Source of the DNA: Halomonas sp. TD01
GTDB taxonomy: Bacteria > Pseudomonadota > Gammaproteobacteria > Pseudomonadales > Halomonadaceae
Assembly (NCBI RefSeq): GCF_923868895.1
Contig: NZ_OV350343.1
Location: 2,418,001-2,482,000 of the forward strand
Reading direction: 5' to 3'
Length of the DNA stretch: 64,000 nt
Below the pieces are notes generated by a model, which was given only the letters and a program-made list of their open reading frames with translations, was not told the DNA's origin and did no database searches. The first letter of the stretch is position 1, and each line of letters begins with the position of its first letter. A program made the position numbers and the translations under genes. Below are positions 1-64,000 of this stretch, piece by piece.

Positions 1-923
1 AGCAGTGTGTTTGTCGCTGTGCGAATAGCCGCGATCTGAGGGGTGATATCTGAAATAAGCAGGAAATACCCAGTGCTCCGCCAGTCGGCGTCCTCCTCCA
101 TATACACCGCGCTTAATTCAAAATAACGGTCCATGTATTCAAGGCCGAAAGGCATGTGAACTAGTTGATTCAGAAGGACGCCTTTAGATGCGCGCTGGAG
201 GACAGAGAGTGTCTGGTCGCGGTTCGTTAGCGCTAAAATATGACCGTTCCAGTCGGCCAGCAGGGGGGCCTCGGCAGGGGTTTGTCCAGCAATGCGGCCT
301 GTCACCATCAGTGCAATTTCGCTATTGGAGACTTCTTTAGCTTGTCGCGTAACGTCAGCAAGTGAGCGCGACAACACAACCATTCCGATGCTAGCGCCCT
401 CCATCAGAATGGGAACCGCAGCGAACTGCTGGCATGTCATTGCGCAGCGCAGTGTCGTAATGGGAGATTCTGTGGTCAATACACTGCCTATCCAGCCTTG
501 GATGGGCAGGTCAATAAGAGGATCGTTGGTGCCTGAGTAGCCAACTCTCACTCCTTGGGTATTAAAAACAAAGATTTCATCAATCCCCGCTTCTAATTGC
601 AGAGAAGGCCACTGCGCTCTTAATACATCGGCTAACTCATCCTGGTTATTATCTTGCAGAGCGCTTCCCAGCTCCGGCGCCGCAGCGGTTAACCCCGCTA
701 ACTGGCGTAAGTTATCTGATGAGCGTTGCATCGCTAAGCGTATTTCGCGCTGCTGCCGCTCATGGCTTTCTATACGGCTACCTTCTAACTGCTGAGTAAG
801 ATGGTGTTGGCCTAACCAGATAAAGAGTGCTACAAGCACTAACAGTAATAGGCTACTCAGCGCGATAACACGCCAAGTCAAACTAAGCCGATGGCGCGCT
901 TTAGAGGACGAACGTGTGGTCAT
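1..923 (-). CDS. membrane sensor protein, probably of a c-di-GMP enzyme or kinase (C-terminus outside window)
   Basis: The reading frame starts at 923 and stays open for 307 codons to the window edge, so only the N-terminal part is visible. Residues about 13-36 form one hydrophobic membrane segment. A large extracytoplasmic domain follows, with a CxxxC pair and then VPILMEG and LSRSLADV. I recall such a layout from periplasmic CHASE/Cache-like sensors that precede GGDEF, EAL or histidine kinase modules. The output domain is not in the window, so the enzyme type is inferred. The gene starts 25 bp after the porin stop, and its Shine-Dalgarno is weak, which suggests translation from the same mRNA. 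Its likely role is to sense a periplasmic state set by the two upstream products. Confidence 0.7.
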   Translation of the reverse strand, partial: MTTRSSSKARHRLSLTWRVIALSSLLLLVLVALFIWLGQHHLTQQLEGSRIESHERQQREIRLAMQRSSDNLRQLAGLTAAAPELGSALQDNNQDELADVLRAQWPSLQLEAGIDEIFVFNTQGVRVGYSGTNDPLIDLPIQGWIGSVLTTESPITTLRCAMTCQQFAAVPILMEGASIGMVVLSRSLADVTRQAKEVSNSEIALMVTGRIAGQTPAEAPLLADWNGHILALTNRDQTLSVLQRASKGVLLNQLVHMPFGLEYMDRYFELSAVYMEEDADWRSTGYFLLISDITPQIAAIRTATNTL

Positions 924-948
924 CTCTGCGTATCCCGTTCAGGTAATG

Positions 949-2184
949 CTAAAAGCGCAGTGAAAGCTGGAAGAGCAGCATATTCCAGTGCCGACTTGTT
1001 TCCGACGCCTCGGCGTCCTTGTGTAAGGGTAGCCAGCCAGTACCATCCACATGATGAAATTCACCTGCCAACATCAGGTTGGGCCTGGGCGTCCATTGAA
1101 CGCCAAAGGTAATGTCATCAGCAAATTGGGAATGGGCAGGGCCTAAGCCATTCTGTTCGTAGGCAGTGCCTGAACGGTCATTTCGGTCGTTTACCAAGCG
1201 ATCGAAGCGAATTAACCACTGCCAGTCATTGTCCATGCGGCGCGTATATTGCACATACCAGCTTTCGCCGGTTTTTTTCTGGTCAATGGCGGGATTAAAG
1301 CCATCTAGTTCAATCGTTCTCAGCGCATACTCAGAGGTTAAGCTCCACAGCTCGTCATTGTATTGCAATGAAAATACCCAAGGCTGAAACTGGAAGCTGC
1401 CATTATTTAATGGAGGTTGAGAGTCTTCATAGTCGGCGTTCGCGCTAGCGGTGCTGAGGGCCATCAGAAAGTGCCCACCATCGTCCTCATAGCGTATTTG
1501 GCCAATCGCAGAAGAGCCCGCTTGGAACGACCCCGGAAAACGCTCCAGCCCAAGCGCTAGATCCACATCGTCTTCTATGCGTGCTTTACCAACGCCTGCT
1601 TGAAAGCGAAAAACGCCTGACTGGGTTCTTTCTTCATGGTAAATACTGGCACCATCGCCCGCTATGCCCAGTGAGCGAGTTCGATCAAAATAGATCGACT
1701 GTGGCAATAAGATGCTGGGTCGCGTGAAAGCCACGTCACGGGTTTGGTTATAAAGACCAAAGGGGTTTTTAAATCTACCTATCTGAAGGCCAAGTGTGCG
1801 CTGCTGGTTGGAGACCATCTGATAGTCCACCACGCCGTAATCTAGCGTTGGGATAGCATCGCTAGTTTCACCGCCAGCGCGACGGCTAAGCACCTGAGCG
1901 GCCACCAGCACATTGCGGTGAGGGCGAACAGAAGCGTTAATGCCTATCTCGGTATATTCCAGACTTCCCGCATTATCACTACTGCTGCCGAAGAAATCGT
2001 TTTCGTCAGTGATGATCAGTGCCTGGCTCAGGAACCCATGCACTTGCAGCGTGTCGAGCATGCTTTCGTTTGCCCAGGCAGACGAGCAAACAGGCAACGC
2101 TAACAAGCTTGCGAGTGCGAATGTGGTGGGCTTGCGGGTAACGGACAAATGTTCATTCCATTGAAATAACTTGGACATTTTCAT
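949..2184 (-). CDS. porin-like outer-membrane beta-barrel protein
   Basis: This 411-residue protein has a signal peptide (about residues 1-38, ending SSAWA), a long run of alternating polar and hydrophobic segments, and a C-terminal aromatic (ending LSLRF) typical of barrel proteins recognised by BAM. The open frame extends to 2460, but the start at 2184 is preferred: AAGGGAG lies 7 nt before it and the signal peptide begins there. The start overlaps the PstS-like gene by 32 bp, so the two are probably translationally coupled. The sequence is not a classic trimeric porin that I recognise. Its neighbours suggest an uptake or sensing role with the PstS-like protein and the sensor downstream. 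Confidence 0.75.
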   Translation of the reverse strand: MKMSKLFQWNEHLSVTRKPTTFALASLLALPVCSSAWANESMLDTLQVHGFLSQALIITDENDFFGSSSDNAGSLEYTEIGINASVRPHRNVLVAAQVLSRRAGGETSDAIPTLDYGVVDYQMVSNQQRTLGLQIGRFKNPFGLYNQTRDVAFTRPSILLPQSIYFDRTRSLGIAGDGASIYHEERTQSGVFRFQAGVGKARIEDDVDLALGLERFPGSFQAGSSAIGQIRYEDDGGHFLMALSTASANADYEDSQPPLNNGSFQFQPWVFSLQYNDELWSLTSEYALRTIELDGFNPAIDQKKTGESWYVQYTRRMDNDWQWLIRFDRLVNDRNDRSGTAYEQNGLGPAHSQFADDITFGVQWTPRPNLMLAGEFHHVDGTGWLPLHKDAEASETSRHWNMLLFQLSLRF

Positions 2185-2677
2185 CCAGATACTCCCTTTC
2201 AAGATATCCCAGCGCGCCGGGAGTATTGGCAACCTTCTCGCGCATTTCGAGCTGATCAGCAACGCGATTAGGCGCTTGCCCCATGCCAGAAAACACCATG
2301 CGATCCCATGCCAATTGTAGCTGGTGTGGGTAAACGGCGAGCTGCTCTTTTGTGAAGCGAGCATGTACAGGGTCTCGGTTTGGCAGCACAAACACTTGTA
2401 CTGCATCGCCGTCAGGCCACGTACGTTGACGCATGGCAAACATAGCACGTGTCGTGTCACGGTTTAGCCATTGCGTGGCGACCGTTGGGTGCGCCACTAG
2501 AAGTATGGAAGCGTCCTGATCACCGGATTGTGCATGGGTATGTCCGGCAAAAAGAAAAGCCAGCAACAGCCACACGGGGCCACGTGTGATTCGTTGGAAA
2601 GCGATAGGTATCAAGTAAAGAAACGGCATAGCGCGAGTCTTGTCCATCGCTTGCTGAACGCCAAGTCCATGCACCAT
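2153..2677 (-). CDS. PstS-like periplasmic substrate-binding-domain protein
   Basis: This is a short protein (up to 174 aa) with an export signal (WLLLAFLFAGHTHA) and then a compact domain with the PstS-family signatures: a WPDG segment, a W-D-x-M-V-F-S-G-M-G segment, and VANTPGALGYLE near the C-terminus. It is about half the length of a true PstS, so it resembles the stand-alone small phosphate-binding-like proteins found beside signalling genes. The start is uncertain: ATGs at 2677, 2647 and 2629 are all possible and none has a strong ribosome binding site. It is the first gene of a three-gene minus-strand operon with the porin-like protein and the membrane sensor. A ligand other than phosphate is possible. 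Confidence 0.65.
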   Translation of the reverse strand: MVHGLGVQQAMDKTRAMPFLYLIPIAFQRITRGPVWLLLAFLFAGHTHAQSGDQDASILLVAHPTVATQWLNRDTTRAMFAMRQRTWPDGDAVQVFVLPNRDPVHARFTKEQLAVYPHQLQLAWDRMVFSGMGQAPNRVADQLEMREKVANTPGALGYLEREYLDENVQVISME

Positions 2678-2980
2678 GCCATTCGTACTAGCACGCTATA
2701 TGTGTGTGAAATGATGACGCTTACTCCTCTTCAGTCTTTAGAGGTAAACTATTGTTTTATAAGTACTCTGTGTGATGGCGAATGAACTCTTTTGAGCTTC
2801 GGCCCAGCATTGGCAAGTGGAAACAGCACAATTTTTAAACCCTACATCAATTTTGTTGAACTTACCTACATCACAATCAACGAAACGGCCCACGACGAAA
2901 GTATGGCTCGTGTGTAAAATAAGTTATTGCTAATTTTACACGCATTTTTGATGTGTTACGCAGATTCACTCCAATCAACT
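2678..2980. other. intergenic region, about 300 bp
   Basis: This AT-rich stretch separates glpQ from the PstS-like operon and must hold the operon's promoter. No coding frame on either strand has a ribosome binding site and a family resemblance. I see no clear -35/-10 pair or known operator. Poly-T and poly-A runs around 2835-2870 and 2930-2950 are the only notable composition. Confidence 0.4.
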
Positions 2981-3004
2981 AAAACGCCCGGTCAAAGCCG
3001 GGCG
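2981..3004 (-). terminator. intrinsic terminator of glpQ
   Basis: On the minus strand a 7-bp perfect GC stem (CGCCCGG / CCGGGCG, loop of 6) is followed directly by TTTT. It lies 26 bp past the glpQ stop codon and separates glpQ from the next minus-strand operon. Confidence 0.85.
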
Positions 3005-3029
3005 TGAAGAGTGATGAAGCAACGATGGG

Positions 3030-3965
3030 TTAGTCCTCAAGTTCAAGAAGCCGGTCAGCGTAATCGGTAAATAAACCGTTGACGCCCCAGCCCCGTAAAC
3101 GCTGCATCTCATCAGTTTCGTTGATAGTGTAAATGTGAACAGGAAGGCCATTTTCCTGCGCCTGGCTGATAAAGCCAGCATCAATAACGTCTTCGCCTTT
3201 ATACGTTACGTTAGTGCCGATACCCGCCGCGTACTCTGCGATTGCCTGAAAGTCTTCATCAGTAATCTCTGCTGGCGCTGGTGTAACGCCTGTCCACTCC
3301 ACTAAGCGGTCACTATCTTCCTCGCTTGGCGAGTACCACACTAACTGAATGAGTGGGACATGTTCATTAAGCTCACGTACTTTGAGTAGGCTACCCTGTT
3401 CAAACGATTGCACCAGCACTCGGCCATTTTCAATCATTTCATGGTTTTCAAGTGTCTCAACCAGGGCTTCTTCTAAACCTGGGTTTAACAGGGGGGACTT
3501 GGTTTCAATGTAGTAACGAGCATCATGACCAAAGCGCTCAAATAGCTCTTCCAGTGTGAGTATTTGTGCTCCTTCAAAGGCTGTATCTGCTTTGTCGGCA
3601 TTGGCTTCGTTAAACCAGGTACCACTATCCAGTGCCTTTAGCTCTTCTAGTGTGTAATCATTAATATTGCCTTCGCCGTCACTTGTACGATCGATAGTAT
3701 CATCATGGAATACCACTAACTTACCATCGGAGGTTAGCTGGACGTCCAGTTCCAAGTAATCAGCACCCCACTCGTGAGCCAATTCATAGGCTGCCATGGT
3801 GCTTTCCGGCGCATGTCCGCTGGCGCCGCGATGAGCGATCACCTGAAACGACTCCAGATCCTTTAGCTGCTGCTCTAGTGGCGTTGCCTCTGCGAGTGCA
3901 GTGGACGTAGCAGCACCAGCAAAAAGACCCAGTGAAACGGCAGCAATCAACGGATGTCGTTGCAT
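3030..3965 (-). CDS. glpQ: glycerophosphodiester phosphodiesterase, exported
   Basis: GlpQ hydrolyses glycerophosphodiesters to sn-glycerol 3-phosphate and an alcohol. The 311-residue protein has an N-terminal signal peptide (LFAGAATSTALA) and so acts in the periplasm. The family motifs are in order: AHRGASGHAPEST (catalytic His, Arg and Glu), YLELDVQLTSDGKLVVFHDD (metal-binding Glu/Asp and second catalytic His), a later IETKSP segment, and a C-terminal GVNGLFTDYADR. Its length fits the short GDPD group. AAGGAG lies 5 nt before the ATG. The gene is alone, with an intrinsic terminator downstream and a palindromic operator-like site just upstream. The downstream PstS-like gene might hint at a phosphate theme, but the terminator separates the two. 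Confidence 0.9.
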   Translation of the reverse strand: MQRHPLIAAVSLGLFAGAATSTALAEATPLEQQLKDLESFQVIAHRGASGHAPESTMAAYELAHEWGADYLELDVQLTSDGKLVVFHDDTIDRTSDGEGNINDYTLEELKALDSGTWFNEANADKADTAFEGAQILTLEELFERFGHDARYYIETKSPLLNPGLEEALVETLENHEMIENGRVLVQSFEQGSLLKVRELNEHVPLIQLVWYSPSEEDSDRLVEWTGVTPAPAEITDEDFQAIAEYAAGIGTNVTYKGEDVIDAGFISQAQENGLPVHIYTINETDEMQRLRGWGVNGLFTDYADRLLELED

Positions 3966-3979
3966 AAAAACTCCTTAAC

Positions 3980-3993
3980 TGAACAGTTGTTCA
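3980..3993. promoter_or_regulatory. operator-like palindrome upstream of glpQ
   Basis: TGAACA-GT-TGTTCA is a perfect 6+6 inverted repeat with a 2-bp centre. Its nearer end is 15 bp before the glpQ start. On the minus strand GATAAT lies directly upstream of it and could be a -10 box, which would place the palindrome over the transcription start. The size and symmetry suit a TetR-like dimeric repressor. No regulator gene is adjacent. Confidence 0.4.
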
Positions 3994-4166
3994 ATTATCC
4001 TACAGGTCTCACTACACAAATGCCAAATAGGTGATCTGTTTATGCTTATTAAAGGAAGGCACGCTTTGACAGGTGAGCGTGCCATTCAACGCTTAACCCG
4101 ACACAACATCAGCTATTCTTAAGTGGATGCTTTTTCATCGCTTACTCAGTAATAGCACTTTATATA

Positions 4167-4328
4167 GGCGAGTTAGAAAAGCGCATTCGCGATGTACGAG
4201 TCGGCCTGGATGGGGCAGTTTATCTTCTCACCGATAGCCCAGCGGGCAGAGTGTTGCGGGTGTTCCCTAAGGAGATAGATAATAGAGGTAACCATAATGA
4301 TTGCTTACACGATGGTGGGAACGCATAA
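4167..4328 (+). pseudogene. 3' remnant of a PQQ-dependent sugar (aldose) dehydrogenase gene
   Basis: The frame codes for GELEKRIRDVRVGLDG, AVYLLTDSPAGRVLRVFP and a short tail ending in TAA at 4326-4328. This matches the conserved C-terminus of soluble PQQ-type aldose sugar dehydrogenases (YliI/Asd-like), where ERIRDVR, DGxxYxLTD and GxxLRL close the last propeller blade. Upstream of about 4167 the frame stays open but no longer resembles the family, so only the last 35-40 family residues remain. There is no start codon or ribosome binding site for it. The tail overlaps the start of the VOC gene. The rest of the gene was probably lost by deletion. Confidence 0.6.
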
Positions 4329-4686
4329 CCTAGCGCGTGCGCTTCACTTTTATGTTCCGTTGTTCAACACAATGGAGCTGGACGTGTGTTGGCAAGATGA
4401 CGCCTGTGTTTCTTTCGGCGACCCCGATGATGTCAATGTGCCAAGGTTTTTTGTTGGTTTCCCCTTTAATGGTTATCCCGCTAGCGTTGGCAACGGCAGC
4501 ATGACAGCGTTTCAATTTGCTGACCCCAAAGAAGTCGATACGCTCTATCATTTAGCCATGCACAACGGGGGCAGCAATGAAGGTGCACCTGGCTATCGTC
4601 CTCAATATGGCGCAGGGTTTTATTCAGCCTACGTGCGAGACCCCGACGGCAACAAGCTGGCGTTTGTGGTCTATCCTCATCGGTAG
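4297..4686 (+). CDS. VOC family (glyoxalase-like) protein
   Basis: This 129-residue single-domain protein has the vicinal-oxygen-chelate pattern: an N-terminal beta strand with an AxxFY helix (NLARALHFYVPLF), a mid-domain strand, and a C-terminal FYSAYVRDPDGNKLAFVV segment in which the usual metal-ligand Glu of the last strand is not obvious. AGAGG lies 8 nt before the ATG. The substrate cannot be told from sequence. It may be a small-molecule resistance or metabolic lyase. It stands alone on the plus strand between a dehydrogenase relic and the DUF2235 gene. Confidence 0.8.
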   Translation: MIAYTMVGTHNLARALHFYVPLFNTMELDVCWQDDACVSFGDPDDVNVPRFFVGFPFNGYPASVGNGSMTAFQFADPKEVDTLYHLAMHNGGSNEGAPGYRPQYGAGFYSAYVRDPDGNKLAFVVYPHR

Positions 4687-4769
4687 AGTTTAAGCCAACA
4701 CTGAAGCGAACGAGATCGGTAGCTGCTAACTACTGAAGTCGAAACAGCGGCCGGTGGAGGGCATTAAGT

Positions 4770-5804
4770 ATGGCCAATATCGTGATATGTGCCGACGGCA
4801 CCTGGAATCGCCCGGAAGAAGATCTTCAAAACGACTTTCCCAGCAACGTTTTAAAACTGGCACGCGCAGTAGCTCCCAAAAGAGGGAACATTAAACAGCA
4901 TGTGTTTTATGACTGGGGGATTGGCTCGTATCATAACAGCATCACCGCCGGTGCTACGGGGTCAGGTATTCACAAGAATATCTTAGATGGCTATCGCTAT
5001 ATCGTTCAAAATTACGCCCCAGGCGACAACATCTACCTGTTTGGTTTTAGCCGAGGCGCTTACACCGTGAGGGCGCTTAGTGGGTTAATTAACAATTGCG
5101 GTATTCTCCAGCGCAGTGATGCGCGCCTTATTGTAGAAGCCTGGAAAATTTACAAAAGCCCAACGCCATCGCATCACCCTAGTGGTGAGACGTCGAAGCG
5201 TTTTCGGGCCACCTATTGTCAGCCTGCCAGCAATATTCACTTTATCGGCGTTTGGGATACGGTAGGGGCTCTCGGTATACCATTCAGTATCATGGGGCTG
5301 TTTGAAAGCGATGATGAATTCTACGACACCAAAATGGGCTCCAACGTCGCCATTGCTCGCCATGCACTTGCCATTGATGAAAAGCGCGAGGACTTCATTC
5401 CTACCCTTTGGACACCGCGGCCGAGTGTTGATCTAAAGCAAGTATGGTTTGCTGGGGTTCATGCAGATGTTGGCGGTTCATACAAGCCTGATCAAAACGG
5501 CATTCAAGCCTCTGATACCCCACTTGCCTGGATGCTGGATGAAGCGAAAGCGGCGGGACTGATGACTGAGCCGCATATTCACAATGAGCTAACCGATGGA
5601 GCTAATGGTCAGGTCCACCGCTCGCGTAAGCATGTTTATCGCTTCAAGCAACCCTTAGATCGACCGCTAGTGGTTCAAAATAAGCCCACCTTGATTCACC
5701 CCAGCGTAAAAGCTCGTTACGAGCGCGACAGCCGTTACCGACCGCCGCAGTTGAAAGCATTGGTAGAGAAGTATGGTTGGCAAGGGCTTGAGGTAGGTGC
5801 CTAA
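4770..5804 (+). CDS. DUF2235 domain protein (alpha/beta hydrolase, Tle1-like fold)
   Basis: The 344-residue protein begins with IVICADGTWN and contains GFSRGAYTVR (about residues 92-101), where the Ser of GxSxG is the predicted nucleophile, then FIGVWDTVGALG and WFAGVHADVGGSY, whose Asp and His would complete the triad. These are the signatures of DUF2235, the family that includes type VI secretion phospholipases of the Tle1 type. There is no signal peptide and no membrane segment. No VgrG, PAAR or immunity gene is adjacent, so a housekeeping hydrolase is as likely as an effector. A GGAGG-type ribosome binding site precedes the ATG. Confidence 0.85.
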   Translation: MANIVICADGTWNRPEEDLQNDFPSNVLKLARAVAPKRGNIKQHVFYDWGIGSYHNSITAGATGSGIHKNILDGYRYIVQNYAPGDNIYLFGFSRGAYTVRALSGLINNCGILQRSDARLIVEAWKIYKSPTPSHHPSGETSKRFRATYCQPASNIHFIGVWDTVGALGIPFSIMGLFESDDEFYDTKMGSNVAIARHALAIDEKREDFIPTLWTPRPSVDLKQVWFAGVHADVGGSYKPDQNGIQASDTPLAWMLDEAKAAGLMTEPHIHNELTDGANGQVHRSRKHVYRFKQPLDRPLVVQNKPTLIHPSVKARYERDSRYRPPQLKALVEKYGWQGLEVGA

Positions 5805-5873
5805 GCTACAAGGGTTGAATTAAACAAAAGCGCCTGCATTCAGAGTATTGAGAGCCATTCAAAAGGAGAAAGT

Positions 5874-6503
5874 ATGACGACGCTAGTCATTGGTGCAAAC
5901 GGACAGATTGGTAAACAGTTTTGCGAGCTGGCGCAGCAGGCGGGCACACCTGTCAAAGCAATGATTCGCAGCGAAGGGCAGGCAGCGTGGTTTAACGAGC
6001 GTGGCATTGAAAGCGTTGTAGCCGATTTAGAAGGTGAATTTGAACATGCCTTTGAAGGTTGCGACCAAGCCGTCTTTACTGCGGGGTCTGGCCCGCATAC
6101 CGGGCCAGATAAAACGTTGATGATTGATCTTTTTGGCGCCATTCGCGCAGCCGATGTGGCCAGTCAAAAAGGTCTCTCTCGCTATATCATGGTTAGTGCC
6201 ATGAGAGCAGAAAACCCGCTGGAAGCACCGGAAAAGTTGCGCCCCTACATGGCGGCTAAATTCGCTGCCGATGCGCACTTACGCAGAAGCGATATCCCTC
6301 ATGTGATCCTTAAACCAGGACGCCTGACCGACGAAATAGCCAGCCGCCAGTTTGCTAGCTCAATGGATGAGGCGGGTGATAACCAAATCTCCCGGGCTAA
6401 CGTTGCGCACGCGCTGCTGCATGTGGTGCAAACGTCGAGCATAATTAACCAGGAATACACATTGCTGGATGGCAAACGATCGATTGAGGAGATCGTTCAG
6501 TAA
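5874..6503 (+). CDS. NAD(P)-binding SDR-like protein (YwnB/atypical SDR)
   Basis: This 209-residue Rossmann-fold protein begins MTTLVIGANGQIG, the glycine-rich dinucleotide loop of atypical extended SDRs. It continues with VVADLEG, AVFTAGSG, YIMVSAMRAENP and HVILKPGRLTDE, an order typical of the YwnB/NAD(P)H-binding group (PF13460). The usual Tyr-x-x-x-Lys is replaced by a looser YMAAKFAAD segment. Many of these act as NAD(P)H-binding reductases or sensors of redox ratio. AAAAGGAG lies 5 nt before the start. The methyltransferase ORF follows with a 22-bp gap and is likely co-transcribed. Confidence 0.85.
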   Translation: MTTLVIGANGQIGKQFCELAQQAGTPVKAMIRSEGQAAWFNERGIESVVADLEGEFEHAFEGCDQAVFTAGSGPHTGPDKTLMIDLFGAIRAADVASQKGLSRYIMVSAMRAENPLEAPEKLRPYMAAKFAADAHLRRSDIPHVILKPGRLTDEIASRQFASSMDEAGDNQISRANVAHALLHVVQTSSIINQEYTLLDGKRSIEEIVQ

Positions 6504-6525
6504 TCTCGTCTTAAAAAGGGCTCCG

Positions 6526-7125
6526 ATGACTCCCGCCGATATTGGCCGTGCATACAATCAGATTACCCATCTCTGGCAGAGCGAAAAATTTAACCTCACG
6601 AACGGTATAGACGCGCACAAAAGAGCGCTATCGTTTGTGAAGAATCGAGGCAGGGCGCTGGATATTGGCTGTGGTTGCACGGGGCGCTTTATTGATCTGC
6701 TACAGCAGGAAGGCTTTACACCAGAAGGTGTTGATATCTCTGCTGAAATGTTGCGGCTGGCTAAACAGAAGCATCCAAGCGTGACTTTTCACCACCAGGA
6801 TATTTGTCAGTGGCAACTGCCGGGCAACTACGATGTCATTACTGCGTGGGATAGCATCTGGCATATTCCTCTCGCTCAGCAGGAAGCTGTGATAGCCAAA
6901 ATTATTAATAGCCTGAACGAAGGTGGCGTATTTATCTTCTCCTTCGGTGGCACCGATGAACCCGCTGATCACACCGACAGCTTCATGGGGCCAGCGGTTT
7001 ACTACTCATCGCTCGGTACTAACGGGTTTTTATCCCTGCTGATAAAGCTTGGCGCGGTATGTAAGCATCTAGAGTATGACCAACATCCTGAACTGCACGC
7101 ATACTTGATTGCTCAAAAGACATGA
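6526..7125 (+). CDS. class I SAM-dependent methyltransferase
   Basis: This 199-residue protein has motif I ALDIGCGCTGRF (SAM-binding glycine loop), an acidic motif II after it (EGVDISAEML), motif III (HHQDICQWQLP) and a post-motif YDVITAWDSIWHIP. This layout fits small-molecule methyltransferases of the Methyltransf_25/11 type. An in-frame ATG exists at 6469 inside the preceding gene, but 6526 has AAGGG 6 nt upstream and is preferred. No substrate can be assigned. It follows the NAD(P)-binding protein and probably shares its mRNA. Confidence 0.82.
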   Translation: MTPADIGRAYNQITHLWQSEKFNLTNGIDAHKRALSFVKNRGRALDIGCGCTGRFIDLLQQEGFTPEGVDISAEMLRLAKQKHPSVTFHHQDICQWQLPGNYDVITAWDSIWHIPLAQQEAVIAKIINSLNEGGVFIFSFGGTDEPADHTDSFMGPAVYYSSLGTNGFLSLLIKLGAVCKHLEYDQHPELHAYLIAQKT

Positions 7126-7144
7126 GATGAAGAGTGGGGCAGAG

Positions 7145-8014
7145 TTATAGCTTGGCTTCCTGGCGTAACGTATCGACGAAACGCGCTAAGGCGGGAGACC
7201 AAGTGGCGGGTTCTGGTGTAACAAAGTAAGTGTCAATATTGGCAATGGCGGAGGGCAGTTCCATCGTGTGAATGCCGAAGCGGTGCCGGTGGGCTTCAAT
7301 AGTAATACGTGGCAGCACGGTGTAGCCCATCCCTGCCGCGACGCAGCCAAGCATGGCATCTAGCGTGCCAAATTCAAAAACACGCACGGCATTAATTCCC
7401 TGAGATGCCAGCAGCAATTCGATACGTTGGCGATAACTACAACCCTGGCGAAACGCCAGAAACGTTGCTGTCAGTAGTTCTTCAGCGCTGGGCACGCTCG
7501 TCAAAGGGGTTGAGCTTACCAGTACAAGCTGTTCGCTGAAGACCTTGAGCGAATGATAGCGATGATGATCGATAGCGCCTGCCACAAACACGCCATCCGC
7601 TTGGCCGGTCATGAGTTTCTCGATCAAGCTGGCGGTGGGACCGGTCGCCAGGGTCATATCAACGTCTGGAAAGTTGGCATGATAGGCCGCCAGTATCGGG
7701 GGAAGGCGCAGTGCCATGGTGGTTTCCATCGACCCTAAGCGCAGTTGCCCAGCAGCGTTCTCTGGGCTTTTAAATAGTGCTAACGCTTCATCATGAACCG
7801 CCAACAACCGTTCCGCGTAATCCAGTAATGCCAGCCCGGCAGAGGTAAGACGCACGCCACCAGCGCGATGAACCAGCTGCGCGCCTAACTCTTCCTCAAG
7901 CTTTTTGATATGCGTGGTCACGTTAGATTGCACCGTATGCAGTTGCTTCGCAGCGGCCATAAAACTGCCGGTTTCAGCCACGGCCATAAACAACCGCAAC
8001 GATTTCAACTGCAT
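7145..8014 (-). CDS. LysR-family transcriptional regulator
   Basis: Residues 3-60 form the winged HTH of LysR proteins (LRLFMAVAETGSFMAAAKQLHTVQSNVTTHIKKLEEELG) and the rest is the two-lobed co-inducer domain, giving 289 aa. The ATG at 8014 is 6 nt after AAAGGAG, whereas the ATG at 8020 touches the Shine-Dalgarno, so 8014 is chosen. The gene is divergent from the MFS/GST pair with about 150 bp between them, the usual arrangement for a LysR protein that controls its neighbour. The effector is unknown. Confidence 0.88.
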   Translation of the reverse strand: MQLKSLRLFMAVAETGSFMAAAKQLHTVQSNVTTHIKKLEEELGAQLVHRAGGVRLTSAGLALLDYAERLLAVHDEALALFKSPENAAGQLRLGSMETTMALRLPPILAAYHANFPDVDMTLATGPTASLIEKLMTGQADGVFVAGAIDHHRYHSLKVFSEQLVLVSSTPLTSVPSAEELLTATFLAFRQGCSYRQRIELLLASQGINAVRVFEFGTLDAMLGCVAAGMGYTVLPRITIEAHRHRFGIHTMELPSAIANIDTYFVTPEPATWSPALARFVDTLRQEAKL

Positions 8015-8050
8015 TCCCATCTCCTTTAAGCGTCTTCTATCTCAAAATAA

Positions 8051-8063
8051 GATAGCTACTATC
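8051..8063. promoter_or_regulatory. candidate LysR operator between regulator and MFS gene
   Basis: GATAG-CTA-CTATC is a perfect 5+5 inverted repeat with a 3-bp centre in the divergent intergenic region, 37 bp from the regulator start. It contains ATAG/CTAT dyads like those of LysR boxes. Its role is inferred from position only. Confidence 0.35.
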
Positions 8064-8161
8064 ATTATAAAACGTTTTTAAAGAATTGCTGGTGTGCGTA
8101 GGCTACTAGTAAATATGCCCGTCGCCAATCTTGCCGCACAGCGATTCAGTAAGGACACGAC

Positions 8162-9394
8162 ATGATCAACAGTAAAGATTTGCCTGCCCTGGTTACCGGC
8201 GTGATGGCAACCTTGGCAGGAATAGGCATCGCCCGCTTTGCCTACACACCGCTATTACCGGCGCTGATTCAAGAGGGATGGTTTACCGCCAGCCAAGGGG
8301 CTTACCTGGGGGCCGCCAATCTTTTGGGCTACTTTATCGGTGCGCTTTCTGCTCACGCGCTGAGTGAGCGCTTTCCAGTTCGCGCAGTGTTGGCGGCAAG
8401 TTTCGTGGCGATTGCTCTGAGCTTTTTTCTCTGTGCTGGGGCTGGCAGTTTCAGTTGGTTCTTCTTTTGGCGATTAGTCTCAGGTATTGCTGGCGCTATT
8501 CTCATGGTGGTTGGCCCATCGATGGCTCTGTCGGCAACACCCCCTGAAAGGCGAGCCGGTGTCGGTGCCCTGGTTTTTACTGGCATTGGTCTTGGTGCAC
8601 TGCTTTCAGCATCGGTAGTGCCTATGCTTTTGGAATTAAGCCTAACAGCGACTTGGGGGGCGCTTGGTCTGCTCTGCATCTTGGCGGGGTTGGTAGGTGT
8701 CCGTGGTGTCACGCGACTGGCTTCACCCCCGGTGACAGGTAACGAAGGGGCGGAGAGTCAGAAAGGGTATTCAGGGGTAAAGGTCGCCGTGCTACTGGTA
8801 ATTGGTGCGTATGCCCTAGACGCCATCGGGTTTGTTCCTCATACCGTGTTTTGGGTGGATTATCTCGCCAGGGAAAATGCGCTAGGCAATCAAGCGGCTT
8901 CTCTACAGTGGGGCATTTTCGGCTTGGGTGCCGTGTGCGGGCCGCTAATAGTAGGAGCATTGGCGCGACAAGTAGGCTGGCACCATGGCCTAACCATCGC
9001 CTTTTTAGCCAAGGCTGCCGCTGTATCCCTACCCGTATTTTCTCTCGCACTTGCTAGCCAGTCAGTTTCCTCGTTTGTAGTGGGCGCGATGATCCCTGGC
9101 ATTGTGGCGCTGACCTCTGGGCGACTTGCTGAATTAGTCGGTCCCATCGCCCACAAAAAGCTCTGGGGGCAAGCAACCGCCGCCTTTGCTGCCGCTCAGG
9201 CGCTTTCTGGCTACGCAATGTCTGGGCTATATGTGGCGTGGGGCACGTACTCACCGCTATTTGCGATTAGCGGCTTGATGTTGGTAGGCGGCTTTGTGCT
9301 GGTACTGCTTAGCCGTGGCGTGGAGCAGCGTCATATTCCTCTCTCTACTGTTCCTCTCACTACTGTTTCTCTCACTACTAAGAAACGGAGGTAA
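8162..9394 (+). CDS. MFS transporter, YbfB/YjiJ family
   Basis: This 410-residue protein has about 12 hydrophobic segments. It opens with LAGIGIARFAYTPLLPALI, the hallmark of the YbfB/YjiJ group of major-facilitator proteins. Members are putative exporters or sugar/drug transporters of the inner membrane. AAGGA sits 6 nt before the ATG. It is divergent from a LysR regulator and ends 2 nt before the glutathione S-transferase ATG, so the two are surely co-transcribed. The C-terminal 20 residues are odd: a 15-bp unit is repeated three times at 9338-9382, giving PLSTV-PLTTV-SLTT. Confidence 0.88.
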   Translation: MINSKDLPALVTGVMATLAGIGIARFAYTPLLPALIQEGWFTASQGAYLGAANLLGYFIGALSAHALSERFPVRAVLAASFVAIALSFFLCAGAGSFSWFFFWRLVSGIAGAILMVVGPSMALSATPPERRAGVGALVFTGIGLGALLSASVVPMLLELSLTATWGALGLLCILAGLVGVRGVTRLASPPVTGNEGAESQKGYSGVKVAVLLVIGAYALDAIGFVPHTVFWVDYLARENALGNQAASLQWGIFGLGAVCGPLIVGALARQVGWHHGLTIAFLAKAAAVSLPVFSLALASQSVSSFVVGAMIPGIVALTSGRLAELVGPIAHKKLWGQATAAFAAAQALSGYAMSGLYVAWGTYSPLFAISGLMLVGGFVLVLLSRGVEQRHIPLSTVPLTTVSLTTKKRR

Positions 9395-9396
9395 TA

Positions 9397-9999
9397 ATGC
9401 AACTCTTCCTGAACGCGACCTCACCCTATGCGCGCTTAGCGCGGATTTTCTTGCTGGAGAAAGGCCTGGCAGACGACGTTACATTGCGCTGGTGCGATCC
9501 CTGGACCGACGACCAAGCGCTGCTAGCGGTTAATCCCGCCGGGCGAATCCCAGCGCTCGTGACTGACGAAGGTGCGACACTTAGTGAGTCGATGTTGATT
9601 GCTGTTTATCTTGATAGCGTCAGTTCTAGCTTGCCTATGATTCCCCAATCCCGATTAGCGGATGTATTGCACCTGGCCGGGCTCGGTCAGAATCTTATGG
9701 ATGTTGCGTTTACAACCGTTATCGCCAGAAAACATTATGGTGCTGAGATTGATTACAGTGAGCTTGGGCGAAGGCGCCAGCGAGCCATGCAACGAATAGT
9801 GGAACAACTGAACAGTGAGCTCCACGAAAGTCAGCTGGCGCCGTCGATTACTCTTGGTGAAATTGCCTGCGCTGTTGCGCTAGATTACTTGGCCTTCAGG
9901 CTGCCAGAAGTGCACTGGCAGGAAGCGTACCCACAGCTCAAAGCATGGCATGCCGCAGTAATTGCTAGGGATAGTTTTCAACAGACAGCATTTATGTAG
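9397..9999 (+). CDS. glutathione S-transferase family protein
   Basis: This 200-residue cytosolic protein has the N-terminal thioredoxin-like half (LFLNATSPYARLARIFLLEKG, then NPAGRIPALVTDEGATLSES, the cis-Pro and ES glutathione-binding segment) and an all-helical C-terminal half. The SPYAR segment puts a Ser or Tyr at the catalytic position. GGAGG lies 6 nt upstream of the ATG, just behind the MFS stop codon. Together with the LysR and MFS genes it suggests a conjugation-and-export pathway for some electrophile, which is an inference. Confidence 0.87.
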   Translation: MQLFLNATSPYARLARIFLLEKGLADDVTLRWCDPWTDDQALLAVNPAGRIPALVTDEGATLSESMLIAVYLDSVSSSLPMIPQSRLADVLHLAGLGQNLMDVAFTTVIARKHYGAEIDYSELGRRRQRAMQRIVEQLNSELHESQLAPSITLGEIACAVALDYLAFRLPEVHWQEAYPQLKAWHAAVIARDSFQQTAFM

Positions 10000-10007
10000 C
10001 CGCCCCC

Positions 10008-10117
10008 GTGGGTGCGCTGACGCTTACGCCGCGCTACGACATATTAAAATTCAATAGCTTGGGTTCTGTAGCGCGGCGTAACGAATCCTGTGAGGGACGA
10101 GCAAATGAGGCACCCGC
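10008..10117 (-). repeat. palindromic dispersed repeat, single copy
   Basis: This element of about 110 bp is bounded by GTGGGTGC and GCACCCGC and contains the inverted pair TTACGCCGCGCTAC / GTAGCGCGGCGTAA around an AT-rich loop. It is the same element as the three copies at 41306-41702, in the opposite orientation. It lies between the converging GST and trpI genes. A separate GC-rich hairpin (GGAGGC-GCA-GCCTCC, 10122-10136) follows and may end transcription from either side. Confidence 0.8.
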
Positions 10118-10152
10118 GAATGGAGGCGCAGCCTCCCAGCAAGGCGCCGTTC

Positions 10153-11046
10153 TCACCCTTTAAGCACCTGCTTAAACCACTCTGCCAGTGGCTCGCTGCG
10201 GCGAACGTTGGCGTGTTTAGGTAGCAACAGGCAGAGCTGCGCGGGCGTTTCGATACTTCCCCACGGGGCGACTAATCGCCCGCTGCTCAAATCATCCTCT
10301 ACTAATAGTTTAGGTGCGATGGCGACACCCAAACCGGCCACGGCTGCTTCAATCAAATAGTAAAGATGGGCAAAGCCTTGGCCCTGCTGAAGGGCGTCCT
10401 CCAATGCACGTTGCTCCAACCCTTTAGCATTGGCCCACTGTGGCCAGGCCTGAGGCCGCGAAGCGGTCACTAACAGCTTGTTAGCAAACAGCGATGCTGG
10501 TTTGGCGGAATCGATTTGCGCTGCCAGCGCTGGGCTCACCACTGCACAAATCTGTTCGGGCATCAGCGGTATAACCGCCATATCGGCAGGCCAGGGCGGT
10601 TCAGTAAACGCCAGGGTAGCGCTGGCATCACTAGGCTTACCGAGCTGTTCAGTGTCACTCACCACCACCTGCAGTTTTAGTTCGGGTAGCTCACGGTGAA
10701 GACGATCAAGCCGAGGAATCAGCCAACGCGCTAGCAGGCTGCCAGGGCAGGCCAGGGTAAAGGGTGTCTCTTCCACTTCATGCTTGAGCGCTGCGCAACT
10801 ATCACGCAGTCGTGAGAACGCCTCGCCCACGCCGCTTTGCAACTGCTCACCGTGGTGAGTAAGCACCAACCCACGCCCCACTTTGGCAAATAGCGCCACA
10901 CCAAAATGTTCATCCAGACTTTTTAACTGGCGGCTAACCGCACCATGGGTAACGTTGAGCTCATTTGCTGCAGCGGTCACGCTGCCTAGCCGAGCAGTCG
11001 CTTCAAAGGCACGCAGGGCGCTTAATGGTGGCATGCTGTGTTGCAT
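10153..11046 (-). CDS. trpI: LysR-family activator of trpBA (TrpI type)
   Basis: This 297-residue protein has the GcvA/TrpI-type N-terminus (PPLSALRAFEATARLGSVTAAANELNVTHGAVSRQLKSLDEHFG), followed by a LysR effector domain. TrpI of pseudomonads activates trpBA in response to indoleglycerol phosphate and is divergent from trpB, exactly as here. The start at 11046 is chosen because AGGAA lies 6 nt upstream. The open frame extends to 11109, but the extra residues do not resemble the family. The 14-bp segment carrying the Shine-Dalgarno is duplicated in tandem (11047-11074). Confidence 0.82.
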   Translation of the reverse strand: MQHSMPPLSALRAFEATARLGSVTAAANELNVTHGAVSRQLKSLDEHFGVALFAKVGRGLVLTHHGEQLQSGVGEAFSRLRDSCAALKHEVEETPFTLACPGSLLARWLIPRLDRLHRELPELKLQVVVSDTEQLGKPSDASATLAFTEPPWPADMAVIPLMPEQICAVVSPALAAQIDSAKPASLFANKLLVTASRPQAWPQWANAKGLEQRALEDALQQGQGFAHLYYLIEAAVAGLGVAIAPKLLVEDDLSSGRLVAPWGSIETPAQLCLLLPKHANVRRSEPLAEWFKQVLKG

Positions 11047-11074
11047 AGTTTTTCCTGCATAGCTTTTCCTGCAT
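11047..11074. repeat. 14-bp tandem duplication in the trpI leader
   Basis: AGTTTTTCCTGCAT and AGCTTTTCCTGCAT stand side by side with one mismatch. On the trpI strand each unit carries ATGCAGGAAAA, so the ribosome binding site and a decoy ATG are both doubled just upstream of the trpI start. Confidence 0.7.
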
Positions 11075-11199
11075 GGTTTGTGCTGTGTTAACAGTTGACC
11101 ATATCTCACATGTTGCAGCCATCTTATCGATTTTTATCCCCGCCTGCCTGCGCTACCTTCAGTGCATTCCAAAATTCTATACCGCACTCAGAGGTCGTG

Positions 11200-12417
11200 A
11201 TGAATCAATTCGTGAACCTGCCCGATGCCAACGGACTATTTGGCAGCTTCGGCGGCCGCTTTGTCGCTGAAACACTAATGCCGCTCATTTTAGAGCTCCA
11301 AGACGAATACGCTGCTGCTAAAAATGACCCCGAATTTCAGCGCCAGCTCGCCTACTTCCAAGGAGATTACGTGGGGCGGCCAAGCCCGCTCTACTTCGCT
11401 GAAAGGCTGACCGAACACTTCGGCGGCGCGAGTATTTATCTCAAGCGCGAAGAGCTAAACCACACTGGCGCGCACAAAATTAACAACTGCATCGGCCAGG
11501 TACTGCTGGCCAAGCAGATGGGTAAAAAACGCATCATTGCTGAAACCGGCGCGGGCATGCACGGGGTGGCCACCGCCACGGTGGCGGCACGCTTTGGCCT
11601 GCCTTGCGTCATTTACATGGGCGCGACGGACATTGAGCGCCAGCAGCCTAACGTTTTTCGCATGAAACTGTTGGGTGCGGAAATCGTGCCGGTCACTTCA
11701 GGCACAGGTACCCTCAAAGATGCCATGAACGAAGCGCTGCGCGACTGGGTGACCAACGTTGATGACACTTTCTACATTATCGGTACCGTGGCTGGGCCGC
11801 ATCCATACCCTGCCATGGTGCGCGATTTTCAAGCCGTGATTGGCCATGAAACCCGCAGTCAAATGCTCGAAAAGCAGGGCCGCTTGCCGGATTCACTGGT
11901 CGCTTGTGTCGGCGGGGGGTCTAATGCAATGGGGCTGTTCTATCCCTTCATCAACGATCCAGACGTCAAGATGATTGGCGTTGAAGCGGGCGGCAAAGGC
12001 GTTAAAAGTGGCCTGCATGCGGCCAGCTTGAACGGCGGCACGCCAGGAGTGCTTCACGGCAACCGCACCTACCTGCTGCAAAACGAGGATGGCCAGATTA
12101 TTGATGCCCACTCAATTTCAGCGGGGTTAGATTACCCCGGTATCGGCCCAGAACACGCATGGCTCCACGAGCAGGGGCGGGTAGAGTACGTTTCCGCCAC
12201 CGACGACGAAGCGCTGGAAGCCTTCCAGATCTGCTGCCGCCAGGAAGGCATTATTCCAGCCCTCGAAACTGCCCACGCCCTGGCTGAAGTCGCCAAGCGA
12301 GCACCTACGTTGCCCCGCGATCACCTAATGGTGGTCAACCTAAGTGGGCGGGGTGATAAAGACATGATGAGCGTGGCCCACCACCTGGGTGACAAATTCG
12401 GCGTTAAAAACCTATGA
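11200..12417 (+). CDS. trpB: tryptophan synthase beta chain
   Basis: TrpB condenses indole with serine using pyridoxal phosphate in the alpha2beta2 complex. The 405-residue protein shows [12 protein letters not shown] at the N-terminus, the PLP-lysine motif [29 protein letters not shown], the PLP-phosphate loop [10 protein letters not shown], and a C-terminal NLSGRGDKD. The frame opens further upstream at 11095, but the ATG at 11200 has GAGG 5 nt ahead and begins MNQFVNLPD as in the family. trpA follows at once. Divergent trpI and a TTGACC (11095-11100) in the intergenic region point to an activated promoter. Confidence 0.97.
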
Positions 12418-12437
12418 GCGTGCACAAGGAGCTTTCC

Positions 12438-13277
12438 ATGAACCATCCTTCTCGCCTTGAGCAATGTTTCGCAGCGCTCAAACAGCAAAATCGCCCAGCC
12501 CTGGTCAGCTACCTTACTGCAGGGGACCCAGATGCCGAGACTTCTCGCCGCCTGCTGCATGGGCTACCAGAAGCAGGAGTGGATATCATCGAACTTGGCA
12601 TGCCGTTCAGTGATCCCATGGCCGATGGGCCCGCGATTCAAAAAGCCGCGCTGCGTGCCCTGGAAGGCGGCCAAACCCAAGTTAAAACGTTGGAAATGGT
12701 GCGCCGTTTCCGCGAACAGAACAGCACCACACCAATCGTACTGATGGGCTACTACAACCCTATCTACTGCTATGGCGTTGAGCGCTTTCTTTCTGATGCT
12801 GCCAGCGCTGGGGTAGATGGGTTGATTGTGGTGGATTTACCCCCCGAGCATGACGAAGAGCTCTGCCAGCCAGCAGCTCAGCACGGCATTGATTTTATCC
12901 GGTTGGCCACCCCGACTACCGATGCCAAGCGGTTGCCCAAAGTGCTGGGTAACGCCTCTGGATTTATCTACTACGTATCTGTCGCGGGCGTAACGGGTGG
13001 CAGTGCACCCACACCAGCGCGGCTGGAAAGCGCGGTTGGCCAACTGCGCGAGCATACCGAGCTACCTATTGCCGTTGGTTTTGGGATTCGCACCGCCGAG
13101 CAAGCCGCCACCATTGGCCGCTTTAGCGATGCGGTGGTGGTCGGCTCCGCACTTGTTGACTGTATTGAACATGCCAACACGCCTGACGAAGCCGTTGAGC
13201 GAGTGCATAGCTTAGTCAGTGAGTTGGCTGAAAGAGTTAGGGGGTGCAGGGAGGCGAGTGAGCCACAAGTTTGTTGA
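12438..13277 (+). CDS. trpA: tryptophan synthase alpha chain
   Basis: TrpA cleaves indole-3-glycerol phosphate to indole and glyceraldehyde 3-phosphate, and the indole is channelled to TrpB. The 279-residue TIM barrel has [11 protein letters not shown], the catalytic Glu in [16 protein letters not shown], the catalytic Asp in VVDLPPEH, and the phosphate loop IAVGFGIRT. The start at 12438 has AAGGAG 6 nt upstream. An in-frame ATG at 12414 overlaps the trpB stop and could also be used. It is co-transcribed with trpB and followed by an intrinsic terminator. Confidence 0.96.
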
Positions 13278-13663
13278 TACAAGCAGATTGATACAGGCAG
13301 AGTAAAAAGAACGATACGTTAAGAGAGCAGGCCAGCAGCGCCTGCTCTTTTTCGCGTCTTGCTACCAGCCTAGGAGGCGACCATTTTAGTTCATGTCCAA
13401 CGGTGAGGAATGAACACAGCAAAAATCCTCTGGTGCCTCGTGAAGGTCGTTCCCGTAGTTTCAGATGACGGTAGCGAAGTGTTCGCAGTGAACAACATGC
13501 CACTTACTCCCGACACCTCACCATTAGAATCCTTCTCGCTTGTTTGTAAATAATGTTCATTTTTCAGTGCTTGTAGCTACTTACTACCGCAGGCATTATC
13601 ACCGCTCACGGTTGCCTGCCAAAGGCGGCAACCATAAGGATTTTGTCACTTCGAGGGAAAATA
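13278..13663. other. intergenic region after trpA
   Basis: It holds the trpA terminator (13324-13352) and nothing else that is convincing. A 47-codon plus-strand frame at 13410-13553 starts with ATG but its possible Shine-Dalgarno is too close, and it resembles no family I know. The minus-strand frame across 13237-13503 is a shadow of trpA and its trailer. Confidence 0.4.
13324..13352 (+). terminator. intrinsic terminator of trpBA
   Basis: A 9-bp perfect stem (AGAGCAGGC / GCCTGCTCT) with a 7-nt loop runs into TTTTT. It is 46 bp past the trpA stop codon. Confidence 0.9.
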
Positions 13664-13984
13664 ATGGGAAAGCTCTTTTCACTGATCGTATTACTGGCAA
13701 TTGGCTATGTGGGCATCTATATCTATTACGGAGTCGCCGTAAAACAAGAAGTGCAGCAGCAGTTAGATGATCGCGGCCTATCTTCGGTGAGTGTTGATAA
13801 CGTTGAGTATGGTCTATTCGCGCCGATTAACACCTCTGCAGAACTGACAGTAACCGTTACTTACCGCGGTTCTCAGGCAGCAGTGAACATGGTGGTACAA
13901 GGGCACCCGGTGTTTTCTGATGACGTAAGCGTTGAGTTTGATGGACTTCAAGCACTGAGCTTGGGAATCGGTTTTGGGCAGTAG
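13664..13984 (+). CDS. small hypothetical protein, N-terminal membrane anchor
   Basis: This 106-residue protein has a single hydrophobic segment (about residues 4-22, LFSLIVLLAIGYVGIYIYYG), followed by a soluble part with alternating beta-type sequence (SVSVDNVEYGL, AELTVTVTYRG). The soluble part probably lies in the periplasm. I do not recognise a family. GAGGG lies 6 nt before the ATG at 13664; the upstream ATG at 13643 has no site. It stands alone between trpA and the molybdenum-carrier-like gene, and its function is unknown. Confidence 0.65.
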   Translation: MGKLFSLIVLLAIGYVGIYIYYGVAVKQEVQQQLDDRGLSSVSVDNVEYGLFAPINTSAELTVTVTYRGSQAAVNMVVQGHPVFSDDVSVEFDGLQALSLGIGFGQ

Positions 13985-14063
13985 CCTTTACAGCGTTCGT
14001 TTTCACTTACTAACACCGCGTGGCAACACGTTTGCCGCTCAATCAGAGACACGTGGCTAATTT

Positions 14064-14528
14064 ATGCTTTCCAAAATCATGAGTGGCGGCCAAACAGGCG
14101 CTGACCGAGCGGCATTGGATGCCGCACTAGCACTGGATTTCCCTATTGGTGGTGTTTGCCCAGTAGGCAGAATGGCCGAAGATGGGCCGATGAGTAGCAT
14201 CTATACCCTCGAAGAAGTGAGCGGCGATTACCGTCAGCGCAACCATAAAAATGTACAGGATGCCGATGGCACCGCCATTTTCTATGCGTCTTATCTTCAA
14301 GGGGGAACAGAAGCCACTGCACTTTTCTGTATTCAGCAATCAAAACCCTACAAGCTAATCGATATTGAGCTGATAGACCCACTGCACGCGGCGATGCTGC
14401 TTGCCGACTTTGTGCATGATCGCAACATTAGCGTCTTAAACGTGGCAGGCCCCAGAGCCAGCACTTGCCCAGTAATGTACGCGTACGTTAAGCAAGCGGT
14501 TGAGCTGGTTATTAAACAGTCACGCTAG
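14064..14528 (+). CDS. putative molybdenum carrier protein (cpYpsA/SLOG-like Rossmann fold)
   Basis: This 154-residue protein opens with IMSGGQTGADRAALDAAL, the glycine-rich nucleotide-binding loop of the family annotated as putative molybdenum carrier (PF12694), related to the LOG/YpsA nucleotide-binding superfamily. A second family segment is YLQGGTEATALFC, followed by VLNVAGPRAS. A bacterial member was crystallised as a molybdenum carrier candidate, but family members more probably bind nucleotides. It has no signal peptide. It lies upstream of a VOC protein with a 23-bp gap, so the two may be co-transcribed. Confidence 0.8.
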   Translation: MLSKIMSGGQTGADRAALDAALALDFPIGGVCPVGRMAEDGPMSSIYTLEEVSGDYRQRNHKNVQDADGTAIFYASYLQGGTEATALFCIQQSKPYKLIDIELIDPLHAAMLLADFVHDRNISVLNVAGPRASTCPVMYAYVKQAVELVIKQSR

Positions 14529-14551
14529 ACTAAGTTTAAAGGAACAAGCCA

Positions 14552-14911
14552 ATGCACCCGCATGAAAAACTTAATTACGTCGAGTTTGCAGCGAAAGATC
14601 TAGTCGCGACAAAAACGTTTTTCACGGCGGTGTTTGGCTGGGAGTTTGTCGATTACGGCCCTGAATACACAGCGTTTTCTAACCAGGGGTTAGATGGCGG
14701 TTTTTATCATGCAGATACCTGCAACCGAACTGCTAATGGCGGCGCATTGTTAGTGTTTTACAGCGCAGATATTAACGCAACGCTTGCTAAGGTAGAAAAA
14801 AGCAGTGGTGAGGTCATTCAGCCTATTTTTGAATTCCCAGGCGGCTTTCGTTTTCACTTCTTAGAACCCAGTGGCAATGAGTTTGCGGTTTGGTCAGAGG
14901 TGCTCATATAA
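14552..14911 (+). CDS. VOC family protein
   Basis: This 119-residue single VOC domain opens NYVEFAAKDLVATKTFFTAVFGWEFVDYGPEYTAF, the usual first beta-alpha-beta unit, and ends FRFHFLEPSGNEFAVWSE, with the conserved DP/EPxGNxFxVW segment. Similar proteins are often named glyoxalase-like or extradiol dioxygenase-like; the substrate is unknown. AAAGGA lies 8 nt before the ATG. It follows the molybdenum-carrier-like gene closely. Confidence 0.85.
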   Translation: MHPHEKLNYVEFAAKDLVATKTFFTAVFGWEFVDYGPEYTAFSNQGLDGGFYHADTCNRTANGGALLVFYSADINATLAKVEKSSGEVIQPIFEFPGGFRFHFLEPSGNEFAVWSEVLI

Positions 14912-14962
14912 GGTGCTACTATCGCTTCCCCTTTTAAGAACAGATTCAAGAGGATGACATAA

Positions 14963-15199
14963 GTGGCCTTTACTGATGCAGAAAGAGATGCACTTTTAAG
15001 TGTGAAAGGCGTTGGTCCCACTGTCATTAAGCGTTTTGAAGAGATTGGTATCGACTCATTTACGCAGCTGGCCGCCCGTCAAGTTGATGAGATAGCAGAA
15101 ATGGTGGCCGCCATGCTGCACACAACCTGCTGGAAAAACAGCCCTCAGGCAACGTCAGCTATTTCTGCTGCTATTGCCAGGGCGCAAGAAGGTGTGTGA
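14963..15199 (+). CDS. small helix-hairpin-helix protein
   Basis: This 78-residue protein has one helix-hairpin-helix unit near the N-terminus (LLSVKGVGPTVIKRFEEIGIDSFTQLAAR), as in DNA-binding HhH proteins and TfoX/RadC-like C-terminal domains. The start codon is GTG at 14963 with AGAGGA 8 nt upstream. The remaining part contains two Cys-rich turns but no known motif. It probably binds DNA or a protein partner, but its role is unknown. Confidence 0.7.
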   Translation: MAFTDAERDALLSVKGVGPTVIKRFEEIGIDSFTQLAARQVDEIAEMVAAMLHTTCWKNSPQATSAISAAIARAQEGV

Positions 15200-15260
15200 C
15201 ATATCGCAAATGTAGCGAGCAATCAAATCGTTAGAATGGCTAGCCTACCGTGTCAGCAGG

Positions 15261-15893
15261 CTAGCTAGCATCAAGCGGCAGCCAAACATGCTCATAGCCA
15301 ATCGATAACGCCACGGCGACCAGCAGCCCCGCCATTACCCAGTTAAAGCCCTTAACGATCCCTACGCTTTGAATACGATGGCCAACCAAACTGCCCATCA
15401 AGACATAACTGCCGGGTGCGCCAGCGGCTAATATTGCCAGCCCGAATGCCCAAACTACCAAGCTAAGCCCCTCAATACCCGCCGCAGGAAACTGCAGTGT
15501 GGCGAGGGGAAGGGTGGCAATAATGGCTTTTGGGTTAAGTAGCTGCATCACCAGCCCATCGCGAAAACGCAGCAGATGTGGGGTGTGGTCATGGTTGTTT
15601 AAATGGGTGTTTAAGTCGCTACTTAAATCAGCGCTTGAGCGGGCAATTTTTATTGCGAGATAAACAATATAGCTACACCCTAAGGCGCTCACGACGATCA
15701 GTGCCTCATCGTCGATCCAAGCGGCTCCTACCCAGCCCAATAGTAATAAGTAAGTAAACATCGCGGTGCCTACTCCCAGACAAAAACCTAGCGATTTTTT
15801 GGCTTGGCCATTGATGCCAACGTTTAAGCCCAGCAGATTTACAGGCCCAGGCGTATACATAGCGCCCAGGGCATAGGCGACGATTCCTAGCAT
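15261..15893 (-). CDS. LysE family translocator
   Basis: This 210-residue protein has about six hydrophobic segments and the LysE/RhtB opening YTPGPVNLLGLNVGINGQAKKSLGFCLGVGTA. The mid-protein segment LLNPKAIIATLPLATL corresponds to the conserved NPKA motif. Family members export amino acids or related small metabolites from the cytoplasm. It lies 42 bp downstream of the AraC-type regulator on the same strand, which suggests control by that regulator. An 8-bp inverted repeat (15239-15246 / 15258-15265) overlaps its 3' end but lacks a T tract. Confidence 0.87.
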   Translation of the reverse strand: MLGIVAYALGAMYTPGPVNLLGLNVGINGQAKKSLGFCLGVGTAMFTYLLLLGWVGAAWIDDEALIVVSALGCSYIVYLAIKIARSSADLSSDLNTHLNNHDHTPHLLRFRDGLVMQLLNPKAIIATLPLATLQFPAAGIEGLSLVVWAFGLAILAAGAPGSYVLMGSLVGHRIQSVGIVKGFNWVMAGLLVAVALSIGYEHVWLPLDAS

Positions 15894-15935
15894 GGTGAAG
15901 CCTCGTTTGTTTAATGGCAGTTCTTAAACTGGGGA

Positions 15936-16766
15936 TTAACGCGCGATATCGCGTTGGTACTGGTGGGGAGTCATGCCATAAATGCGCTTAAAACGCCGAT
16001 TAAAATGGCTAAGATCGGCAAAGCCAAAGCGTAATGCCACCTCGTTAAGTGGGGCGCCGACGTCTAGTGCAGTACGGGCCGCATTGATTCGACAGTTAAT
16101 CACGTACTGATGGGGTGTAATACCGTAATGCTGGCGAAACAAGCGCAAGAAATGGTACTTGGATAAATGCGCTGCCTGGCAAATATCATCAAGCGACATA
16201 TCGCTTTCCAGGTGAGCATGGATATACTCCTTAGCCAGACGTAGCAGGGTGTCAGGACGATTTGTGACGGGGCTAGGCTGTGAAATGCCGCCGAGTTGAA
16301 CGGTTCTCTCGATAACCCGATAAAGCGCATTTTCCTGATCAATGCAGCTACCTGTTTGGGAGGTGACCAAGCGCGCCAGTTCCAAAATGGCGTGACGCAG
16401 TTGAGCATCCTGAATCAGCGTTTGGTTGGAACGAAAATCCGTGGCATGTTCACGTCCAAGCGCATCAGCGAACAGCGGCTTGACCTGGTCCGGGTGAGCA
16501 TAAACCATCAGGTAGTCCAGTGCGTGCTTACCACCCGGTTGGCCATCGTGAACCTCCTCAGGATTGAACAGAATCACATTGCCCGGCGGGCTTTTGTGGA
16601 ACTGCCCGCCGCTAAAAAAATCCTGACGCCCAGACAGCGTTACGCCGAAAGCAAATTCCTCATGGGCGTGACGGTCATAGCTGAAGTCTTTAATCGCTGC
16701 CTGAAGCACCGTTAGTGTTGGCACATGCTGACTTTTGATGAATTGAAACCGGCTTGCATTCGCCAT
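15936..16766 (-). CDS. AraC-family transcriptional regulator
   Basis: This 276-residue protein has an N-terminal cupin-type sensing domain (YDRHAHEEFAFGVTLSGRQDFFSGG, typical of the AraC_binding fold) and a C-terminal double HTH (about 175-275: LDDICQAAHLSKYHFLRLFRQHYGITPHQYV and PLNEVALRFGFADLSHFNRRFKRIYGMTPHQY). AGGAGGG precedes the ATG by 6 nt. It stands ahead of a LysE exporter and is divergent from a DapA-like gene. This is the common layout of an AraC/LysE regulator-exporter pair that responds to the exported amino acid. Confidence 0.9.
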   Translation of the reverse strand: MANASRFQFIKSQHVPTLTVLQAAIKDFSYDRHAHEEFAFGVTLSGRQDFFSGGQFHKSPPGNVILFNPEEVHDGQPGGKHALDYLMVYAHPDQVKPLFADALGREHATDFRSNQTLIQDAQLRHAILELARLVTSQTGSCIDQENALYRVIERTVQLGGISQPSPVTNRPDTLLRLAKEYIHAHLESDMSLDDICQAAHLSKYHFLRLFRQHYGITPHQYVINCRINAARTALDVGAPLNEVALRFGFADLSHFNRRFKRIYGMTPHQYQRDIAR

Positions 16767-16939
16767 GCCAAACCCTCCTGATGAGTCACACCACCTAGCT
16801 TATGTGCTCCTGGATATCAAATGCTTGTACATAATTGCTAAGAAACCTCTGATTAACCTTGAGAGACTCTCTAGCCTCAGCAAGCAGCATCACGTATGTT
16901 AAAAGCTTCTTATCTACCCTCTTAAAAGGATCATTCACC

Positions 16940-17833
16940 ATGTTCACCGGCCTGAGCGCATTTCCGCTAACTCCCATGAACGAGCAGGGCATTCATGAGC
17001 ATGAGTTTACTCGTTTAGTGGAACGCTTGGTGGAGGCGCGGGTGGATTCTATCGGCGTGCTGGGGTCGACGGGCAGCTATGCTTATTTAAGTGGTGAAGA
17101 ACGCGCCCGAGTGGCCAAACTATGCGTTGAGCATGCCGCTGACGTACCAGTGGTAGTGGGCATAGGCGCGCTACGCACCCGCGATGTGCTGGCCAATGCA
17201 GAAAGCGCCCAGCAAGCAGGCGCGTGCGGCGTGCTGTTGGCGCCAGTGTCTTATCAAAAGCTGACCGAGGATGAGGTGTTTAGTCTTTTCGAGACGGTTT
17301 GTCGTTCGCTGAGCGTGCCGCTATGTGTCTATGACAACCCTGGTACTACGCACTTTGAATTTAGCGATGAACTGCATGGACGCATCGCCCAACTGCCCCA
17401 GGTTCGTTCGATTAAAATTCCCCCAGTGCAAAATGATATGGCCGCTGCACAAGAACGTGTGGCACGGCTGCGTGGATTGATTTCCAGCGACGTGACAATT
17501 GGCATTAGTGGCGACCCAGCCGCTGCCACAGGGCTACTTGCTGGCTGCGATGCTTGGTACTCGGTGATTGGTGGGTTATACCCCGAAGCTGCGCTGGCGC
17601 TAACCCGTGCCGCCCAAGCGGGAGACGAACAACATGCCCATGCGCTTTCCGCTGCGCTTGAACCGTTATGGGCACTCTATCGGGACTTCGGCGGCAGCCT
17701 GCGAGTAGCCGCTACTATTGCAGAACTCACTGGAAAAGTAAGCCAGCCTTGCTTGCCCCAGCCGCTTCAGACACTGCAAGGCGATGCCCGGAAAAGGGTG
17801 GCAGCGGCGATTGACGCGCTCGAGCTAAGCTAA
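16940..17833 (+). CDS. dihydrodipicolinate synthase family (class I aldolase) protein
   Basis: This 297-residue TIM barrel has the DapA/NAL superfamily features: LGSTGSYAYLSGEER in place of the usual GTTGE loop, VYDNPGTTHF with the conserved Tyr (about residue 131), and SIKIPP with the Schiff-base Lys (about residue 158). A pyruvate-dependent aldolase or dehydratase is expected. The loop and the absence of lysine-pathway neighbours argue against true DapA. The start at 16940 has AAAGGA 9 nt upstream; the frame opens earlier at 16859 without a site. It is divergent from the AraC regulator. A 9-bp GC stem (17851-17883) follows, without a T tract. Confidence 0.85.
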   Translation: MFTGLSAFPLTPMNEQGIHEHEFTRLVERLVEARVDSIGVLGSTGSYAYLSGEERARVAKLCVEHAADVPVVVGIGALRTRDVLANAESAQQAGACGVLLAPVSYQKLTEDEVFSLFETVCRSLSVPLCVYDNPGTTHFEFSDELHGRIAQLPQVRSIKIPPVQNDMAAAQERVARLRGLISSDVTIGISGDPAAATGLLAGCDAWYSVIGGLYPEAALALTRAAQAGDEQHAHALSAALEPLWALYRDFGGSLRVAATIAELTGKVSQPCLPQPLQTLQGDARKRVAAAIDALELS

Positions 17834-17898
17834 AGCGTTGAAGAATGGCCGGCCCTGGGTAATGCGCTGCTTTCCCCAGGGCCAGTTGCAAATGCGAA

Positions 17899-18867
17899 TT
17901 AAAGCCCTTGGGCGCCGCGCCGCAGCCAATCATGCACGAAAGCTAGCTTGCGCATTGCCGCATCTGAAAGCACAAACGGATAAAGATCCGAAAGCCCCAT
18001 TGAGCGATTTACATGGTTAACACCGGCCACTAATGATGCCGCAATATGAATCAAACGCTCAGCATCCGGCTCGGCGTAAGCATCCCAGCCATGGGTGTAG
18101 GGCAAAGCTGGTGACGTCATGCCTGCTGACACAAAGCTATCGGTAATATCGGTCAGGTGCAGTAGGTGCGAGGTGGTTTCCGCCCAATCTTCATGGGGGT
18201 GGGAAGACGCATAGGTAGACAGAAACCGCTGCCGCCAATCCGCAGGCGGGCCATTGTGATAATAGTGCTGCAGCGCCGCGGGGTAATCCTCCCGCTCATC
18301 GCCAAACATCTCACGAAAAGCATCAAGAAAGTCATCCCTTAAACTCAGCCGCCACCACAGCATATGGGCAATTTCATGGCGCATATGGCCAATCATCGTG
18401 CGGTAAGGCTCTTCCAACGCCTCCTTGCGGGTCGTACGCAGCACCGCATCTGCTTCGGCCACACTGATGGTCACCACGCCACCGACATGCCCCATGGGTA
18501 CCGGCGTTCCCCCTTCGGCCAGCATATGAAAGGTTGGTGGTGTACCGGGGTCTTCCGGGCGAAACCAGTTCCAACGGCCCAGGTTATCGATCACCCAGCG
18601 CTTAGCCGCTTCGGTTTGCGCCCAGTTAGGCATGGCATCAGAAATAGAAGGGTCAGGTGCAAGGGCGGTCATCGCGCAGGCACGGCAGAATTCACCTTGC
18701 TTAGGGGCAATCCAGTTGCAACCGATCACTTCGCGGTTGGCACAGAAGGGCGGCATTGGCAGAAAGGCGCGCGCTTGCGGGTCGTAAGCCACAGGAACGC
18801 CGTCGGCGGTCACCAAATTATCAAACCAGAGTGAACCGGCACCGACCGGATTAGAAAAAACACGCAT
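17899..18867 (-). CDS. putative zinc-binding metallopeptidase (peptidase Mx-like)
   Basis: This 322-residue protein has an N-terminal treble-clef-like part (CANREVIGCNW and FCRACAM, four Cys) and a catalytic region with RHEIAHMLWW, a zincin HExxH with the third ligand probably in EDWAETTSHLLHL (Glu or His). This matches the family called putative zinc-binding metallopeptidase (PF15887), usually about 330-380 aa. It has no signal peptide and is likely cytosolic. The substrate is unknown. It is convergent with the DapA-like gene and has no operon partner. Confidence 0.85.
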   Translation of the reverse strand: MRVFSNPVGAGSLWFDNLVTADGVPVAYDPQARAFLPMPPFCANREVIGCNWIAPKQGEFCRACAMTALAPDPSISDAMPNWAQTEAAKRWVIDNLGRWNWFRPEDPGTPPTFHMLAEGGTPVPMGHVGGVVTISVAEADAVLRTTRKEALEEPYRTMIGHMRHEIAHMLWWRLSLRDDFLDAFREMFGDEREDYPAALQHYYHNGPPADWRQRFLSTYASSHPHEDWAETTSHLLHLTDITDSFVSAGMTSPALPYTHGWDAYAEPDAERLIHIAASLVAGVNHVNRSMGLSDLYPFVLSDAAMRKLAFVHDWLRRGAQGL

Positions 18868-19326
18868 AGGTCGGGTATCTCATAAGAAACGAGCTTTCAG
18901 TCTAGGAGCCGAGGCGGGGATAAGCCAATAGCGATTGCTTTCATTTCTGCGTGGTTGGGAAAAAGCCGCGTAGGAGGCGGCTGTAGTTTTGGGGTAAGGT
19001 CGTCGTCCACGACTGTTTAAGCGTGGGCAGAGGGTAGAGAGTGGCGTAAAAATAGTCAGTGAGGTAGCTTCAGTAATATGTATGGTCGATAAGCAATAGG
19101 CTGACATTGTCTGTCGGTAGTTAGATGGCACTCGAGAAGCTAAGGTGGCTAGCGGTTCATATAAAGAAATATTTGATAGTTAATAAGTAAAATTTTAGGC
19201 ATGAGTGCTGCTTTCCCTATAAAGCGAAAGCGAAACTAGCTGTTTCGGTTTAAATGCCTTTCTAGCGAGTCAATGGACTCGCAATAAATTGGAGAAGTAT
19301 AGTTTATATGCTAAAGGATTTGAGTG
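18868..19326. other. intergenic region, about 460 bp
   Basis: No gene is supported here. It contains a 6-bp GC hairpin (AGCCGC / GCGGCT, 18964-18982) and a 7-bp hairpin (GCGAGTC-AATG-GACTCGC, 19265-19282) just upstream of the small membrane protein. The last 180 bp are AT-rich and probably hold its promoter. The 83-codon minus-strand frame at 18880-19131 has no ribosome binding site and no recognisable features. Confidence 0.4.
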
Positions 19327-19587
19327 ATGGATGATGCGCTTAACAGATTAGTTAAAATCATAGTCGAGCTTCTAAAGCTTCTCGTTATGGTGCTGCTTCT
19401 CCAGGTTATATTCTTTAATCTCGGGCGCCTATTCCTATGGTTGCTCACTATTGGTCGATACCCAAGAGGAGCGTTAACACAGCGGGATGTCAATTGGGTT
19501 ACCCTTTTTGGTTTTATTACCTTTGTGATGTTTGTTCTTGCTATGGGCTTTTATAATGCATTCTTTGGTGCGCATTCGGTGACATAA
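19327..19587 (+). CDS. small hypothetical membrane protein
   Basis: This is an 86-residue protein with two hydrophobic helices (about residues 16-44 and 60-78) joined by a short polar loop (TIGRYPRGALTQRDVNW). AAAGGA lies 8 nt before the ATG at 19327; a GTG one codon earlier is also possible. The sequence is AT-richer than its neighbours. I do not recognise the family. It is probably an inner-membrane protein of unknown role. Confidence 0.6.
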   Translation: MDDALNRLVKIIVELLKLLVMVLLLQVIFFNLGRLFLWLLTIGRYPRGALTQRDVNWVTLFGFITFVMFVLAMGFYNAFFGAHSVT

Positions 19588-19671
19588 CAGATGTTTGTTG
19601 GCGTACGGCCCATGCAACTTTCGGAAACCGAATCGTTACCGGTAGCTTGGCTATGGCGCATTTTTCGGTGT

Positions 19672-20109
19672 TTAATCAGTTTCCAGGTCGATGGTGGGAA
19701 GTTGGTCGAATGAGCTTAGTGACTTCATTTCTTCTAATTTTTGATTAGCGCATTCATCATAAACGGCCATCGCGCCGTCGTAATAGTGTTCCTCTGATGC
19801 AAATACGCTAGCGATAGTTTCCACAGACCTTAGGTCACCTGAAAACATGCCTAGCAGCTCTTCTTCCGACTTATGTTGCTCATCTTTGAGTTGGCCAATA
19901 TGCAAATAGAAGATACTATCCAGGTGGCAAACACGAATTTTATTGTATAAGGCAGAAAGCGATATTCTGGAAAAGAGCGCGATATGCTGCATAGCCTCAG
20001 CTTCTGTATATAGCTCTTCATCAGCAGCCCATGCAGTTTGCTGGTTAATCACCGGCATCGAAATGGCCAGGAGGGTAAAGTTGAATAGAGCTAAACGAAG
20101 GAATTGCAT
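19672..20109 (-). CDS. exported hypothetical protein
   Basis: This 145-residue protein starts with a signal peptide (LRLALFNFTLLAISMPVINQQTAWA, cleavage near residue 27) and continues as a mostly helical, acidic domain with two Cys (VCHLDS and DECANQ) that could form a disulphide. The start at 20109 is chosen because the signal peptide begins there and AAGGT stands upstream. The open frame reaches back to 20154. I do not recognise the family. It is convergent with the small membrane protein and likely periplasmic. Confidence 0.6.
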   Translation of the reverse strand: MQFLRLALFNFTLLAISMPVINQQTAWAADEELYTEAEAMQHIALFSRISLSALYNKIRVCHLDSIFYLHIGQLKDEQHKSEEELLGMFSGDLRSVETIASVFASEEHYYDGAMAVYDECANQKLEEMKSLSSFDQLPTIDLETD

Positions 20110-20316
20110 TCGTAATACCTTATGTGTATTAACGTAAGAATACCATCCTACCATTAATTTTCATATGGTTGCTTTCAAAGCAAAAGCATTGCTTGTGTGG
20201 GCTGATTCTCACACAAAAAGCTGGGTATCAGGATTGGGAGAGACCTTTCCCTAAAGTGAACAAGTGTGTCAACGGTGCTGGTTTACCGCTAGGTGTCATG
20301 CAATCAGGAGGAAGGT

Positions 20317-20835
20317 GTGTATACAGTAGAAAGAGCAACGTTTCCCGCTGACTTAAATGCTGTACTTGATTTGTATCGAGAATATATAGCGAGCACGTCA
20401 GTTGACCTTACTTTTCAAGGTAACGATGAAGAATTTAATAGCTTATCTGAAAAGTATAGCTCGGATGAGTCAAAGATATTTTTAGCGACAATTAATAAGA
20501 TACCGGTGGGGTGTGCTGCATTTCGCAAGGTGAACGATAATACCTGCGAAATGAAGCGGGTTTATGTTCGTCCAACTGCTCGTGGAAGTAAGTTGGGCGC
20601 TAGGTTGGTAGAGCGAATATTGCAGGAAGCCATCAGCAGTGGGTATAAGAAAATATGCCTTGATGTGCTGCCTGAGTTCAAAGCGGCCTTAGCGCTGTAC
20701 CTGTCATATGGGTTCGTTCCACACCCACCCGTGACGAATAACCCTGTCCCTGGAACCCAGTTCTTGGGGCTGGATCTGGAACGGTATAACCACACAACTT
20801 CTCAGCTTAAAACACGCTATTCTCCAAGCTTATGA
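20317..20835 (+). CDS. GNAT family N-acetyltransferase
   Basis: This 172-residue protein has the GNAT core: a mid-strand EMKRVYVRPTARGSKLGARLVERIL, where R-x-x-G-x-x-L binds acetyl-CoA pyrophosphate, then GYKKICLDVLPEFKAALALYLSYGFVPHPP. The start is taken as GTG at 20317, 5 nt after AGGAGG. An earlier GTG at 20293 lies before that site and is unlikely. The acceptor is unknown. The stop codon is adjacent to a LysR relic on the other strand, which suggests rearrangement here. Confidence 0.85.
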   Translation: MYTVERATFPADLNAVLDLYREYIASTSVDLTFQGNDEEFNSLSEKYSSDESKIFLATINKIPVGCAAFRKVNDNTCEMKRVYVRPTARGSKLGARLVERILQEAISSGYKKICLDVLPEFKAALALYLSYGFVPHPPVTNNPVPGTQFLGLDLERYNHTTSQLKTRYSPSL

Positions 20836-20946
20836 AGGATGCGCTTCAACGAGATCCCTAAGCTGCTCACTTAGAGGGTTGTCTTTCTTGTAGGCTAACA
20901 GTAGCGGCGGGGAAGAGTCCCCGTCGGCAAGCGGTATGGCCATCAT
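20830..20946 (-). pseudogene. C-terminal remnant of a LysR-family regulator
   Basis: On the minus strand a 38-codon frame reads MAIPLADGDSSPP, LLLAYKKDN and PLSEQLRDLVEAHPS before a TAA at 20830-20832. It matches the closing strand and helix of LysR effector domains, in which LxLAYRKDN followed by a helix is common. A TAG precedes it in frame, so the rest of the gene is gone. It directly abuts the GNAT stop codon. Confidence 0.5.
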
Positions 20947-21122
20947 CTACCGTTCATCATCTATCGCTTACTAACGATCACCAATTGATATATTTAAAAT
21001 AAGAATATACGGGTCTTTTTTTATGCTTTTTGGGAAAGGCGTGATGCACTAAAATGGGGCTCTTTTTGAGCTAGGCACCTAAGGTCCGATTGGTTTGCTA
21101 AGCCAAAGATAGGGATGTCACC
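20947..21122. other. leader region upstream of the mmuM unit
   Basis: An AT-rich stretch at 20975-21030 likely carries the promoter for the 25-codon ORF and mmuM. I see no riboswitch that I can name. Confidence 0.3.
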
Positions 21123-21200
21123 ATGAATGAGCTAGAGCGCGCACGTCAAGCGAGCTGTCCTGCACATTCGAATAACGCCGTTGAGGAAAAGCCCGTATGA
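21123..21200 (+). CDS. possible 25-aa leader peptide overlapping mmuM
   Basis: A short frame encodes 25 residues (begins MNELERARQASC, ends AVEEKPV). AGGGA lies 7-8 nt before its ATG. Its TGA overlaps the mmuM ATG in an ATGA arrangement, and the mmuM Shine-Dalgarno (GAGG) lies inside it. This is the usual geometry of translational coupling. It has no resemblance to a known protein and is not Met-rich or Cys-rich in a way that suggests attenuation. Confidence 0.35.
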   Translation: MNELERARQASCPAHSNNAVEEKPV

Positions 21201-22177
21201 GTGAGTTGAACCCGATCAAAGCCCTGTTGGCTGACGTGCCTTTTATGGTTATTGACGGCGCTATGGCCACCGAGCTGGAAACGCTTGGCTGCGACCTCAA
21301 CGACGCCCTCTGGTCAGCGCGCTTGTTGGCTCAGGCCCCAGAGAAAATTCGCCAAGTTCATCAGGCCTACTTTGAAGCCGGTGCTGATTGTGCGATTACC
21401 GCCAGCTATCAGGCCACGGTGCCTGGTTTTATGCAGGCAGGGCTGACAGCGCAGGAAGCGCGGGAACTGATTCAGTTATCGGTCACGTTGGCGCAGCAGG
21501 CGCGTGATGCAGTCTGGCAGCCTGGTCAAACCGATCGCCCCAAGCCGTTAGTGGCTGCGTCTGTTGGCCCTTATGGCGCTTACCTGGCCGATGGCAGTGA
21601 ATACCGCGGCGGCTATGATCTGGATCGTGCCGGGCTGGTAGCGTTTCACCGCGAACGTTTTGAACTCTTGCTAGCGGCAGGTGCTGATCTGCTGGCGGCT
21701 GAAACCTTGCCTTCATTAGATGAAGCGCTGGCGATCACCGATTTGTTGGCCGAGCATCCCGGCGCACAGGCCTGGATCACCTTCTCAGCAAAGGATGGCA
21801 AACATATCAGCGATGGTACGCCGATAGAGGAGTGCGCGGCAGCCCTGGCCAATTGCCCAGGCGTGGCGGCGATTGGCGTGAATTGCACCGCCTTGCCCCA
21901 CATTGAGTCGCTGATTCAGGCGATCCGGCGTCAGTGCGATCTGCCAGTATTGGTCTACCCCAATTCAGGGGAAGTGTACGACGCGGTGACCAAAACCTGG
22001 CACCCGGCCACATGCGACCACACCGCCAGTGGCCCTTCCGCGCTGGCACAAGGGGTAGAGCAATGGCTGGCGGCAGGCGCGTCAGCTATTGGTGGTTGCT
22101 GCCGAACAGCGCCAGCGGATATTCAGGCGTTGGCCCAGTGGCGGCGGTCACGCCCGCTTAGTGAGTCATATAGATAA
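21197..22177 (+). CDS. mmuM: homocysteine S-methyltransferase
   Basis: MmuM transfers a methyl group from S-methylmethionine or SAM to homocysteine, giving methionine. The 326-residue barrel has VIDGAMATELE at the N-terminus (homocysteine-binding region), SVGPYGAYLADGSEYRGGY, the first zinc Cys in GVNCTALPH (about residue 229) and the second pair in GGCCRTAPADI (about 299-300). The length fits the cobalamin-independent MmuM group, which are about 310 aa. A GAGG is found about 10 nt upstream within the 25-codon ORF that overlaps its start. No mmuP transporter is nearby. Confidence 0.92.
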   Translation: MSELNPIKALLADVPFMVIDGAMATELETLGCDLNDALWSARLLAQAPEKIRQVHQAYFEAGADCAITASYQATVPGFMQAGLTAQEARELIQLSVTLAQQARDAVWQPGQTDRPKPLVAASVGPYGAYLADGSEYRGGYDLDRAGLVAFHRERFELLLAAGADLLAAETLPSLDEALAITDLLAEHPGAQAWITFSAKDGKHISDGTPIEECAAALANCPGVAAIGVNCTALPHIESLIQAIRRQCDLPVLVYPNSGEVYDAVTKTWHPATCDHTASGPSALAQGVEQWLAAGASAIGGCCRTAPADIQALAQWRRSRPLSESYR

Positions 22178-22296
22178 CTAAGGTTATTTGTATTAGGTTT
22201 TAAGTCTTCCCACGTTTAGCAGAGGTATTTGTCTAATGAACCATTGATGCCGCCGTTGCAATAACGACCAGTCTCCACCAGCCCCCAGTAGTAAGG

Positions 22297-22344
22297 ATAG
22301 TTCTTGGAATAGTTCTAGGGATGGTCCTTGGAATAGTCCTTGGG
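22297..22344. repeat. four-copy 12-bp tandem repeat
   Basis: ATAGTTCTTGGA, ATAGTTCTAGGG, ATGGTCCTTGGA and ATAGTCCTTGGG follow each other without a gap in the mmuM/ABC-F intergenic region. A looser related copy (GAGTTCTTGGC) occurs near 22370. It is non-coding and lies just upstream of the ABC-F gene. Confidence 0.75.
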
Positions 22345-22385
22345 AGGGGTTTTAGAGAGAGTTCTTGGCATCGTTGGAATCACAA

Positions 22386-23999
22386 ATGACAAATACCTAT
22401 CTCACCTTAAAAGGTGTTTCCTACGTTCTGTCGGATGGCAGAAAGCTTTTCACTGATCTTCACGAGCAGTTCGATAGCCGCCCAACCGGGTTAGTGGGGC
22501 GTAATGGTGTCGGCAAAACAGTCCTAGCCCAAATCCTTGCTGGCCTGTTGCAGCCAGCCACTGGCCATTGTCAGCGCCCCGGCAGCGTCCATTATCTTGC
22601 CCAGCAGGTGGCGCAGCCGAAGGGTGTTTGTGTCGCTGATCTTGCCGGTGTTCGAACAACGTTGGATGCGCTGACACGCATTGAGGCTGGCAGCACAGCG
22701 CCTGAGGATTTTGAGGCAGTTGATGATCGCTGGGATATGCCCCAGCGATTTCGCCATGAACTCGAACGCAATGGCCTGGGCTATCTTGAAGCCAGCACAC
22801 CAGCGAACACATTGAGCGGCGGCGAAGCCATGCGCGTTGCTTTAATGGGCGCCATGCTCTCGAATGCCGATTGCCTGATTCTTGATGAGCCAAGCAACCA
22901 TCTCGACCGACCCAATCGGCAGGCGCTTATCGAACAGCTGCAGCGCTGGCCGCGTGGGCTGATCGTGGTTAGCCATGACCGACAACTGCTGGAAACCATG
23001 GAACGTATCGTGGAACTGTCGCCCTTAGGGCTGCACAGTTACGGCGGTAACTACACGTTCTATGCCCAAGCCAAAGCGCATGAACAGCAGGCTGCCCTTG
23101 ATCAGCTCAGCCAGCGAAAGCTCGAACGCCAACGCGAAGAGCGCGCGATGCGCAAGCAGCGTGAACGTCAGGAGAAACGCCAGGCTCACGGCAATCGGCT
23201 GGGCAAGGAAGCCAACCAGGCTAAGATTCTGTTAGATCGTCAGAAAGAGCGCAGCGAAACCTCGGCGGGCGCGCTGCGCCAAAAGCAGGCGACCAGTCAG
23301 GCGCAGCTAAATCAACGTGTGCGTGACGCCGCAAAGCAGGTTGAAAACGAGCTACAAATCAACCTGCATGAAATACCTATTACCCAGGCCGCCAAGCGCT
23401 GTTTGGTTGAGTTAGAAAGGGTTGAGCTACCGTTCGTCATGGGAGCCACTCGGCACATTAATCTAATGCTGAAAGGGCAGCAGCGACTAGGCATCATAGG
23501 GCCGAATGGCTGTGGTAAATCTACGCTGCTCCGCGTGCTGGCGGGCCAGATTGAGCCCTTATCAGGAACCTACAACATAACGCCTGAAAGCGCCTATCTT
23601 GACCAGCAACTGGGGAATCTAGACCCAGCAAAGACGCTACTCGAACAGCTGCAGCTGGCCAACCGAACCGCGAGTGAAGGGGACCTGCGCATGCGGCTTG
23701 CCCAGCTAGGCCTAGGCGCGCAAAAGATCACCACGCCCAGCGGGCTGCTAAGTGGTGGTGAGCGCCTGAAAGGAGCGCTGGCCTGCATCCTCTACGCCGA
23801 TTCCCCACCGCAACTATTGCTCCTGGACGAGCCGAATAACCATCTTGATTTGCCTTCAGCACAAGCACTGGAAACCATGCTGCGCAGTTACCAAGGCGCG
23901 TTAATGGTGGTATCCCACGACGATGCCTTTCTGGAAAAACTAGCCCTGACAGACCGCCTGCTAGCAACCGAACAAGGCTGGCACCTGGAGCCGGTTTGA
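22386..23999 (+). CDS. ABC-F family ATPase
   Basis: This 537-residue protein has two ABC domains and no membrane segment. Domain 1 has GRNGVGKT (about residues 38-45), LSGGEAMR and LILDEPSNHLD. The second has GPNGCGKST (about 372-380), LSGGERLKG and LLLDEPNNHLD. The domains are joined by a charged, coiled-coil-like linker rich in Arg, Lys and Gln (about 240-300). ABC-F proteins act on the ribosome to resolve stalls or give antibiotic protection; the specific role here is unknown. The start at 22386 begins the family-like MTNTYLTLKG; the Shine-Dalgarno is weak at both candidate starts. Confidence 0.9.
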   Translation: MTNTYLTLKGVSYVLSDGRKLFTDLHEQFDSRPTGLVGRNGVGKTVLAQILAGLLQPATGHCQRPGSVHYLAQQVAQPKGVCVADLAGVRTTLDALTRIEAGSTAPEDFEAVDDRWDMPQRFRHELERNGLGYLEASTPANTLSGGEAMRVALMGAMLSNADCLILDEPSNHLDRPNRQALIEQLQRWPRGLIVVSHDRQLLETMERIVELSPLGLHSYGGNYTFYAQAKAHEQQAALDQLSQRKLERQREERAMRKQRERQEKRQAHGNRLGKEANQAKILLDRQKERSETSAGALRQKQATSQAQLNQRVRDAAKQVENELQINLHEIPITQAAKRCLVELERVELPFVMGATRHINLMLKGQQRLGIIGPNGCGKSTLLRVLAGQIEPLSGTYNITPESAYLDQQLGNLDPAKTLLEQLQLANRTASEGDLRMRLAQLGLGAQKITTPSGLLSGGERLKGALACILYADSPPQLLLLDEPNNHLDLPSAQALETMLRSYQGALMVVSHDDAFLEKLALTDRLLATEQGWHLEPV

Positions 24000-24160
24000 T
24001 CGTATTGCACCTCCTACCACACGCCCCGTAGGAGGTGGCTTTAGCCCGCGACGATTCAAACACTGAGCCATCAACAGGCTGCACCTGCCTGGATGCATTC
24101 GCCAAGGCTGCAAAGGCTCAGTATCATAAGCAGCCAACCAAATCACAGAAGTCACCTTCC

Positions 24161-24496
24161 ATGTCATGCCCACCTTGCCCCAATTGCCAATCTGAATTCG
24201 TCTACCAGGATCAAAGCTTGTTCATCTGCCCGGAATGCGCCCACGAATGGAACCTTTCCGAGGTTGGAGCGGAAGACACCGTCACGGTGAAAGATGCCAA
24301 TGGCACCCTGCTTGCTGAAGGCGATAAGGTAACGCTTATCAAAGACCTCAAGGTCAAAGGCAGCTCAATCGTGCTTAAGATTGGCACCAAGGCGGTCATC
24401 AAGCGGCTTAAGGAAGGCAAAGACCACCAGCTCGACTGCAAGGTCGATGGCGCTGGCGACATGATGGTCACCGCCCAGTTTGTGAAAAAAGCCTGA
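24161..24496 (+). CDS. yjdM: YjdM/PhnA zinc-ribbon protein
   Basis: This 111-residue cytosolic protein has an N-terminal zinc ribbon ([25 protein letters not shown], Cys pairs at about 6/9 and 23/26) and a C-terminal SH3-like part ([25 protein letters not shown]). It matches YjdM, once named PhnA but not the phosphonoacetate hydrolase. Its exact role is unknown. The start at 24161 gives the family's normal length; the longer frame from 24035 has no support. Confidence 0.9.
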
Positions 24497-24524
24497 ATCA
24501 CCTTCACTCGCCTAGAGGGCCATC

Positions 24525-25076
24525 ATGGACGTCAGACTCAACACGCAAGAGCAGATCGTGAAGTCATTTTACTCCTGGTTGCCTATGGTGCTGGTCGCGC
24601 TCATTCTCTACGGCGCGTTATTTGTCGGGCTCGCTATATGGCTACTAATGCAGTTGTTTGGCATGGAGCAAGCCGTCGCGCAAACAGTCGGGCTACCAAG
24701 CGGAGTGCTGTTACTGGGTGGCCTGTTTTACATCTATGTGAAGTGGCTGCTGACAGCGCTGTCGTCATACCAGCTTTCCCTGAGAGGCAATCAGCTCATC
24801 GTGAAAGGCATTTCGGGGCGGCGAACCATTGAACATGAACTGCCGGTGAATGATGTTAAAAAAATACACATCGGCACGCATACCCATACCATGCAACAGC
24901 CAGCGTCAGGGCAGGGCGGCGCTAAAAGCAAAGCTGCCTCGCGGCTGACGGTTGTGCTAAGCAACGGCGACTATTTCAAACTCGATTTCGCCATGAACGC
25001 CTTTGATAACGAATCGCTGTATGACTTTTTTACCGCCATGAAACGTAAAGGAATCGATATTAACCTCAACGGCTAA
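24525..25076 (+). CDS. hypothetical membrane protein with PH-like C-terminal part
   Basis: This 183-residue protein has two hydrophobic helices (about residues 18-42 and 56-78) and a cytosolic C-terminal part whose pattern (YQLSLRGNQLIVKGISGRRTIEHELPVNDVKKIHIG and LTVVLSNGDYFKLDF) resembles bacterial PH domains. A His/Thr-rich loop and a Gly/Ala-rich linker (about 123-140) sit inside this part. AGAGGG precedes the ATG. It follows yjdM after 28 bp and may be in the same operon. No function is assigned. Confidence 0.65.
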   Translation: MDVRLNTQEQIVKSFYSWLPMVLVALILYGALFVGLAIWLLMQLFGMEQAVAQTVGLPSGVLLLGGLFYIYVKWLLTALSSYQLSLRGNQLIVKGISGRRTIEHELPVNDVKKIHIGTHTHTMQQPASGQGGAKSKAASRLTVVLSNGDYFKLDFAMNAFDNESLYDFFTAMKRKGIDINLNG

Positions 25077-25414
25077 CAAAGCCGTTCAATGCGCGCCTTG
25101 CAGGCATCTATGTTCAACAGAAGCAGGCTTCACCTGAATTGACTGCTAGGCTCAAAGCTACCGTGCCTTTGTCCAAAAAAACACTTAACAAGGTCAGTCT
25201 CGACGACGGTAGTTACAATAATAGATCAAGGCTAATGGTTATGTAGCGCGTGGTAAGCCTCCGGCGCACCCGCGAGGAGGGCTGCAACAGGCTATATACT
25301 CAATGGAGTTCTCTGCTCTATGACTAAACGAACCTAGCAATACCGTTCCTAACCACCACCTGAGCAGGAAGTCCCGCTGGCGATGACGTTCGGTTACAGG
25401 TAGAAGGAGATGAC
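25077..25414. other. intergenic region with a worn half-repeat
   Basis: No gene is supported. The region contains a worn half of the dispersed palindromic element (25242-25277). The last 30 bp carry the ribosome binding site of the damaged exporter gene. Confidence 0.4.
25242..25277 (+). repeat. degenerate half-copy of the dispersed palindromic repeat
   Basis: TGTAGCGCG..GTAAGC..GCGCACCCGCGAGG matches the right half of the copy at 41600-41702 with a few changes. The left half is missing. Confidence 0.55.
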
Positions 25415-26042
25415 ATGTTTCCATTAGAGGTGTTGGCTACATATACACTGGCATGTTTGCTGTTAGTGATTTCCCCTGGGCCAGATAACATGCTGGCGAT
25501 AGGACGAGGTTTAAGCCAAGGCAGATTGGCCGCAACCGTTTCTGGCTTATCGTCTGGAATGGGAATTCTATTTCAACGTGCTAGCGGCGACATTTGGGCT
25601 GACTCTTTTAATTCAAACGTCCGAGCTAGCCTTCTATGTGGTCAAGATTATTGGTGCGGGCTATCTCATTTGGTTAGGCGTTAAAGTCCTTCGGTCTCGA
25701 AATCTATTTTCCTTAGAGCCTGCAAAAAAACAGTCTTTAAAAACCGTATTTTCAACGGGCTTCCTTTCAGCGGCACTCAACCCTAAGCCGGGTATGTTTG
25801 TGCTCGCGTTTGTTCCTCAATTCGTAAACCCTAATCTGGGATCTGTGACTTGGCAAATGATTGGCTATGGGGTCTGGTTTGCGGTTTTAACAGCGGTAGG
25901 TTTCAGCCTTATGGGCGTGTTTTCATCTAGATTATCAGAATGGCTGAGAAACAAACCAAAATTGGTTTCTGGCTTAAATATTGGGGCAGGCGTTACGTTT
26001 GTATCGTCGGGTCTGGCTGTGGCGTTCATGAAGCAGAGGTAA
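25415..26042 (+). pseudogene. LysE/RhtB family exporter gene broken by a frameshift
   Basis: The first frame (25415-) reads the family N-terminus (TLACLLLVISPGPDNMLAIGRGLSQGRLAATVSGLSSGMGIL) with AAGGAGATGAC before the ATG. The second frame continues the same protein (VLAATFGLTLLIQTSELAFYVVKIIGAGYLIWLG, then LNPKPGMFVLAFVPQFVNP) to 26042. The frames join if one A is removed from TTTCAACGTG at about 25575. The complete protein would be about 208 residues, normal for RhtB. All other features are intact, so the break is either recent or a base-call error. Confidence 0.85.
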
Positions 26043-26254
26043 AAAGCGTGCTTCATGAACCATTACAAGCTCCACTACTAGCGGGATGAGCGGATCTGAA
26101 TCAGTCACTGGCCGCTGAGGTATAGAGAAAATCGCAAAAAACTGCCCGAGGTCATGCCCGTAGCCTAAAGTGCTATGGGGCAAGCGTAGGACTCAACGGA
26201 TTTAACTGCTAGGCTAATTTTACTAGAGCGAACAACGCCGCAGGGAACAACCTA

Positions 26255-26533
26255 ATGCAAAATGCCCCACGCATTGAGCTTCACCCTATTAGCCAACGCG
26301 TGCAGGCGCAGGTTGACGGCACGTTAATCGCCGACTCCACCAATACGCTTGAACTCCGCGAATACGGCTACCCACCACGCCACTACTTCCCACGTGAAGA
26401 CGTGAGAATGGATTTACTTACTATTTCAGAAACCACCACGTATTGTCCGCTCAAGGGTGATGTCACCTACTGCACACCGATGTGGCGTGGAGCGATGACC
26501 AGCAGCCGATACGCTCAAAAAATATGGATCTAG
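26255..26533 (+). pseudogene. DUF427 protein gene, 3' end damaged
   Basis: Residues 1-72 match DUF427 (PF04248): VDGTLIADSTNTLELREYGYPPRHYFPREDV and TTTYCPLKGDVTYC. Normal members then continue with a segment ending AWSY-x-x-P and LAFYPDKV. Here the frame instead runs into 20 unrelated codons and a stop. A shift of one base after 26470 restores DVAWSDDQQPIRS, so a frameshift is present, and the last 20-30 family residues are missing altogether. The AT-rich lipoprotein cassette begins immediately after, which suggests the tail was lost when that DNA came in. Confidence 0.6.
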
Positions 26534-26561
26534 ATATGTTGTGAAAATATGAGGATGTTTC

Positions 26562-27479
26562 ATGAAGATTGCGTGGATTATTCTGATAATGTTCGTGCTG
26601 GCTGGATGCGCGGGAAATAGATATGGCGAAGTAGCAATCGGGTCACATAGCGTTTGGTGCAATGAAAGGTATTTGCCGGAAAGAGATTCGATTGAAACAG
26701 TACAAGACGAGCTGCATCTCGATGTCGCAAAGAATGGATATCTGTATGCCTTCTTGGGCGCTTATGCATTCCAAAAAGATAGCAAAGGTGGTTCAGACCA
26801 TCTATTTGTATTGCCAGAGTATATTGAAAGAGTTGAATCGCTTTCTGAGCAGGATGATGAGACAGGGTTCGAAGCTGAGGTCTTTAAGGTATATTCCAGT
26901 CAGAGCAATCTATTTGAGGTTGTAATTGTTTTCATTGGCTCGAATGATATGGCTGATTGGAGAACAAATTTTTCTTTTATAAATCGACGTCAGTATGACC
27001 AAGCAAGAAATTATGTACTTAATGTTGAGAAGGAGTTTCCGGAGATGAAGTTTGTCGTTGCCGGATATTCACTGGGTGGTGGATTGGCAGTTCACGTAAC
27101 AAAGCATGAACAAACGAGTGCCAAGGTTCAGCAAGCTTGGGCTTTTAACTCAAGCCCAAAAACATGGGGTGATGGAAGTAATGATGCTCGAATTTGGCAG
27201 GCTTCTATGTCACGTGATGCGCTTAAGATCGCGAGGTTGCCCATATTTCGGGTTCTTCCTGGGGTATCTAGAATTGGTGCAGGAAGCGGTCAAAGGGCGG
27301 AGAATTACTATCTAGTTGAATCGAATCGTGTTTATGCTCATTTTAGATGGGTTCTAGCGAGAGATATGTTGCACGTGGCTGACTTAGCTTTATACAAAGA
27401 AGGCGTTGAGGAAGAGTCATCAAAACCATTACATCTACTTAAATTATCTTCGTTCGCTGCTTGCAATGCCGCCCTCTAA
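26562..27479 (+). CDS. lipase-like lipoprotein (alpha/beta hydrolase)
   Basis: This 305-residue protein has a lipoprotein signal (LAGC, Cys16) and so is membrane-anchored. A GYSLGG segment (Ser about 170) after FVVA is the nucleophile elbow of class 3-type lipases, and VIVFIGSNDMADWRTN could provide the oxyanion region. The region is AT-rich compared with the surrounding genes and its codon use differs. The stop codon lies inside the left core of an attC-like site, as in integron gene cassettes. The substrate is unknown; a phospholipase or esterase is likely. Confidence 0.7.
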   Translation: MKIAWIILIMFVLAGCAGNRYGEVAIGSHSVWCNERYLPERDSIETVQDELHLDVAKNGYLYAFLGAYAFQKDSKGGSDHLFVLPEYIERVESLSEQDDETGFEAEVFKVYSSQSNLFEVVIVFIGSNDMADWRTNFSFINRRQYDQARNYVLNVEKEFPEMKFVVAGYSLGGGLAVHVTKHEQTSAKVQQAWAFNSSPKTWGDGSNDARIWQASMSRDALKIARLPIFRVLPGVSRIGAGSGQRAENYYLVESNRVYAHFRWVLARDMLHVADLALYKEGVEEESSKPLHLLKLSSFAACNAAL

Positions 27480-27551
27480 CAATCGGCTGCACAGCGGCCT
27501 ATTTCCCGCCGCTTCGCGGCTCTAAATCGGCTCGTGAGCCGGGCGTTGAGC
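27474..27551. other. integron attC-like recombination site
   Basis: This 78-bp site starts with CTCTAAC and ends with GTTGAGC. The right core fits the consensus GTTRRRY; the left core differs from RYYYAAC at one base. Inside them AAC-AAT-CGGCT-G-CAC pairs with GTG-AGCCG-GGC-GTT, with 3-nt spacers and a single unpaired G, the usual asymmetric bulge of attC. The central part has a GCCGC-TTC-GCGGC hairpin as in several cassette attCs. The stop codon of the lipoprotein gene lies within the left core. The call is by eye. Confidence 0.55.
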
Positions 27552-27561
27552 CTGTATAAAA

Positions 27562-27964
27562 ACTCCGCTGACGGCTAAGTTTTGGTAGGATCGAGAAAAA
27601 ATACGAGGAGTGGTCAGCATGCCGCGCTTCAAGGCTTATAGCTACGATCAGAACGCTATGGTGGTGATCAATTACCAAGATCAGATCCAGCTAGGCACCT
27701 TTGAACACGCTGTGCACTACCTGATCGACTGGATGAAGCATCGAGTCGATAGCCCCCCAGGGGCAAAGAAGTTTACAGCCATCGTATGTCAGTCGTGGAG
27801 CCCGTCTTCGGCAACATTGGCACAACGAAAAGGCTGAACCGCTTCAGCCTTCGGGGTAAGAAAAAAGTGCAAGGTCAGTGGCAGCTCTACTGCTTGGTGC
27901 ACAATATTGAGAAGTTGGCGAATTACGGCCACTTGGCCGCGTCATGAAGGGCCTGGAGCGGAGT
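27562..27964 (+). mobile_element. internally deleted IS1182-family element
   Basis: From 27619 the frame gives the IS1182-type transposase N-terminus (MPRFKAYSYDQNAMVVINYQD, then GTFEHAVHYLID). It then jumps straight to the C-terminal part (MKHRVDS, RMSVVEPVFGNIG, RLNRFSLRGKKKVQGQWQLY, CLVHNIEKLANYGHLAA, stop 27945-27947), with a frameshift near 27770. A full transposase is about 450-500 aa, so more than 300 internal codons are missing. ACTCCGCT (27562-27569) and AGCGGAGT (27957-27964) are an inverted pair and likely mark the ends. It is inactive and lies just after the attC-like site. Confidence 0.7.
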
Positions 27965-28043
27965 ATGTTGCTTTTTAAGAGCAAAAGGCCGTCTTCAACA
28001 AGCTTTAGCTGGGTGCCCAAGTGGCTAAATACCGATATTAAGA

Positions 28044-28071
28044 TTACTCAGTCAGATGACCGGCTGAGTAA
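28044..28071 (+). terminator. hairpin, possible terminator
   Basis: TTACTCAG (28044-28051) and CTGAGTAA (28064-28071) form an 8-bp stem with a 12-nt loop, followed by AT-rich sequence. It lies between the IS remnant and the DUF4365 gene. Confidence 0.4.
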
Positions 28072-28168
28072 ATAAATTAAGATGATAGGAGGTGGAGACG
28101 GCTCGAAATCGGTTTTTTCTACAGTCTCGTTATTCATCCTAGACTTCAATCGGCTAACAAGGATTAAC

Positions 28169-29029
28169 ATGGCAAAAAGAACGAACAATCATAAATTGGG
28201 TGACTTAGGCGAACTTAAGGTTAGAATGATATTTTCTGAAGCAGGGTTTGCTATATCAGAGATGTCAAAGGATTATGGCGAAGACTTTTTCGTATTTGGT
28301 GAAGACGCTGGTGTTATTGAGCCTTTCAGGATCTACGTTCAAGTAAAAACATCTGAAAAAAATGATCAACATAAGTCTGATTGGACAATTTACGAAGATT
28401 GCTTAACTGTTCGAAATTGGATTATTGGAAATGATCTTACAATTCTTGTTCGCCACAACAAAAAGTCAGGTGAATATAAATTTTGCGTTCCAGAGGATGA
28501 GGTTGAATATTGGAATTTACCATTTATTAAAGATAGTGATATTGCAATCAACTGTAACGAAAACTTTGATGCTGAAGCAGCAAAAAAATTGATGTGGATG
28601 GCTCGAATTAGACATTACGATAGGATTGTCAAAATTACTCAGCCAAATGAAATGGGAGAAGATACGTGGAATGATATTCCTAAATACAGGCTATTTTGTT
28701 TGGAGCTGTTAGTTAGACTTAAACTCATGGATCCTGTGAATCTTCATCTGAATAACGAGACATATCTGAAACTCGCCAATATCGCTGGAGAAATGATTGA
28801 CGATCATGAAGATTCAGAAGATATGAGTGCAGTTGAAAAGTCTAGATATGCAGCAAGCTTTTTATTAGTGGTAGATCAATTGGAAAAAGTTAGTGGATAT
28901 TCAGTTGGCATGAGTCAGTTTTTATTAGACTCTTGCGCTTGCTTACTAGTACAACTGATGTTTCACCGTGAAGAAGTTGCCATAAAAGAGCTCCAAGAAC
29001 TAGCATCAACCTTGAGGCTATCTACATAA
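28169..29029 (+). CDS. DUF4365 domain protein (PD-(D/E)XK nuclease-like)
   Basis: This 286-residue protein has an N-terminal DUF4365-type domain: GDLGELKVRMIFSEAGF (Glu15), KDYGEDFFVF (Asp35, Asp39) and RIYVQVKTS (Gln58-Lys60). This E...D...QxK arrangement is the active site of PD-(D/E)XK nuclease folds. Residues about 110-286 are a helical domain that I do not recognise. The start at 28169 has AAGGA 6 nt upstream; the frame reaches back to 28082. It is AT-rich, unlike the neighbouring chromosomal genes. The stop codon abuts a long palindrome. DUF4365 proteins occur in mobile and defence contexts, but no second component is seen. Confidence 0.65.
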   Translation: MAKRTNNHKLGDLGELKVRMIFSEAGFAISEMSKDYGEDFFVFGEDAGVIEPFRIYVQVKTSEKNDQHKSDWTIYEDCLTVRNWIIGNDLTILVRHNKKSGEYKFCVPEDEVEYWNLPFIKDSDIAINCNENFDAEAAKKLMWMARIRHYDRIVKITQPNEMGEDTWNDIPKYRLFCLELLVRLKLMDPVNLHLNNETYLKLANIAGEMIDDHEDSEDMSAVEKSRYAASFLLVVDQLEKVSGYSVGMSQFLLDSCACLLVQLMFHREEVAIKELQELASTLRLST

Positions 29030-29116
29030 TAATTCGTTTCCATTGATAAAATACTGTCACGAATTTTGGTACCTAAAATGTCGTGCCAGTATTTGTAACT
29101 GAACTCGGCGTTATAT
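29024..29116. other. large imperfect palindrome after the DUF4365 gene, candidate degenerate attC
   Basis: The inner part (29048-29093) is a palindrome of about 23-bp arms centred on GGTACC, with a few mismatches. Outside it, ATAAT-AAT-TCGTTT on the left faces AACTCG-GCG-TTAT on the right, in the order expected for attC core and spacer, with the left AAC changed to AAT. The layout resembles longer attC sites such as Vibrio VCRs, but the cores are poor matches, so a plain terminator or MITE is also possible. Confidence 0.3.
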
Positions 29117-29405
29117 CAGTTCCGCCTAAAATACCGTTCCTGGCCGATAGCGGCCAAGCCAACTTTGGTGATGCAGAGTTGCATATCCGAGAATCATGGC
29201 ACTGAATGCATCTGTTGCCAGGGAGAGAATTGCTTAGCCTCTGCTGTTTAGGTGCGTTGTTATTATCTGTATCAACCTGATGGTCGAGAGGAAATTGAAC
29301 TGACGCCTGATAGCGCCATCGAAGGAAATATCAGATAAAGATCGGCTTTTGCTGACAAGCTATTACTACCCGTTCTTGCAGGATGGGGTCTTCGCGGAGA
29401 ACTTT
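29117..29405. other. intergenic region after the DUF4365 gene
   Basis: It contains TTCCTGGCCGATAGCGGCC (about 29127-29145), a short inverted sequence with a relative (CTCCTGGCCGAAGACC) at 29665-29680. No gene is supported. Confidence 0.3.
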
Positions 29406-29573
29406 ATGGACTACGAACATGCAATTGTGAAATTCGAAGACGGGATTGGCATCCTGTTCTGCAACGGCTGCGGCATTATCATCGCTGAGGGTACCCAGCA
29501 TGAGGATAGAGAGCACTACTGTACCATGTGCATGAGCGGCAATTGTAAAGCAAAATTCAAGGACGGAAACTGA
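29406..29573 (+). CDS. tiny zinc-ribbon-like hypothetical protein
   Basis: This is a 55-residue frame with GGAG 6 nt before its ATG. It has two Cys pairs (FCNGCG and YCTMCM) separated by GTQHEDREH, a spacing that suits a zinc ribbon. A longer frame starts with TTG at 29349 but lacks a ribosome binding site. I do not recognise a family. It could be a small regulatory or toxin/antitoxin-like protein, but nothing shows that. Confidence 0.45.
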   Translation: MDYEHAIVKFEDGIGILFCNGCGIIIAEGTQHEDREHYCTMCMSGNCKAKFKDGN

Positions 29574-29678
29574 CATTTCCAGACCGCCACGCTCCGCGTT
29601 TTAGGGAAGGGGGCGTGGAATAGATGTTGTGAACATCATTAATCTGAAAACTCTTTAACATCCGCTCCTGGCCGAAGA

Positions 29679-29710
29679 CCGACATTACCAGCACCGCTAA
29701 TGTCGGTTTT
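29679..29710 (+). terminator. intrinsic terminator
   Basis: CCGACATTA / TAATGTCGG is a 9-bp perfect stem with a 10-nt loop, followed by TTTT. It lies downstream of the AT-rich island and just outside the recD stop codon. Confidence 0.75.
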
Positions 29711-29722
29711 GATGACAACCTT

Positions 29723-32086
29723 CTACATCCCACTCACCCTCATCACTTCCCTCGTCACCGCCTCATTCAACACCCCGCGTTTGGCTTCCATCACCGTGAG
29801 CCAGTCGCGGGCGCGGGTGATGCCGGTGTAGACCAGCTCGCGGGTGAGAATCGGGTTGATCGTCGGCGGTAGCAGCAGGGCGGTGTGTAAGAACTCCGAG
29901 CCTTGGGATTTGTGTACCGTCATCGCGAATACGGTTTCTACCGCGTGTAGGCGGGAGGGCAGTACCCAGCGGATGGGTTTATCGGCATCGCTCGTGGCAC
30001 TTGATGAAGGAAAGGCCACTCTCAACAGTTTCTGTTGCGGATTGCGGGGATCCGGCACGGCCAGGGTGATGCCGATATCGCCGTTCATTAGTTTTAGGCC
30101 ATAGTCGTTTTGGGTGACCAGTACCGGGCGGCCTTCATACCAGCCTTTCTCTAACGTGTAGTCACTGCCAAACAGCAGCTTTTCGCTGCGCAGGGTTTTG
30201 GCGATATGCAGGTTTAAGCCTTCTACTCCCCAGGGGCCTTTGCGCAGCGCGCACAGCAGTTGAAAGTGGCTGTAGGCGCTTAGTACCTCAGAAGCCCAGG
30301 CGTTATAGGCCGCTGGGTTGTCCTCAAACGATTCCCCACGCGGGCGCTGTGCGTTCAGCACCTTTAGGTAATGGCGATAGCCAGTGGGCGGGGCGATGGG
30401 TTCATTTTTGTGGTTGGTGCGGCCTTCACCTCCATTGAGAAACTTATCCGCGCTGCCGTGAATCACCAGCTTATCCAGCGCGGTGTCCTCAGCAAGCGTT
30501 AGGTGGTGTAAGTCTGGGTAGCCGTGGCGCAGCACGGCGCTAACGGCCTGCTGTTTTTCCCAATCAGTTTGGGCATGGCTGGGCTGGTTAATCGCCTGGG
30601 CCAACTGGCCGATGCCGCTGTGTTCGTTAAAGCGGTGGCTTACCCGCAGCATGGTAATGGCTTGGTCGAGCGGCTGGCCGTCAGCATCCAGGTACTCGGG
30701 TGGCAGCGGCTGGCCGGTGGCGCTTTCCAGCCATTGGGCGGTTTCTGGGGTGTAGTGGGCGGCTTCGGCACGGCGGCATAAATCGCCGAGTACCGAGCCA
30801 GCCTCTACCGATGCCAACTGGTCTTTATCCCCCAGCAGCACGCACTGTGCATTGGCGGGCAGGGCGCTCAGCACGGCGGCCATCATTTCGATATCCACCA
30901 TAGAGGCTTCGTCGATGACCAGTACATCTAACGCTAGCGGGTTGGCGGCGCTGTGGCGGAAGTGGCGGGTGTCGGGGCGAGCGCCTAGTAAGCGGTGGAG
31001 CGTGGTGACTTCAGTTGGGATGGCGGCTTGAAGCTGCTCTGGGGCCTCATCTTCGTCGACGTGTCGAACCAAAGCTAAAGCTCCCTCCCACAAAGCTCCT
31101 TCCAATAAGGTGGTTAATCCTTTGAAGGGAAGTTGGCTGACTTGCCCAGCGATGGATTCATTCAGGCGGGCAGCGGCTTTGCCGGTGGGGGCGGCTAGGC
31201 GAATGCGCAGCGGTTGGCTGGGTGAGTGAGCCAGTTGCAGCGTTTGCAGCAGGGCGAGCAGGCGCACCACGGTGGTGGTTTTGCCGGTGCCGGGGCCGCC
31301 GGTAATAATGCCGAAGCGGCTGCGGGCGGCCAGCGCACAGGCGGTTTTTTGCCAGTCGAGATTGCCGCTTGGCTTGAACAGAATATTCAGGGCCTGGGGG
31401 AGAAGACCGGGGTGACTATCGTCACCCATCGCCCAATAAATTGGCCTCCTACAACGGTTATCAGTTGCCGTCGTGGCGTTATCATTCACTGCCTGTGTGT
31501 GTGCGGTGTTTTCATCTTCTAGGCGGCTGGCGATTTGCTGGTGCAGGGTTTGCTCGTACTGCCAGTAGCGGCGTAGGTAGAGTCGCGTGTCTGAACCTGA
31601 GTGATTAGTCACTACCACCAGCGGTGTGTTGCCGGGGCCTTCGCTGGTGAGCAGTGGGTGGTGCAGCGCGGCTTGCCATTCGCTTAGCGTAAGCGTTGCC
31701 AGCACATCGCTGGGCAGAGGTGGCGAGTCGGTTAAATCATCCCCTTCTGGTGGTAGCGAAAGGGCGAAATCTGGTGCGTTAAGCGTGGCGGTTAAGTCCA
31801 GACACACATGCCCTCGGCCTAGCTGGTGGCTGGCCAGGGCGGCGGCTAACAGCAGCAGCGCGGGGGCATCCGGTGCTTCTGCCGCTAAAAAGCGCACCAG
31901 AGCGCGGTCTAAATCGCGCAGCCAGCCCCTGGCTACCCAGCGCTCACATAGGGTTAGCAATTCAGTGGTATCGCTTAACGCAGGGTGAGCGCTCACTGGC
32001 GCGGGGGCCAGTGAAGGCTGGGCATCCTGTGTTTCAACGGCATCGCCAAACAGGTCGAAGGTGTGGGTGTCTTTGGGCTTACTCAT
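29723..32086 (-). CDS. recD: exodeoxyribonuclease V, RecD (alpha) subunit
   Basis: RecD is the 5'-3' helicase of RecBCD, which processes double-strand breaks and foreign DNA. The 787-residue protein is longer than the 608-residue E. coli protein. It contains GGPGTGKTTTVV (Walker A), VLVIDEASMVD (Walker B), GDKDQLASVEAG, and near the C-terminus AMTVHKSQGSEF and LVYTGITRARDWL. Its ATG overlaps the recB stop codon by 4 bp (ATGA-type), so the two are coupled. It is the last gene of the recC-recB-recD unit. Confidence 0.95.
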   Translation of the reverse strand: MSKPKDTHTFDLFGDAVETQDAQPSLAPAPVSAHPALSDTTELLTLCERWVARGWLRDLDRALVRFLAAEAPDAPALLLLAAALASHQLGRGHVCLDLTATLNAPDFALSLPPEGDDLTDSPPLPSDVLATLTLSEWQAALHHPLLTSEGPGNTPLVVVTNHSGSDTRLYLRRYWQYEQTLHQQIASRLEDENTAHTQAVNDNATTATDNRCRRPIYWAMGDDSHPGLLPQALNILFKPSGNLDWQKTACALAARSRFGIITGGPGTGKTTTVVRLLALLQTLQLAHSPSQPLRIRLAAPTGKAAARLNESIAGQVSQLPFKGLTTLLEGALWEGALALVRHVDEDEAPEQLQAAIPTEVTTLHRLLGARPDTRHFRHSAANPLALDVLVIDEASMVDIEMMAAVLSALPANAQCVLLGDKDQLASVEAGSVLGDLCRRAEAAHYTPETAQWLESATGQPLPPEYLDADGQPLDQAITMLRVSHRFNEHSGIGQLAQAINQPSHAQTDWEKQQAVSAVLRHGYPDLHHLTLAEDTALDKLVIHGSADKFLNGGEGRTNHKNEPIAPPTGYRHYLKVLNAQRPRGESFEDNPAAYNAWASEVLSAYSHFQLLCALRKGPWGVEGLNLHIAKTLRSEKLLFGSDYTLEKGWYEGRPVLVTQNDYGLKLMNGDIGITLAVPDPRNPQQKLLRVAFPSSSATSDADKPIRWVLPSRLHAVETVFAMTVHKSQGSEFLHTALLLPPTINPILTRELVYTGITRARDWLTVMEAKRGVLNEAVTREVMRVSGM

Positions 32087-35000
32087 ACCGTCGCTTCCTG
32101 TGCGGGGCTTGAAAACGATGCGCCTGCAAACAGGCTATCCAGTGCTTCGATCAGTTCAACCGGGGCGGGCTCGGAAAATACCCCGCGCCCTGGGCTGCGG
32201 CTGCCGCGTAGAAATACCGTCATTGAGCCACCCAAGTGCTGGTGCGGGTCGTAGTTGGGCAGGCGCGCTTTTAGCAGCCGGTGCATAGCCAGCAGGTAAA
32301 GCGCGGCCTGGAGGTCGTAGCGCTTGGCCAGCAGCGCATGGCGCAAGGCGTCCGGTTCGTAATCGCTATCACTGGGCCCTAAATAGTTCGATTTCCAGTC
32401 CAGCACGTAAAAGCGCCCTTGGTGCTCGAAGGCTAAATCGATAAAGCCTTTCAGCATGCCGTTTAGGGTATCGGCATCCAGCGCTGGGCGCTCAACCCCT
32501 GGCAGTAAGTGCTTGCTTACCAGGGCATCAATCGCCTGGGTGTTGACCCGTTTGGCGGCTAGCCAGAACTCTAGTTCCACTTGGTAGCTGCTGAGTTCGG
32601 TCAGTGTGACGCTTTGTTGGTTTGGCGCGGCCAGCGGTAACGGTGTGGTGAGTAGCGCTGAAAGCCAGCCTGCTAGCGGTTCCTGCCATGCTTGCCAGCC
32701 GCGCAGCTGTACGCGCCGCCATAGCATATCGTTGAGTGAATCTTGATCGTTAGCAGCGGCTGCAAAGCCTTGCCTGCCTGCCCATTCCAGTAAGCCATGC
32801 AAAAATGTTCCCGGCCCTGGGCCTCTGGGAAATTTATGCAGATGAAATGTTTCCTGCTGGGCCAGCTGGGATAGTTCCTGCGGCTCATCCAATACTTCAA
32901 ACGCGGTAGCTTCCTGGGCGGTGGTCGGCTCCAGTGGCGTGGCCGTGGGGGCGGTGAGCGTGCCGGAAAGGCGCAGCGCCGAGTAGCTGGCAATCCACCA
33001 GTGTTCCTTGGCCGGGCGCGTGGGCGTGCGGGCGTGCCCAAGCGTGGCGCTTTGTTCGGCGCTTTGTGCAGAGAGTGCAAGGCGCTGGGCAGTGGGTGCC
33101 GGTGGCTCGTTGACAGCAATCTCGCTGCCTTGTGCCAGCGCTTCCAGCGCGGTGGTTAGCTCCGCCGGTACAAGCGTTTTTCCGCCGCTAATCAGGTAGC
33201 CGAGGGCGCTATTTTCTAACCCCTGAAGTGGGGCTAGCCCCAGCCAAGTCGCGTGGCGGGCGCGGGTTAGCGCCACATAAAGCTTGCGCAGGTCTTCCCC
33301 TAAACGTTCGCGGTCGGCGGTAGCCAGCGTTTCTTCATCGGCGCTTAGGCTGAGCTGAAGATTGCCTTGGGCGTCGTGCCAGCGCAGCGGTATGTCTTTA
33401 TCGCTCACTGGGCGGTGGTTGGCGATAAACGGCAGGAATACCAGCGGGTACTCAAGGCCTTTGGATTTGTGGATGGTGACCACCTTGACCAAATCCGCGT
33501 CGCTTTCCAGGCGCAACTTGTGGCTGTCGCCGTGGCCTTCCGGGTCGGCAATGGATTCATACAGAAAGCGAATCAGCGCGTGTTCGCCGTCCAGTTCAGC
33601 GCTGGCTTGCTGCAGCAGTTCGCCTAAGTGCAGCAGGTCGGTGAGCAAGCGCTCACCCTCTTCGAATTCCCCCAGTAGGCGGGCGGGAATGTCGAAATCC
33701 ACCATCATGCGGCGTACCAGGGGCAGCACACCCTGGCGCTGCCATAGGCGATGGTAGTGGCTGAATTGCTCCACCCGCGCTTCCCAGGCCAGTTCGTTTT
33801 GTTGCAGGTGATCAAGGTCGGCTAGGCTTAGCCCCAATACTGGCGTGGCCAAGGCGGCTCGCAGATGGGCTTCGGCTTGGCGGGAACTGGCTAACGGCTC
33901 GGCGCAGGCGCGCAGCCAGCGTTCTACCTGCTTGGCCATGGGCGAGCTGAACACCTTGTCGTGGTCGGAAAGGTAAACACTCTTTACTCCACGGCTGGCC
34001 AGCGCTAAGCGAATGGCACGGGCTTCCTGCAGGCCGTTGACCAGTACTGCCATATCGGAAGGTTTTAGCGGGCTTAGGTCATCGCCTTTCTGAAAACCGC
34101 TTTTGCCTTCTTTATTGCCGCTTTGGCCTGCCGTGAGCAATTCCACCATATAAGAGGCGCAGCGTTCGGCCATCTCGGTCTGGTAGGCGGTTTTGGAAAG
34201 TGGTTCTTCGCTTGTTAACGGCCAAAGTGTCATGGCGGGCAGCGGCTTACCTTGGTGCACCAATTGTTCGTCGCGGCCTTTGGCATTTACCGATAAGAAC
34301 GGCAGCGGGTTTTCGCCACCGTCTTCGCGAAATAGAAACGCCCCAGCCGGGTGCTGGTCGGCGTAGTGGAAGCAGTGATTGACGGCTCCCACCATGGCGC
34401 GGCTGGAGCGGAAGTTGGTGCCTAGCGTGACGTGGCGGCCGGCGGTGTCTTGGCGAGCCTGCAGGTAGGTGAAGATATCCGCGCCGCGAAAGGCGTAGAT
34501 GGCCTGCTTGGGGTCGCCGATCAGTAGCATGGCGGCGTCGCGGCGTGGGTTGGCGACGTCATAGACCGCGTTAAAAATGCGGTACTGAATCGGGTCGGTG
34601 TCCTGGAACTCATCAATCAGCGCGACGGGGAACTGGCGCAGAATCTGCGCTGCCAGGGCATCTTTGTTGGGGCCTTGCAGGGCGCGGTCTAAATGGGTGA
34701 GCAGGTCGTTGGGGCCCATCTCGGCACGGCGTTCTTGCTCCCGCTCCATACGCACTTTGCACCACTGCACGGCGTGAATCAACAGGTCGTTGCGCGGTTC
34801 GGGCAAGGCGTTGAGGGCGGCGGGCAGTGCCTCAAACGCCCCAAACGCTGGGTGGTTCGGTGGCTCTCCGTTCCAGATTTCAGCAATGCCCGCCGGTGTC
34901 AGTCGCTTCCATGCAGTGGCCTTCTTATCCATATCAGGACTGACAAGGTCGCTTTCCGCCCATTGCTGAATTTTATCCAGCCATTTTCCTCGATGATCTT

Positions 35001-35814
35001 TGCGCATTTTGCCAGGGGCAAAGTGCTTGGCTGTTTGGCCATCGTCAAAAAGCTGCCGTAGTTCATGTACCCACGCTCGCCAAGGAGCTTTTAGTTCTTC
35101 AAGGCGTGCGCTGCGTTCGGCGTCGGCAGCGCTTAATGTGTCGGCTGGCGCGGGGCGTTGGCTGCCGAGTGCGTCGCTTTCGTGGAGCAACTTGCGTACA
35201 TCTTCGTGGAGTTTATCCGGCGATTTCCAGTATCTGGTAATGCTGCCCAGGGCGTCGGCATCCAGTGGGTAGTAGAAGGTGCGCCAGTAGTCGCGCACCA
35301 CTTCTTGTTCCAGTTCGCGCTGGTCGTTTTCCAGGTTGAGCGAGAACAGGCTGCCACTATCAAAGGCGTGTTCGCGCAGCATGCGATAGCACCAGCTGTG
35401 GATGGTGGAAACCGCGGCTTCGTCCATCCATTCGGCGGCTAGCTCCAGGCGGCGAGCGCAGGCGGGCCAAGTGGCCTCGGGGTATTGGCTGCGCAGTTGG
35501 ATGAGCAAGGAATCCGAACCAGCATCATCAGTGGCCCTAAATACCGCTGCAGCTTCCACCAGCCGGTGGCGAATGCGTTCGCGCAGTTCCTGGGTGGCGG
35601 CATTGGTGAAGGTGACTACCAGAATTTCCGGCGGGGTGAGCGGGCGTACAAAGGCGCTGTCGTCTTCGCTGTGCTGCCCGCCCAGCACCAGGCGCACGTA
35701 GAGCAGCGCGATGGTAAAGGTTTTGCCCGTGCCCGCACTGGCTTCAATCAGGCGGCTGCCGTGAAGCGGTAGCGTAAGAGGGTTAAGCGGCATTGGAGAG
35801 GCGTTCTGGCTCAT
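32083..35814 (-). CDS. recB: exodeoxyribonuclease V, RecB (beta) subunit
   Basis: RecB is the 3'-5' helicase and nuclease of RecBCD. The 1243-residue protein has EASAGTGKTFT (residues 24-34, Walker A), IDEFQDTDPIQYRIF (motif II), LGTNFRSS, VKVVTIHKSKGLEYP, and LRKLYVALTRARH (motif VI). The C-terminal nuclease domain is intact: GTFLHGLLEW and the active-site FYVLDWKSNYLG (Asp and Lys). The ATG overlaps the recC stop by 4 bp. It is in the normal size range for the family. Confidence 0.96.
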   Translation of the reverse strand: MSQNASPMPLNPLTLPLHGSRLIEASAGTGKTFTIALLYVRLVLGGQHSEDDSAFVRPLTPPEILVVTFTNAATQELRERIRHRLVEAAAVFRATDDAGSDSLLIQLRSQYPEATWPACARRLELAAEWMDEAAVSTIHSWCYRMLREHAFDSGSLFSLNLENDQRELEQEVVRDYWRTFYYPLDADALGSITRYWKSPDKLHEDVRKLLHESDALGSQRPAPADTLSAADAERSARLEELKAPWRAWVHELRQLFDDGQTAKHFAPGKMRKDHRGKWLDKIQQWAESDLVSPDMDKKATAWKRLTPAGIAEIWNGEPPNHPAFGAFEALPAALNALPEPRNDLLIHAVQWCKVRMEREQERRAEMGPNDLLTHLDRALQGPNKDALAAQILRQFPVALIDEFQDTDPIQYRIFNAVYDVANPRRDAAMLLIGDPKQAIYAFRGADIFTYLQARQDTAGRHVTLGTNFRSSRAMVGAVNHCFHYADQHPAGAFLFREDGGENPLPFLSVNAKGRDEQLVHQGKPLPAMTLWPLTSEEPLSKTAYQTEMAERCASYMVELLTAGQSGNKEGKSGFQKGDDLSPLKPSDMAVLVNGLQEARAIRLALASRGVKSVYLSDHDKVFSSPMAKQVERWLRACAEPLASSRQAEAHLRAALATPVLGLSLADLDHLQQNELAWEARVEQFSHYHRLWQRQGVLPLVRRMMVDFDIPARLLGEFEEGERLLTDLLHLGELLQQASAELDGEHALIRFLYESIADPEGHGDSHKLRLESDADLVKVVTIHKSKGLEYPLVFLPFIANHRPVSDKDIPLRWHDAQGNLQLSLSADEETLATADRERLGEDLRKLYVALTRARHATWLGLAPLQGLENSALGYLISGGKTLVPAELTTALEALAQGSEIAVNEPPAPTAQRLALSAQSAEQSATLGHARTPTRPAKEHWWIASYSALRLSGTLTAPTATPLEPTTAQEATAFEVLDEPQELSQLAQQETFHLHKFPRGPGPGTFLHGLLEWAGRQGFAAAANDQDSLNDMLWRRVQLRGWQAWQEPLAGWLSALLTTPLPLAAPNQQSVTLTELSSYQVELEFWLAAKRVNTQAIDALVSKHLLPGVERPALDADTLNGMLKGFIDLAFEHQGRFYVLDWKSNYLGPSDSDYEPDALRHALLAKRYDLQAALYLLAMHRLLKARLPNYDPHQHLGGSMTVFLRGSRSPGRGVFSEPAPVELIEALDSLFAGASFSSPAQEATV

Positions 35815-38800
35815 TGGGCAGCTCCTTTTTTACCGCTTGAGGCTTTTGTAGTGTCTGGCTTTTTCACGGTCTTGAACAGCGGCGCATAAAGCGCTTCCGT
35901 CAGCGTGGCGAAGGTGTGTGTTTGGCCATTATAAGATGCTTCGATGCGGTCGAAAAATAGCCGCTCGAAGCGGGGCCATTGGTGGCCGAGATAAGGGCTC
36001 TGATCGGCTTCGCCAGTGGTTTTGTAACCGCTTTCATAGACTTTTTCGGCCGCGGCGTAGGCGTCGCTTTCCCTGCCTTTTTCAATCGCAATGTCAGGTG
36101 TGCCCAGTTTTGTTAGCCAAGCAAAGGCGGCTTGGGGGGCCAGCGGTAATGGCACTTCTAAGCCGTGTTGCCAGGCGCTTAACTGGGTTTCCAGGTGCGT
36201 GCGGGCGGTGTCGGCAGCGATAGGTTCCAGGGTGATGTTGCCCGCTTTGGAGAGCAGTTGCGTGGTCATCGGACCGCTGAGGTTACCCGCGAGGTGGGCA
36301 ACCCAGTGGCGCAGCAGCAGATGCCACTGGTACTTGCCGTTCTTGACCAGGCTGCTGCTGAGTAATAAAAGGCGGCAGCGGTTGCCCGCCTCATCCTGGC
36401 GTAGCTCGCCCAGCCAATCTTCCAGCGTAATACCGTTACTACCTTCCAGGTGAATGGCTGCTGGGTCACCTAGCGCAATCGGCCAAGCGCCCAGGGCTTC
36501 TTCGTAGTCGCTGAACAGGGCTTCCATGGGTTCTGCTAAGGCATCGCGCATGCGCTCGCCAAAGGCACCCATGGCCAATACGCCTTGGCCCTGAAAACGC
36601 TCAAGGGCTGCGTGCAGTGCTTCAATGCGTGGCTCGCCGCGGTCAATGGCGTGGCGCTGGGCGGCGATCAGTTGGTCTTGCAACTGCCAGTTTTGCAGGC
36701 CATCCAGGGCGAACGGTTCTTCGTCCAGCTCGGCAATCGCTTCCTGCTCGAAATATACTCCCAGCCGGGTATTGAAGAAGGCGCGTACTGGCTCGCGCAG
36801 GAATTGGCCTAACTGGCCAAGCGTCAGGCTGGTGGGGATGTTTTCCGGTGGGGGAAGTGAGGATTGGGCAGCTTGAGGCGTGCGCGGTGCGTGTACCTCG
36901 CGCCATTCATGTGCATAGGTAAACAGTCGCGAGACTTGCGGGTTGCTAGCAAAATAAGCGCGGCTAAACGGCTGCAGCGGGTGCTCTGTGGTTAGCGCTT
37001 CCAGCAGTGGCGTGCCGTTCTTGATCTGCCAGCCTGCTTCCAGATGGTCACGGAGTTGGCCGACCAGTACCGAAGGCGGTAGCGGTGTGTTGTCGATTTG
37101 GCTTCTGCCGACCCAGCTTATGTAGAGCTGGTCGCGGGCGGAGAGCAGCGCTTCCAAAAACAGATAGCGGTCATCTTCCCGGCGAGAGCGGTCACCGGGG
37201 CGGTAGTCACTACCCATCAAATCAAAATCTAGCGGTGGCTGAGAGCGGGGGTACTCTCCGTCGTTCATGCCCAGCAGGCACACGCGCTTAAACGGAATGG
37301 CGCGCATGGGCATTAGCGTGGCGAAGTTGACCGCACCGGCTAGAAAGCGCTGGGAAAGGCTGTGTTCATCAATCTGTGCCAGCCAGTGTTCGCGCACCAT
37401 GGAGAGCGGCAGCGGTTCGTTTAACTGGGCTTCCTCGCTGCTTTCCAGCATTTGCTGCAAACCGTTTTCCAGCTTGGTGAGCATTACGCTTTCTTGGGCC
37501 TCGTCAGTCAGGAAGAAGGTTTCCAGCAGCGTGCGTAGTCGCGCTACCCAGTTGGCCGCATCGGTGGGCTGGCAGAAGGTTTCCCAGGTTTCTTCGAGCT
37601 TTTCCAACAAGGTGGCTAACGGCCCGGCAAGGCCCGCTTCCAGCCCGCCGATATCGTCAAACGGCTCGATTCCTTGCCAAGCGTGGCCTTTGCCCACGGT
37701 GTAGCCGAGCAGCAAGCGGCGCAGGCCAAACGCCCAGGTGTTTTGGCTTAACCCGCCGGGTAGCTCAAGTGTCTGGCGCTGCTTGGCATTCAGCCCCCAA
37801 CGAATGCCTGCACCCTCCATCCAGCGCTCGAGTACCGGTAGGTCGCGCTCTTCCAGTCCAAAGCGCTGGCACAGAGCGGGTACATCGAGCAGATCCAGTA
37901 AGTCGCTGACCGAAAGACGCAGCTCAGGTAGGCGCAGCAGCTTTTCCAGGGCAATCATTAGTGGCAGGCGGTGGCGACTGGCTTGGTCGGAAAGCGTATA
38001 GGGAATATGCCGTGGGTCGTCACTTGGTAGTTGGCCAAACACTGCGGCGATATGCGGCGCGTAGCGGTCGATATCTGGCACCATGACGATGATATCCCGC
38101 GGGCGAAGGTCAGGGTCGGCACTGAAGGCGGCCAGCAACTGGTCGTGAAGAATCTCAACTTCCCGCTGAGGGCCGTGGGCAATATGAAACACCATGGAGT
38201 CATCTGCCGAACTTAGCGCGGGCCAGTGAGTTTGGGTTTCCGCCACGGGGCGCAGTTCGCGAATATCATCTTGCAGTTGGCTGAGCAGGCAGTCGCGATC
38301 AACACCGTTAAACGGCTCAAACATATCAATACGCAGCGCCTGCTGCTCAAACAAGGTTTGATAATTGCCCGAATCGTCGTGTTCATCCAGCAGGCGCAGG
38401 TAGTCGCGGCCCTGCTTGCCCCAGGCGGCGAGTAGCGGCTGGGCGTGCAGATGCAGGGCATCGTCGGCGTCGCCAGTGCCCAGCACATCTAGTGCTTCGG
38501 GCATGCCGGTTTTGCGCCGCTGACGGTAGCGGTTGGCGCGCAGTAAATCTTTATGCTCGATGATATCCGCCCAGTAGAACTGGCAGGGGTTGTGGACACA
38601 CAGCACGATTTGGCAGCAGCGAGAGAGTGCTGCCAGCGCTTCCAGGGTTTGTTGGGGCAGCGATGAAATACCAAAAATAATCAGCCGCCTAGGCAGGCCG
38701 CGTGGGCAGGGCTGGCCTTCCAGCTGTTCAGAGGCTGTTAAAAAGCGCCGATGCACCTGGGCGCGGCTACTGTTGAGGCCTGCATCGCCTTGGGTGGCGG

Positions 38801-39443
38801 CGACATCCTCACGCAGAATGCGCCATAGCGCAGGCTGCCAGCGCTGGTGCTCTTCCAGCGGGCGGGGTTCTCCCCGAGCGGTAATCAGCACGTCGTCACC
38901 GTTGGCCCAGGCATCCAGCCAGTCGGCGCGGTAGACCTGATACTGGTCGAATAAATCCGCCAGCCGCTCGGCTAGTTGGTAGTGCTTGCGCTGGTCGCGT
39001 TCGACTTCTAAAAACTGGGCCAGCGGCGCGAACACTTCCTGCCCCGCTAGTGTGGGCAGCAGGCGCAGTAGTCGCCATACCAAGCGCGATTTATCAAACG
39101 GCGAGGTTTCTGGCACCGCGTCGCCGTCCTGGTCAACGTGGGTGAGCACCGTGCGGTAGGCCTGCCATAAAAACCGCGCAGGCAGCATGACATCCAGCGC
39201 GGCGGCGATGCCCGCACCACCATTTTCCGGGTCTTCCGCCAACGCCAGCTTTAACCACTGCCCAATGCCGTTGCTCTGCACCAGAATAGTCTCGTTTTCC
39301 AGCGGCCCCAACGGGTGCAAGCGCATCCATTGCACCGCCAGCCCGCGCAAGTCTTCCAGACGGTTAGCGTGCACCACCATAAAGCCAGGAGTAAGCGACG
39401 TTGGCGAGAACGGTGTTGGTGAGCAGTGTGAATTGGCAGACAT
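35811..39443 (-). CDS. recC: exodeoxyribonuclease V, RecC (gamma) subunit
   Basis: RecC carries the inactive helicase-like domains that recognise Chi and holds RecB and RecD together. The 1210-residue protein has the family N-terminus (MVVHANRLEDLRGLAVQW, then ILVQSNGIGQWLKLALAE), the inner RRLIIFGISSLPQQTLEAL, RDIIVMVPDIDRYAPHI, ACLLGMNDGEYPR-type segment KRVCLLGMNDGEYPRS, and YLFLEALLSARDQLYISWVG. The start at 39443 is chosen with AAGGA about 10 nt upstream; the frame extends 10 codons further. It is the first gene of the recCBD operon, divergent from ilvD. Confidence 0.95.
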   Translation of the reverse strand: MSANSHCSPTPFSPTSLTPGFMVVHANRLEDLRGLAVQWMRLHPLGPLENETILVQSNGIGQWLKLALAEDPENGGAGIAAALDVMLPARFLWQAYRTVLTHVDQDGDAVPETSPFDKSRLVWRLLRLLPTLAGQEVFAPLAQFLEVERDQRKHYQLAERLADLFDQYQVYRADWLDAWANGDDVLITARGEPRPLEEHQRWQPALWRILREDVAATQGDAGLNSSRAQVHRRFLTASEQLEGQPCPRGLPRRLIIFGISSLPQQTLEALAALSRCCQIVLCVHNPCQFYWADIIEHKDLLRANRYRQRRKTGMPEALDVLGTGDADDALHLHAQPLLAAWGKQGRDYLRLLDEHDDSGNYQTLFEQQALRIDMFEPFNGVDRDCLLSQLQDDIRELRPVAETQTHWPALSSADDSMVFHIAHGPQREVEILHDQLLAAFSADPDLRPRDIIVMVPDIDRYAPHIAAVFGQLPSDDPRHIPYTLSDQASRHRLPLMIALEKLLRLPELRLSVSDLLDLLDVPALCQRFGLEERDLPVLERWMEGAGIRWGLNAKQRQTLELPGGLSQNTWAFGLRRLLLGYTVGKGHAWQGIEPFDDIGGLEAGLAGPLATLLEKLEETWETFCQPTDAANWVARLRTLLETFFLTDEAQESVMLTKLENGLQQMLESSEEAQLNEPLPLSMVREHWLAQIDEHSLSQRFLAGAVNFATLMPMRAIPFKRVCLLGMNDGEYPRSQPPLDFDLMGSDYRPGDRSRREDDRYLFLEALLSARDQLYISWVGRSQIDNTPLPPSVLVGQLRDHLEAGWQIKNGTPLLEALTTEHPLQPFSRAYFASNPQVSRLFTYAHEWREVHAPRTPQAAQSSLPPPENIPTSLTLGQLGQFLREPVRAFFNTRLGVYFEQEAIAELDEEPFALDGLQNWQLQDQLIAAQRHAIDRGEPRIEALHAALERFQGQGVLAMGAFGERMRDALAEPMEALFSDYEEALGAWPIALGDPAAIHLEGSNGITLEDWLGELRQDEAGNRCRLLLLSSSLVKNGKYQWHLLLRHWVAHLAGNLSGPMTTQLLSKAGNITLEPIAADTARTHLETQLSAWQHGLEVPLPLAPQAAFAWLTKLGTPDIAIEKGRESDAYAAAEKVYESGYKTTGEADQSPYLGHQWPRFERLFFDRIEASYNGQTHTFATLTEALYAPLFKTVKKPDTTKASSGKKGAAQ

Positions 39444-39595
39444 GCGGTGGTGTTCCTTCACGGCATTAGGCATTGGGAATAGCGCGTAGCGCTATGGTGC
39501 CATAAGTTAAGTGTCTTGCGGGATGCGCGTTATATCGCCAAGCTATGCGGATACCGTGCGTAAAGCGATGTGAGTCAAGCAAAGAGGAATTCCCC

Positions 39596-41272
39596 ATGAC
39601 CGAGCCTACTAATAATACCCGCCGCCATTCAGCCCAGGTGGTGGACGGCCCTGGCAAGGCGGCCAGCCGCGCGATGCTGCGGGCGGTGGGGTTTAATGAT
39701 GATGACTTTACCAAGCCCCAGGTGGGCGTTGCCTCTACCTGGAGCATGGTGACCCCGTGCAATAGCCACATTGGTGAGTTGGCAGAGTTCGCCCGTGACG
39801 GTGCCGATGCGGCGGGTGGTAAAGGGGTTATCTTTAATACCATCACTATTTCTGATGGCATCGCCAACGGGACCGAAGGCATGAAGTACTCGCTGGTTTC
39901 CCGCGAAGTGATTGCGGACTCCATTGAAACCGTGGCGGGCTGCGAAGGCTTTGATGGACTGGTGGCTATTGGCGGCTGTGACAAAAATATGCCGGGTTGT
40001 GTGATGGGCTTGGCGCGTCTGAATCGCCCCAGCGTGTTTGTGTATGGTGGCACCATTATGCCCGGTAAAGGCCATACCGATATCGTCTCGGTATTTGAGG
40101 CGATGGGTGCGCACTCCCGTGGTGATATCGATCTGATCGAGCTCAAAAACATCGAAGAAACCGCCATCCCTGGCCCGGGTTCCTGTGGCGGTATGTATAC
40201 CGCGAATACCATGGCGTCTGCTATTGAGGCGTTGGGCATGAGCCTGCCGGGCAGTTCGGCGCAGAACGCCATTTCCCAAGAAAAGCGCGACGACTGTAAA
40301 GCGGCAGGCGAGGCTGTGCTGGCGCTGCTGGCTAGTGATATCAAACCTTCAGACATTATGACCCGCGAAGCGTTTGAGAATGCGGTTACCGTGGTGATTG
40401 CATTGGGTGGTTCTACTAACGCGGTGCTTCACTTGATAGGCATGGCGCGCACCATTGGTGTTGAACTGACCCTTGCCGACTTTACTGAGATCGGTAAGCG
40501 TGTCCCGGTGCTCGCCGACTTACGCCCCAGCGGCCACTATATGATGAGCGAGCTGGTGGCGATTGGCGGAATTCAGCCGCTGATGAAAATCCTGCTGGAT
40601 GCCAGGCTACTGCACGGCGACTGCTTAACGGTGACGGGTAAAACGCTGGCCGAAAACTTAGCAGATGTTGAACCGTATCCCATTGATCAGCAGATTATTG
40701 CGCCGCTGGGCAACCCGCTTAAAGCCGAAAGCCACCTGCGTATTCTGTTTGGTAACCTGGCACCGGAAGGTGCAGTGGCCAAAATTACTGGTAAGGAAGG
40801 GACGCGTTTTAGCGGTTCGGCGCGGGTGTTCGGCTCTGAAGAAGAGGCCCAGGCGCGCATTAACGACGGTACCGTGGTGGCGGGCGATGTCGTGGTGATT
40901 CGCTATGAAGGCCCGAAAGGCGGCCCTGGCATGCGCGAAATGCTCACGCCAACGTCTGCGATTATGGGGCGTGGTTTGGGTAATGATGTGGCGCTGATTA
41001 CCGATGGGCGTTTCTCCGGCGGCAGCCATGGCTTTGTGGTAGGCCATGTATCGCCGGAAGCCTTTGATGGTGGCCCGCTGGCGCTGGTTCAGGACGGCGA
41101 TGCCATTACCATTGATGCAGAAGCCGACACCATTGAGGTGGACATCAGCGATGAAGAAATGATGCGTCGCCGTGCCGCTTGGGAGCAGCCAGAACCGCGC
41201 TACCGCAAAGGCGTGCTAGCGAAGTATGCCAAGTTGGTCAGTTCTGCCAGTACCGGCGCCGTTACTGATTAA
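39596..41272 (+). CDS. ilvD: dihydroxy-acid dehydratase
   Basis: IlvD makes 2-keto acids of valine and isoleucine biosynthesis from dihydroxy acids. The 558-residue protein has the three cluster-binding Cys regions TPCNSHIG (about 55), [10 protein letters not shown] (about 122) and [14 protein letters not shown] (about 195), and the C-terminal [14 protein letters not shown] and GHVSPEA. The length of about 560 aa fits the shorter [2Fe-2S]-type enzymes rather than the 616-residue E. coli form. AGAGG precedes the ATG at 39596; the frame opens at 39545 without support. It is divergent from recC and no other ilv gene is adjacent. Confidence 0.95.
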
Positions 41273-41305
41273 CGCACGTCGCTATAGAGGTGGCTGGCTC
41301 AATTT

Positions 41306-41408
41306 GCGGGTGCCTCATTCGCTCGTCCCTCGCGAGATTCGTTACGCCGCACTACAAAATATGCATTGATTAAGTTTTGTAGCGCGGCGTCAGCGTTAGC
41401 GCACCCGC
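41306..41408 (+). repeat. dispersed palindromic repeat, array copy 1
   Basis: This 103-bp unit is bounded by GCGGGTGC and GCACCCGC. It holds a 14-bp arm pair with one mismatch (GCCGCACTACAAAA / TTTTGTAGCGCGGC) around the loop TATGCATTGATTAAG. Its left part differs from copies 2 and 3 and is closer to the single copy at 10 kb, so this is probably the founder of the array. Confidence 0.9.
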
Positions 41409-41452
41409 GATGGCGTGGTTAGTTAGCGGCTTGGCATCTTCCGTCGCCTCCC

Positions 41453-41555
41453 GCGGGTTCCTTATTTGCTCATGCCTCGCAAGATTCGTTACGCCGCACT
41501 ACAAAATATGCATTGATTAAGTTTTGTAGCGCGGCGTCAGCGTTAGCGCACCCGC
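41453..41555 (+). repeat. dispersed palindromic repeat, array copy 2
   Basis: It is offset by exactly 147 bp from copy 1. The intervening spacer (41409-41452) recurs between copies 2 and 3 with a single visible change, so the duplicated unit is repeat plus spacer. Confidence 0.9.
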
Positions 41556-41599
41556 GAGGGCGTGGTTAGTTAGCGGCTTGGCATCTTCCGTCGCCTCCC

Positions 41600-41702
41600 G
41601 CGGGTTCCTTATTTGCTCATGCCTCGCAAGATTCGTTACGCCGCACTACAAAATATGCATTGATTAGGTTTTGTAGCGCGGCGTAAGCGTTAGCGCACCC
41701 GC
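41600..41702 (+). repeat. dispersed palindromic repeat, array copy 3
   Basis: It is offset by 147 bp from copy 2 and nearly identical; the loop has one change (TTAGG for TTAAG) and the right arm reads GCGTAAGC. After it comes unique sequence leading to chrA. Confidence 0.9.
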
Positions 41703-41802
41703 GAGGGCGGCTTATCCGGCTGAGTGATGGTGCACATTGTCATCACCGTGTCAGTTTTAATCGTTATGTTGGACCCTTTATTCACACGGGGAATCTTACG
41801 CT

Positions 41803-43002
41803 ATGGCTGAAAAGAATCATCTGAGCGGGCGGGTAAGCGAAGTGTTTTGGGCGTTCTTGGCCTTAGGTTTGACCTCGTTTGGCGGGCCGGTGGCACACCT
41901 AGGCTATTTTCGTACGGCATTTGTGGAGCGCCGCAAGTGGCTAAGCGAAAGCGCCTACGCTGATCTCGTGGCGTTGTGTCAGTTTTTACCGGGGCCGGCC
42001 AGTAGTCAAGTTGGCTTTGCCTTGGGGCTAATGCGCGCCGGGCCTTGGGGCGCGGTCATGGCATGGCTGGCGTTCACGTTGCCTTCCGCCATTGTACTGG
42101 TGCTGTTTGCGTTTGGCGCGGCGGTGTTGGATGGCCCGATTGCCAGCGGCATCATTCATGGCTTAAAAGTGGTGGCTGTGGCCATTGTTGCCCACGCGGT
42201 GTGGGGCATGGCGCGTAACCTATGCCCCGATCAAACCCGGGTGGGAATTGCGTTGTCGGCGGTGTTTGTCGTGGTAATGGTCAGTGGGCCGCTGGGGCAG
42301 GTCGCCGCTATTGTGCTAGGCGGTATAGCCGGGTTGGCACTGTGCCGCAGTGTTGCCGCTGCTACGGCAAGCGAGCCACTGCAGTTTCCGGTATCCCGCC
42401 GTGCAGGCACTATCGCGTTAGTGCTATTCGCGACGCTGCTGGGTTTGCTGCCGTTGTTGGCTGGTAGCGCTGCATGGCTAGCGGTGGCGGATGCATTTTA
42501 TCGTTCTGGCGCGCTGGTATTTGGCGGCGGGCATGTAGTGTTGCCGCTGTTGGAAGCGGAAGTGGTGCAATCCGGCTGGATTACCGCAGATGAATTTTTG
42601 GCAGGCTACGGGGCTGCCCAGGCGGTGCCAGGGCCGCTATTCACCTTTGCAGCGTACTTAGGCGCGCTGTTGCCCGGTATGAATGGTGTTGTTGGTGCGC
42701 TACTGGCGTTGTTGGCGATCTTTATTCCTGGCTTTTTACTGTTGGTGGGGGTGTTGCCCTTTTGGAATCACTTTCGCCGCTGGCAGAGCGCCCAGGCATT
42801 GATGCGCGGGGCTAATGCGGCAGTGGTGGGTATTTTAGGCGCGGCGCTGTATCAACCGGTATGGACCAGTGCGATTATTGGGCCTTATGAATTTGTTCTG
42901 GCGCTGACGGGCTTTTTACTGCTGACCGTTTGGAAGCTACCTGCGTGGATGGTGGTGATTATCGTGGCGCTGGGTGGCGTAGCTGTGGGGTCATCGTTGT
43001 AG
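41803..43002 (+). CDS. chrA: chromate transporter ChrA
   Basis: This 399-residue inner-membrane protein has two homologous CHR halves. The first has FLALGLTSFGGPVAHLGYFRTAFVERRKWLSE and ALCQFLPGPASSQVGFALG, and the second has FYRSGALVFGGGHVVLPLLEAE and GYGAAQAVPGPLFTFAAYLG. It belongs to the long-chain (bidomain) ChrA group and exports chromate, probably with proton exchange. No chrB or chrC is present. GGGGAA lies about 12 nt before the ATG, so expression may be weak. The palindromic repeat array occupies most of its upstream region. Confidence 0.93.
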   Translation: MAEKNHLSGRVSEVFWAFLALGLTSFGGPVAHLGYFRTAFVERRKWLSESAYADLVALCQFLPGPASSQVGFALGLMRAGPWGAVMAWLAFTLPSAIVLVLFAFGAAVLDGPIASGIIHGLKVVAVAIVAHAVWGMARNLCPDQTRVGIALSAVFVVVMVSGPLGQVAAIVLGGIAGLALCRSVAAATASEPLQFPVSRRAGTIALVLFATLLGLLPLLAGSAAWLAVADAFYRSGALVFGGGHVVLPLLEAEVVQSGWITADEFLAGYGAAQAVPGPLFTFAAYLGALLPGMNGVVGALLALLAIFIPGFLLLVGVLPFWNHFRRWQSAQALMRGANAAVVGILGAALYQPVWTSAIIGPYEFVLALTGFLLLTVWKLPAWMVVIIVALGGVAVGSSL

Positions 43003-43023
43003 ATCAGTGATAGAGCAATAATG

Positions 43024-43048
43024 CCGCCCCGGTCGCTGGGGCGGATTT
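43024..43048 (+). terminator. probable terminator of chrA
   Basis: CCGCCCC (43024-43030) pairs with GGGGCGG (43038-43044) around a 7-nt loop; the trailing T run is weak (ATTTAT). Confidence 0.6.
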
Positions 43049-43095
43049 ATGAAGAATAAAACGCTGAGGAAGTAAAATTTCGATAGCAGCTATTG

Positions 43096-43368
43096 CTATG
43101 GCGTCTCCAGCTCTAACGTGCGACGTAGGACATTGAGTTCGTCAATGCCTAAATGCTCTAGCCTTCCGGCGAGCAGGTCGCTGATCTTTTGCACTGGAAG
43201 CCCCGCCCGGCGGGCGATTTCGCGGCTTCCCAGATCTGATACGGCGATCAGGCGGGTTATGATACGCATGAGGCGCGTACGTTTTTCTAAATCCCTGACA
43301 TCGAGGTCAGGGCTGCTTCGCGGAGGATCTAGCGTTTCTGCGTGAGCAGTTGAGTATGCCGTACTCAT
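43096..43368 (-). CDS. small HTH (XRE-like) DNA-binding protein
   Basis: This is a 90-residue protein whose C-terminal two thirds form a Cro/C1-type helix-turn-helix (LIAVSDLGSREIARRAGLPVQKISDLLAGRLEHLGIDELNVLRRTL). This resembles the HTH of HigA/XRE antitoxin-like proteins. The N-terminal 25 residues are low in order. GGAG lies 5 nt before the ATG. No toxin gene is next to it, so it may be a stand-alone regulator. It converges with chrA and is divergent from purE. Confidence 0.75.
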   Translation of the reverse strand: MSTAYSTAHAETLDPPRSSPDLDVRDLEKRTRLMRIITRLIAVSDLGSREIARRAGLPVQKISDLLAGRLEHLGIDELNVLRRTLELETP

Positions 43369-43586
43369 GTGACTCCATCAGTCTGAAATGACAAACACAC
43401 AATGCCGCCAAGTCGCGCGCTTTTCAATGCTACTTTGATTAAAATTTCGATCTATTTACAAACGCGCTCTAAGCGATTAGCTCTGGTAAACTATGCGCCT
43501 TCTAATTTCCTGGTGAGCCGCTTGCGGCACACGGCACATTAAACGCTTGATTGCTTTAGTAGGCCCTTTGGCCGAGGAGTTTTTGC

Positions 43587-44099
43587 ATGTCGAACAGCGC
43601 ACCCAAAGTGGGCGTGATCATGGGGTCGAAATCTGATTGGCCCGTCATGGAACACGCGGTGGCGATGTTAGAGCGGCTGGGCGTTCCTTATGAAACCCGC
43701 GTAGTCTCCGCTCATCGCACCCCTGACTTGCTGTTCGATTACGCTAAAAGTGCCGCTGAACGTGGCCTGCAAGTCATTGTGGCTGGCGCTGGCGGTGCCG
43801 CCCATTTGCCGGGCATGGTGGCCTCTCAAACGGCGCTGCCTGTGCTGGGTGTGCCGGTAGAGTCCAAAGCACTTAAAGGCTTGGATTCGTTGCTTTCAAT
43901 CGCCCAGATGCCAGGTGGCATCGCTGTTGGCACGCTGGCGATTGGTAAAGCGGGCGCGACCAATGCAGGCTTGTTGGCAGCACAGATTGTCGGACTGCAA
44001 GACACCGCTGTACGGGAAGCAGTAGAGACCTTCCGCGCTGAGCAAACTCAAATGGTGCTGGATAACCCAGACCCGCGCCCCGATGCGGAAGCGAACTAA
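43587..44099 (+). CDS. purE: N5-carboxyaminoimidazole ribonucleotide mutase
   Basis: PurE converts N5-CAIR to CAIR in purine synthesis. The 170-residue protein has [13 protein letters not shown] (substrate phosphate loop), VVSAHRTPD with the catalytic His, and [16 protein letters not shown], then [33 protein letters not shown]. This is the class I (bacterial) type that works with PurK. CGAGGAG lies 9 nt upstream of the ATG. purK starts 12 bp after its stop codon. Confidence 0.97.
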
Positions 44100-44111
44100 G
44101 GAGTCCTGGTA

Positions 44112-45251
44112 ATGAGCTCTGGCATCTCAAAGAACATCGGTGTGTTAGGTGCAGGTCAGCTTGGTCGCATGCTGGCATTGGCTGGCTACCCGCTAGGTAA
44201 TCGCTTCACGTTTTTAGACATGACCGGCAACCCCAGCGCGGGCATTGGCGACGTGATTGTCGACCCTGATAACCAGCATTTGGCGGAATTTCTCGATAAG
44301 GTCGATGTAGTGACCTACGAGTTTGAGCATCTGCCTGTAGCGCTGGTCGAGCAAATTGAACAGCACAAACCCGTTTACCCAGGAAGCCGAGCGATTGCGG
44401 TTTGCCAAAACCGTGTCGAAGAAAAAGCCTTATTTGACCGCTTAGGCATTCCCACGCCTGCTTACCGTGTTGTTGAGAGCGCAGAACAGCTTGAGGCGGC
44501 AGCCAATGAGTTGGGCTGCCCCGTTGTCGCCAAATCAGTCACTGAGGGCTATGACGGTAAAGGCCAAGCGGTCCTGAAAGCGCCGGAGCAGGCTCAAGAG
44601 GCATGGACCAGTATTGGTCACCGCCAGTTGATCGTTGAAGCGTTTGTCGATTTCGTGCGGGAAGTCTCGATGATTGCCGTGCGGGGGCGTGATGGGCATG
44701 TTGTGTTTTACCCTATGGCGGAAAATCAGCACGTAGACGGCATTTTGCGCTATTCCGTTGCGCCGCTGCCGGATTTAGCTGCCAGCGTTCAAGAGACTGC
44801 CGACAGTTACATTCGCATGCTGTTAGATGAGCTGGATTACGTTGGTGTGATGGCGTTGGAATTATTCCAGACGCGTGATGGCAACCTGTTAGCTAACGAG
44901 ATGGCCCCACGGGTACACAATTCTGGCCACTGGACCATGGACGGTGCGGTCACCAGTCAGTTTGAAAACCATCTACGCGCTGTGCAAGGCCTACCACTTG
45001 GCAGCACCCAAGCCATTGCGCCTACCTGCATGGTGAACGTGATTGGCCAGGAAGGTGACAACGCCGCAATGCTGGCGATTGGCAATACTCACTTGCACCG
45101 CTATGACAAAGAAGAGCGGGCAGGGCGTAAGCTCGCGCATGTCAATGTCATCGCTGACACGCATGCCGAGTTGCTTGAAAAAGTGCGCGCTTGTCAGGCA
45201 CTGCTGCCTGATGCGCCGCCAGTGGCATGGAGTTTCGAAAGCTCACTGTAG
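44112..45251 (+). CDS. purK: N5-carboxyaminoimidazole ribonucleotide synthase
   Basis: PurK carboxylates AIR with bicarbonate and ATP, feeding PurE. The 379-residue ATP-grasp protein starts with IGVLGAGQLGRMLALAGYPLG, then shows VVTYEFEHLP, KSVTEGYDGKGQ (ATP-binding lysine and loop), VEAFVDFVREVSMIAVRGRDG, and the metal-binding ALELFQTRDGNLLANEMAPRVHNSGHWTMD. TAAGGAG precedes the ATG by 7 nt and lies at the purE stop codon. The unit ends at a strong intrinsic terminator. Confidence 0.97.
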   Translation: MSSGISKNIGVLGAGQLGRMLALAGYPLGNRFTFLDMTGNPSAGIGDVIVDPDNQHLAEFLDKVDVVTYEFEHLPVALVEQIEQHKPVYPGSRAIAVCQNRVEEKALFDRLGIPTPAYRVVESAEQLEAAANELGCPVVAKSVTEGYDGKGQAVLKAPEQAQEAWTSIGHRQLIVEAFVDFVREVSMIAVRGRDGHVVFYPMAENQHVDGILRYSVAPLPDLAASVQETADSYIRMLLDELDYVGVMALELFQTRDGNLLANEMAPRVHNSGHWTMDGAVTSQFENHLRAVQGLPLGSTQAIAPTCMVNVIGQEGDNAAMLAIGNTHLHRYDKEERAGRKLAHVNVIADTHAELLEKVRACQALLPDAPPVAWSFESSL

Positions 45252-45268
45252 GTATTGCATTGCTTAAC

Positions 45269-45295
45269 AGCCGCTCAAATGGAGCGGCTTTTTTA
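45269..45295 (+). terminator. intrinsic terminator of purEK
   Basis: AGCCGCTC / GAGCGGCT is an 8-bp perfect stem with a 5-nt loop, followed by six T residues. It stands 17 bp past purK. Confidence 0.95.
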
Positions 45296-45409
45296 TTGCA
45301 TGTTTAGGCTACTTTTACTTGGTAAACGTGCTAAAAGAGATACCAAAGGAATAGTTTGAATGAACGAATAAGATTGGTTTATAAGCCAGCTCATTGAAAG
45401 GGAGTTTAT

Positions 45410-47053
45410 ATGCCACCCCCCGCGACAATTTCTGGTGCGGCGTTCGCAACAGAAGCAGCGACAGCCTCCGGTCTGCGTAGTGACTATCAACTTGAACATC
45501 ATCTAACACAATTGCGCTTGCGCGGTGAAAAAGTACGCTTGCTTTACGACAATCTTTGGCAGCCTGTGTTAAGCAGCGTGGTTGCCGGTGGACTATTGGT
45601 CGCCGCGATGTGGCCGGTAGTGGATGCTAGCGTGTTAATTGGCTGGTTTATAGCGCTTACCGCGATTTCTGGTCTTCGTTTGTTGCTTGCACAGCGCTTT
45701 ATGCGTTTGCCGGCTGCGCACCAACAGCACCGCCGCTGGTTGGGTTGGTTTGCTGTCGGCGCAATTACGTCTGGTTGCGTCTGGGGAGCAACAGGCGTTT
45801 TACTCTTTAGTAATGACCATCCAGAGCAAATCGCGGCGCTTTCGATTGTTTTAGCGGGTATTTCTGCTGGGGGCGTTACTACGCTTTCTTCGGTTTGGTG
45901 GGTATCGATAGGGTTCGTGATACCAATTTTGCTGCCTCTGAAATTGCAATTTTTACTGCAGGGGTCACCACTCTCTGTTTTGATCGGATTAATGCTGGTG
46001 CTTTTTTTAGGCTTGATTGTCACCACTAGCCGCCGTTTTAGTCGCACTATTCATGACAACATTGCACTGCGAGTAAGCATGGCCTCGCGAGAAGCGCAGC
46101 TACGCGAAAGTGAAAATCGCTATCGCTCTATTTTTCAGCACTCTCCGCTCGGTGTTTTACACTTTGATGAGCAAGGCACTATCACCGACTGTAACAACAA
46201 GTTGTTAGCTATTTTAGGCGTGGGACGTGCACAGCTTATTGGCTACCGAATGCTGGCCCGTTCGGCAGATCATGATGTCGCGCAAGCAGTTAATGATGCA
46301 TTAGAAAAAGGCACGGGCTATTACGAAGGTACTTATCGACTGCCTAGAGCAACGGAAGGTATACCGTTAAGGGCATTTTTTAACGGAGTGCTAAGCGCCA
46401 GTAACCAAATGATTGGCGGGGTGGCAATTATCGAAGATTTTACTGAGCGCAAGCGCAACGAAGCGATCATATATCGTCAAGCTTATTATGATGCCTTAAC
46501 CGATTTACCTAATCGACGACTATTTATTGAACGCTTAGAAAGCCTGTGTAATGAGCGGCGCAGTGAGCAGCGCTGTGGATTGGTGATGTTTTTAGATATG
46601 GATCGTTTCAAGTTGATTAACGATACCATGGGTCATGCGGCAGGCGATGATTTATTAGTGCAGGTGGCACGGCGCTTAGAGCTATGTTTAAACGAAGAGG
46701 ACATGGCAGCCCGACTAAGCGGTGATGAGTTCGTACTGCTAGCGTTATTTGAAGAGGTTTCTTTAGAGCAGTTGGATGAGCAAGCTGAGCGTTATATGCG
46801 TAATGTACAGCAGGTATTATCAGAACAGTACCGGCTGGAGAGCCGGTGGTTAACGGTAACGCCGAGTATGGGGTACACCTGCTTTAATGCGACTGAGTGT
46901 GATCATGGTGACGTTTTAAAGCAGGCGGATATCGCCATGTACCAAGCAAAAACCGAGGGTCGGGCTCGGCTGCGCCGCTACCAACCCTGGATGAGCGAGG
47001 AATTGAATAAGCGTGTCACGGAGCCAGGAATTACCCCGTCAGTTGGCCGCTAA
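45410..47053 (+). CDS. membrane-bound diguanylate cyclase (PAS-GGDEF)
   Basis: This 547-residue protein has a membrane region of five to six helices (about 55-205), a PAS domain (about 232-345: ENRYRSIFQHSPLGVLHFDEQGTITDCNN) and a GGDEF domain (about 355-530). The catalytic signature is RLSGDEF (about 435-441), an accepted active variant of GGDEF, and FLDMDRFKLINDTMGHAAGDDLL is intact. No RxxD inhibitory site is obvious before it. The protein ends soon after the GGDEF domain at LNKRVT, the point at which GGDEF-EAL relatives usually enter an LxxxLRxAL linker. AAGGGAG precedes the ATG by 6-7 nt. The 3' end overlaps the convergent TraX gene by 23 bp. Confidence 0.9.
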   Translation: MPPPATISGAAFATEAATASGLRSDYQLEHHLTQLRLRGEKVRLLYDNLWQPVLSSVVAGGLLVAAMWPVVDASVLIGWFIALTAISGLRLLLAQRFMRLPAAHQQHRRWLGWFAVGAITSGCVWGATGVLLFSNDHPEQIAALSIVLAGISAGGVTTLSSVWWVSIGFVIPILLPLKLQFLLQGSPLSVLIGLMLVLFLGLIVTTSRRFSRTIHDNIALRVSMASREAQLRESENRYRSIFQHSPLGVLHFDEQGTITDCNNKLLAILGVGRAQLIGYRMLARSADHDVAQAVNDALEKGTGYYEGTYRLPRATEGIPLRAFFNGVLSASNQMIGGVAIIEDFTERKRNEAIIYRQAYYDALTDLPNRRLFIERLESLCNERRSEQRCGLVMFLDMDRFKLINDTMGHAAGDDLLVQVARRLELCLNEEDMAARLSGDEFVLLALFEEVSLEQLDEQAERYMRNVQQVLSEQYRLESRWLTVTPSMGYTCFNATECDHGDVLKQADIAMYQAKTEGRARLRRYQPWMSEELNKRVTEPGITPSVGR

Positions 47054-47855
47054 GCAGCAGCCACAGCGCAATTAAAGCAAAGTGCCCTGGATACCAGGCA
47101 AGCCATAGGCGGCGTGGCATGGCCAATGCCACCGGAGGAACGCGCTGGGCAGCACCCGCCGCCAGCATTAGCACCACCACGCAGGTACCTACGGTGAACG
47201 ACTTTGCCATATCTGAAGCATTCATTTGACCGGCTATCCAAAGTACTGGAAACGCGGCTAAACCTGCCCACAAGCGCGATTTCAGCGCATCGCGGGTTTC
47301 ACTAAGCGCCTGCATGGCAAACATTAATAGCGGAATCAGCAGCAAACCGTTATGGCCGTACTCCACCCAGAAACCCAGCAGATACCAAACGGTCACGCCT
47401 ACCGCTGTGCCAAGCATTAGCCACGCTAACCCAAGGGTCTGCTGCTGATAGTGCTGCCAACCTTGGCGAACCAACGCACCCAGTGCTAGGCCGCAGGCAA
47501 GTGTGAAGCAGACGTTAAGGATAAAGTCGTCAGACGTGCGCGGCATCAGCATATAAGGCAACTGAGCTGCTAGGCCAATCACCAGTATGCGGCGTGAGTA
47601 GCGAAGCGGGTTGCGAGTATTAAACAGCCCGTGCCATGCCACCATCGCTGCAAACAACGGAAACGCAATGCGGCCAATAGAAGAGCCTGCCCAGCTTAAG
47701 TCCCAGTCACCCGGCAACACATAGCGGGTGAGGTGATCCACGGTCATGGTAAATAGCGCCAGCCATTGCCCCCAGGCAGTCCAGTGGGAAGAAGGGCGTG
47801 CATCGCGGGCGTAAGCCGCCTCAGAGGAGACGTTTGCAGTGGTTTGTTCAGCCAT
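47031..47855 (-). CDS. TraX family protein
   Basis: This 274-residue membrane protein has about eight hydrophobic segments. It shows the TraX family pattern: LALFTMTVDHLTRYVLPG, IGRIAFPLFAAMVAWHG, YSRRILVIGLAAQLPYMLM, and a YGHNGLLLIPLLMFAM segment. TraX of F plasmid acetylates the pilin N-terminus, but chromosomal members have unknown substrates and may be general acyltransferases. AAGGAAG lies 6 nt upstream of the ATG. No conjugation genes are nearby. Confidence 0.85.
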   Translation of the reverse strand: MAEQTTANVSSEAAYARDARPSSHWTAWGQWLALFTMTVDHLTRYVLPGDWDLSWAGSSIGRIAFPLFAAMVAWHGLFNTRNPLRYSRRILVIGLAAQLPYMLMPRTSDDFILNVCFTLACGLALGALVRQGWQHYQQQTLGLAWLMLGTAVGVTVWYLLGFWVEYGHNGLLLIPLLMFAMQALSETRDALKSRLWAGLAAFPVLWIAGQMNASDMAKSFTVGTCVVVLMLAAGAAQRVPPVALAMPRRLWLAWYPGHFALIALWLLLSGQLTG

Positions 47856-47963
47856 GAGACTTCCTTGTAAATTTCCTTACTGGATTACAGACTCGGTTTG
47901 ACTGAGCAAGTTCGGTATACGTTTAGGTGTTGTTGCAGAGCGCTCTAGCCGGGCTTTTTGACA

Positions 47964-49112
47964 TCATGCGTTACTATCGTAAATAGATTTGCCCAACGCC
48001 CATACTTGATCAATGGCCCAATGATTATCGGCAAGCACGATAAAGTCGGCGTCCGTTCCTACTGCGAGGCGCCCTTTGCGGGGCAGTTTTAACGTATCGG
48101 CAGCAGTTGTCGATGCGCATCTTAATGCATGTTCAAAACTGACATGGTGCTCATTGATACATTCACCGAGTACCTCGAACAAGCTGCTTAGTCTACCGGG
48201 TTTTAAGCCAACAAAGCGGCGCTGTTCGTCAAATTCTGGCAGCGAGGCATTGGCATCTGAAGATAGGCTTATCTGACGCGGGTCAATACGCGCACTCAGC
48301 GCTTTGGCAACGGCTTCTGACGCAGGCACTTCGCCACCTGCTAATAATTCTGGTGTCGTGCTGGTAGTGAAGTCGATAAAGCCGCCTTCGCGAGCAAAGC
48401 GCAGGCCATCTTCAAATAATTCAGCGGTACGGTTGATATGGGTAGGGTAGAACTGTGAAAGCGGAATTGCGCTTTGTTTAGCAACGTTGCGCAACGGTTC
48501 CAGGTGAGTGTCGGCATCGCCCGTGTGGATGAAGACAATCCCTGATTTTCCGGCCAGCAAACCTGCGGTACGCGCATCGGAGGCAAGCCGCGTTAGCTCT
48601 TGGGTCGTCGGTTGAGAACCTCGGTGATCGCTAATGGCGACTTCGCCCACGCCTATAAACTCTGGAATATAGAGAATATCGCTGGCAATGGAGCCGGTGA
48701 GCGTTACCGGGGGAAGTTGATAAGAACCGGTGTAAGCGTAGGCGGTTAAACCGCCAGCGGCGAGTTCTCGTGCTTTACCAATTAAATTGGCGGGGGTGCG
48801 GGTTAGTGCATCGGTGCCTAGGGCGCCAATCAGTGTTGTGACGCCTGAGGCACAGGCATCTTCTAAACTGAGTTCTGCCGTTCGGTTGCCAAAACCTCCT
48901 TCACCGCCGCCACCAATATAGTGTACCAAGGGGTCGACTAAGCCAGGAATTACTCGACGCCCTTCAAGATCGACGGTGGTAATTAATGGCCCTAGGTTCA
49001 CCGGTTCAGACGCATCTATTACCGCTGCAATACGCTGGTCAGCGATAAGCAGATGGCACAGGCCGCGGGGTTCTGGCGAGAAAAGCTGGGCGTTTTTAAC
49101 AAGAGTCAGCAT
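47964..49112 (-). CDS. isoaspartyl-dipeptidase (IadA) homologue with altered metal site
   Basis: This 382-residue amidohydrolase aligns with IadA over its length: GLVDPLVHYIGGGGEGG, TGSYQLPP, VAISDHRGSQ, FIHTGDAD, YPTHINR and LSSDANAS. Against E. coli IadA, His70, His201, His230 and Asp285 have counterparts (His64, His196, His225, Asp286), and the substrate residues Glu77, Tyr137, Arg169 and Arg233 also do. His68 is Leu62 here and the carbamylated Lys162 is Glu157. It may be a mononuclear or Glu-bridged enzyme with another activity. The start at 49112 has GGGAAG upstream. It lies downstream of a basic amino acid transporter, which suggests dipeptide or amino-acid-derivative use. Confidence 0.8.
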   Translation of the reverse strand: MLTLVKNAQLFSPEPRGLCHLLIADQRIAAVIDASEPVNLGPLITTVDLEGRRVIPGLVDPLVHYIGGGGEGGFGNRTAELSLEDACASGVTTLIGALGTDALTRTPANLIGKARELAAGGLTAYAYTGSYQLPPVTLTGSIASDILYIPEFIGVGEVAISDHRGSQPTTQELTRLASDARTAGLLAGKSGIVFIHTGDADTHLEPLRNVAKQSAIPLSQFYPTHINRTAELFEDGLRFAREGGFIDFTTSTTPELLAGGEVPASEAVAKALSARIDPRQISLSSDANASLPEFDEQRRFVGLKPGRLSSLFEVLGECINEHHVSFEHALRCASTTAADTLKLPRKGRLAVGTDADFIVLADNHWAIDQVWALGKSIYDSNA

Positions 49113-49191
49113 GTGCTTCCCAGGGGAATCAACAGGTGGTAAATATGCGCCGACCATCGGTCGGCGCAGAGGTTGTGCTTACAAACTGTAC

Positions 49192-49989
49192 TTATAAGCG
49201 CACATCGTAGTTGAAGTAGCGGTTCATAATTTCGTCGTAGGTGCCGTCTTCTTTCAGCGCGCTTAATGCTTCATTGAAACGCTCTGCTAGGGCTTCATCC
49301 CGAGGACGAAACGCCACACCTACCCCTTTGCCAAAGATATGCTCAGGCTGTTTGATAAAGTCGCTAATACGTTGGAAATCACTCTCTGGCGTATCAATTT
49401 CAATAGCGGCTTCAGCAATCGGGTAGTCCATAAAGGTGAGGTCTAAACGCCCGGCCATAAGGTCGGTCACCACATCGTCTACGCCGGTATAGCGACGGAT
49501 TTCCAGTATGTCACCGTAGAGCTCAGTGACGTAGTTATCCTGCAGCGTCGCCCGCTGAACACCAACGGTTAGGCCTTCTAGGCTAGCGCGGTCTTCAATG
49601 TTGATGTCACGCTCTTGCGTGGTGATCCAAGCGCTGGGCGTTGTGTAGTAGGCCTCTGAGAACAGCACGCGTTGGGCGCGTTCATCGGTAATCGCCATGG
49701 ATGACATAATGGCGTCGTAATTACGGGCGAGAAGGCCAGGGATAATGCCGTCCCAGTCCTGCTCGACCCAGGTGCAGCTTGCTTCTAGGTAATCACAAAC
49801 TGCGTTACCCAGCTCGATTTCAAAGCCAGTAAGCGTGCCGTCTGCTTCACGGTACATAAAGGGTTCGTAAGGGATGTCGACACCAAGACGAATTTCGTCG
49901 TAGTCCCGGGCTTCGACTTCAGTAGGAACAAAAGTCGTCGAAAAACCAACCGCTAAGATAGCGGCAAGGGGAAGCGTTGCATAACGCAT
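49192..49989 (-). CDS. basic amino acid ABC transporter substrate-binding protein (second copy)
   Basis: This 265-residue exported protein (signal ending VEA before RDYDEI) has the LAO/HisJ family pattern: PYEPFMYREADGTLTGFEIELGNAVCDYLEASCTWVEQDWDGIIPGLLARNYDAIMSSM. The two Cys in that stretch match the disulphide of LAO-binding protein. It is clearly a paralogue of the neighbouring binding protein (next gene upstream), with many identical segments such as GVQR-TLQDNYVT and RDEALAE-FNEAL. AGGAG lies 7 nt before the ATG. It is separated from the first copy by a 350-bp gap with a hairpin. Confidence 0.9.
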   Translation of the reverse strand: MRYATLPLAAILAVGFSTTFVPTEVEARDYDEIRLGVDIPYEPFMYREADGTLTGFEIELGNAVCDYLEASCTWVEQDWDGIIPGLLARNYDAIMSSMAITDERAQRVLFSEAYYTTPSAWITTQERDINIEDRASLEGLTVGVQRATLQDNYVTELYGDILEIRRYTGVDDVVTDLMAGRLDLTFMDYPIAEAAIEIDTPESDFQRISDFIKQPEHIFGKGVGVAFRPRDEALAERFNEALSALKEDGTYDEIMNRYFNYDVRL

Positions 49990-50339
49990 AGTAGTCTCCT
50001 GAAGCGATTTTTAGGTATTGATAACATGCCTAGCGGCGATTTTTTTATGAGCTAAAGCATGTGGGGTGCGCTAAGCGCAGGGTCGTAATGCGTTATTTCC
50101 GCATTACAAAGATCACGCGCAGGGGCGTGAGATGGCACGGGCGTGCCAAGAGGGGAAGGCTATTCGTCGAACCATTCGCTCAGATAAAAGCAAGCGATAT
50201 CGCCGCTGGTACCTGGGCGGAGCGCGCATAGAGCTGGCAATTGCAACTGCATTGGCGCTGAAAAGTGATGTGTATGCATGATGGCTTCTCGCGGTATAAG
50301 CCTCCCCGAGATGGGGAGGCATACACATGCTGCTAGCGC
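49990..50339. other. gap between the two binding-protein genes
   Basis: It carries a strong hairpin (50300-50320) close to the upstream gene. A 49-codon plus-strand frame (50132-50281) has AGGGG in front of its ATG but no family resemblance; it may be chance. The rest shows no clear signal. The gap suggests that the second binding protein has its own promoter or a processed mRNA. Confidence 0.4.
50300..50320 (-). terminator. hairpin after the first binding protein
   Basis: GCCTCCCC / GGGGAGGC is an 8-bp perfect GC stem with a 5-nt loop, but the following sequence on the minus strand (TTATACC) is a poor T tract. It could be a leaky terminator or an mRNA-stabilising hairpin, as is common after periplasmic binding-protein genes. 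Confidence 0.6.
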
Positions 50340-51110
50340 TTACTCTTCGCCAAAGTAGCGAGCGAAAATTTCGTCGTAAGTGCCGTCTTCTTGAAGCTCA
50401 GCAAGGGCTTCATTGAATTTCTCAGCGAGTGCTTCGTCACGCTGACGGAAAGCGATGCCAAAGCCGTCACCGAAATACTCTTTTGGCTCGCTAATGCGCT
50501 CGCCAATCACAACGTACTCTGCTTCTTCACTTTCTAGCAGCGTAGACTGGCCGATAGGGAAGTCGAGGAACACGATGTCCAAACGCTGTGCTTCCATATC
50601 CAGCACCATATCATCAGCGGTGGAATAGCGGCTGATGCTGGCAACGCTGTTGAAGTTGTCGGTCACGTAATTATCTTGCAGCGTACCGCGCTGCACGCCA
50701 ATAGTTTTTCCTGCCAAGGTTTCTTCATTGGCTTCACTGATGTCCAGGCCGCTTGGTGCGAACCAGGCAGACGGCATAGTGATGTAGGGGTCTGAGAACA
50801 ACACCTGCTCGCGACGCTCATCGTTGATCGTCATGGAGGACATGATGGCATCGTAGTTACGCGACATAAGGCCAGGAATAATGCCGTCCCACTCTTGCTC
50901 AACCCATTCACAGGTTACACCGATGCGCTCACAAAGTGCGTTGCCAAGGTCGATATCAAAACCGGTCAGCTCACCATCGGCTGTGCGGAATTCCATTGGT
51001 TCGTAGGGAACGTCGACACCAATGCGTACATTGTCGTAGTCCCGCGCCTGGGCGGAAGAGGCCGCCGCAATGGCTAAGCCAAGCACAGACACTGTTAGTA
51101 ATTTTTTCAT
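50340..51110 (-). CDS. basic amino acid ABC transporter substrate-binding protein (first copy)
   Basis: This 256-residue periplasmic protein has a signal peptide (MKKLLTVSVLGLAIAAASSAQA) and the LAO/HisJ/AotJ pattern: PYEPMEFRTADGELTGFDIDLGNALCERIGVTCEWVEQEWDGIIPGLMSRNYDAIMSSM, with two Cys for the usual disulphide. The neighbouring permease and ATPase genes and nearby astE make arginine, ornithine or another basic amino acid the likely ligand. The start at 51110 has GGAG 8 nt upstream; the open frame extends nine codons more. It comes after the permease genes in the same orientation. Confidence 0.92.
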   Translation of the reverse strand: MKKLLTVSVLGLAIAAASSAQARDYDNVRIGVDVPYEPMEFRTADGELTGFDIDLGNALCERIGVTCEWVEQEWDGIIPGLMSRNYDAIMSSMTINDERREQVLFSDPYITMPSAWFAPSGLDISEANEETLAGKTIGVQRGTLQDNYVTDNFNSVASISRYSTADDMVLDMEAQRLDIVFLDFPIGQSTLLESEEAEYVVIGERISEPKEYFGDGFGIAFRQRDEALAEKFNEALAELQEDGTYDEIFARYFGEE

Positions 51111-51278
51111 TCTTATACTCCGTAGAAACAGGTTCACTAGATGTGATCCCCTTTAACGTACCCTAGGTTGGGGCTTACGAAAAGAGGGAACGTTGCTATG
51201 AACCAACGTTTGTTTGACGGTACAACAAACGAGGCTGCTTTTATCGCTAGATACTTTTGTTTTCAGGTACTTTTGATA

Positions 51279-52010
51279 CTAGGTGTTTTGCGGCCGTAAG
51301 TGGGCCAGCAGCTTTTTCTCCAGGAAACGGAAGAAATACAGAATAGCAAACGTAAGACAAAGGTAGATCGCTGCTACAAATAAGAAGGCATCAAACGGTG
51401 CATAGAAACGGGCATAAACAAAGCGCGCAGCCCCTGTCAGATCCATTAGCGTGACAACACTGGCAATGGCGCTGGCATGCAGCATAAAGATGACTTCGTT
51501 GCCATAGGCGGGCAGAGCGCGCCGGAAGGCGCTGGGCAGAATAATACGCCGCATCATCAGGTTTTGTGACATGCCGTAGGCCCTGGCTGCTTCAATTTCC
51601 CCTTTGGATGTGGCTTTGATCGCCCCTCGGAAAATCTCGGTGGTATATGCTGCCGTGTTAAGCGTGAAAGCGATCAAGGCAGGGTAGAAAGCTTCCCGCA
51701 GGATTGGCCACAAAAATGTTTCCTGGATACCATCGATAAACACCACACCGTAGTAAATGATGTATAGCTGAATCAGTAGTGGTGTGCCACGAAAGACATA
51801 GGTGTAAAAGTAGATAGGTAAGCTAATCCATTTATGCTTCGAGCTGCGCATAATGGCAAGCGGTACTGCCAACACTAATCCCGCTACCAAAGAAAGGAAT
51901 ACCAGTTGGGTCGTCGTGACTAACCCTTCCCAGTAGTAGCCTAAGGTGGTGGGGGTGAAAATCAGGTTGCCAGCTAGCAGGTCGTTGAACCACGCAGAAA
52001 TATCTAGCAT
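51279..52010 (-). CDS. amino acid ABC transporter permease (HisM/AotM-like)
   Basis: This 243-residue membrane protein has about five helices and the family coupling loop EIEAARAYGMSQNLMMRRIILPSAFRRALPAYGNEVI (the EAA loop that docks with the ATPase). RGTPLLIQLYIIYYG is typical of the HisM/ArtM side. It starts at 52010, 1 nt after the stop codon of the first permease gene, so the two are tightly coupled; the longer frame from 52082 overlaps the other permease and is less likely. A GGGGG-type site precedes it. Confidence 0.92.
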   Translation of the reverse strand: MLDISAWFNDLLAGNLIFTPTTLGYYWEGLVTTTQLVFLSLVAGLVLAVPLAIMRSSKHKWISLPIYFYTYVFRGTPLLIQLYIIYYGVVFIDGIQETFLWPILREAFYPALIAFTLNTAAYTTEIFRGAIKATSKGEIEAARAYGMSQNLMMRRIILPSAFRRALPAYGNEVIFMLHASAIASVVTLMDLTGAARFVYARFYAPFDAFLFVAAIYLCLTFAILYFFRFLEKKLLAHLRPQNT

Positions 52011-52011
52011 C

Positions 52012-52713
52012 TCACTGCCCCCCGAAGCCGATGTCGTAACGTTTTTGTAGCCGAACGAAAATCCACTCGGATACGCTGGCAATTAGCAAATAAACCGCCG
52101 CTACAGGAAGTAGAAAAGCAAAGGGCTCATGGGTGGCTCGAGAAGCTTCTGCGGCCACGCGAACCATATCAGTCAAGCCAATTACTGATACGAGTGCGGT
52201 CGTTTTAAGCAGTACCATCCAGTTGTTGGATAAGCCGGGGAGTGCATGGCGCATCATTTGCGGAAAGCGAACACGCCGAAATAACAAGGCATTACTCATA
52301 CCGTACGCTTTTCCCGCTTCAATCTGGCCGTTATCAACTGCCATGAAAGCACCGCGGAAGGTTTCACCCATGTAGGCACCGAAAATGAACCCAATGGTGA
52401 TGACACCCGCTGCGAAAGCGTTGAAATTGATATAGATATCAATTTCATAGTTGTAGTAGAGCATGTCGCTAATGGCGTTAACGCCGATTTGACCACCAAA
52501 GAATAGCAACATCATTAGCACTAAGTCCGGCACGCCGCGAATCACGGTGGTGTACACCGTCGCTGTGCGCCGTAGGAACCAGTTGCGTGACATTTTGGCA
52601 GTCGCCGTTAACAAGCCAAGTACAATGGCTAGAATAAGCGACAGAACTGCTAATTGAAGTGTAACGCCCGCCCCTTCGATCAGGCGGGGGCCATAACCTT
52701 GCAAATCAAGCAT
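52012..52713 (-). CDS. amino acid ABC transporter permease (HisQ/AotQ-like)
   Basis: This 233-residue membrane protein begins GYGPRLIEGAGVTLQLAVLSLILAIVLGLLTA and has the RGVPDLVLMMLLFFGGQ segment typical of HisQ/AotQ permeases. Its coupling loop is QIEAGKAYGMSNALLFRRVRFPQMMRHALPGLSNNW. It would pair with the HisM-like permease. GAGG lies 9 nt before the ATG, and the ATPase gene stops 15 bp upstream. Confidence 0.92.
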   Translation of the reverse strand: MLDLQGYGPRLIEGAGVTLQLAVLSLILAIVLGLLTATAKMSRNWFLRRTATVYTTVIRGVPDLVLMMLLFFGGQIGVNAISDMLYYNYEIDIYINFNAFAAGVITIGFIFGAYMGETFRGAFMAVDNGQIEAGKAYGMSNALLFRRVRFPQMMRHALPGLSNNWMVLLKTTALVSVIGLTDMVRVAAEASRATHEPFAFLLPVAAVYLLIASVSEWIFVRLQKRYDIGFGGQ

Positions 52714-52728
52714 GGTGTGCCTCGCTGA

Positions 52729-53499
52729 TCAATATTTGGGGGCTAGGAACTGCTTTAAGCGCGGTGATTGCGGGTTGCCTAGCACTTCAGCAGGCGCGCC
52801 AGCTTCTTCTACCAAACCTTGGTGCAGATAAATCACTTTGCTGGATACATCGCGGGCAAAGCTCATCTCGTGAGTGACCACCACCATGGTGCGCCCTTCA
52901 TCGGCTAAGCCGTGCATTACCTTCAAAACGTCGCCAACCAATTCTGGGTCAAGGGCAGACGTCGGTTCATCGAACAGCATCACTTCTGGGTCCATCGCGA
53001 GCGCTCGGGCAATCGCTCCACGCTGCTGCTGCCCACCCGACATTTGTGCCGGATAGGCATCGGCGCGTGCGCTAAGCCCAACGCGTTCGAGCAGTGCACG
53101 TGCATGCTCGATGGCTTCTTTTTTGGGTTTTCCCAGGACATGAATAGGCGCTTCGATGATGTTCTCAAGCAACGTCATGTGAGCCCATAGGTTAAAACTC
53201 TGGAACACCATCGACAGTTTGGCACGCATTTGCACGACTTGCTTCCAATCAGCAGGTTCGCGGCCATGCTTGGTCGTTTTAAAGCGAATCTGTTCGCCAT
53301 GGACGAACAATTCACCCTCGTCGGGCTGTTCCAGGAGATTCATACAGCGCAAGAAGGTACTTTTGCCAGACCCCGATGCACCAATCAGAGTGATGACATC
53401 ACCCTTTTGGGCTTCGAGAGAGAGGCCTTTAAGGACTTCTGTGTCGCCAAAGCGCTTTTTTATATTGCGCACTTCAAGGGGAGTAGGCGTATCAGCCAT
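52729..53499 (-). CDS. amino acid ABC transporter ATP-binding protein (HisP/AotP-like)
   Basis: This 256-residue cytosolic ATPase has LIGASGSGKSTFLRCMN (Walker A), VFQSFNLWAHMTLLEN (Q-loop), AQMSGGQQQRGAIARAL (signature) and VMLFDEPTSALDPELVGDVLKVM (Walker B), then VVVTHEMSFA (H-loop). FQSFNLWAHMT and the extra insert FKTTKHGREPADW are typical of the HisP/AotP group. The start at 53499 has GGAG about 9 nt upstream; the open frame goes on to 53535. It is the first gene of the transporter operon on the minus strand. Confidence 0.93.
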   Translation of the reverse strand: MADTPTPLEVRNIKKRFGDTEVLKGLSLEAQKGDVITLIGASGSGKSTFLRCMNLLEQPDEGELFVHGEQIRFKTTKHGREPADWKQVVQMRAKLSMVFQSFNLWAHMTLLENIIEAPIHVLGKPKKEAIEHARALLERVGLSARADAYPAQMSGGQQQRGAIARALAMDPEVMLFDEPTSALDPELVGDVLKVMHGLADEGRTMVVVTHEMSFARDVSSKVIYLHQGLVEEAGAPAEVLGNPQSPRLKQFLAPKY

Positions 53500-53740
53500 A
53501 ACAGTGGCTCCAGTACAGGGTTGCCGCAGCAGCAACAGGTTTAAAACACGTGCTTGATAGGCGGCTGGCGCGAAAAAAGGGGCGATTCTATCAGGCCTTG
53601 CGCATATTGCGTGCTTTCCTTATGTGATAAATAAGAAAAACGTTCGTTTTAATGCACATTGCTAAGCCTGGAATAGCCTCTACGTTATTGTTGTTAAAGC
53701 AGTTTTTAACAGTTTTTGCTTGGTAATAGCGTGTGAATCG

Positions 53741-54724
53741 TTAGCTGGCGTGGGTAGGAACAACCAGCAGCGCTGCCCGCGCGCCAATTTCTACCTTTGC
53801 ATTCGGAAATACCACATGCAGTGGCGCGTCTCCAACAATAAAATCACCCGCTACGCTATCTTTTGCGAGACAAGTGCCCGGCTCAAAGCGGCTGAAATTG
53901 GGGACGTCTTCGTCAAAACAGAGACTAAATGTTTCCGCCTGACGCATTAGTTCATGTTGAACTTGGAAAAACGTCATTGTTTCAGCAGGCTTTTTAGGTG
54001 GCTGTTCCCCAGCGCTAAGAGCGCTAATAAGCGTTAACATTGGCGCTAATGCAGCCATATCGTTTTCTCCAAACGGTGCAACTCGGCCTAACTCGAAGGT
54101 GAAGGCTTGGGCTGCGTGGAAGTGCTTACTATAGTGAGAAAACGTCCAGCTATGCTGGTGCTGGTGTAGCACCGCTTGCATATCCGCCGCTGCGAGCCAT
54201 TCCCAGTGCTCTGGGTCGATCACGGTTTCCGCGTAGGGCTCTACGACGAAGCGAGTGTAGAGGCTGCCGCGAATAGCCGTGTGTAAATCGTAGTGAAGTT
54301 TGGGAAGTGCCTGATGACGATCATAAAAGGCATCTACTGCAGACATTAGCTCGCGAGCCCGATCAGGTTCTTCGCCTGTGTCGGACAATTCGCGCTGAAA
54401 TAGGCGGTTGAGGTTAGTCGTAATAAACCGTTGCTGGGTCTTTAGGGCAGGAATATTGCCTAAAATCACTAGCACGGGGGCTCCAATGGTTACCGTGCCT
54501 GCCTCTACCGCAGATAGCCAGTTACCCAGTAGTTCCACGGGGGCTGTTTCGTTACCGTGTATCGCGGCTGAAAACACGCAGGCGTGAGCCGCTGGGTGAA
54601 TGGCTGCCGGAGTTATCTCTAAGATACCCGGTGCATGCAATTGGTAGGTGCCGCTGCCAAAGCGGCCTGACCGCGGAGAAGGGTGTTTGTCATCGAGTGT
54701 CCAATCAAGCCATTGGCCAAGCAT
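53741..54724 (-). CDS. astE: succinylglutamate desuccinylase
   Basis: AstE is the last step of the arginine succinyltransferase pathway, releasing glutamate and succinate. The 327-residue zinc enzyme shows AAIHGNETAPVELLGNWL (His and Glu ligands), GNIPALKTQQRFITTNLNRLF, LHYDLHTAIRGSLYTRFVV (third ligand His), and AFTFELGRVAPFG with the catalytic Glu. AAGGAA lies 7-8 nt upstream. The other ast genes are not here. Its place ahead of a basic amino acid ABC transporter supports an arginine/ornithine theme for that transporter, though a gap of about 240 bp separates them. Confidence 0.93.
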   Translation of the reverse strand: MLGQWLDWTLDDKHPSPRSGRFGSGTYQLHAPGILEITPAAIHPAAHACVFSAAIHGNETAPVELLGNWLSAVEAGTVTIGAPVLVILGNIPALKTQQRFITTNLNRLFQRELSDTGEEPDRARELMSAVDAFYDRHQALPKLHYDLHTAIRGSLYTRFVVEPYAETVIDPEHWEWLAAADMQAVLHQHQHSWTFSHYSKHFHAAQAFTFELGRVAPFGENDMAALAPMLTLISALSAGEQPPKKPAETMTFFQVQHELMRQAETFSLCFDEDVPNFSRFEPGTCLAKDSVAGDFIVGDAPLHVVFPNAKVEIGARAALLVVPTHAS

Positions 54725-54850
54725 GAAGTTTTCCTTGAGCAGGGAGCGTCAGCTTTTTGTAATGCTGTACCTTTAACATGATGAAGCTTAACCACAAGGG
54801 GGGACGTCGATAGCATGAAAAACGCAGGTGCGAACATGAAAATTCATCGA

Positions 54851-54888
54851 TAAAAAAACGCTTATGCGCAGTATTGCATAAGCGTTTT
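54851..54888. terminator. bidirectional intrinsic terminator
   Basis: AAAACGCTTATGC (54855-54867) and GCATAAGCGTTTT (54876-54888) form a perfect 13-bp stem with an 8-nt loop and A/T runs on both sides. On the minus strand it ends the hemerythrin gene with seven T residues. Confidence 0.9.
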
Positions 54889-54917
54889 CATGTTTAGCTT
54901 TTGCTAAATTTATTCGT

Positions 54918-55358
54918 TTATTCTGAGCGTTGTCGCTTCATTTCTGATTGATATTGTGTGGCAAGCGACGACTTTTGCTGTTCTTTTAGGCCACGGCCTG
55001 CCAGTTGAAACACCTCTTGTTCCTCTTCATCCAGATGGTGGGTGACTAAATGCTGTAACTGCTTGGCGTGGGTTAACCAGTTCGTTGCGCTGTATTCGGT
55101 ATCGTCGAGGAGCTCTAACATTTCATCAATTTCATGGTGCTCTGCGACACTATGGCGAGCTTTTTCCTGGGTTAGATCGATATCCATCATGGGGATATAG
55201 AGTGAGCGTTCTTCGGCGTTGGCATGGTATTTAAGTTCGGCACGCACTTTTTGATAGAGCTTATCGCGCTCTTCGCTATCGCCTTGGGTTTCTACCAGGC
55301 GTGACAATAAATCCCGCTGGATGTCGTGATCTTTTCGTAATACTTCGAAAATCGTCAT
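54918..55358 (-). CDS. hemerythrin HHE domain protein
   Basis: This 146-residue four-helix protein has the HHE cation-binding pattern: VLRKDHDIQRDLLSRL (His10), YHANAEERSLYIPMM (His and Glu), VAEHHEIDEMLELL, and HLVTHHLDEEEQEVFQLA (His and Glu ligands). Such proteins bind a di-iron centre and act in oxygen, nitric oxide or oxidative stress responses. GGAG lies 8 nt upstream of the ATG. It is followed by a strong terminator and so is a single-gene unit. Confidence 0.9.
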   Translation of the reverse strand: MTIFEVLRKDHDIQRDLLSRLVETQGDSEERDKLYQKVRAELKYHANAEERSLYIPMMDIDLTQEKARHSVAEHHEIDEMLELLDDTEYSATNWLTHAKQLQHLVTHHLDEEEQEVFQLAGRGLKEQQKSSLATQYQSEMKRQRSE

Positions 55359-55689
55359 GCCTGTCTCCGTGGCTGCTCTTAGGGGATTCTTCGGGGTCTT
55401 TCTCCGATGCTGTTTTGGTAGCGGAAACTGTTGAACAAGATGAATGCAAAATAGATAGATGTAGAAAAGCTAGTGCTGAAGCGCTGAAAGCGCAAGGCGA
55501 GAACGGGGGGTGTCCATCGACAAAATCGAAGGAGGGCATCGAAAACATTCGCTTTTTTCTACGCTGAGCTGAGCTATGTTGTTAACAAACTTCGGTAAGC
55601 CTAAGACATGTGAGACACAGCCCTAATGGTTAGCACTATTAACAGCACTACCAGATAACATGATTAGACAACACTGCAAGGAGTGAGTA
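55359..55689. other. divergent intergenic region, hemerythrin/wrbA
   Basis: This 331-bp region separates divergent genes and must hold both promoters. It has open frames on both strands (for example plus 55301-55567), but these lack ribosome binding sites and families. No clear operator is visible. Confidence 0.4.
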
Positions 55690-56289
55690 ATGACAAAGGT
55701 ATTGGTTCTTTATTATTCCATGTACGGCCATATAGATACGTTAGCTGCTGCGGTGGCGGAGGGCGCGAAAAGCGTTGATGGGGTTGAGGTTACTGTTAAG
55801 CGTGTCCCCGAAACCATGCCAGAAGAAGCATTCAAAAATGCAGGTGGTAAGCAGGACTTCACTACGCCAGAGGCGACTCCTCAGGAGCTTGCGGATTACG
55901 ACGCGGTTATTTTCGGCACCCCTACGCGGTTTGGCAATATGGCGGGTCAGATGCGTACTTTCTTAGATCAAACCGGTGGGCTGTGGGCCAATGGCGCGCT
56001 GCGTGGCAAGGTGGCTAGTGTGTTTACCTCTACCGGGACCGGCGGCGGTGATGAAATGACTATTACCTCCACCTGGACGACGCTGGCCCACCACGGCATG
56101 GTCATTGTGCCGATTGGCTATGGTATTGAAGAGCAGTTTGATATCTCCAAGGTGAGCGGTGGAACACCCTATGGCGCTGCCACGCTAGCTGGCGGCGACG
56201 GTTCACGTCAGCCAGACGATCGCGAACTGAAAATTGCCCGTTTCCAAGGTAAGCATGTCGCGGAAATTGCTGCGAAGCTGGCGAGCTAA
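55690..56289 (+). CDS. wrbA: NAD(P)H:quinone oxidoreductase type IV
   Basis: WrbA is an FMN flavodoxin-like enzyme that reduces quinones by two electrons. The 199-residue protein has [21 protein letters not shown] (FMN phosphate loop), [25 protein letters not shown], and [20 protein letters not shown], followed by [23 protein letters not shown]. Its length equals the family norm of about 198. AAGGAGTGAGTA precedes the ATG. An intrinsic terminator follows. It probably serves in oxidative stress defence, as might its hemerythrin neighbour. Confidence 0.95.
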
Positions 56290-56318
56290 CCCCGTCTACC
56301 AACACCCTAGAAGCGCAA

Positions 56319-56349
56319 TGCCTCACTGTTTTTACAGTGAGGCATTTTT
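56319..56349. terminator. intrinsic terminator after wrbA
   Basis: TGCCTCACTGT / ACAGTGAGGCA is an 11-bp stem with a 4-nt T loop, followed by TTTTT. It lies between the convergent wrbA and tartrate dehydrogenase genes. Confidence 0.9.
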
Positions 56350-56350
56350 G

Positions 56351-57424
56351 TTAGCCGCCAATACGTTCAGCAATCGCCTGGCCTAGGCTTAACGTATTAC
56401 CTTGCCCGCCAATATCGCGGGTGAGCACTTGGTTATTGCCTTCGCTCAATACATCTTCAATAACTTTTACCATCGTATCGGCGGCTTCTTGATAGCCCAG
56501 GTGCTCTAGCATCATGGCACCTGACCAGATTTGGCCAATGGGGTTGGCAATCCCTTTGCCTGCGATGTCTGGTGCACTGCCGTGAACCGGTTCAAACAAG
56601 CTGGGGAATTTGCCTTCTGGGTTGATATTGGCAGAAGGCGCAATGCCGATGGTGCCCGTGCAGGCGGGGCCAAGGTCTGAAAGAATATCGCCAAACAGAT
56701 TGCTGCCGACCACCACATCAAACCAGTCTGGGTGGAGTACAAAGTTAGCGGTCAGAATATCGATGTGGAATTTATCCACTGCAATGTCGGGATACTGCTT
56801 AGCCATTTCGGCAACCCGCTCATCCCAGTAGGGCATGGTGATTGAGATGCCGTTGGACTTGGTGGCTGAGGTGAGTTTTTTGCGCGGGCGGGTTTGAGCA
56901 AGGTCAAACGCATATTTCAGCACCCGATCAACGCCGACGCGGCTCATCACCGTCTCTTGAAGGACAATTTCACGCTCGGTGCCTTCGAACATCTTGCCAC
57001 CGACACTTGAATATTCTCCTTCGGTGTTTTCGCGCACCACGTAAAAGTCGATATCGCCTGGCTCACGACCTGCTAATGGGCTTTTGATGCCGGGCATGAG
57101 TTTGCAGGGGCGCAAGTTGATGTACTGGTCAAATTGGCGGCGAAACTGCAGTAGCGAGCCCCATAGCGAAATATGGTCAGGTACTTTATCGGGCCAGCCG
57201 ACAGCACCGTAAAACAGCGCATCAAAATCCTTGAGCTGCTCGAACCAGTCGTCGGGCAGCATTTTGCCGTGCTCTAAGTAGTAGTCACAACTGCCAAATT
57301 CAAACGTTGTGAATGCTAGGTCAATGTTGAAACGCTTTGCGGCAGCTTCCAGGGCGCGAATGCCTTCGGGCATCACTTCGGTGCCAATACCGTCGCCAGC
57401 AATGACTGCAATGCGGTGGGCCAT
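56351..57424 (-). CDS. tartrate dehydrogenase / D-malate dehydrogenase (decarboxylating)
   Basis: This 357-residue protein belongs to the isopropylmalate/isocitrate dehydrogenase superfamily. IAVIAGDGIGTEVMPEG is the N-terminal loop, GAVGWPDKVPDHISLWGSLLQFRRQFDQYINLRPCKL is specific to the tartrate/D-malate (TtuC/DmlA) branch, VVRENTEGEYSS is the substrate-binding Arg region, and the metal site is HPDWFDVVVGSNLFGDILSDLG. It oxidises tartrate, D-malate or related 2-hydroxy acids with NAD. AAGGAG precedes the ATG. The lipocalin gene ends 17 bp upstream and is likely in the same operon. Confidence 0.9.
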   Translation of the reverse strand: MAHRIAVIAGDGIGTEVMPEGIRALEAAAKRFNIDLAFTTFEFGSCDYYLEHGKMLPDDWFEQLKDFDALFYGAVGWPDKVPDHISLWGSLLQFRRQFDQYINLRPCKLMPGIKSPLAGREPGDIDFYVVRENTEGEYSSVGGKMFEGTEREIVLQETVMSRVGVDRVLKYAFDLAQTRPRKKLTSATKSNGISITMPYWDERVAEMAKQYPDIAVDKFHIDILTANFVLHPDWFDVVVGSNLFGDILSDLGPACTGTIGIAPSANINPEGKFPSLFEPVHGSAPDIAGKGIANPIGQIWSGAMMLEHLGYQEAADTMVKVIEDVLSEGNNQVLTRDIGGQGNTLSLGQAIAERIGG

Positions 57425-57441
57425 AGTGGCTCCTTCTGTTA

Positions 57442-58011
57442 TTAGCGTTCGGGGCAGGTTTGATCTTGTACGACGTCAATCAATTCATCGGTGGGGAAGT
57501 TAAGCTCGGTAGCGCGTTGGCGCAGGCGCTCTTTCTGTGCGCTATCCATGGTTGGCGTGCGGGAGAGAATCCATAGGTAGTCGCGGTTCGGGCCTGACAC
57601 CAGCGCCCATTGGTAGTCATTATCCAGTTCTAGAATGTTGTAGCCGCCGTAGAAAGGGCCAAAGAAACTGACTTTTAACCGCCCGACGTTTTCATCGTCA
57701 ATAAAGTAAGCACGGCCTTCGGCTTCATTCCATTCTTGTTCTGTAAGGTTGTACCCACGGTTGATAACGCGCACGCCGCCGTCGTCACGCAGGCTGTAGC
57801 TAGCCGTTACGCAGTCTAAGTCACGCTCAAAGGAGTGATCCAGGCGGGCGATTTCATACCATTGACCTAAATAGCGGTTAAGTTCAAAGCCTGTGACGGG
57901 TTCAGTGCCGTCAGGAATGCCGGTGCAGCCCGTTAATACAAGACTGCTGAAGGCCATAAACCCAGCGACTTTTCCCGCCTTCTTCCCAGATATTCGTGCG
58001 GAAGTGAGCAT
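57442..58011 (-). CDS. blc: outer-membrane lipocalin Blc
   Basis: This 189-residue lipoprotein has a lipobox (VLTGC, Cys about 29) and the lipocalin signature GQWYEIARLDHSFERDLDCVTASYSL. It continues with NRGYNLTEQEWNEAEGRAYF, VGRLKVSFFGPFYGGYNILELD and LVSGPNRDYLWILSRTPTM, as in E. coli Blc. It sits on the inner face of the outer membrane and binds lipids or hydrophobic ligands. AGGAG lies 7 nt before the ATG. A tartrate dehydrogenase gene follows. Confidence 0.93.
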   Translation of the reverse strand: MLTSARISGKKAGKVAGFMAFSSLVLTGCTGIPDGTEPVTGFELNRYLGQWYEIARLDHSFERDLDCVTASYSLRDDGGVRVINRGYNLTEQEWNEAEGRAYFIDDENVGRLKVSFFGPFYGGYNILELDNDYQWALVSGPNRDYLWILSRTPTMDSAQKERLRQRATELNFPTDELIDVVQDQTCPER

Positions 58012-58182
58012 TGCACGCTCCTAATTACAGCATGGTATATAAGTGTTAAATCTATCAGTATGGCGAAATAAGCGCTATGAACGGTTGCCTTTGGCGTCTC
58101 TTTTGCCGGAAGTAGGCGGAAATAGGCTATGGTATTTCTGTACTCAATAACCTCTTACAATCCCGGCAACAAAGGAGTGTTT

Positions 58183-58602
58183 ATGTGGCATCAACAAGAG
58201 ATTCACTTACCGGAAATGCCCAGGGGCTTTCATCTGATTACAAATGAAGTAGCCAGGGCACTGCCGTGCTTGGCTGAGTGCAGTCAAGGACTACTGCACC
58301 TGCAGCTAATGCATACTTCTGCTTCGCTTACTCTAAATGAAAATTCTGATCCTGACGCCCGTCACGACCTAGATGCCTTTATTCGCCGCTTAGTGCCCGA
58401 AGGGCTGAACTATTTCCGTCATACGCTGGAAGGGCCAGACGATATGCCTGCCCATGTGGCATCAAGCTTGCTGGGTACTCAGCTTACGCTAGCCATACGT
58501 GATGGCCGTTTGGCGCTGGGCACTTGGCAGGGGTTGTGGTTAGGTGAGCACCGAGAGCAAGGAGGTGCGCGCCGCATTTTAGTGACGCTAACTGGTCGCT
58601 AG
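58183..58602 (+). CDS. yjbQ: YjbQ family protein (secondary thiamine-phosphate synthase)
   Basis: This 139-residue protein matches YjbQ/UPF0047: QQEIHLPEMPRGFHLITNEV, GLLHLQLMHTSASLTLNENSDPDARHDLDAFIRRLVPEG, MPAHVASSLLGTQLTLAIRDGRLALGTWQGLWLGEHRE. The conserved HTSASL and the three His residues form the active or metal site. Members can act as a weak secondary thiamine-phosphate synthase; the main role is unknown. The start at 58183 has AAAGGAG 7 nt upstream; the open frame extends to 58129. Confidence 0.93.
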   Translation: MWHQQEIHLPEMPRGFHLITNEVARALPCLAECSQGLLHLQLMHTSASLTLNENSDPDARHDLDAFIRRLVPEGLNYFRHTLEGPDDMPAHVASSLLGTQLTLAIRDGRLALGTWQGLWLGEHREQGGARRILVTLTGR

Positions 58603-58724
58603 TGATAATTCGAACGTAGGCCTAGTAAACACACTATTTTTCCATTTTTCTTGCCATTTTGGTGCAGCCGTGAAGAATGATGCGCCTCCACTGTTTTAAT
58701 AACTGTAAAAAAGGCGTGTTACCT

Positions 58725-60176
58725 ATGGATTTTACTATTCCCCCCCTGTTGACGGCGATGGTTGATCGCGGCAACGGGTTACTATGGGGCAGTGTGCTGA
58801 TTTACCTGCTAATCGGTGCTGGCCTCTACTTCACCGTCATGACCCGCGGTATCCAAGTACGTTATTTCGGGCACATGTTCAAACTGTTGCGCAGTTCGCG
58901 CCAATCTAACGGCGGCATTTCTTCCTTCCAGGCACTTTCCACCAGCCTGGCAGCACGGGTAGGTACTGGTAACCTAGCTGGTGTGGCGGTAGCGATTTAT
59001 TTTGGTGGTCCCGGCGCGATTTTCTGGATGTGGATGACCGCCATGGTGGGTATGGCGACAAGTTTTGTGGAGTCCACTCTGGCACAGGCTTATAAAGTCG
59101 ATCACGGTGATAACACGTTCCGTGGTGGTCCTGCCCGTTATATTGAGCGTGGCTTGGGATTACGTTGGCTGGCAGTACTGTTTTCGATCTGCTTGATTAT
59201 CGCGTTTGGGTTGGCGTTTAACAGCGTACAGGCCAACTCCATCGCCCAGGCCATGGAACAGGCATTTGCCATTCCCACCTGGGCCATGGGGTTAGTCCTA
59301 ATGGCGGTAGTTGCCCCCATTATCTTTGGCGGCCTAAAGTCGATTGCTAAAGTGGCCGAGCTAGTGGTGCCGCTGATGGCACTCTTGTACTTAGTATTAG
59401 CACTGGCGGTGGTTGCACTCAATATTAGCGACTTGCCCGCGGCCTTTATGACCATTATTAAAAGTGCCTTTGGCTTAGAGCAGGCGGCCGGTGGCGCAAT
59501 GGGTTACGCCATTTCCCAAGCCATTATGAACGGTATTCAGCGTGGCTTGTTTTCCAACGAGGCCGGCATGGGCTCGGCGCCTAATGCTGCCGCGACTGCC
59601 AGTACACGGCCAGATCATCCCGCTGCCCAGGGTTTTATTCAAATGCTGGGCGTGTTCTTAGATACTTTGGTCATTTGTACCGCCACTGCGGCCATCATCA
59701 TTATGGCCGGGCCTGAACTGCTAGCTGGCGAGGAAAACAACGGTATTCAACTTACCCAGATGGCACTCTCTAGCCATGTGGGTGACTGGGGCGGTATGTT
59801 TATTGCCGTTGCGATCTTGCTGTTTGCATTTACCTCGGTAATTGCTAACTACTCTTACGGTGAATCTAATATTGAGTACTTGGCAGGCCGTCGTGCGCCT
59901 GTTGCCGTACTGATTTACCGTTTGGCAGTTCTGGGCATGGTGATGGTGGGCTCGGTTGCCAGTTTGGGTGCTATCTGGAATTTTGCCGATCTTTCCATGG
60001 GTATGATGGCAGTGATTAACTTAGTGGCTATTCTGCTGCTGTCGCCGATTGCCTTCGCACTGTTCCGTGATTACGACGCTCAATTGAAAGCGGGTCAAGA
60101 GCCTGTATTTGATCCAAGTAAATTTCCTAAATTGGTAAACAAGGTAGATCCTAACGCGTGGCCAAAGCGGAAATAA
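58725..60176 (+). CDS. alanine/glycine:cation symporter, AGCS family
   Basis: This 483-residue inner-membrane protein has about 10-11 helices and the AGCS motifs: GISSFQALSTSLAARVGTGNLAGVAVAIYFGGPGAIFWMWMTAMVGMATSFVESTLAQ near the N-terminus and NGIQRGLFSNEAGMGSAPNAAATA in the middle. Such proteins take up alanine, glycine or related amino acids with Na+ or H+. AAGGCG lies upstream of the ATG at 58725; an earlier ATG at 58677 would add residues without family support. The unit ends with an intrinsic terminator. Confidence 0.93.
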   Translation: MDFTIPPLLTAMVDRGNGLLWGSVLIYLLIGAGLYFTVMTRGIQVRYFGHMFKLLRSSRQSNGGISSFQALSTSLAARVGTGNLAGVAVAIYFGGPGAIFWMWMTAMVGMATSFVESTLAQAYKVDHGDNTFRGGPARYIERGLGLRWLAVLFSICLIIAFGLAFNSVQANSIAQAMEQAFAIPTWAMGLVLMAVVAPIIFGGLKSIAKVAELVVPLMALLYLVLALAVVALNISDLPAAFMTIIKSAFGLEQAAGGAMGYAISQAIMNGIQRGLFSNEAGMGSAPNAAATASTRPDHPAAQGFIQMLGVFLDTLVICTATAAIIIMAGPELLAGEENNGIQLTQMALSSHVGDWGGMFIAVAILLFAFTSVIANYSYGESNIEYLAGRRAPVAVLIYRLAVLGMVMVGSVASLGAIWNFADLSMGMMAVINLVAILLLSPIAFALFRDYDAQLKAGQEPVFDPSKFPKLVNKVDPNAWPKRK

Positions 60177-60201
60177 GCGCTATTTTTTGACGTGATAGAC
60201 G

Positions 60202-60243
60202 AAAGCCCCGCTACTGCGAGCACAGCAGAGCGGGGCTTTTTAT
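60202..60243 (+). terminator. intrinsic terminator of the AGCS gene
   Basis: AAAGCCCCGCT / AGCGGGGCTTT is an 11-bp stem with a 16-nt loop, followed by a T run. It is 26 bp past the stop codon. Confidence 0.9.
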
Positions 60244-60356
60244 TATTTTTAATTCGATTTTTTCGAATGAGATAGGAGAAACGTTGCGCTTTTGTTAATT
60301 GAAAAGCGCCGTAAAATAGCCTTCATTGCTCCCACTGATACGTTAGGAAATTCTCA

Positions 60357-60962
60357 ATGACCACTCGTGCACTGCTTGTAACTTCTTCTATTCTAGGCGA
60401 GAACAGCCAGTCCAATGCGTTAGCCAACCATTTTAAAGCTAAAACGGAAGAGCGCGATGTAATGGTTACCCATCGTGATGTGGTAGCTAACGCGTTACCG
60501 CACCTTGCGATTGAAGAACTTGGTGCATGGCAGACGCCAGCAGAAGAGCGCAGCACTGAACAGCAGGCATTGGCAGCCCACTCTGACGAATTGTTGGCAG
60601 AGTTACGGGCGAATGATGTCCTGGTATTGGCGGTCCCGCTGTATAATTTGGGTATTCCTTCCCAGTTGAAAGCGTGGTTTGACCGCGTGCTGCGCGCTGG
60701 TGAAACCTTCCGCTACACTGAAAACGGTCCGCAAGGTTTGATTGAAGGTAAGCGTGCGATTATTTTAGCTGCTCGCGGTGGCCAATACGCGGGGACTGAA
60801 TTAGATAGCCAGACGCCACATCTAAAAACCATGCTCGGTTTAATGGGCATTAGCGATGTGGATGTGGTCTTTGCGGAAGGATTGAATATGGGCGACGCTC
60901 AGCGTGATGCTGCGCTAAAAGAAGCGTTCCAAGCCATCGATCAACTGGTCGAAACACTCTAG
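60357..60962 (+). CDS. azoR: FMN-dependent NADH-azoreductase
   Basis: AzoR reduces azo compounds and quinones with NADH through FMN. The 201-residue flavodoxin-fold protein has TSSILGENSQSNALANHF (FMN phosphate loop), VLAVPLYNLGIPSQLKAWFDRVLRAGETFRYTENGPQGLIEGKRAIILAARGGQY, and MLGLMGISDVDVVFAEGLNMG. Its length fits the E. coli protein of 201 aa. AGGAA lies 8 nt before the ATG. It is followed by the alkyltransferase-like gene after 27 bp. Confidence 0.94.
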   Translation: MTTRALLVTSSILGENSQSNALANHFKAKTEERDVMVTHRDVVANALPHLAIEELGAWQTPAEERSTEQQALAAHSDELLAELRANDVLVLAVPLYNLGIPSQLKAWFDRVLRAGETFRYTENGPQGLIEGKRAIILAARGGQYAGTELDSQTPHLKTMLGLMGISDVDVVFAEGLNMGDAQRDAALKEAFQAIDQLVETL

Positions 60963-60989
60963 TAAAACGTTGATTTATGAGAGATAACA

Positions 60990-61289
60990 ATGCCACGCCC
61001 AGAACTGCTCGAACAGATTTATACTATTGTTGATCAGATTCCTGCTGGGCGGGTAACCACCTATGGGCGTATCGCGGCAATGACCGAGGGGGCTACGCCT
61101 CGCATGGTAGGCTCGGCGATGCGTCATTTACCTGAGGGGCATCAACTGCCCTGGCACCGAGTGATTGCAGCTTCGCTGAAGCTGGCCGATCACGGCGGAG
61201 CTGATTGTCAGCATCAGAAACTGCGTAATGAAGGCGTCATGTTTGATAGTAAAGGGCGAGTACCCGCTCATCTTGTGTGGCCTGATTGA
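60990..61289 (+). CDS. atl: alkyltransferase-like protein (MGMT family)
   Basis: This 99-residue protein is a stand-alone MGMT DNA-binding domain. IPAGRVTTYGRIAAM and ATPRMVGSAMRHLPEG are family motifs. The active-site PCHR is replaced by PWHR (Trp55), so it cannot take up an alkyl group. Such ATL proteins bind O6-alkylguanine and recruit nucleotide-excision repair. The sequence is well conserved otherwise and the length is normal. A ribosome binding site of weak GAGA type precedes the ATG. Confidence 0.92.
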   Translation: MPRPELLEQIYTIVDQIPAGRVTTYGRIAAMTEGATPRMVGSAMRHLPEGHQLPWHRVIAASLKLADHGGADCQHQKLRNEGVMFDSKGRVPAHLVWPD

Positions 61290-61306
61290 GCCAGAAGCGC
61301 TTTAAA

Positions 61307-61336
61307 AACAACGCCGCCCATTCGGGCGGCGTTGTT
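61307..61336. terminator. bidirectional intrinsic terminator
   Basis: AACAACGCCGCCC / GGGCGGCGTTGTT is a perfect 13-bp stem with a 4-nt loop between the convergent atl and GNAT-nitrilase genes. The A run on its left serves as the T tract on the minus strand. Confidence 0.9.
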
Positions 61337-61339
61337 GGT

Positions 61340-62908
61340 TTACTCTTCCAGATTAGCCCCAGACTTCCAGGACCAGTCGCGCCAGCGAAGGTCAAATAGA
61401 TCTTTGCGGCGGTCTTTCAGGTTGGTCACTGAGCCCTCGGCACGGACAACCGTGAGGCGGGTCAGGTCGAGATCCGAGAAGAAAATCATTTCGGTGTTAG
61501 GCGTGGTTTCCGCCAGCACTGCATCGTGGGGGAATGCGAAGTCCGACGGCGAGAACACCGCCGATTGTGCATACTGGATATCCAGGTTTTCAATCGAAGG
61601 CAAGTTGCCGACGCTGCCGCACAGCACCACATAGCACTCGTTTTCAATGGCACGCGCTTGGGCGCAGTGGCGCACTCGCAGGTAGCCATTTTTGGTATCT
61701 GTCCAGAACGGTACAAACAGAATATCCATATCCTGATCGGCTAGCAGTCGGCCAAGTTCCGGGAACTCAACGTCGTAGCAGATCAAAATGCCCACGCGGC
61801 CTGCGTCGGTGTCGAAGACCTGGAGGTTATCACCGCCTTCGATTACCCAGTCGCGGCGCTCCTGTGGCGTGATATGCAGCTTCGACTGCTTTTCGATTTC
61901 GCCGTCTCGGTGGAACAGGTAGGCAATATTGTATAGCCGGTCATCGTCACCGACTTCAATCATGGAGCCACCGACGATGTTGATGTTATACGACACCGCC
62001 ATCCGCGACAGTTCGGTTTTAAAACGCTCAGTGAAGCCCGCTAAAAAGCGAATCGCGCCCATTTGATCCTGTTGGGCTGAGCGGTCTTGTAGACCCATCA
62101 GCGGTGCGTTAAATAGCTCCGGAAATACCGCAAAGTCACTTTGATAATCTGATAGTGCGTCAACAAAGTACTCAATTTGTTGAAGGGCCGCTTCCACTGA
62201 AGCGAACTCACGCATCTGCCACTGTACAGCTCCCACTCGTACCTGAGTCGGGCGGGTATCTAGCACGCTCTCAGCAGGCTCGAACAGGATGTTGTTCCAC
62301 TCCAAAAGAGTGGCATAGCCGCGAGACTGCTCATCTTCTGGCAGGTACTTACGCAGTAAGCGTTTTACTTGGAAATCGTTAGCTAATTGGAACGATAAAA
62401 TCGGGTCGTAAATCTCTTTACGAGAGACTTTTTCGATGTACTCTGCTGGGGTAAGTTCTTGAGCGTGCTGGTGGTACTCGGGAATGCGGCCACCCGCCAG
62501 AATGGCACGCAGGTTGTGCGAGCGGCACAGTTCTTTGCGTGCTTCATATAAACGCCGACCCAAGCGGTAGCCACGGTAGTCGGGGTGGATAAGCACATCC
62601 AGCCCGTACATGGCATCGCCATCTTGATCGTTAAGGATGGTTTCGCGATGGCCGATCAGATCGTCATATTTATGCGGGTTGGAAAACTCGTCATAATCGA
62701 CTTGTACCGTCAGCGCTACGCCCACCAGCATGCCATCGTCCTCAATGGCAATTTGGCCATCAGGGAATTCCTGGATGAGCTTGTCAATGGTGTGCTTTGG
62801 CCACGCACCGCCGATGTCGTGATACACCGCGTCCATCAGTGTTTTGAGCTGTTCGTAGTCATCGCTGGTGAGGTTGCGAAGATTAAGGTGCAGTTCTTCT
62901 AGGGACAT
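61340..62908 (-). CDS. GNAT acetyltransferase / carbon-nitrogen hydrolase fusion
   Basis: This 522-residue protein is a natural two-domain fusion. Residues about 10-215 are a GNAT domain with DVLIHPDYRGYRLGRRLYEARKEL (acetyl-CoA loop). Residues about 225-510 are a nitrilase-type hydrolase with the catalytic Glu in FAVFPELFNAP, Lys in KQSKLHITPQERRDW and Cys in GILICYDVEFPELGR. The family is common in proteobacteria, but the substrate is unknown; an amide of an acylated amine is possible. The start is an ATG at 62908 followed by a family-typical LNLRNLTSDDY. It is convergent with atl. Confidence 0.9.
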   Translation of the reverse strand: MSLEELHLNLRNLTSDDYEQLKTLMDAVYHDIGGAWPKHTIDKLIQEFPDGQIAIEDDGMLVGVALTVQVDYDEFSNPHKYDDLIGHRETILNDQDGDAMYGLDVLIHPDYRGYRLGRRLYEARKELCRSHNLRAILAGGRIPEYHQHAQELTPAEYIEKVSRKEIYDPILSFQLANDFQVKRLLRKYLPEDEQSRGYATLLEWNNILFEPAESVLDTRPTQVRVGAVQWQMREFASVEAALQQIEYFVDALSDYQSDFAVFPELFNAPLMGLQDRSAQQDQMGAIRFLAGFTERFKTELSRMAVSYNINIVGGSMIEVGDDDRLYNIAYLFHRDGEIEKQSKLHITPQERRDWVIEGGDNLQVFDTDAGRVGILICYDVEFPELGRLLADQDMDILFVPFWTDTKNGYLRVRHCAQARAIENECYVVLCGSVGNLPSIENLDIQYAQSAVFSPSDFAFPHDAVLAETTPNTEMIFFSDLDLTRLTVVRAEGSVTNLKDRRKDLFDLRWRDWSWKSGANLEE

Positions 62909-62950
62909 ATTCAGGGGTTCCCGGCCGTCGAATGAAGTTAGCCCATTGTA

Positions 62951-63868
62951 TCATTGCTGTGCGTTGCTCGTTTTATCTGCCGTGATAGTACGCACCAGGG
63001 GGCGTGTCAGCGTTTGCGCCATGATGACCCCCGCAAGGATGAGTAGCCCACCCATAAAGTGGAACCCTGCGATCTGCTCCCCTAAAAACGCCATGGCAAT
63101 CAGGGCGCTAAATAGCGGCATCAAATTGATAAATATACTCGACTGGTTCGCGCCGATTTGGCGCACCGCGCGCATCCATAAAAAAGTGGTAATGATGGAG
63201 GCGGGAATGCCTGCGTAAAGGATCAGCCATATATTGTGGCTATCTACCGGTGTCATGGGACCCATTAAATAGGGCGGCAATAGGAATAAAACCGCAAAGC
63301 AGACCTGGGCATAGAGCATTACCCAAGGGGGTAGGTTCATCGCCCAGCGCTTTAGCATTACCCCGTAAAGGGCGTAGCAGGTGGCGGCAACTACCATTAA
63401 TGCGTCACCGGCGGCTACCTGTAATTGCAACAGAGACAAAGGGTTGCCGCGCCCAAGCAATACCGTGACGCCAATGAATGCCAAAACACCTCCGACAACA
63501 CCGCCAAGCGTAGGCGGCTCGCGCAAGATCAGAGCGCTTAACAATACGGTGAGAAGCGGCACCATGGCAGCCAAAATACCCATATTGGTGGCGGTCGTTG
63601 TTTCCGCGGCCACATAGGCCAACCCTTGCCACAGCCCCATGCCAAGTAATCCCAGCAGCGCCAGTTTTGGCCAGTGGCGGCGTATTTCATCGCGATGACG
63701 TAATACCGCAGGGAGTACAAACGGTGTCATTACTGCCAGTGCCAGCAGCCACCGTAGAAAAGCGATACTGCTGGGGGCAATGGCACCCACGGTTAATTGG
63801 TTAATTGTCATGTTCCCTGACCAAATCAATACCGTGGCCAGTGGAGGTAAAAAGTAAATCAATGGCAT
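62951..63868 (-). CDS. EamA/DMT superfamily transporter
   Basis: This 305-residue protein has ten hydrophobic segments in two EamA halves, starting LATVLIWSGNMTINQLTVGAIAPSSIAFLRWLLA. The second half contains YALYGVMLKRWAMNLPPW and NLMPLFSALIAMAFLGEQIAGFHFMGGLLILAGV. It belongs to the drug/metabolite exporter superfamily, with unknown substrate. A GGGAA site precedes the ATG by about 9 nt. It lies 42 bp upstream of the fusion hydrolase on the same strand, so they could share an mRNA. Confidence 0.9.
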   Translation of the reverse strand: MPLIYFLPPLATVLIWSGNMTINQLTVGAIAPSSIAFLRWLLALAVMTPFVLPAVLRHRDEIRRHWPKLALLGLLGMGLWQGLAYVAAETTTATNMGILAAMVPLLTVLLSALILREPPTLGGVVGGVLAFIGVTVLLGRGNPLSLLQLQVAAGDALMVVAATCYALYGVMLKRWAMNLPPWVMLYAQVCFAVLFLLPPYLMGPMTPVDSHNIWLILYAGIPASIITTFLWMRAVRQIGANQSSIFINLMPLFSALIAMAFLGEQIAGFHFMGGLLILAGVIMAQTLTRPLVRTITADKTSNAQQ

Positions 63869-64000
63869 AGCGGGTTCCCTTATCGTTAGCCTGGTAATGT
63901 GACGTGCTTTCGCAAGAGGAGCAAGTGCTTTGCCACAATGGGTAATGGTTTTGCAAGGCGGCCAAAAGGTGACAGATTGAGGGGTGTAAAGGACTGTACG
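63869..64000. other. right edge, no gene seen
   Basis: The last 132 bp show no coding frame or signal that I can support; they probably hold the promoter of the EamA gene. Confidence 0.4.

Follow-up and report, generated by a model that had tools for sequence, protein, structure and literature searches.

Directly downstream of a gene for a lipase-like lipoprotein, Halomonas sp. TD01 carries what looks like the recombination site of an integron gene cassette, complete with a consensus right core, GTTGAGC. Is this a true attC, where does it end, and how does it come to lie where it does? We studied it in the surrounding 64,000-nucleotide stretch of contig NZ_OV350343.1 (the window), to which coordinates refer unless another sequence is named. 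Our reading, which we hold to be very probably correct, is that the site is the attC of the lipoprotein cassette in a small integrase-less array, later split by an attC-recognising transposon of the IS1182 family that duplicated the trinucleotide GTT. The features concerned are:

26255..26533, + strand: truncated DUF427 gene that bounds the array on the left (the PF04248 match stops at profile position 65 of 93)
26562..27479, + strand: cassette gene 1, encoding a 305-aa lipase-like (Mbeg1-like/DUF2974) lipoprotein (PF11187, 8.4e-6); its stop lies inside the left core, R'
27474..27547, + strand: attC1 up to and including the core GTT, supported by covariance model (38.0 bits) and homologous attCs
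27545..27547, + strand: target duplication GTT, left copy (GTT on both sides)
27548..28128, + strand: internally deleted IS1182-family element, 581 bp, equivalent to bases 1-181 and 1428-1827 of the 1827-bp full-length copy L078
28129..28131, + strand: target duplication GTT, right copy, from the junction reading
28132..28135, + strand: ATTC, outer bases of what was probably the native right core, GTTATTC, now displaced (A follows the duplication in 34 of 38 right ends)
28169..29029, + strand: cassette gene 2, encoding a 286-aa DUF4365 protein (PF14280, 4.7e-6, on the longer reading frame 28082-29026)
29023..29116, + strand: attC2 of the DUF4365 cassette, probable and degenerate (core GTTATAT at 29110-29116)

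The core sites of attCs have the form RYYYAAC on the left (R') and GTTRRRY on the right (R''). A preliminary description had read a left core CTCTAAC enclosing the stop codon of the gene, followed by paired inner boxes with 3-nt spacers and one extrahelical base, and each of these elements is in place. R' occupies 27474-27480, with the TAA at 27477-27479. After the spacer AAT comes L' (CGGCT(G)CA, 27484-27491), which pairs with L'' (TGAGCCG, 27535-27541) and leaves a single extrahelical G at 27489; a central hairpin region separates the two boxes, and L'' is followed by the spacer GGC and the core GTT at 27545-27547. Compared with 200 shuffled sequences, the bottom strand folds better than 196 (z -2.45) and the top strand better than 169 (z -1.11), as expected of an attC.

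The site was scored with a covariance model, R1, built from 21 scanner-found attCs in arrays of other genomes, one plasmid and the TD01 genome; attC1 and its close relatives were kept out of the training set. The E-values of the model are rough, as its calibration was short. Applied to class 1 cassettes in L077, it found three of three cassette ends (23.7 to 51.0 bits), and in L010 it found two of three (56.9 and 25.2 bits, the latter from a member of the training set); the GES cassette end escaped it. At score 30, the home-made scanner that supplied the seeds hits random sequence roughly once in every 64 kb, and attC1 scores 30.9. We preferred the covariance model because the scanner hits random sequence in this very range. 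With model R1, 27474-27551 is the sole match in the window at E ≤ 10 (38.0 bits, E 4.5e-8; E 2.9e-6 against the whole genome), far above the background below which, according to the preliminary description, the attC reading would have to be given up. Rfam gave no match in the window at gathering threshold. By blastn, 27477-27547 is 91.5% identical over 71 bp to an attC that neighbours an open intI in an order-level relative (L030/L162), and 27475-27547 matches a cupin-cassette attC of class 1 integrons at 84.9% over 73 bp. The strong hairpins here could end transcription, as those of a terminator or a chance palindrome after the gene would, but such an account of the site has a negligible probability: the model finds nothing else like it in 64 kb, and the identity of 85-92% to integron attCs, ending at the core, refutes it. 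With its core sites, its paired L boxes with spacers and an extrahelical base, and its bottom-strand folding, attC1 is, to judge from its sequence, a real gene-cassette recombination site of an integron and an ordinary member of its kind.

The same cannot be said of the whole right core. In a four-way alignment of attC1 with related attCs, common identity ends at GTT, the crossover triplet, an indirect sign at best of recombination by an integron integrase; the consensus right core of the preliminary description is attC in these three bases, while its GAGC is the end of an IS1182-family remnant. GTTGAGC is thus a hybrid, because the element inserted at the core supplies the GAGC. The native right core was most likely GTTATTC, since this is what the right flank of the element reads. 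R' agrees with the consensus at six of seven positions, the present hybrid R'' at all seven and the probable native R'' at five.

The remnant has terminal inverted repeats, a feature of the IS1182 family: GAGCCTGTATAAAAA and TTTTTTCTACAGTCTC, ends of the GAGSCTGTAGAAAA type in inverted orientation. In the TD01 genome these ends recur as ...GCGTT running directly into GAGCCTGTAGAAAAA, and as ...TTTTTCTACAGCCTC running directly into GTT. The transposase of a full-length relative matches NF033551 at 260.3 bits, just under the cut-off of 270, and both PF13751 and PF05598 above cut-off, by which the full-length transposase of the group is assigned to the IS1182 family and the DDE type. An internal deletion of 1.25 kb took most of the transposase gene from the window copy, which should be unable to move by itself. 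Six left ends of the element were located in the TD01 genome, five by pattern and one as a weak match near 3743138. Three abut a model-detected attC (in the window, at 205872-205943 and at 12688-12735 of L046), and all six, including the three with no abutting attC, lie within about 5 kb of one.

Is this placement peculiar to one genome? The left end of the element gave 128 matches in all, in 53 of the 82 genomes of the genus. From these we formed a set of 82 genus copies, consisting of 80 of the 124 matches outside the TD01 genome, the window copy and one other TD01 copy; the 80 were picked for starting no more than 5 bases from the query start, which left out weaker matches, those truncated on the left and some at contig edges. 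In 57 of these 82 copies an attC detected by model R1 at E ≤ 10 lies flush against the left end of the element (40 at E ≤ 0.01). The junction bases, GC followed by GTT, are kept in 71, 78, 79, 78 and 80 of 81 distinct flanks, base by base. On the scanner, 44 of 81 left flanks score at least 17; among 637 control GCGTT sites 4.1% do so, and among 1640 shuffles 1.8%, so that flanks and controls are separated only moderately. To the right of the element stands GTT, followed by A in 34 of 38 called right ends; an A in this place accords with cores of the form GTTARRY. The trinucleotides on the two sides are GTT and GTT in 33 of 39 copies and ATT and ATT in one (L101), the remaining five pairs being mismatched or mis-called; one right-end call (L083) is spurious, and the end found in L137 belongs to a second copy, the same as L156. 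Sixteen of 39 copies with a called right end are short and MITE-like, only 324-845 bp long with both ends kept (for example L081, L087, L110, L112, L121 and the window copy).

Scanning named genomes for relatives of the transposase gave 390, from which 80 loci were kept. They come from Halomonas, Billgrantia, Vreelandella, Chromohalobacter, Marinobacter, Mangrovitalea, Oceanospirillum, Marinospirillum, Nitrincola, Arsukibacterium, Alishewanella, Rheinheimera, Gayadomonas, Reinekea, Parahaliea and several metagenome bins. The model was applied to 66 of the 80; of the 14 left aside, eight repeat genus copies, while the others are closely related or sit at contig ends. Among these 66 loci, mostly from other genera, 47 have a model-detected attC flush against the element, and 205 of their 206 attC hits are on the strand of the transposase. 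GTT flanks the element on both sides at 74 of the 79 named loci with a located left end (that of one, L254, is doubtful); at L269 both trinucleotides are ATT, and at L271 the left one is GTT and the right one ATT. The position and orientation of the window remnant, whose attC, ends and flanking GTTs are in plain view, thus recur in about 100 other copies. On a Pseudoalteromonas plasmid (L172), a relative whose transposase is 41% identical has the same ends, flanked by GTT on either side, and its junction gives an attC match of 15.0 bits (E 0.53). In a second Pseudoalteromonas copy (L173) the right end only was found, and in Catenovulum (L174) the element lies in the opposite orientation: AAC stands at either end, and it is the other flank that resembles an attC. 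At nine loci of distant IS1182-family members (23-33% identity), model R1 found no attC at E ≤ 10.

Integron arrays might simply tolerate insertions, so that randomly placed elements survive there in the absence of any targeting. Arrays do carry non-essential genes, and another IS also sits in two arrays of the TD01 genome; tolerance, however, cannot explain why about 100 copies share a single base and a single strand of attC as their insertion point, and the nine outgroup loci lack attC, which makes this account very improbable. Nor can the pentamer CGTTA alone explain the targeting, because it occurs 141 times in 64 kb on both strands, or about 9,100 times per genome by scaling, compared with 14 attC model matches listed in the TD01 genome (150 of 1434 candidates were scored, so this census is incomplete). 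The relatives of the element look like a mobile element specialised on integrons.

A closer contender is the integron integrase itself. Its crossover triplet is GTT, cut between G and TT, and it could have inserted a circular form of the element (...CTC-GTT-GAG...) at attC by site-specific recombination. The duplicated trinucleotide would then be the crossover triplet, the exact and oriented position would follow, GTT would again be expected on both sides, and even the pair at L271 could be obtained. Recombination of a GTT circle with an ATT target should, however, leave one of each, whereas L101 and L269 have ATT on both sides, the mark of a true target duplication; copies off attC-like sites (L194, L224 and L245) still have GTT on both sides as well. 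We consider integrase-mediated insertion unlikely and retain transposition with duplication of the target.

The specificity is strong, not absolute, since some copies plainly lie elsewhere. A model-detected attC is absent from the junction in 25 of the 82 genus copies and 19 of the 66 named loci. By eye or by scanner, some of these junctions resemble attCs (L110, L129 and L256, for example) and others do not (L101, L108, L224, L245 and L269), so that the element also inserts outside attCs, at CGTT or ATT cores. The reversed copy in Catenovulum (L174), the unlike trinucleotides at L271 and the moderate scanner signal likewise weigh against strict targeting. Selection against insertions at other places could add to the pattern.

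The attC that was hit belongs to more than one cassette's worth of DNA between DUF427 and recD. Of 12 relatives, ten share DNA similarity with the DUF427 region up to 26457 and two up to 26448-26449. Relatives of the lipoprotein number 39 proteins at E ≤ 0.001, itself included, the next best being 73% identical and encoded on a 2.5-kb contig. As a further refuting condition the preliminary description had named a gene fixed at this locus in relatives that lack attC. The outcome was the opposite: in the 82 genus genomes, the lipoprotein has one match outside TD01, at 38% identity. For this reason the left boundary of cassette 1 cannot be fixed by comparison. GTTGTGA near 26538 was considered as that boundary and dropped as a guess.

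The second cassette gene was overlooked in the preliminary description. Its DUF4365 product matches a restriction-enzyme fusion model of PADLOC weakly (3.1e-5), and a defence cassette is possible. The site attC2 falls below the threshold of model R1, with no match at E ≤ 10, and aligns to the attC-IS junction of L114. Similarity to the relative L296 is strong from 29141 and fades at 29107, where L296 has a model-detected attC of its own. This similarity needs caution, as bases 29140-29676 are themselves a repeat: some 540 bp recur with 95-99% identity elsewhere in several genus genomes (L276-L279). The segment adjoins model-detected attCs in L277, L278 and L296, not in L276. It holds a 55-aa reading frame with CxxC pairs and has near-repeats CCTGGCCGA at its ends, and is possibly another mobile unit tied to integrons.

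Model-detected attCs lie in the DUF427-recD interval in four of the 12 fetched relatives (L296, L299, L300 and L304). L301 has an attC downstream of DUF427 on a stretch that does not reach recD, and the remaining seven have no attC at E ≤ 1 in the interval. The fetched stretches of all 12 gave no intI match. The absence of an integrase from the window, noted in the preliminary description, was borne out: none of the 11 TIGR02249 matches of the genome falls inside it. Two origins had accordingly been offered, a CALIN-type remnant (at least two attCs with no intI nearby) or a cassette placed by an integrase at a secondary, non-attC site. For the latter, the truncation of DUF427 at 26457 does look as if something had landed there. 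Against it, a second cassette follows, relatives carry attCs in the same interval, and similarity to L296 starts, weakly, at the attC core; a single secondary-site insertion is accordingly as improbable as mere tolerance. The attCs in four of 12 relatives argue instead for an integrase-less cassette array. The second cassette, the attCs of relatives, and the other attCs and broken integrase genes of the genome all favour the CALIN reading, in which attC1 passes the model and attC2 is degenerate and below threshold. Of the preliminary reading as a whole, the integrase-less attC stands; the IS remnant, the second cassette and the array had all been missed.

The genome-wide search for intI that had been suggested recovered two broken genes, at 3.635 Mb and 0.208 Mb, the former 1.2 Mb from the window array. 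At 3634987-3635820 (L011) lies a pseudogene scoring 329 bits with four stops, and at 208146 (L012) a fragment of about 60 residues, each with attCs on the opposite strand, in L011 alongside. The model places further attCs of this genome near 3.02-3.05, 3.75, 2.29 and 0.47 Mb. Both degraded integrons contain identical copies of another IS, which we take to be IS3-like (L011 4551-5689; L012 4391-5529). In L012, an IS1182-type end after an attC is cut short near that element.

Insertion sequences at a fixed position in attC have been described before. The IS1111-attC group (ISKpn4 and ISPst6; IS1111 family) occupies a fixed place in the attCs of certain cassettes, as set out in PMC11187229, which cites Tetu & Holmes 2008 and Post & Hall 2009 for this placement. 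The fixed attC position is common to both. According to that source, however, the IS1111-attC elements use a DEDD transposase and a guide RNA for target choice, whereas the lineage in the window has terminal inverted repeats, a 3-bp duplication and transposase domains of the DDE, IS1182 type, not the DEDD type of IS110/IS1111. Within the IS1182 family, IS1272 and TnSha1 of staphylococci insert into hairpin-forming DNA (PMC5678879 and PMC4923244), so that both transposase family and a taste for hairpin-forming targets are shared. Those two elements insert into many unrelated hairpins, with no target duplication and with partial or whole deletion of the stem-loop; the present lineage, unlike these, enters attC at a single base, leaves the hairpin in place and duplicates GTT. 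A distant IS1182-family copy on a Pseudomonas putida plasmid (L310; NZ_CP046873.1) apparently occupies a palindrome's loop and is flanked by GGTA on either side, a placement in line with hairpin targeting in the family. Group IIC-attC introns are likewise mobile elements associated with attC sites (PMC7923331), and are introns, whereas the present element is a DDE transposon. Searches of open-access papers gave us no report of an attC-targeting IS1182 lineage. The known attC-targeting group of insertion sequences is IS1111-attC.

How would such an element find and use its target? We suggest that the transposon inserts directly behind the core GTT, ahead of the outer right-core bases, and duplicates this trinucleotide, and that the transposase may choose its site by reading the (G)CGTTA core together with a folded or folding attC. 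As the element starts with GAG, each insertion would rebuild a near-consensus right core, GTTGAGC or GTTGAGG; copies from Oceanospirillum, Marinospirillum, Nitrincola and Reinekea start with CAG instead. Where GAG is present, a right core of the form GTTRRR is rebuilt, and the upstream cassette would therefore probably keep a plausible attC. From here it is a further, tentative step, and one we regard as possible though doubtful, that the upstream attC stays usable and that the element and the next gene form a larger cassette movable by the host integrase, making the transposon a hitch-hiker. One pair of loci bears on this. L121 and L124, from two genomes, share the element and at least 1.2 kb beyond it (94.8% identity over 1897 bp, from the end of the element on), with different attC-like flanks upstream, the sole such pair among the 108 loci compared. 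This fits what would be expected if the unit had moved as a cassette; homologous recombination is an alternative.

For annotation, such insertions are a trap: what passes for a perfect right core, GTTGAGC, conceals where the cassette really ends. If our reading is right, attC has been colonised by a lineage of DDE transposons besides the IS1111 elements and the group II introns. It would then be a recurrent target for mobile DNA, and a test case for an IS1182 transposase that reads folded DNA. Such insertion would also give transposons a route into, and along with, the cassette arrays of marine and halophilic bacteria.
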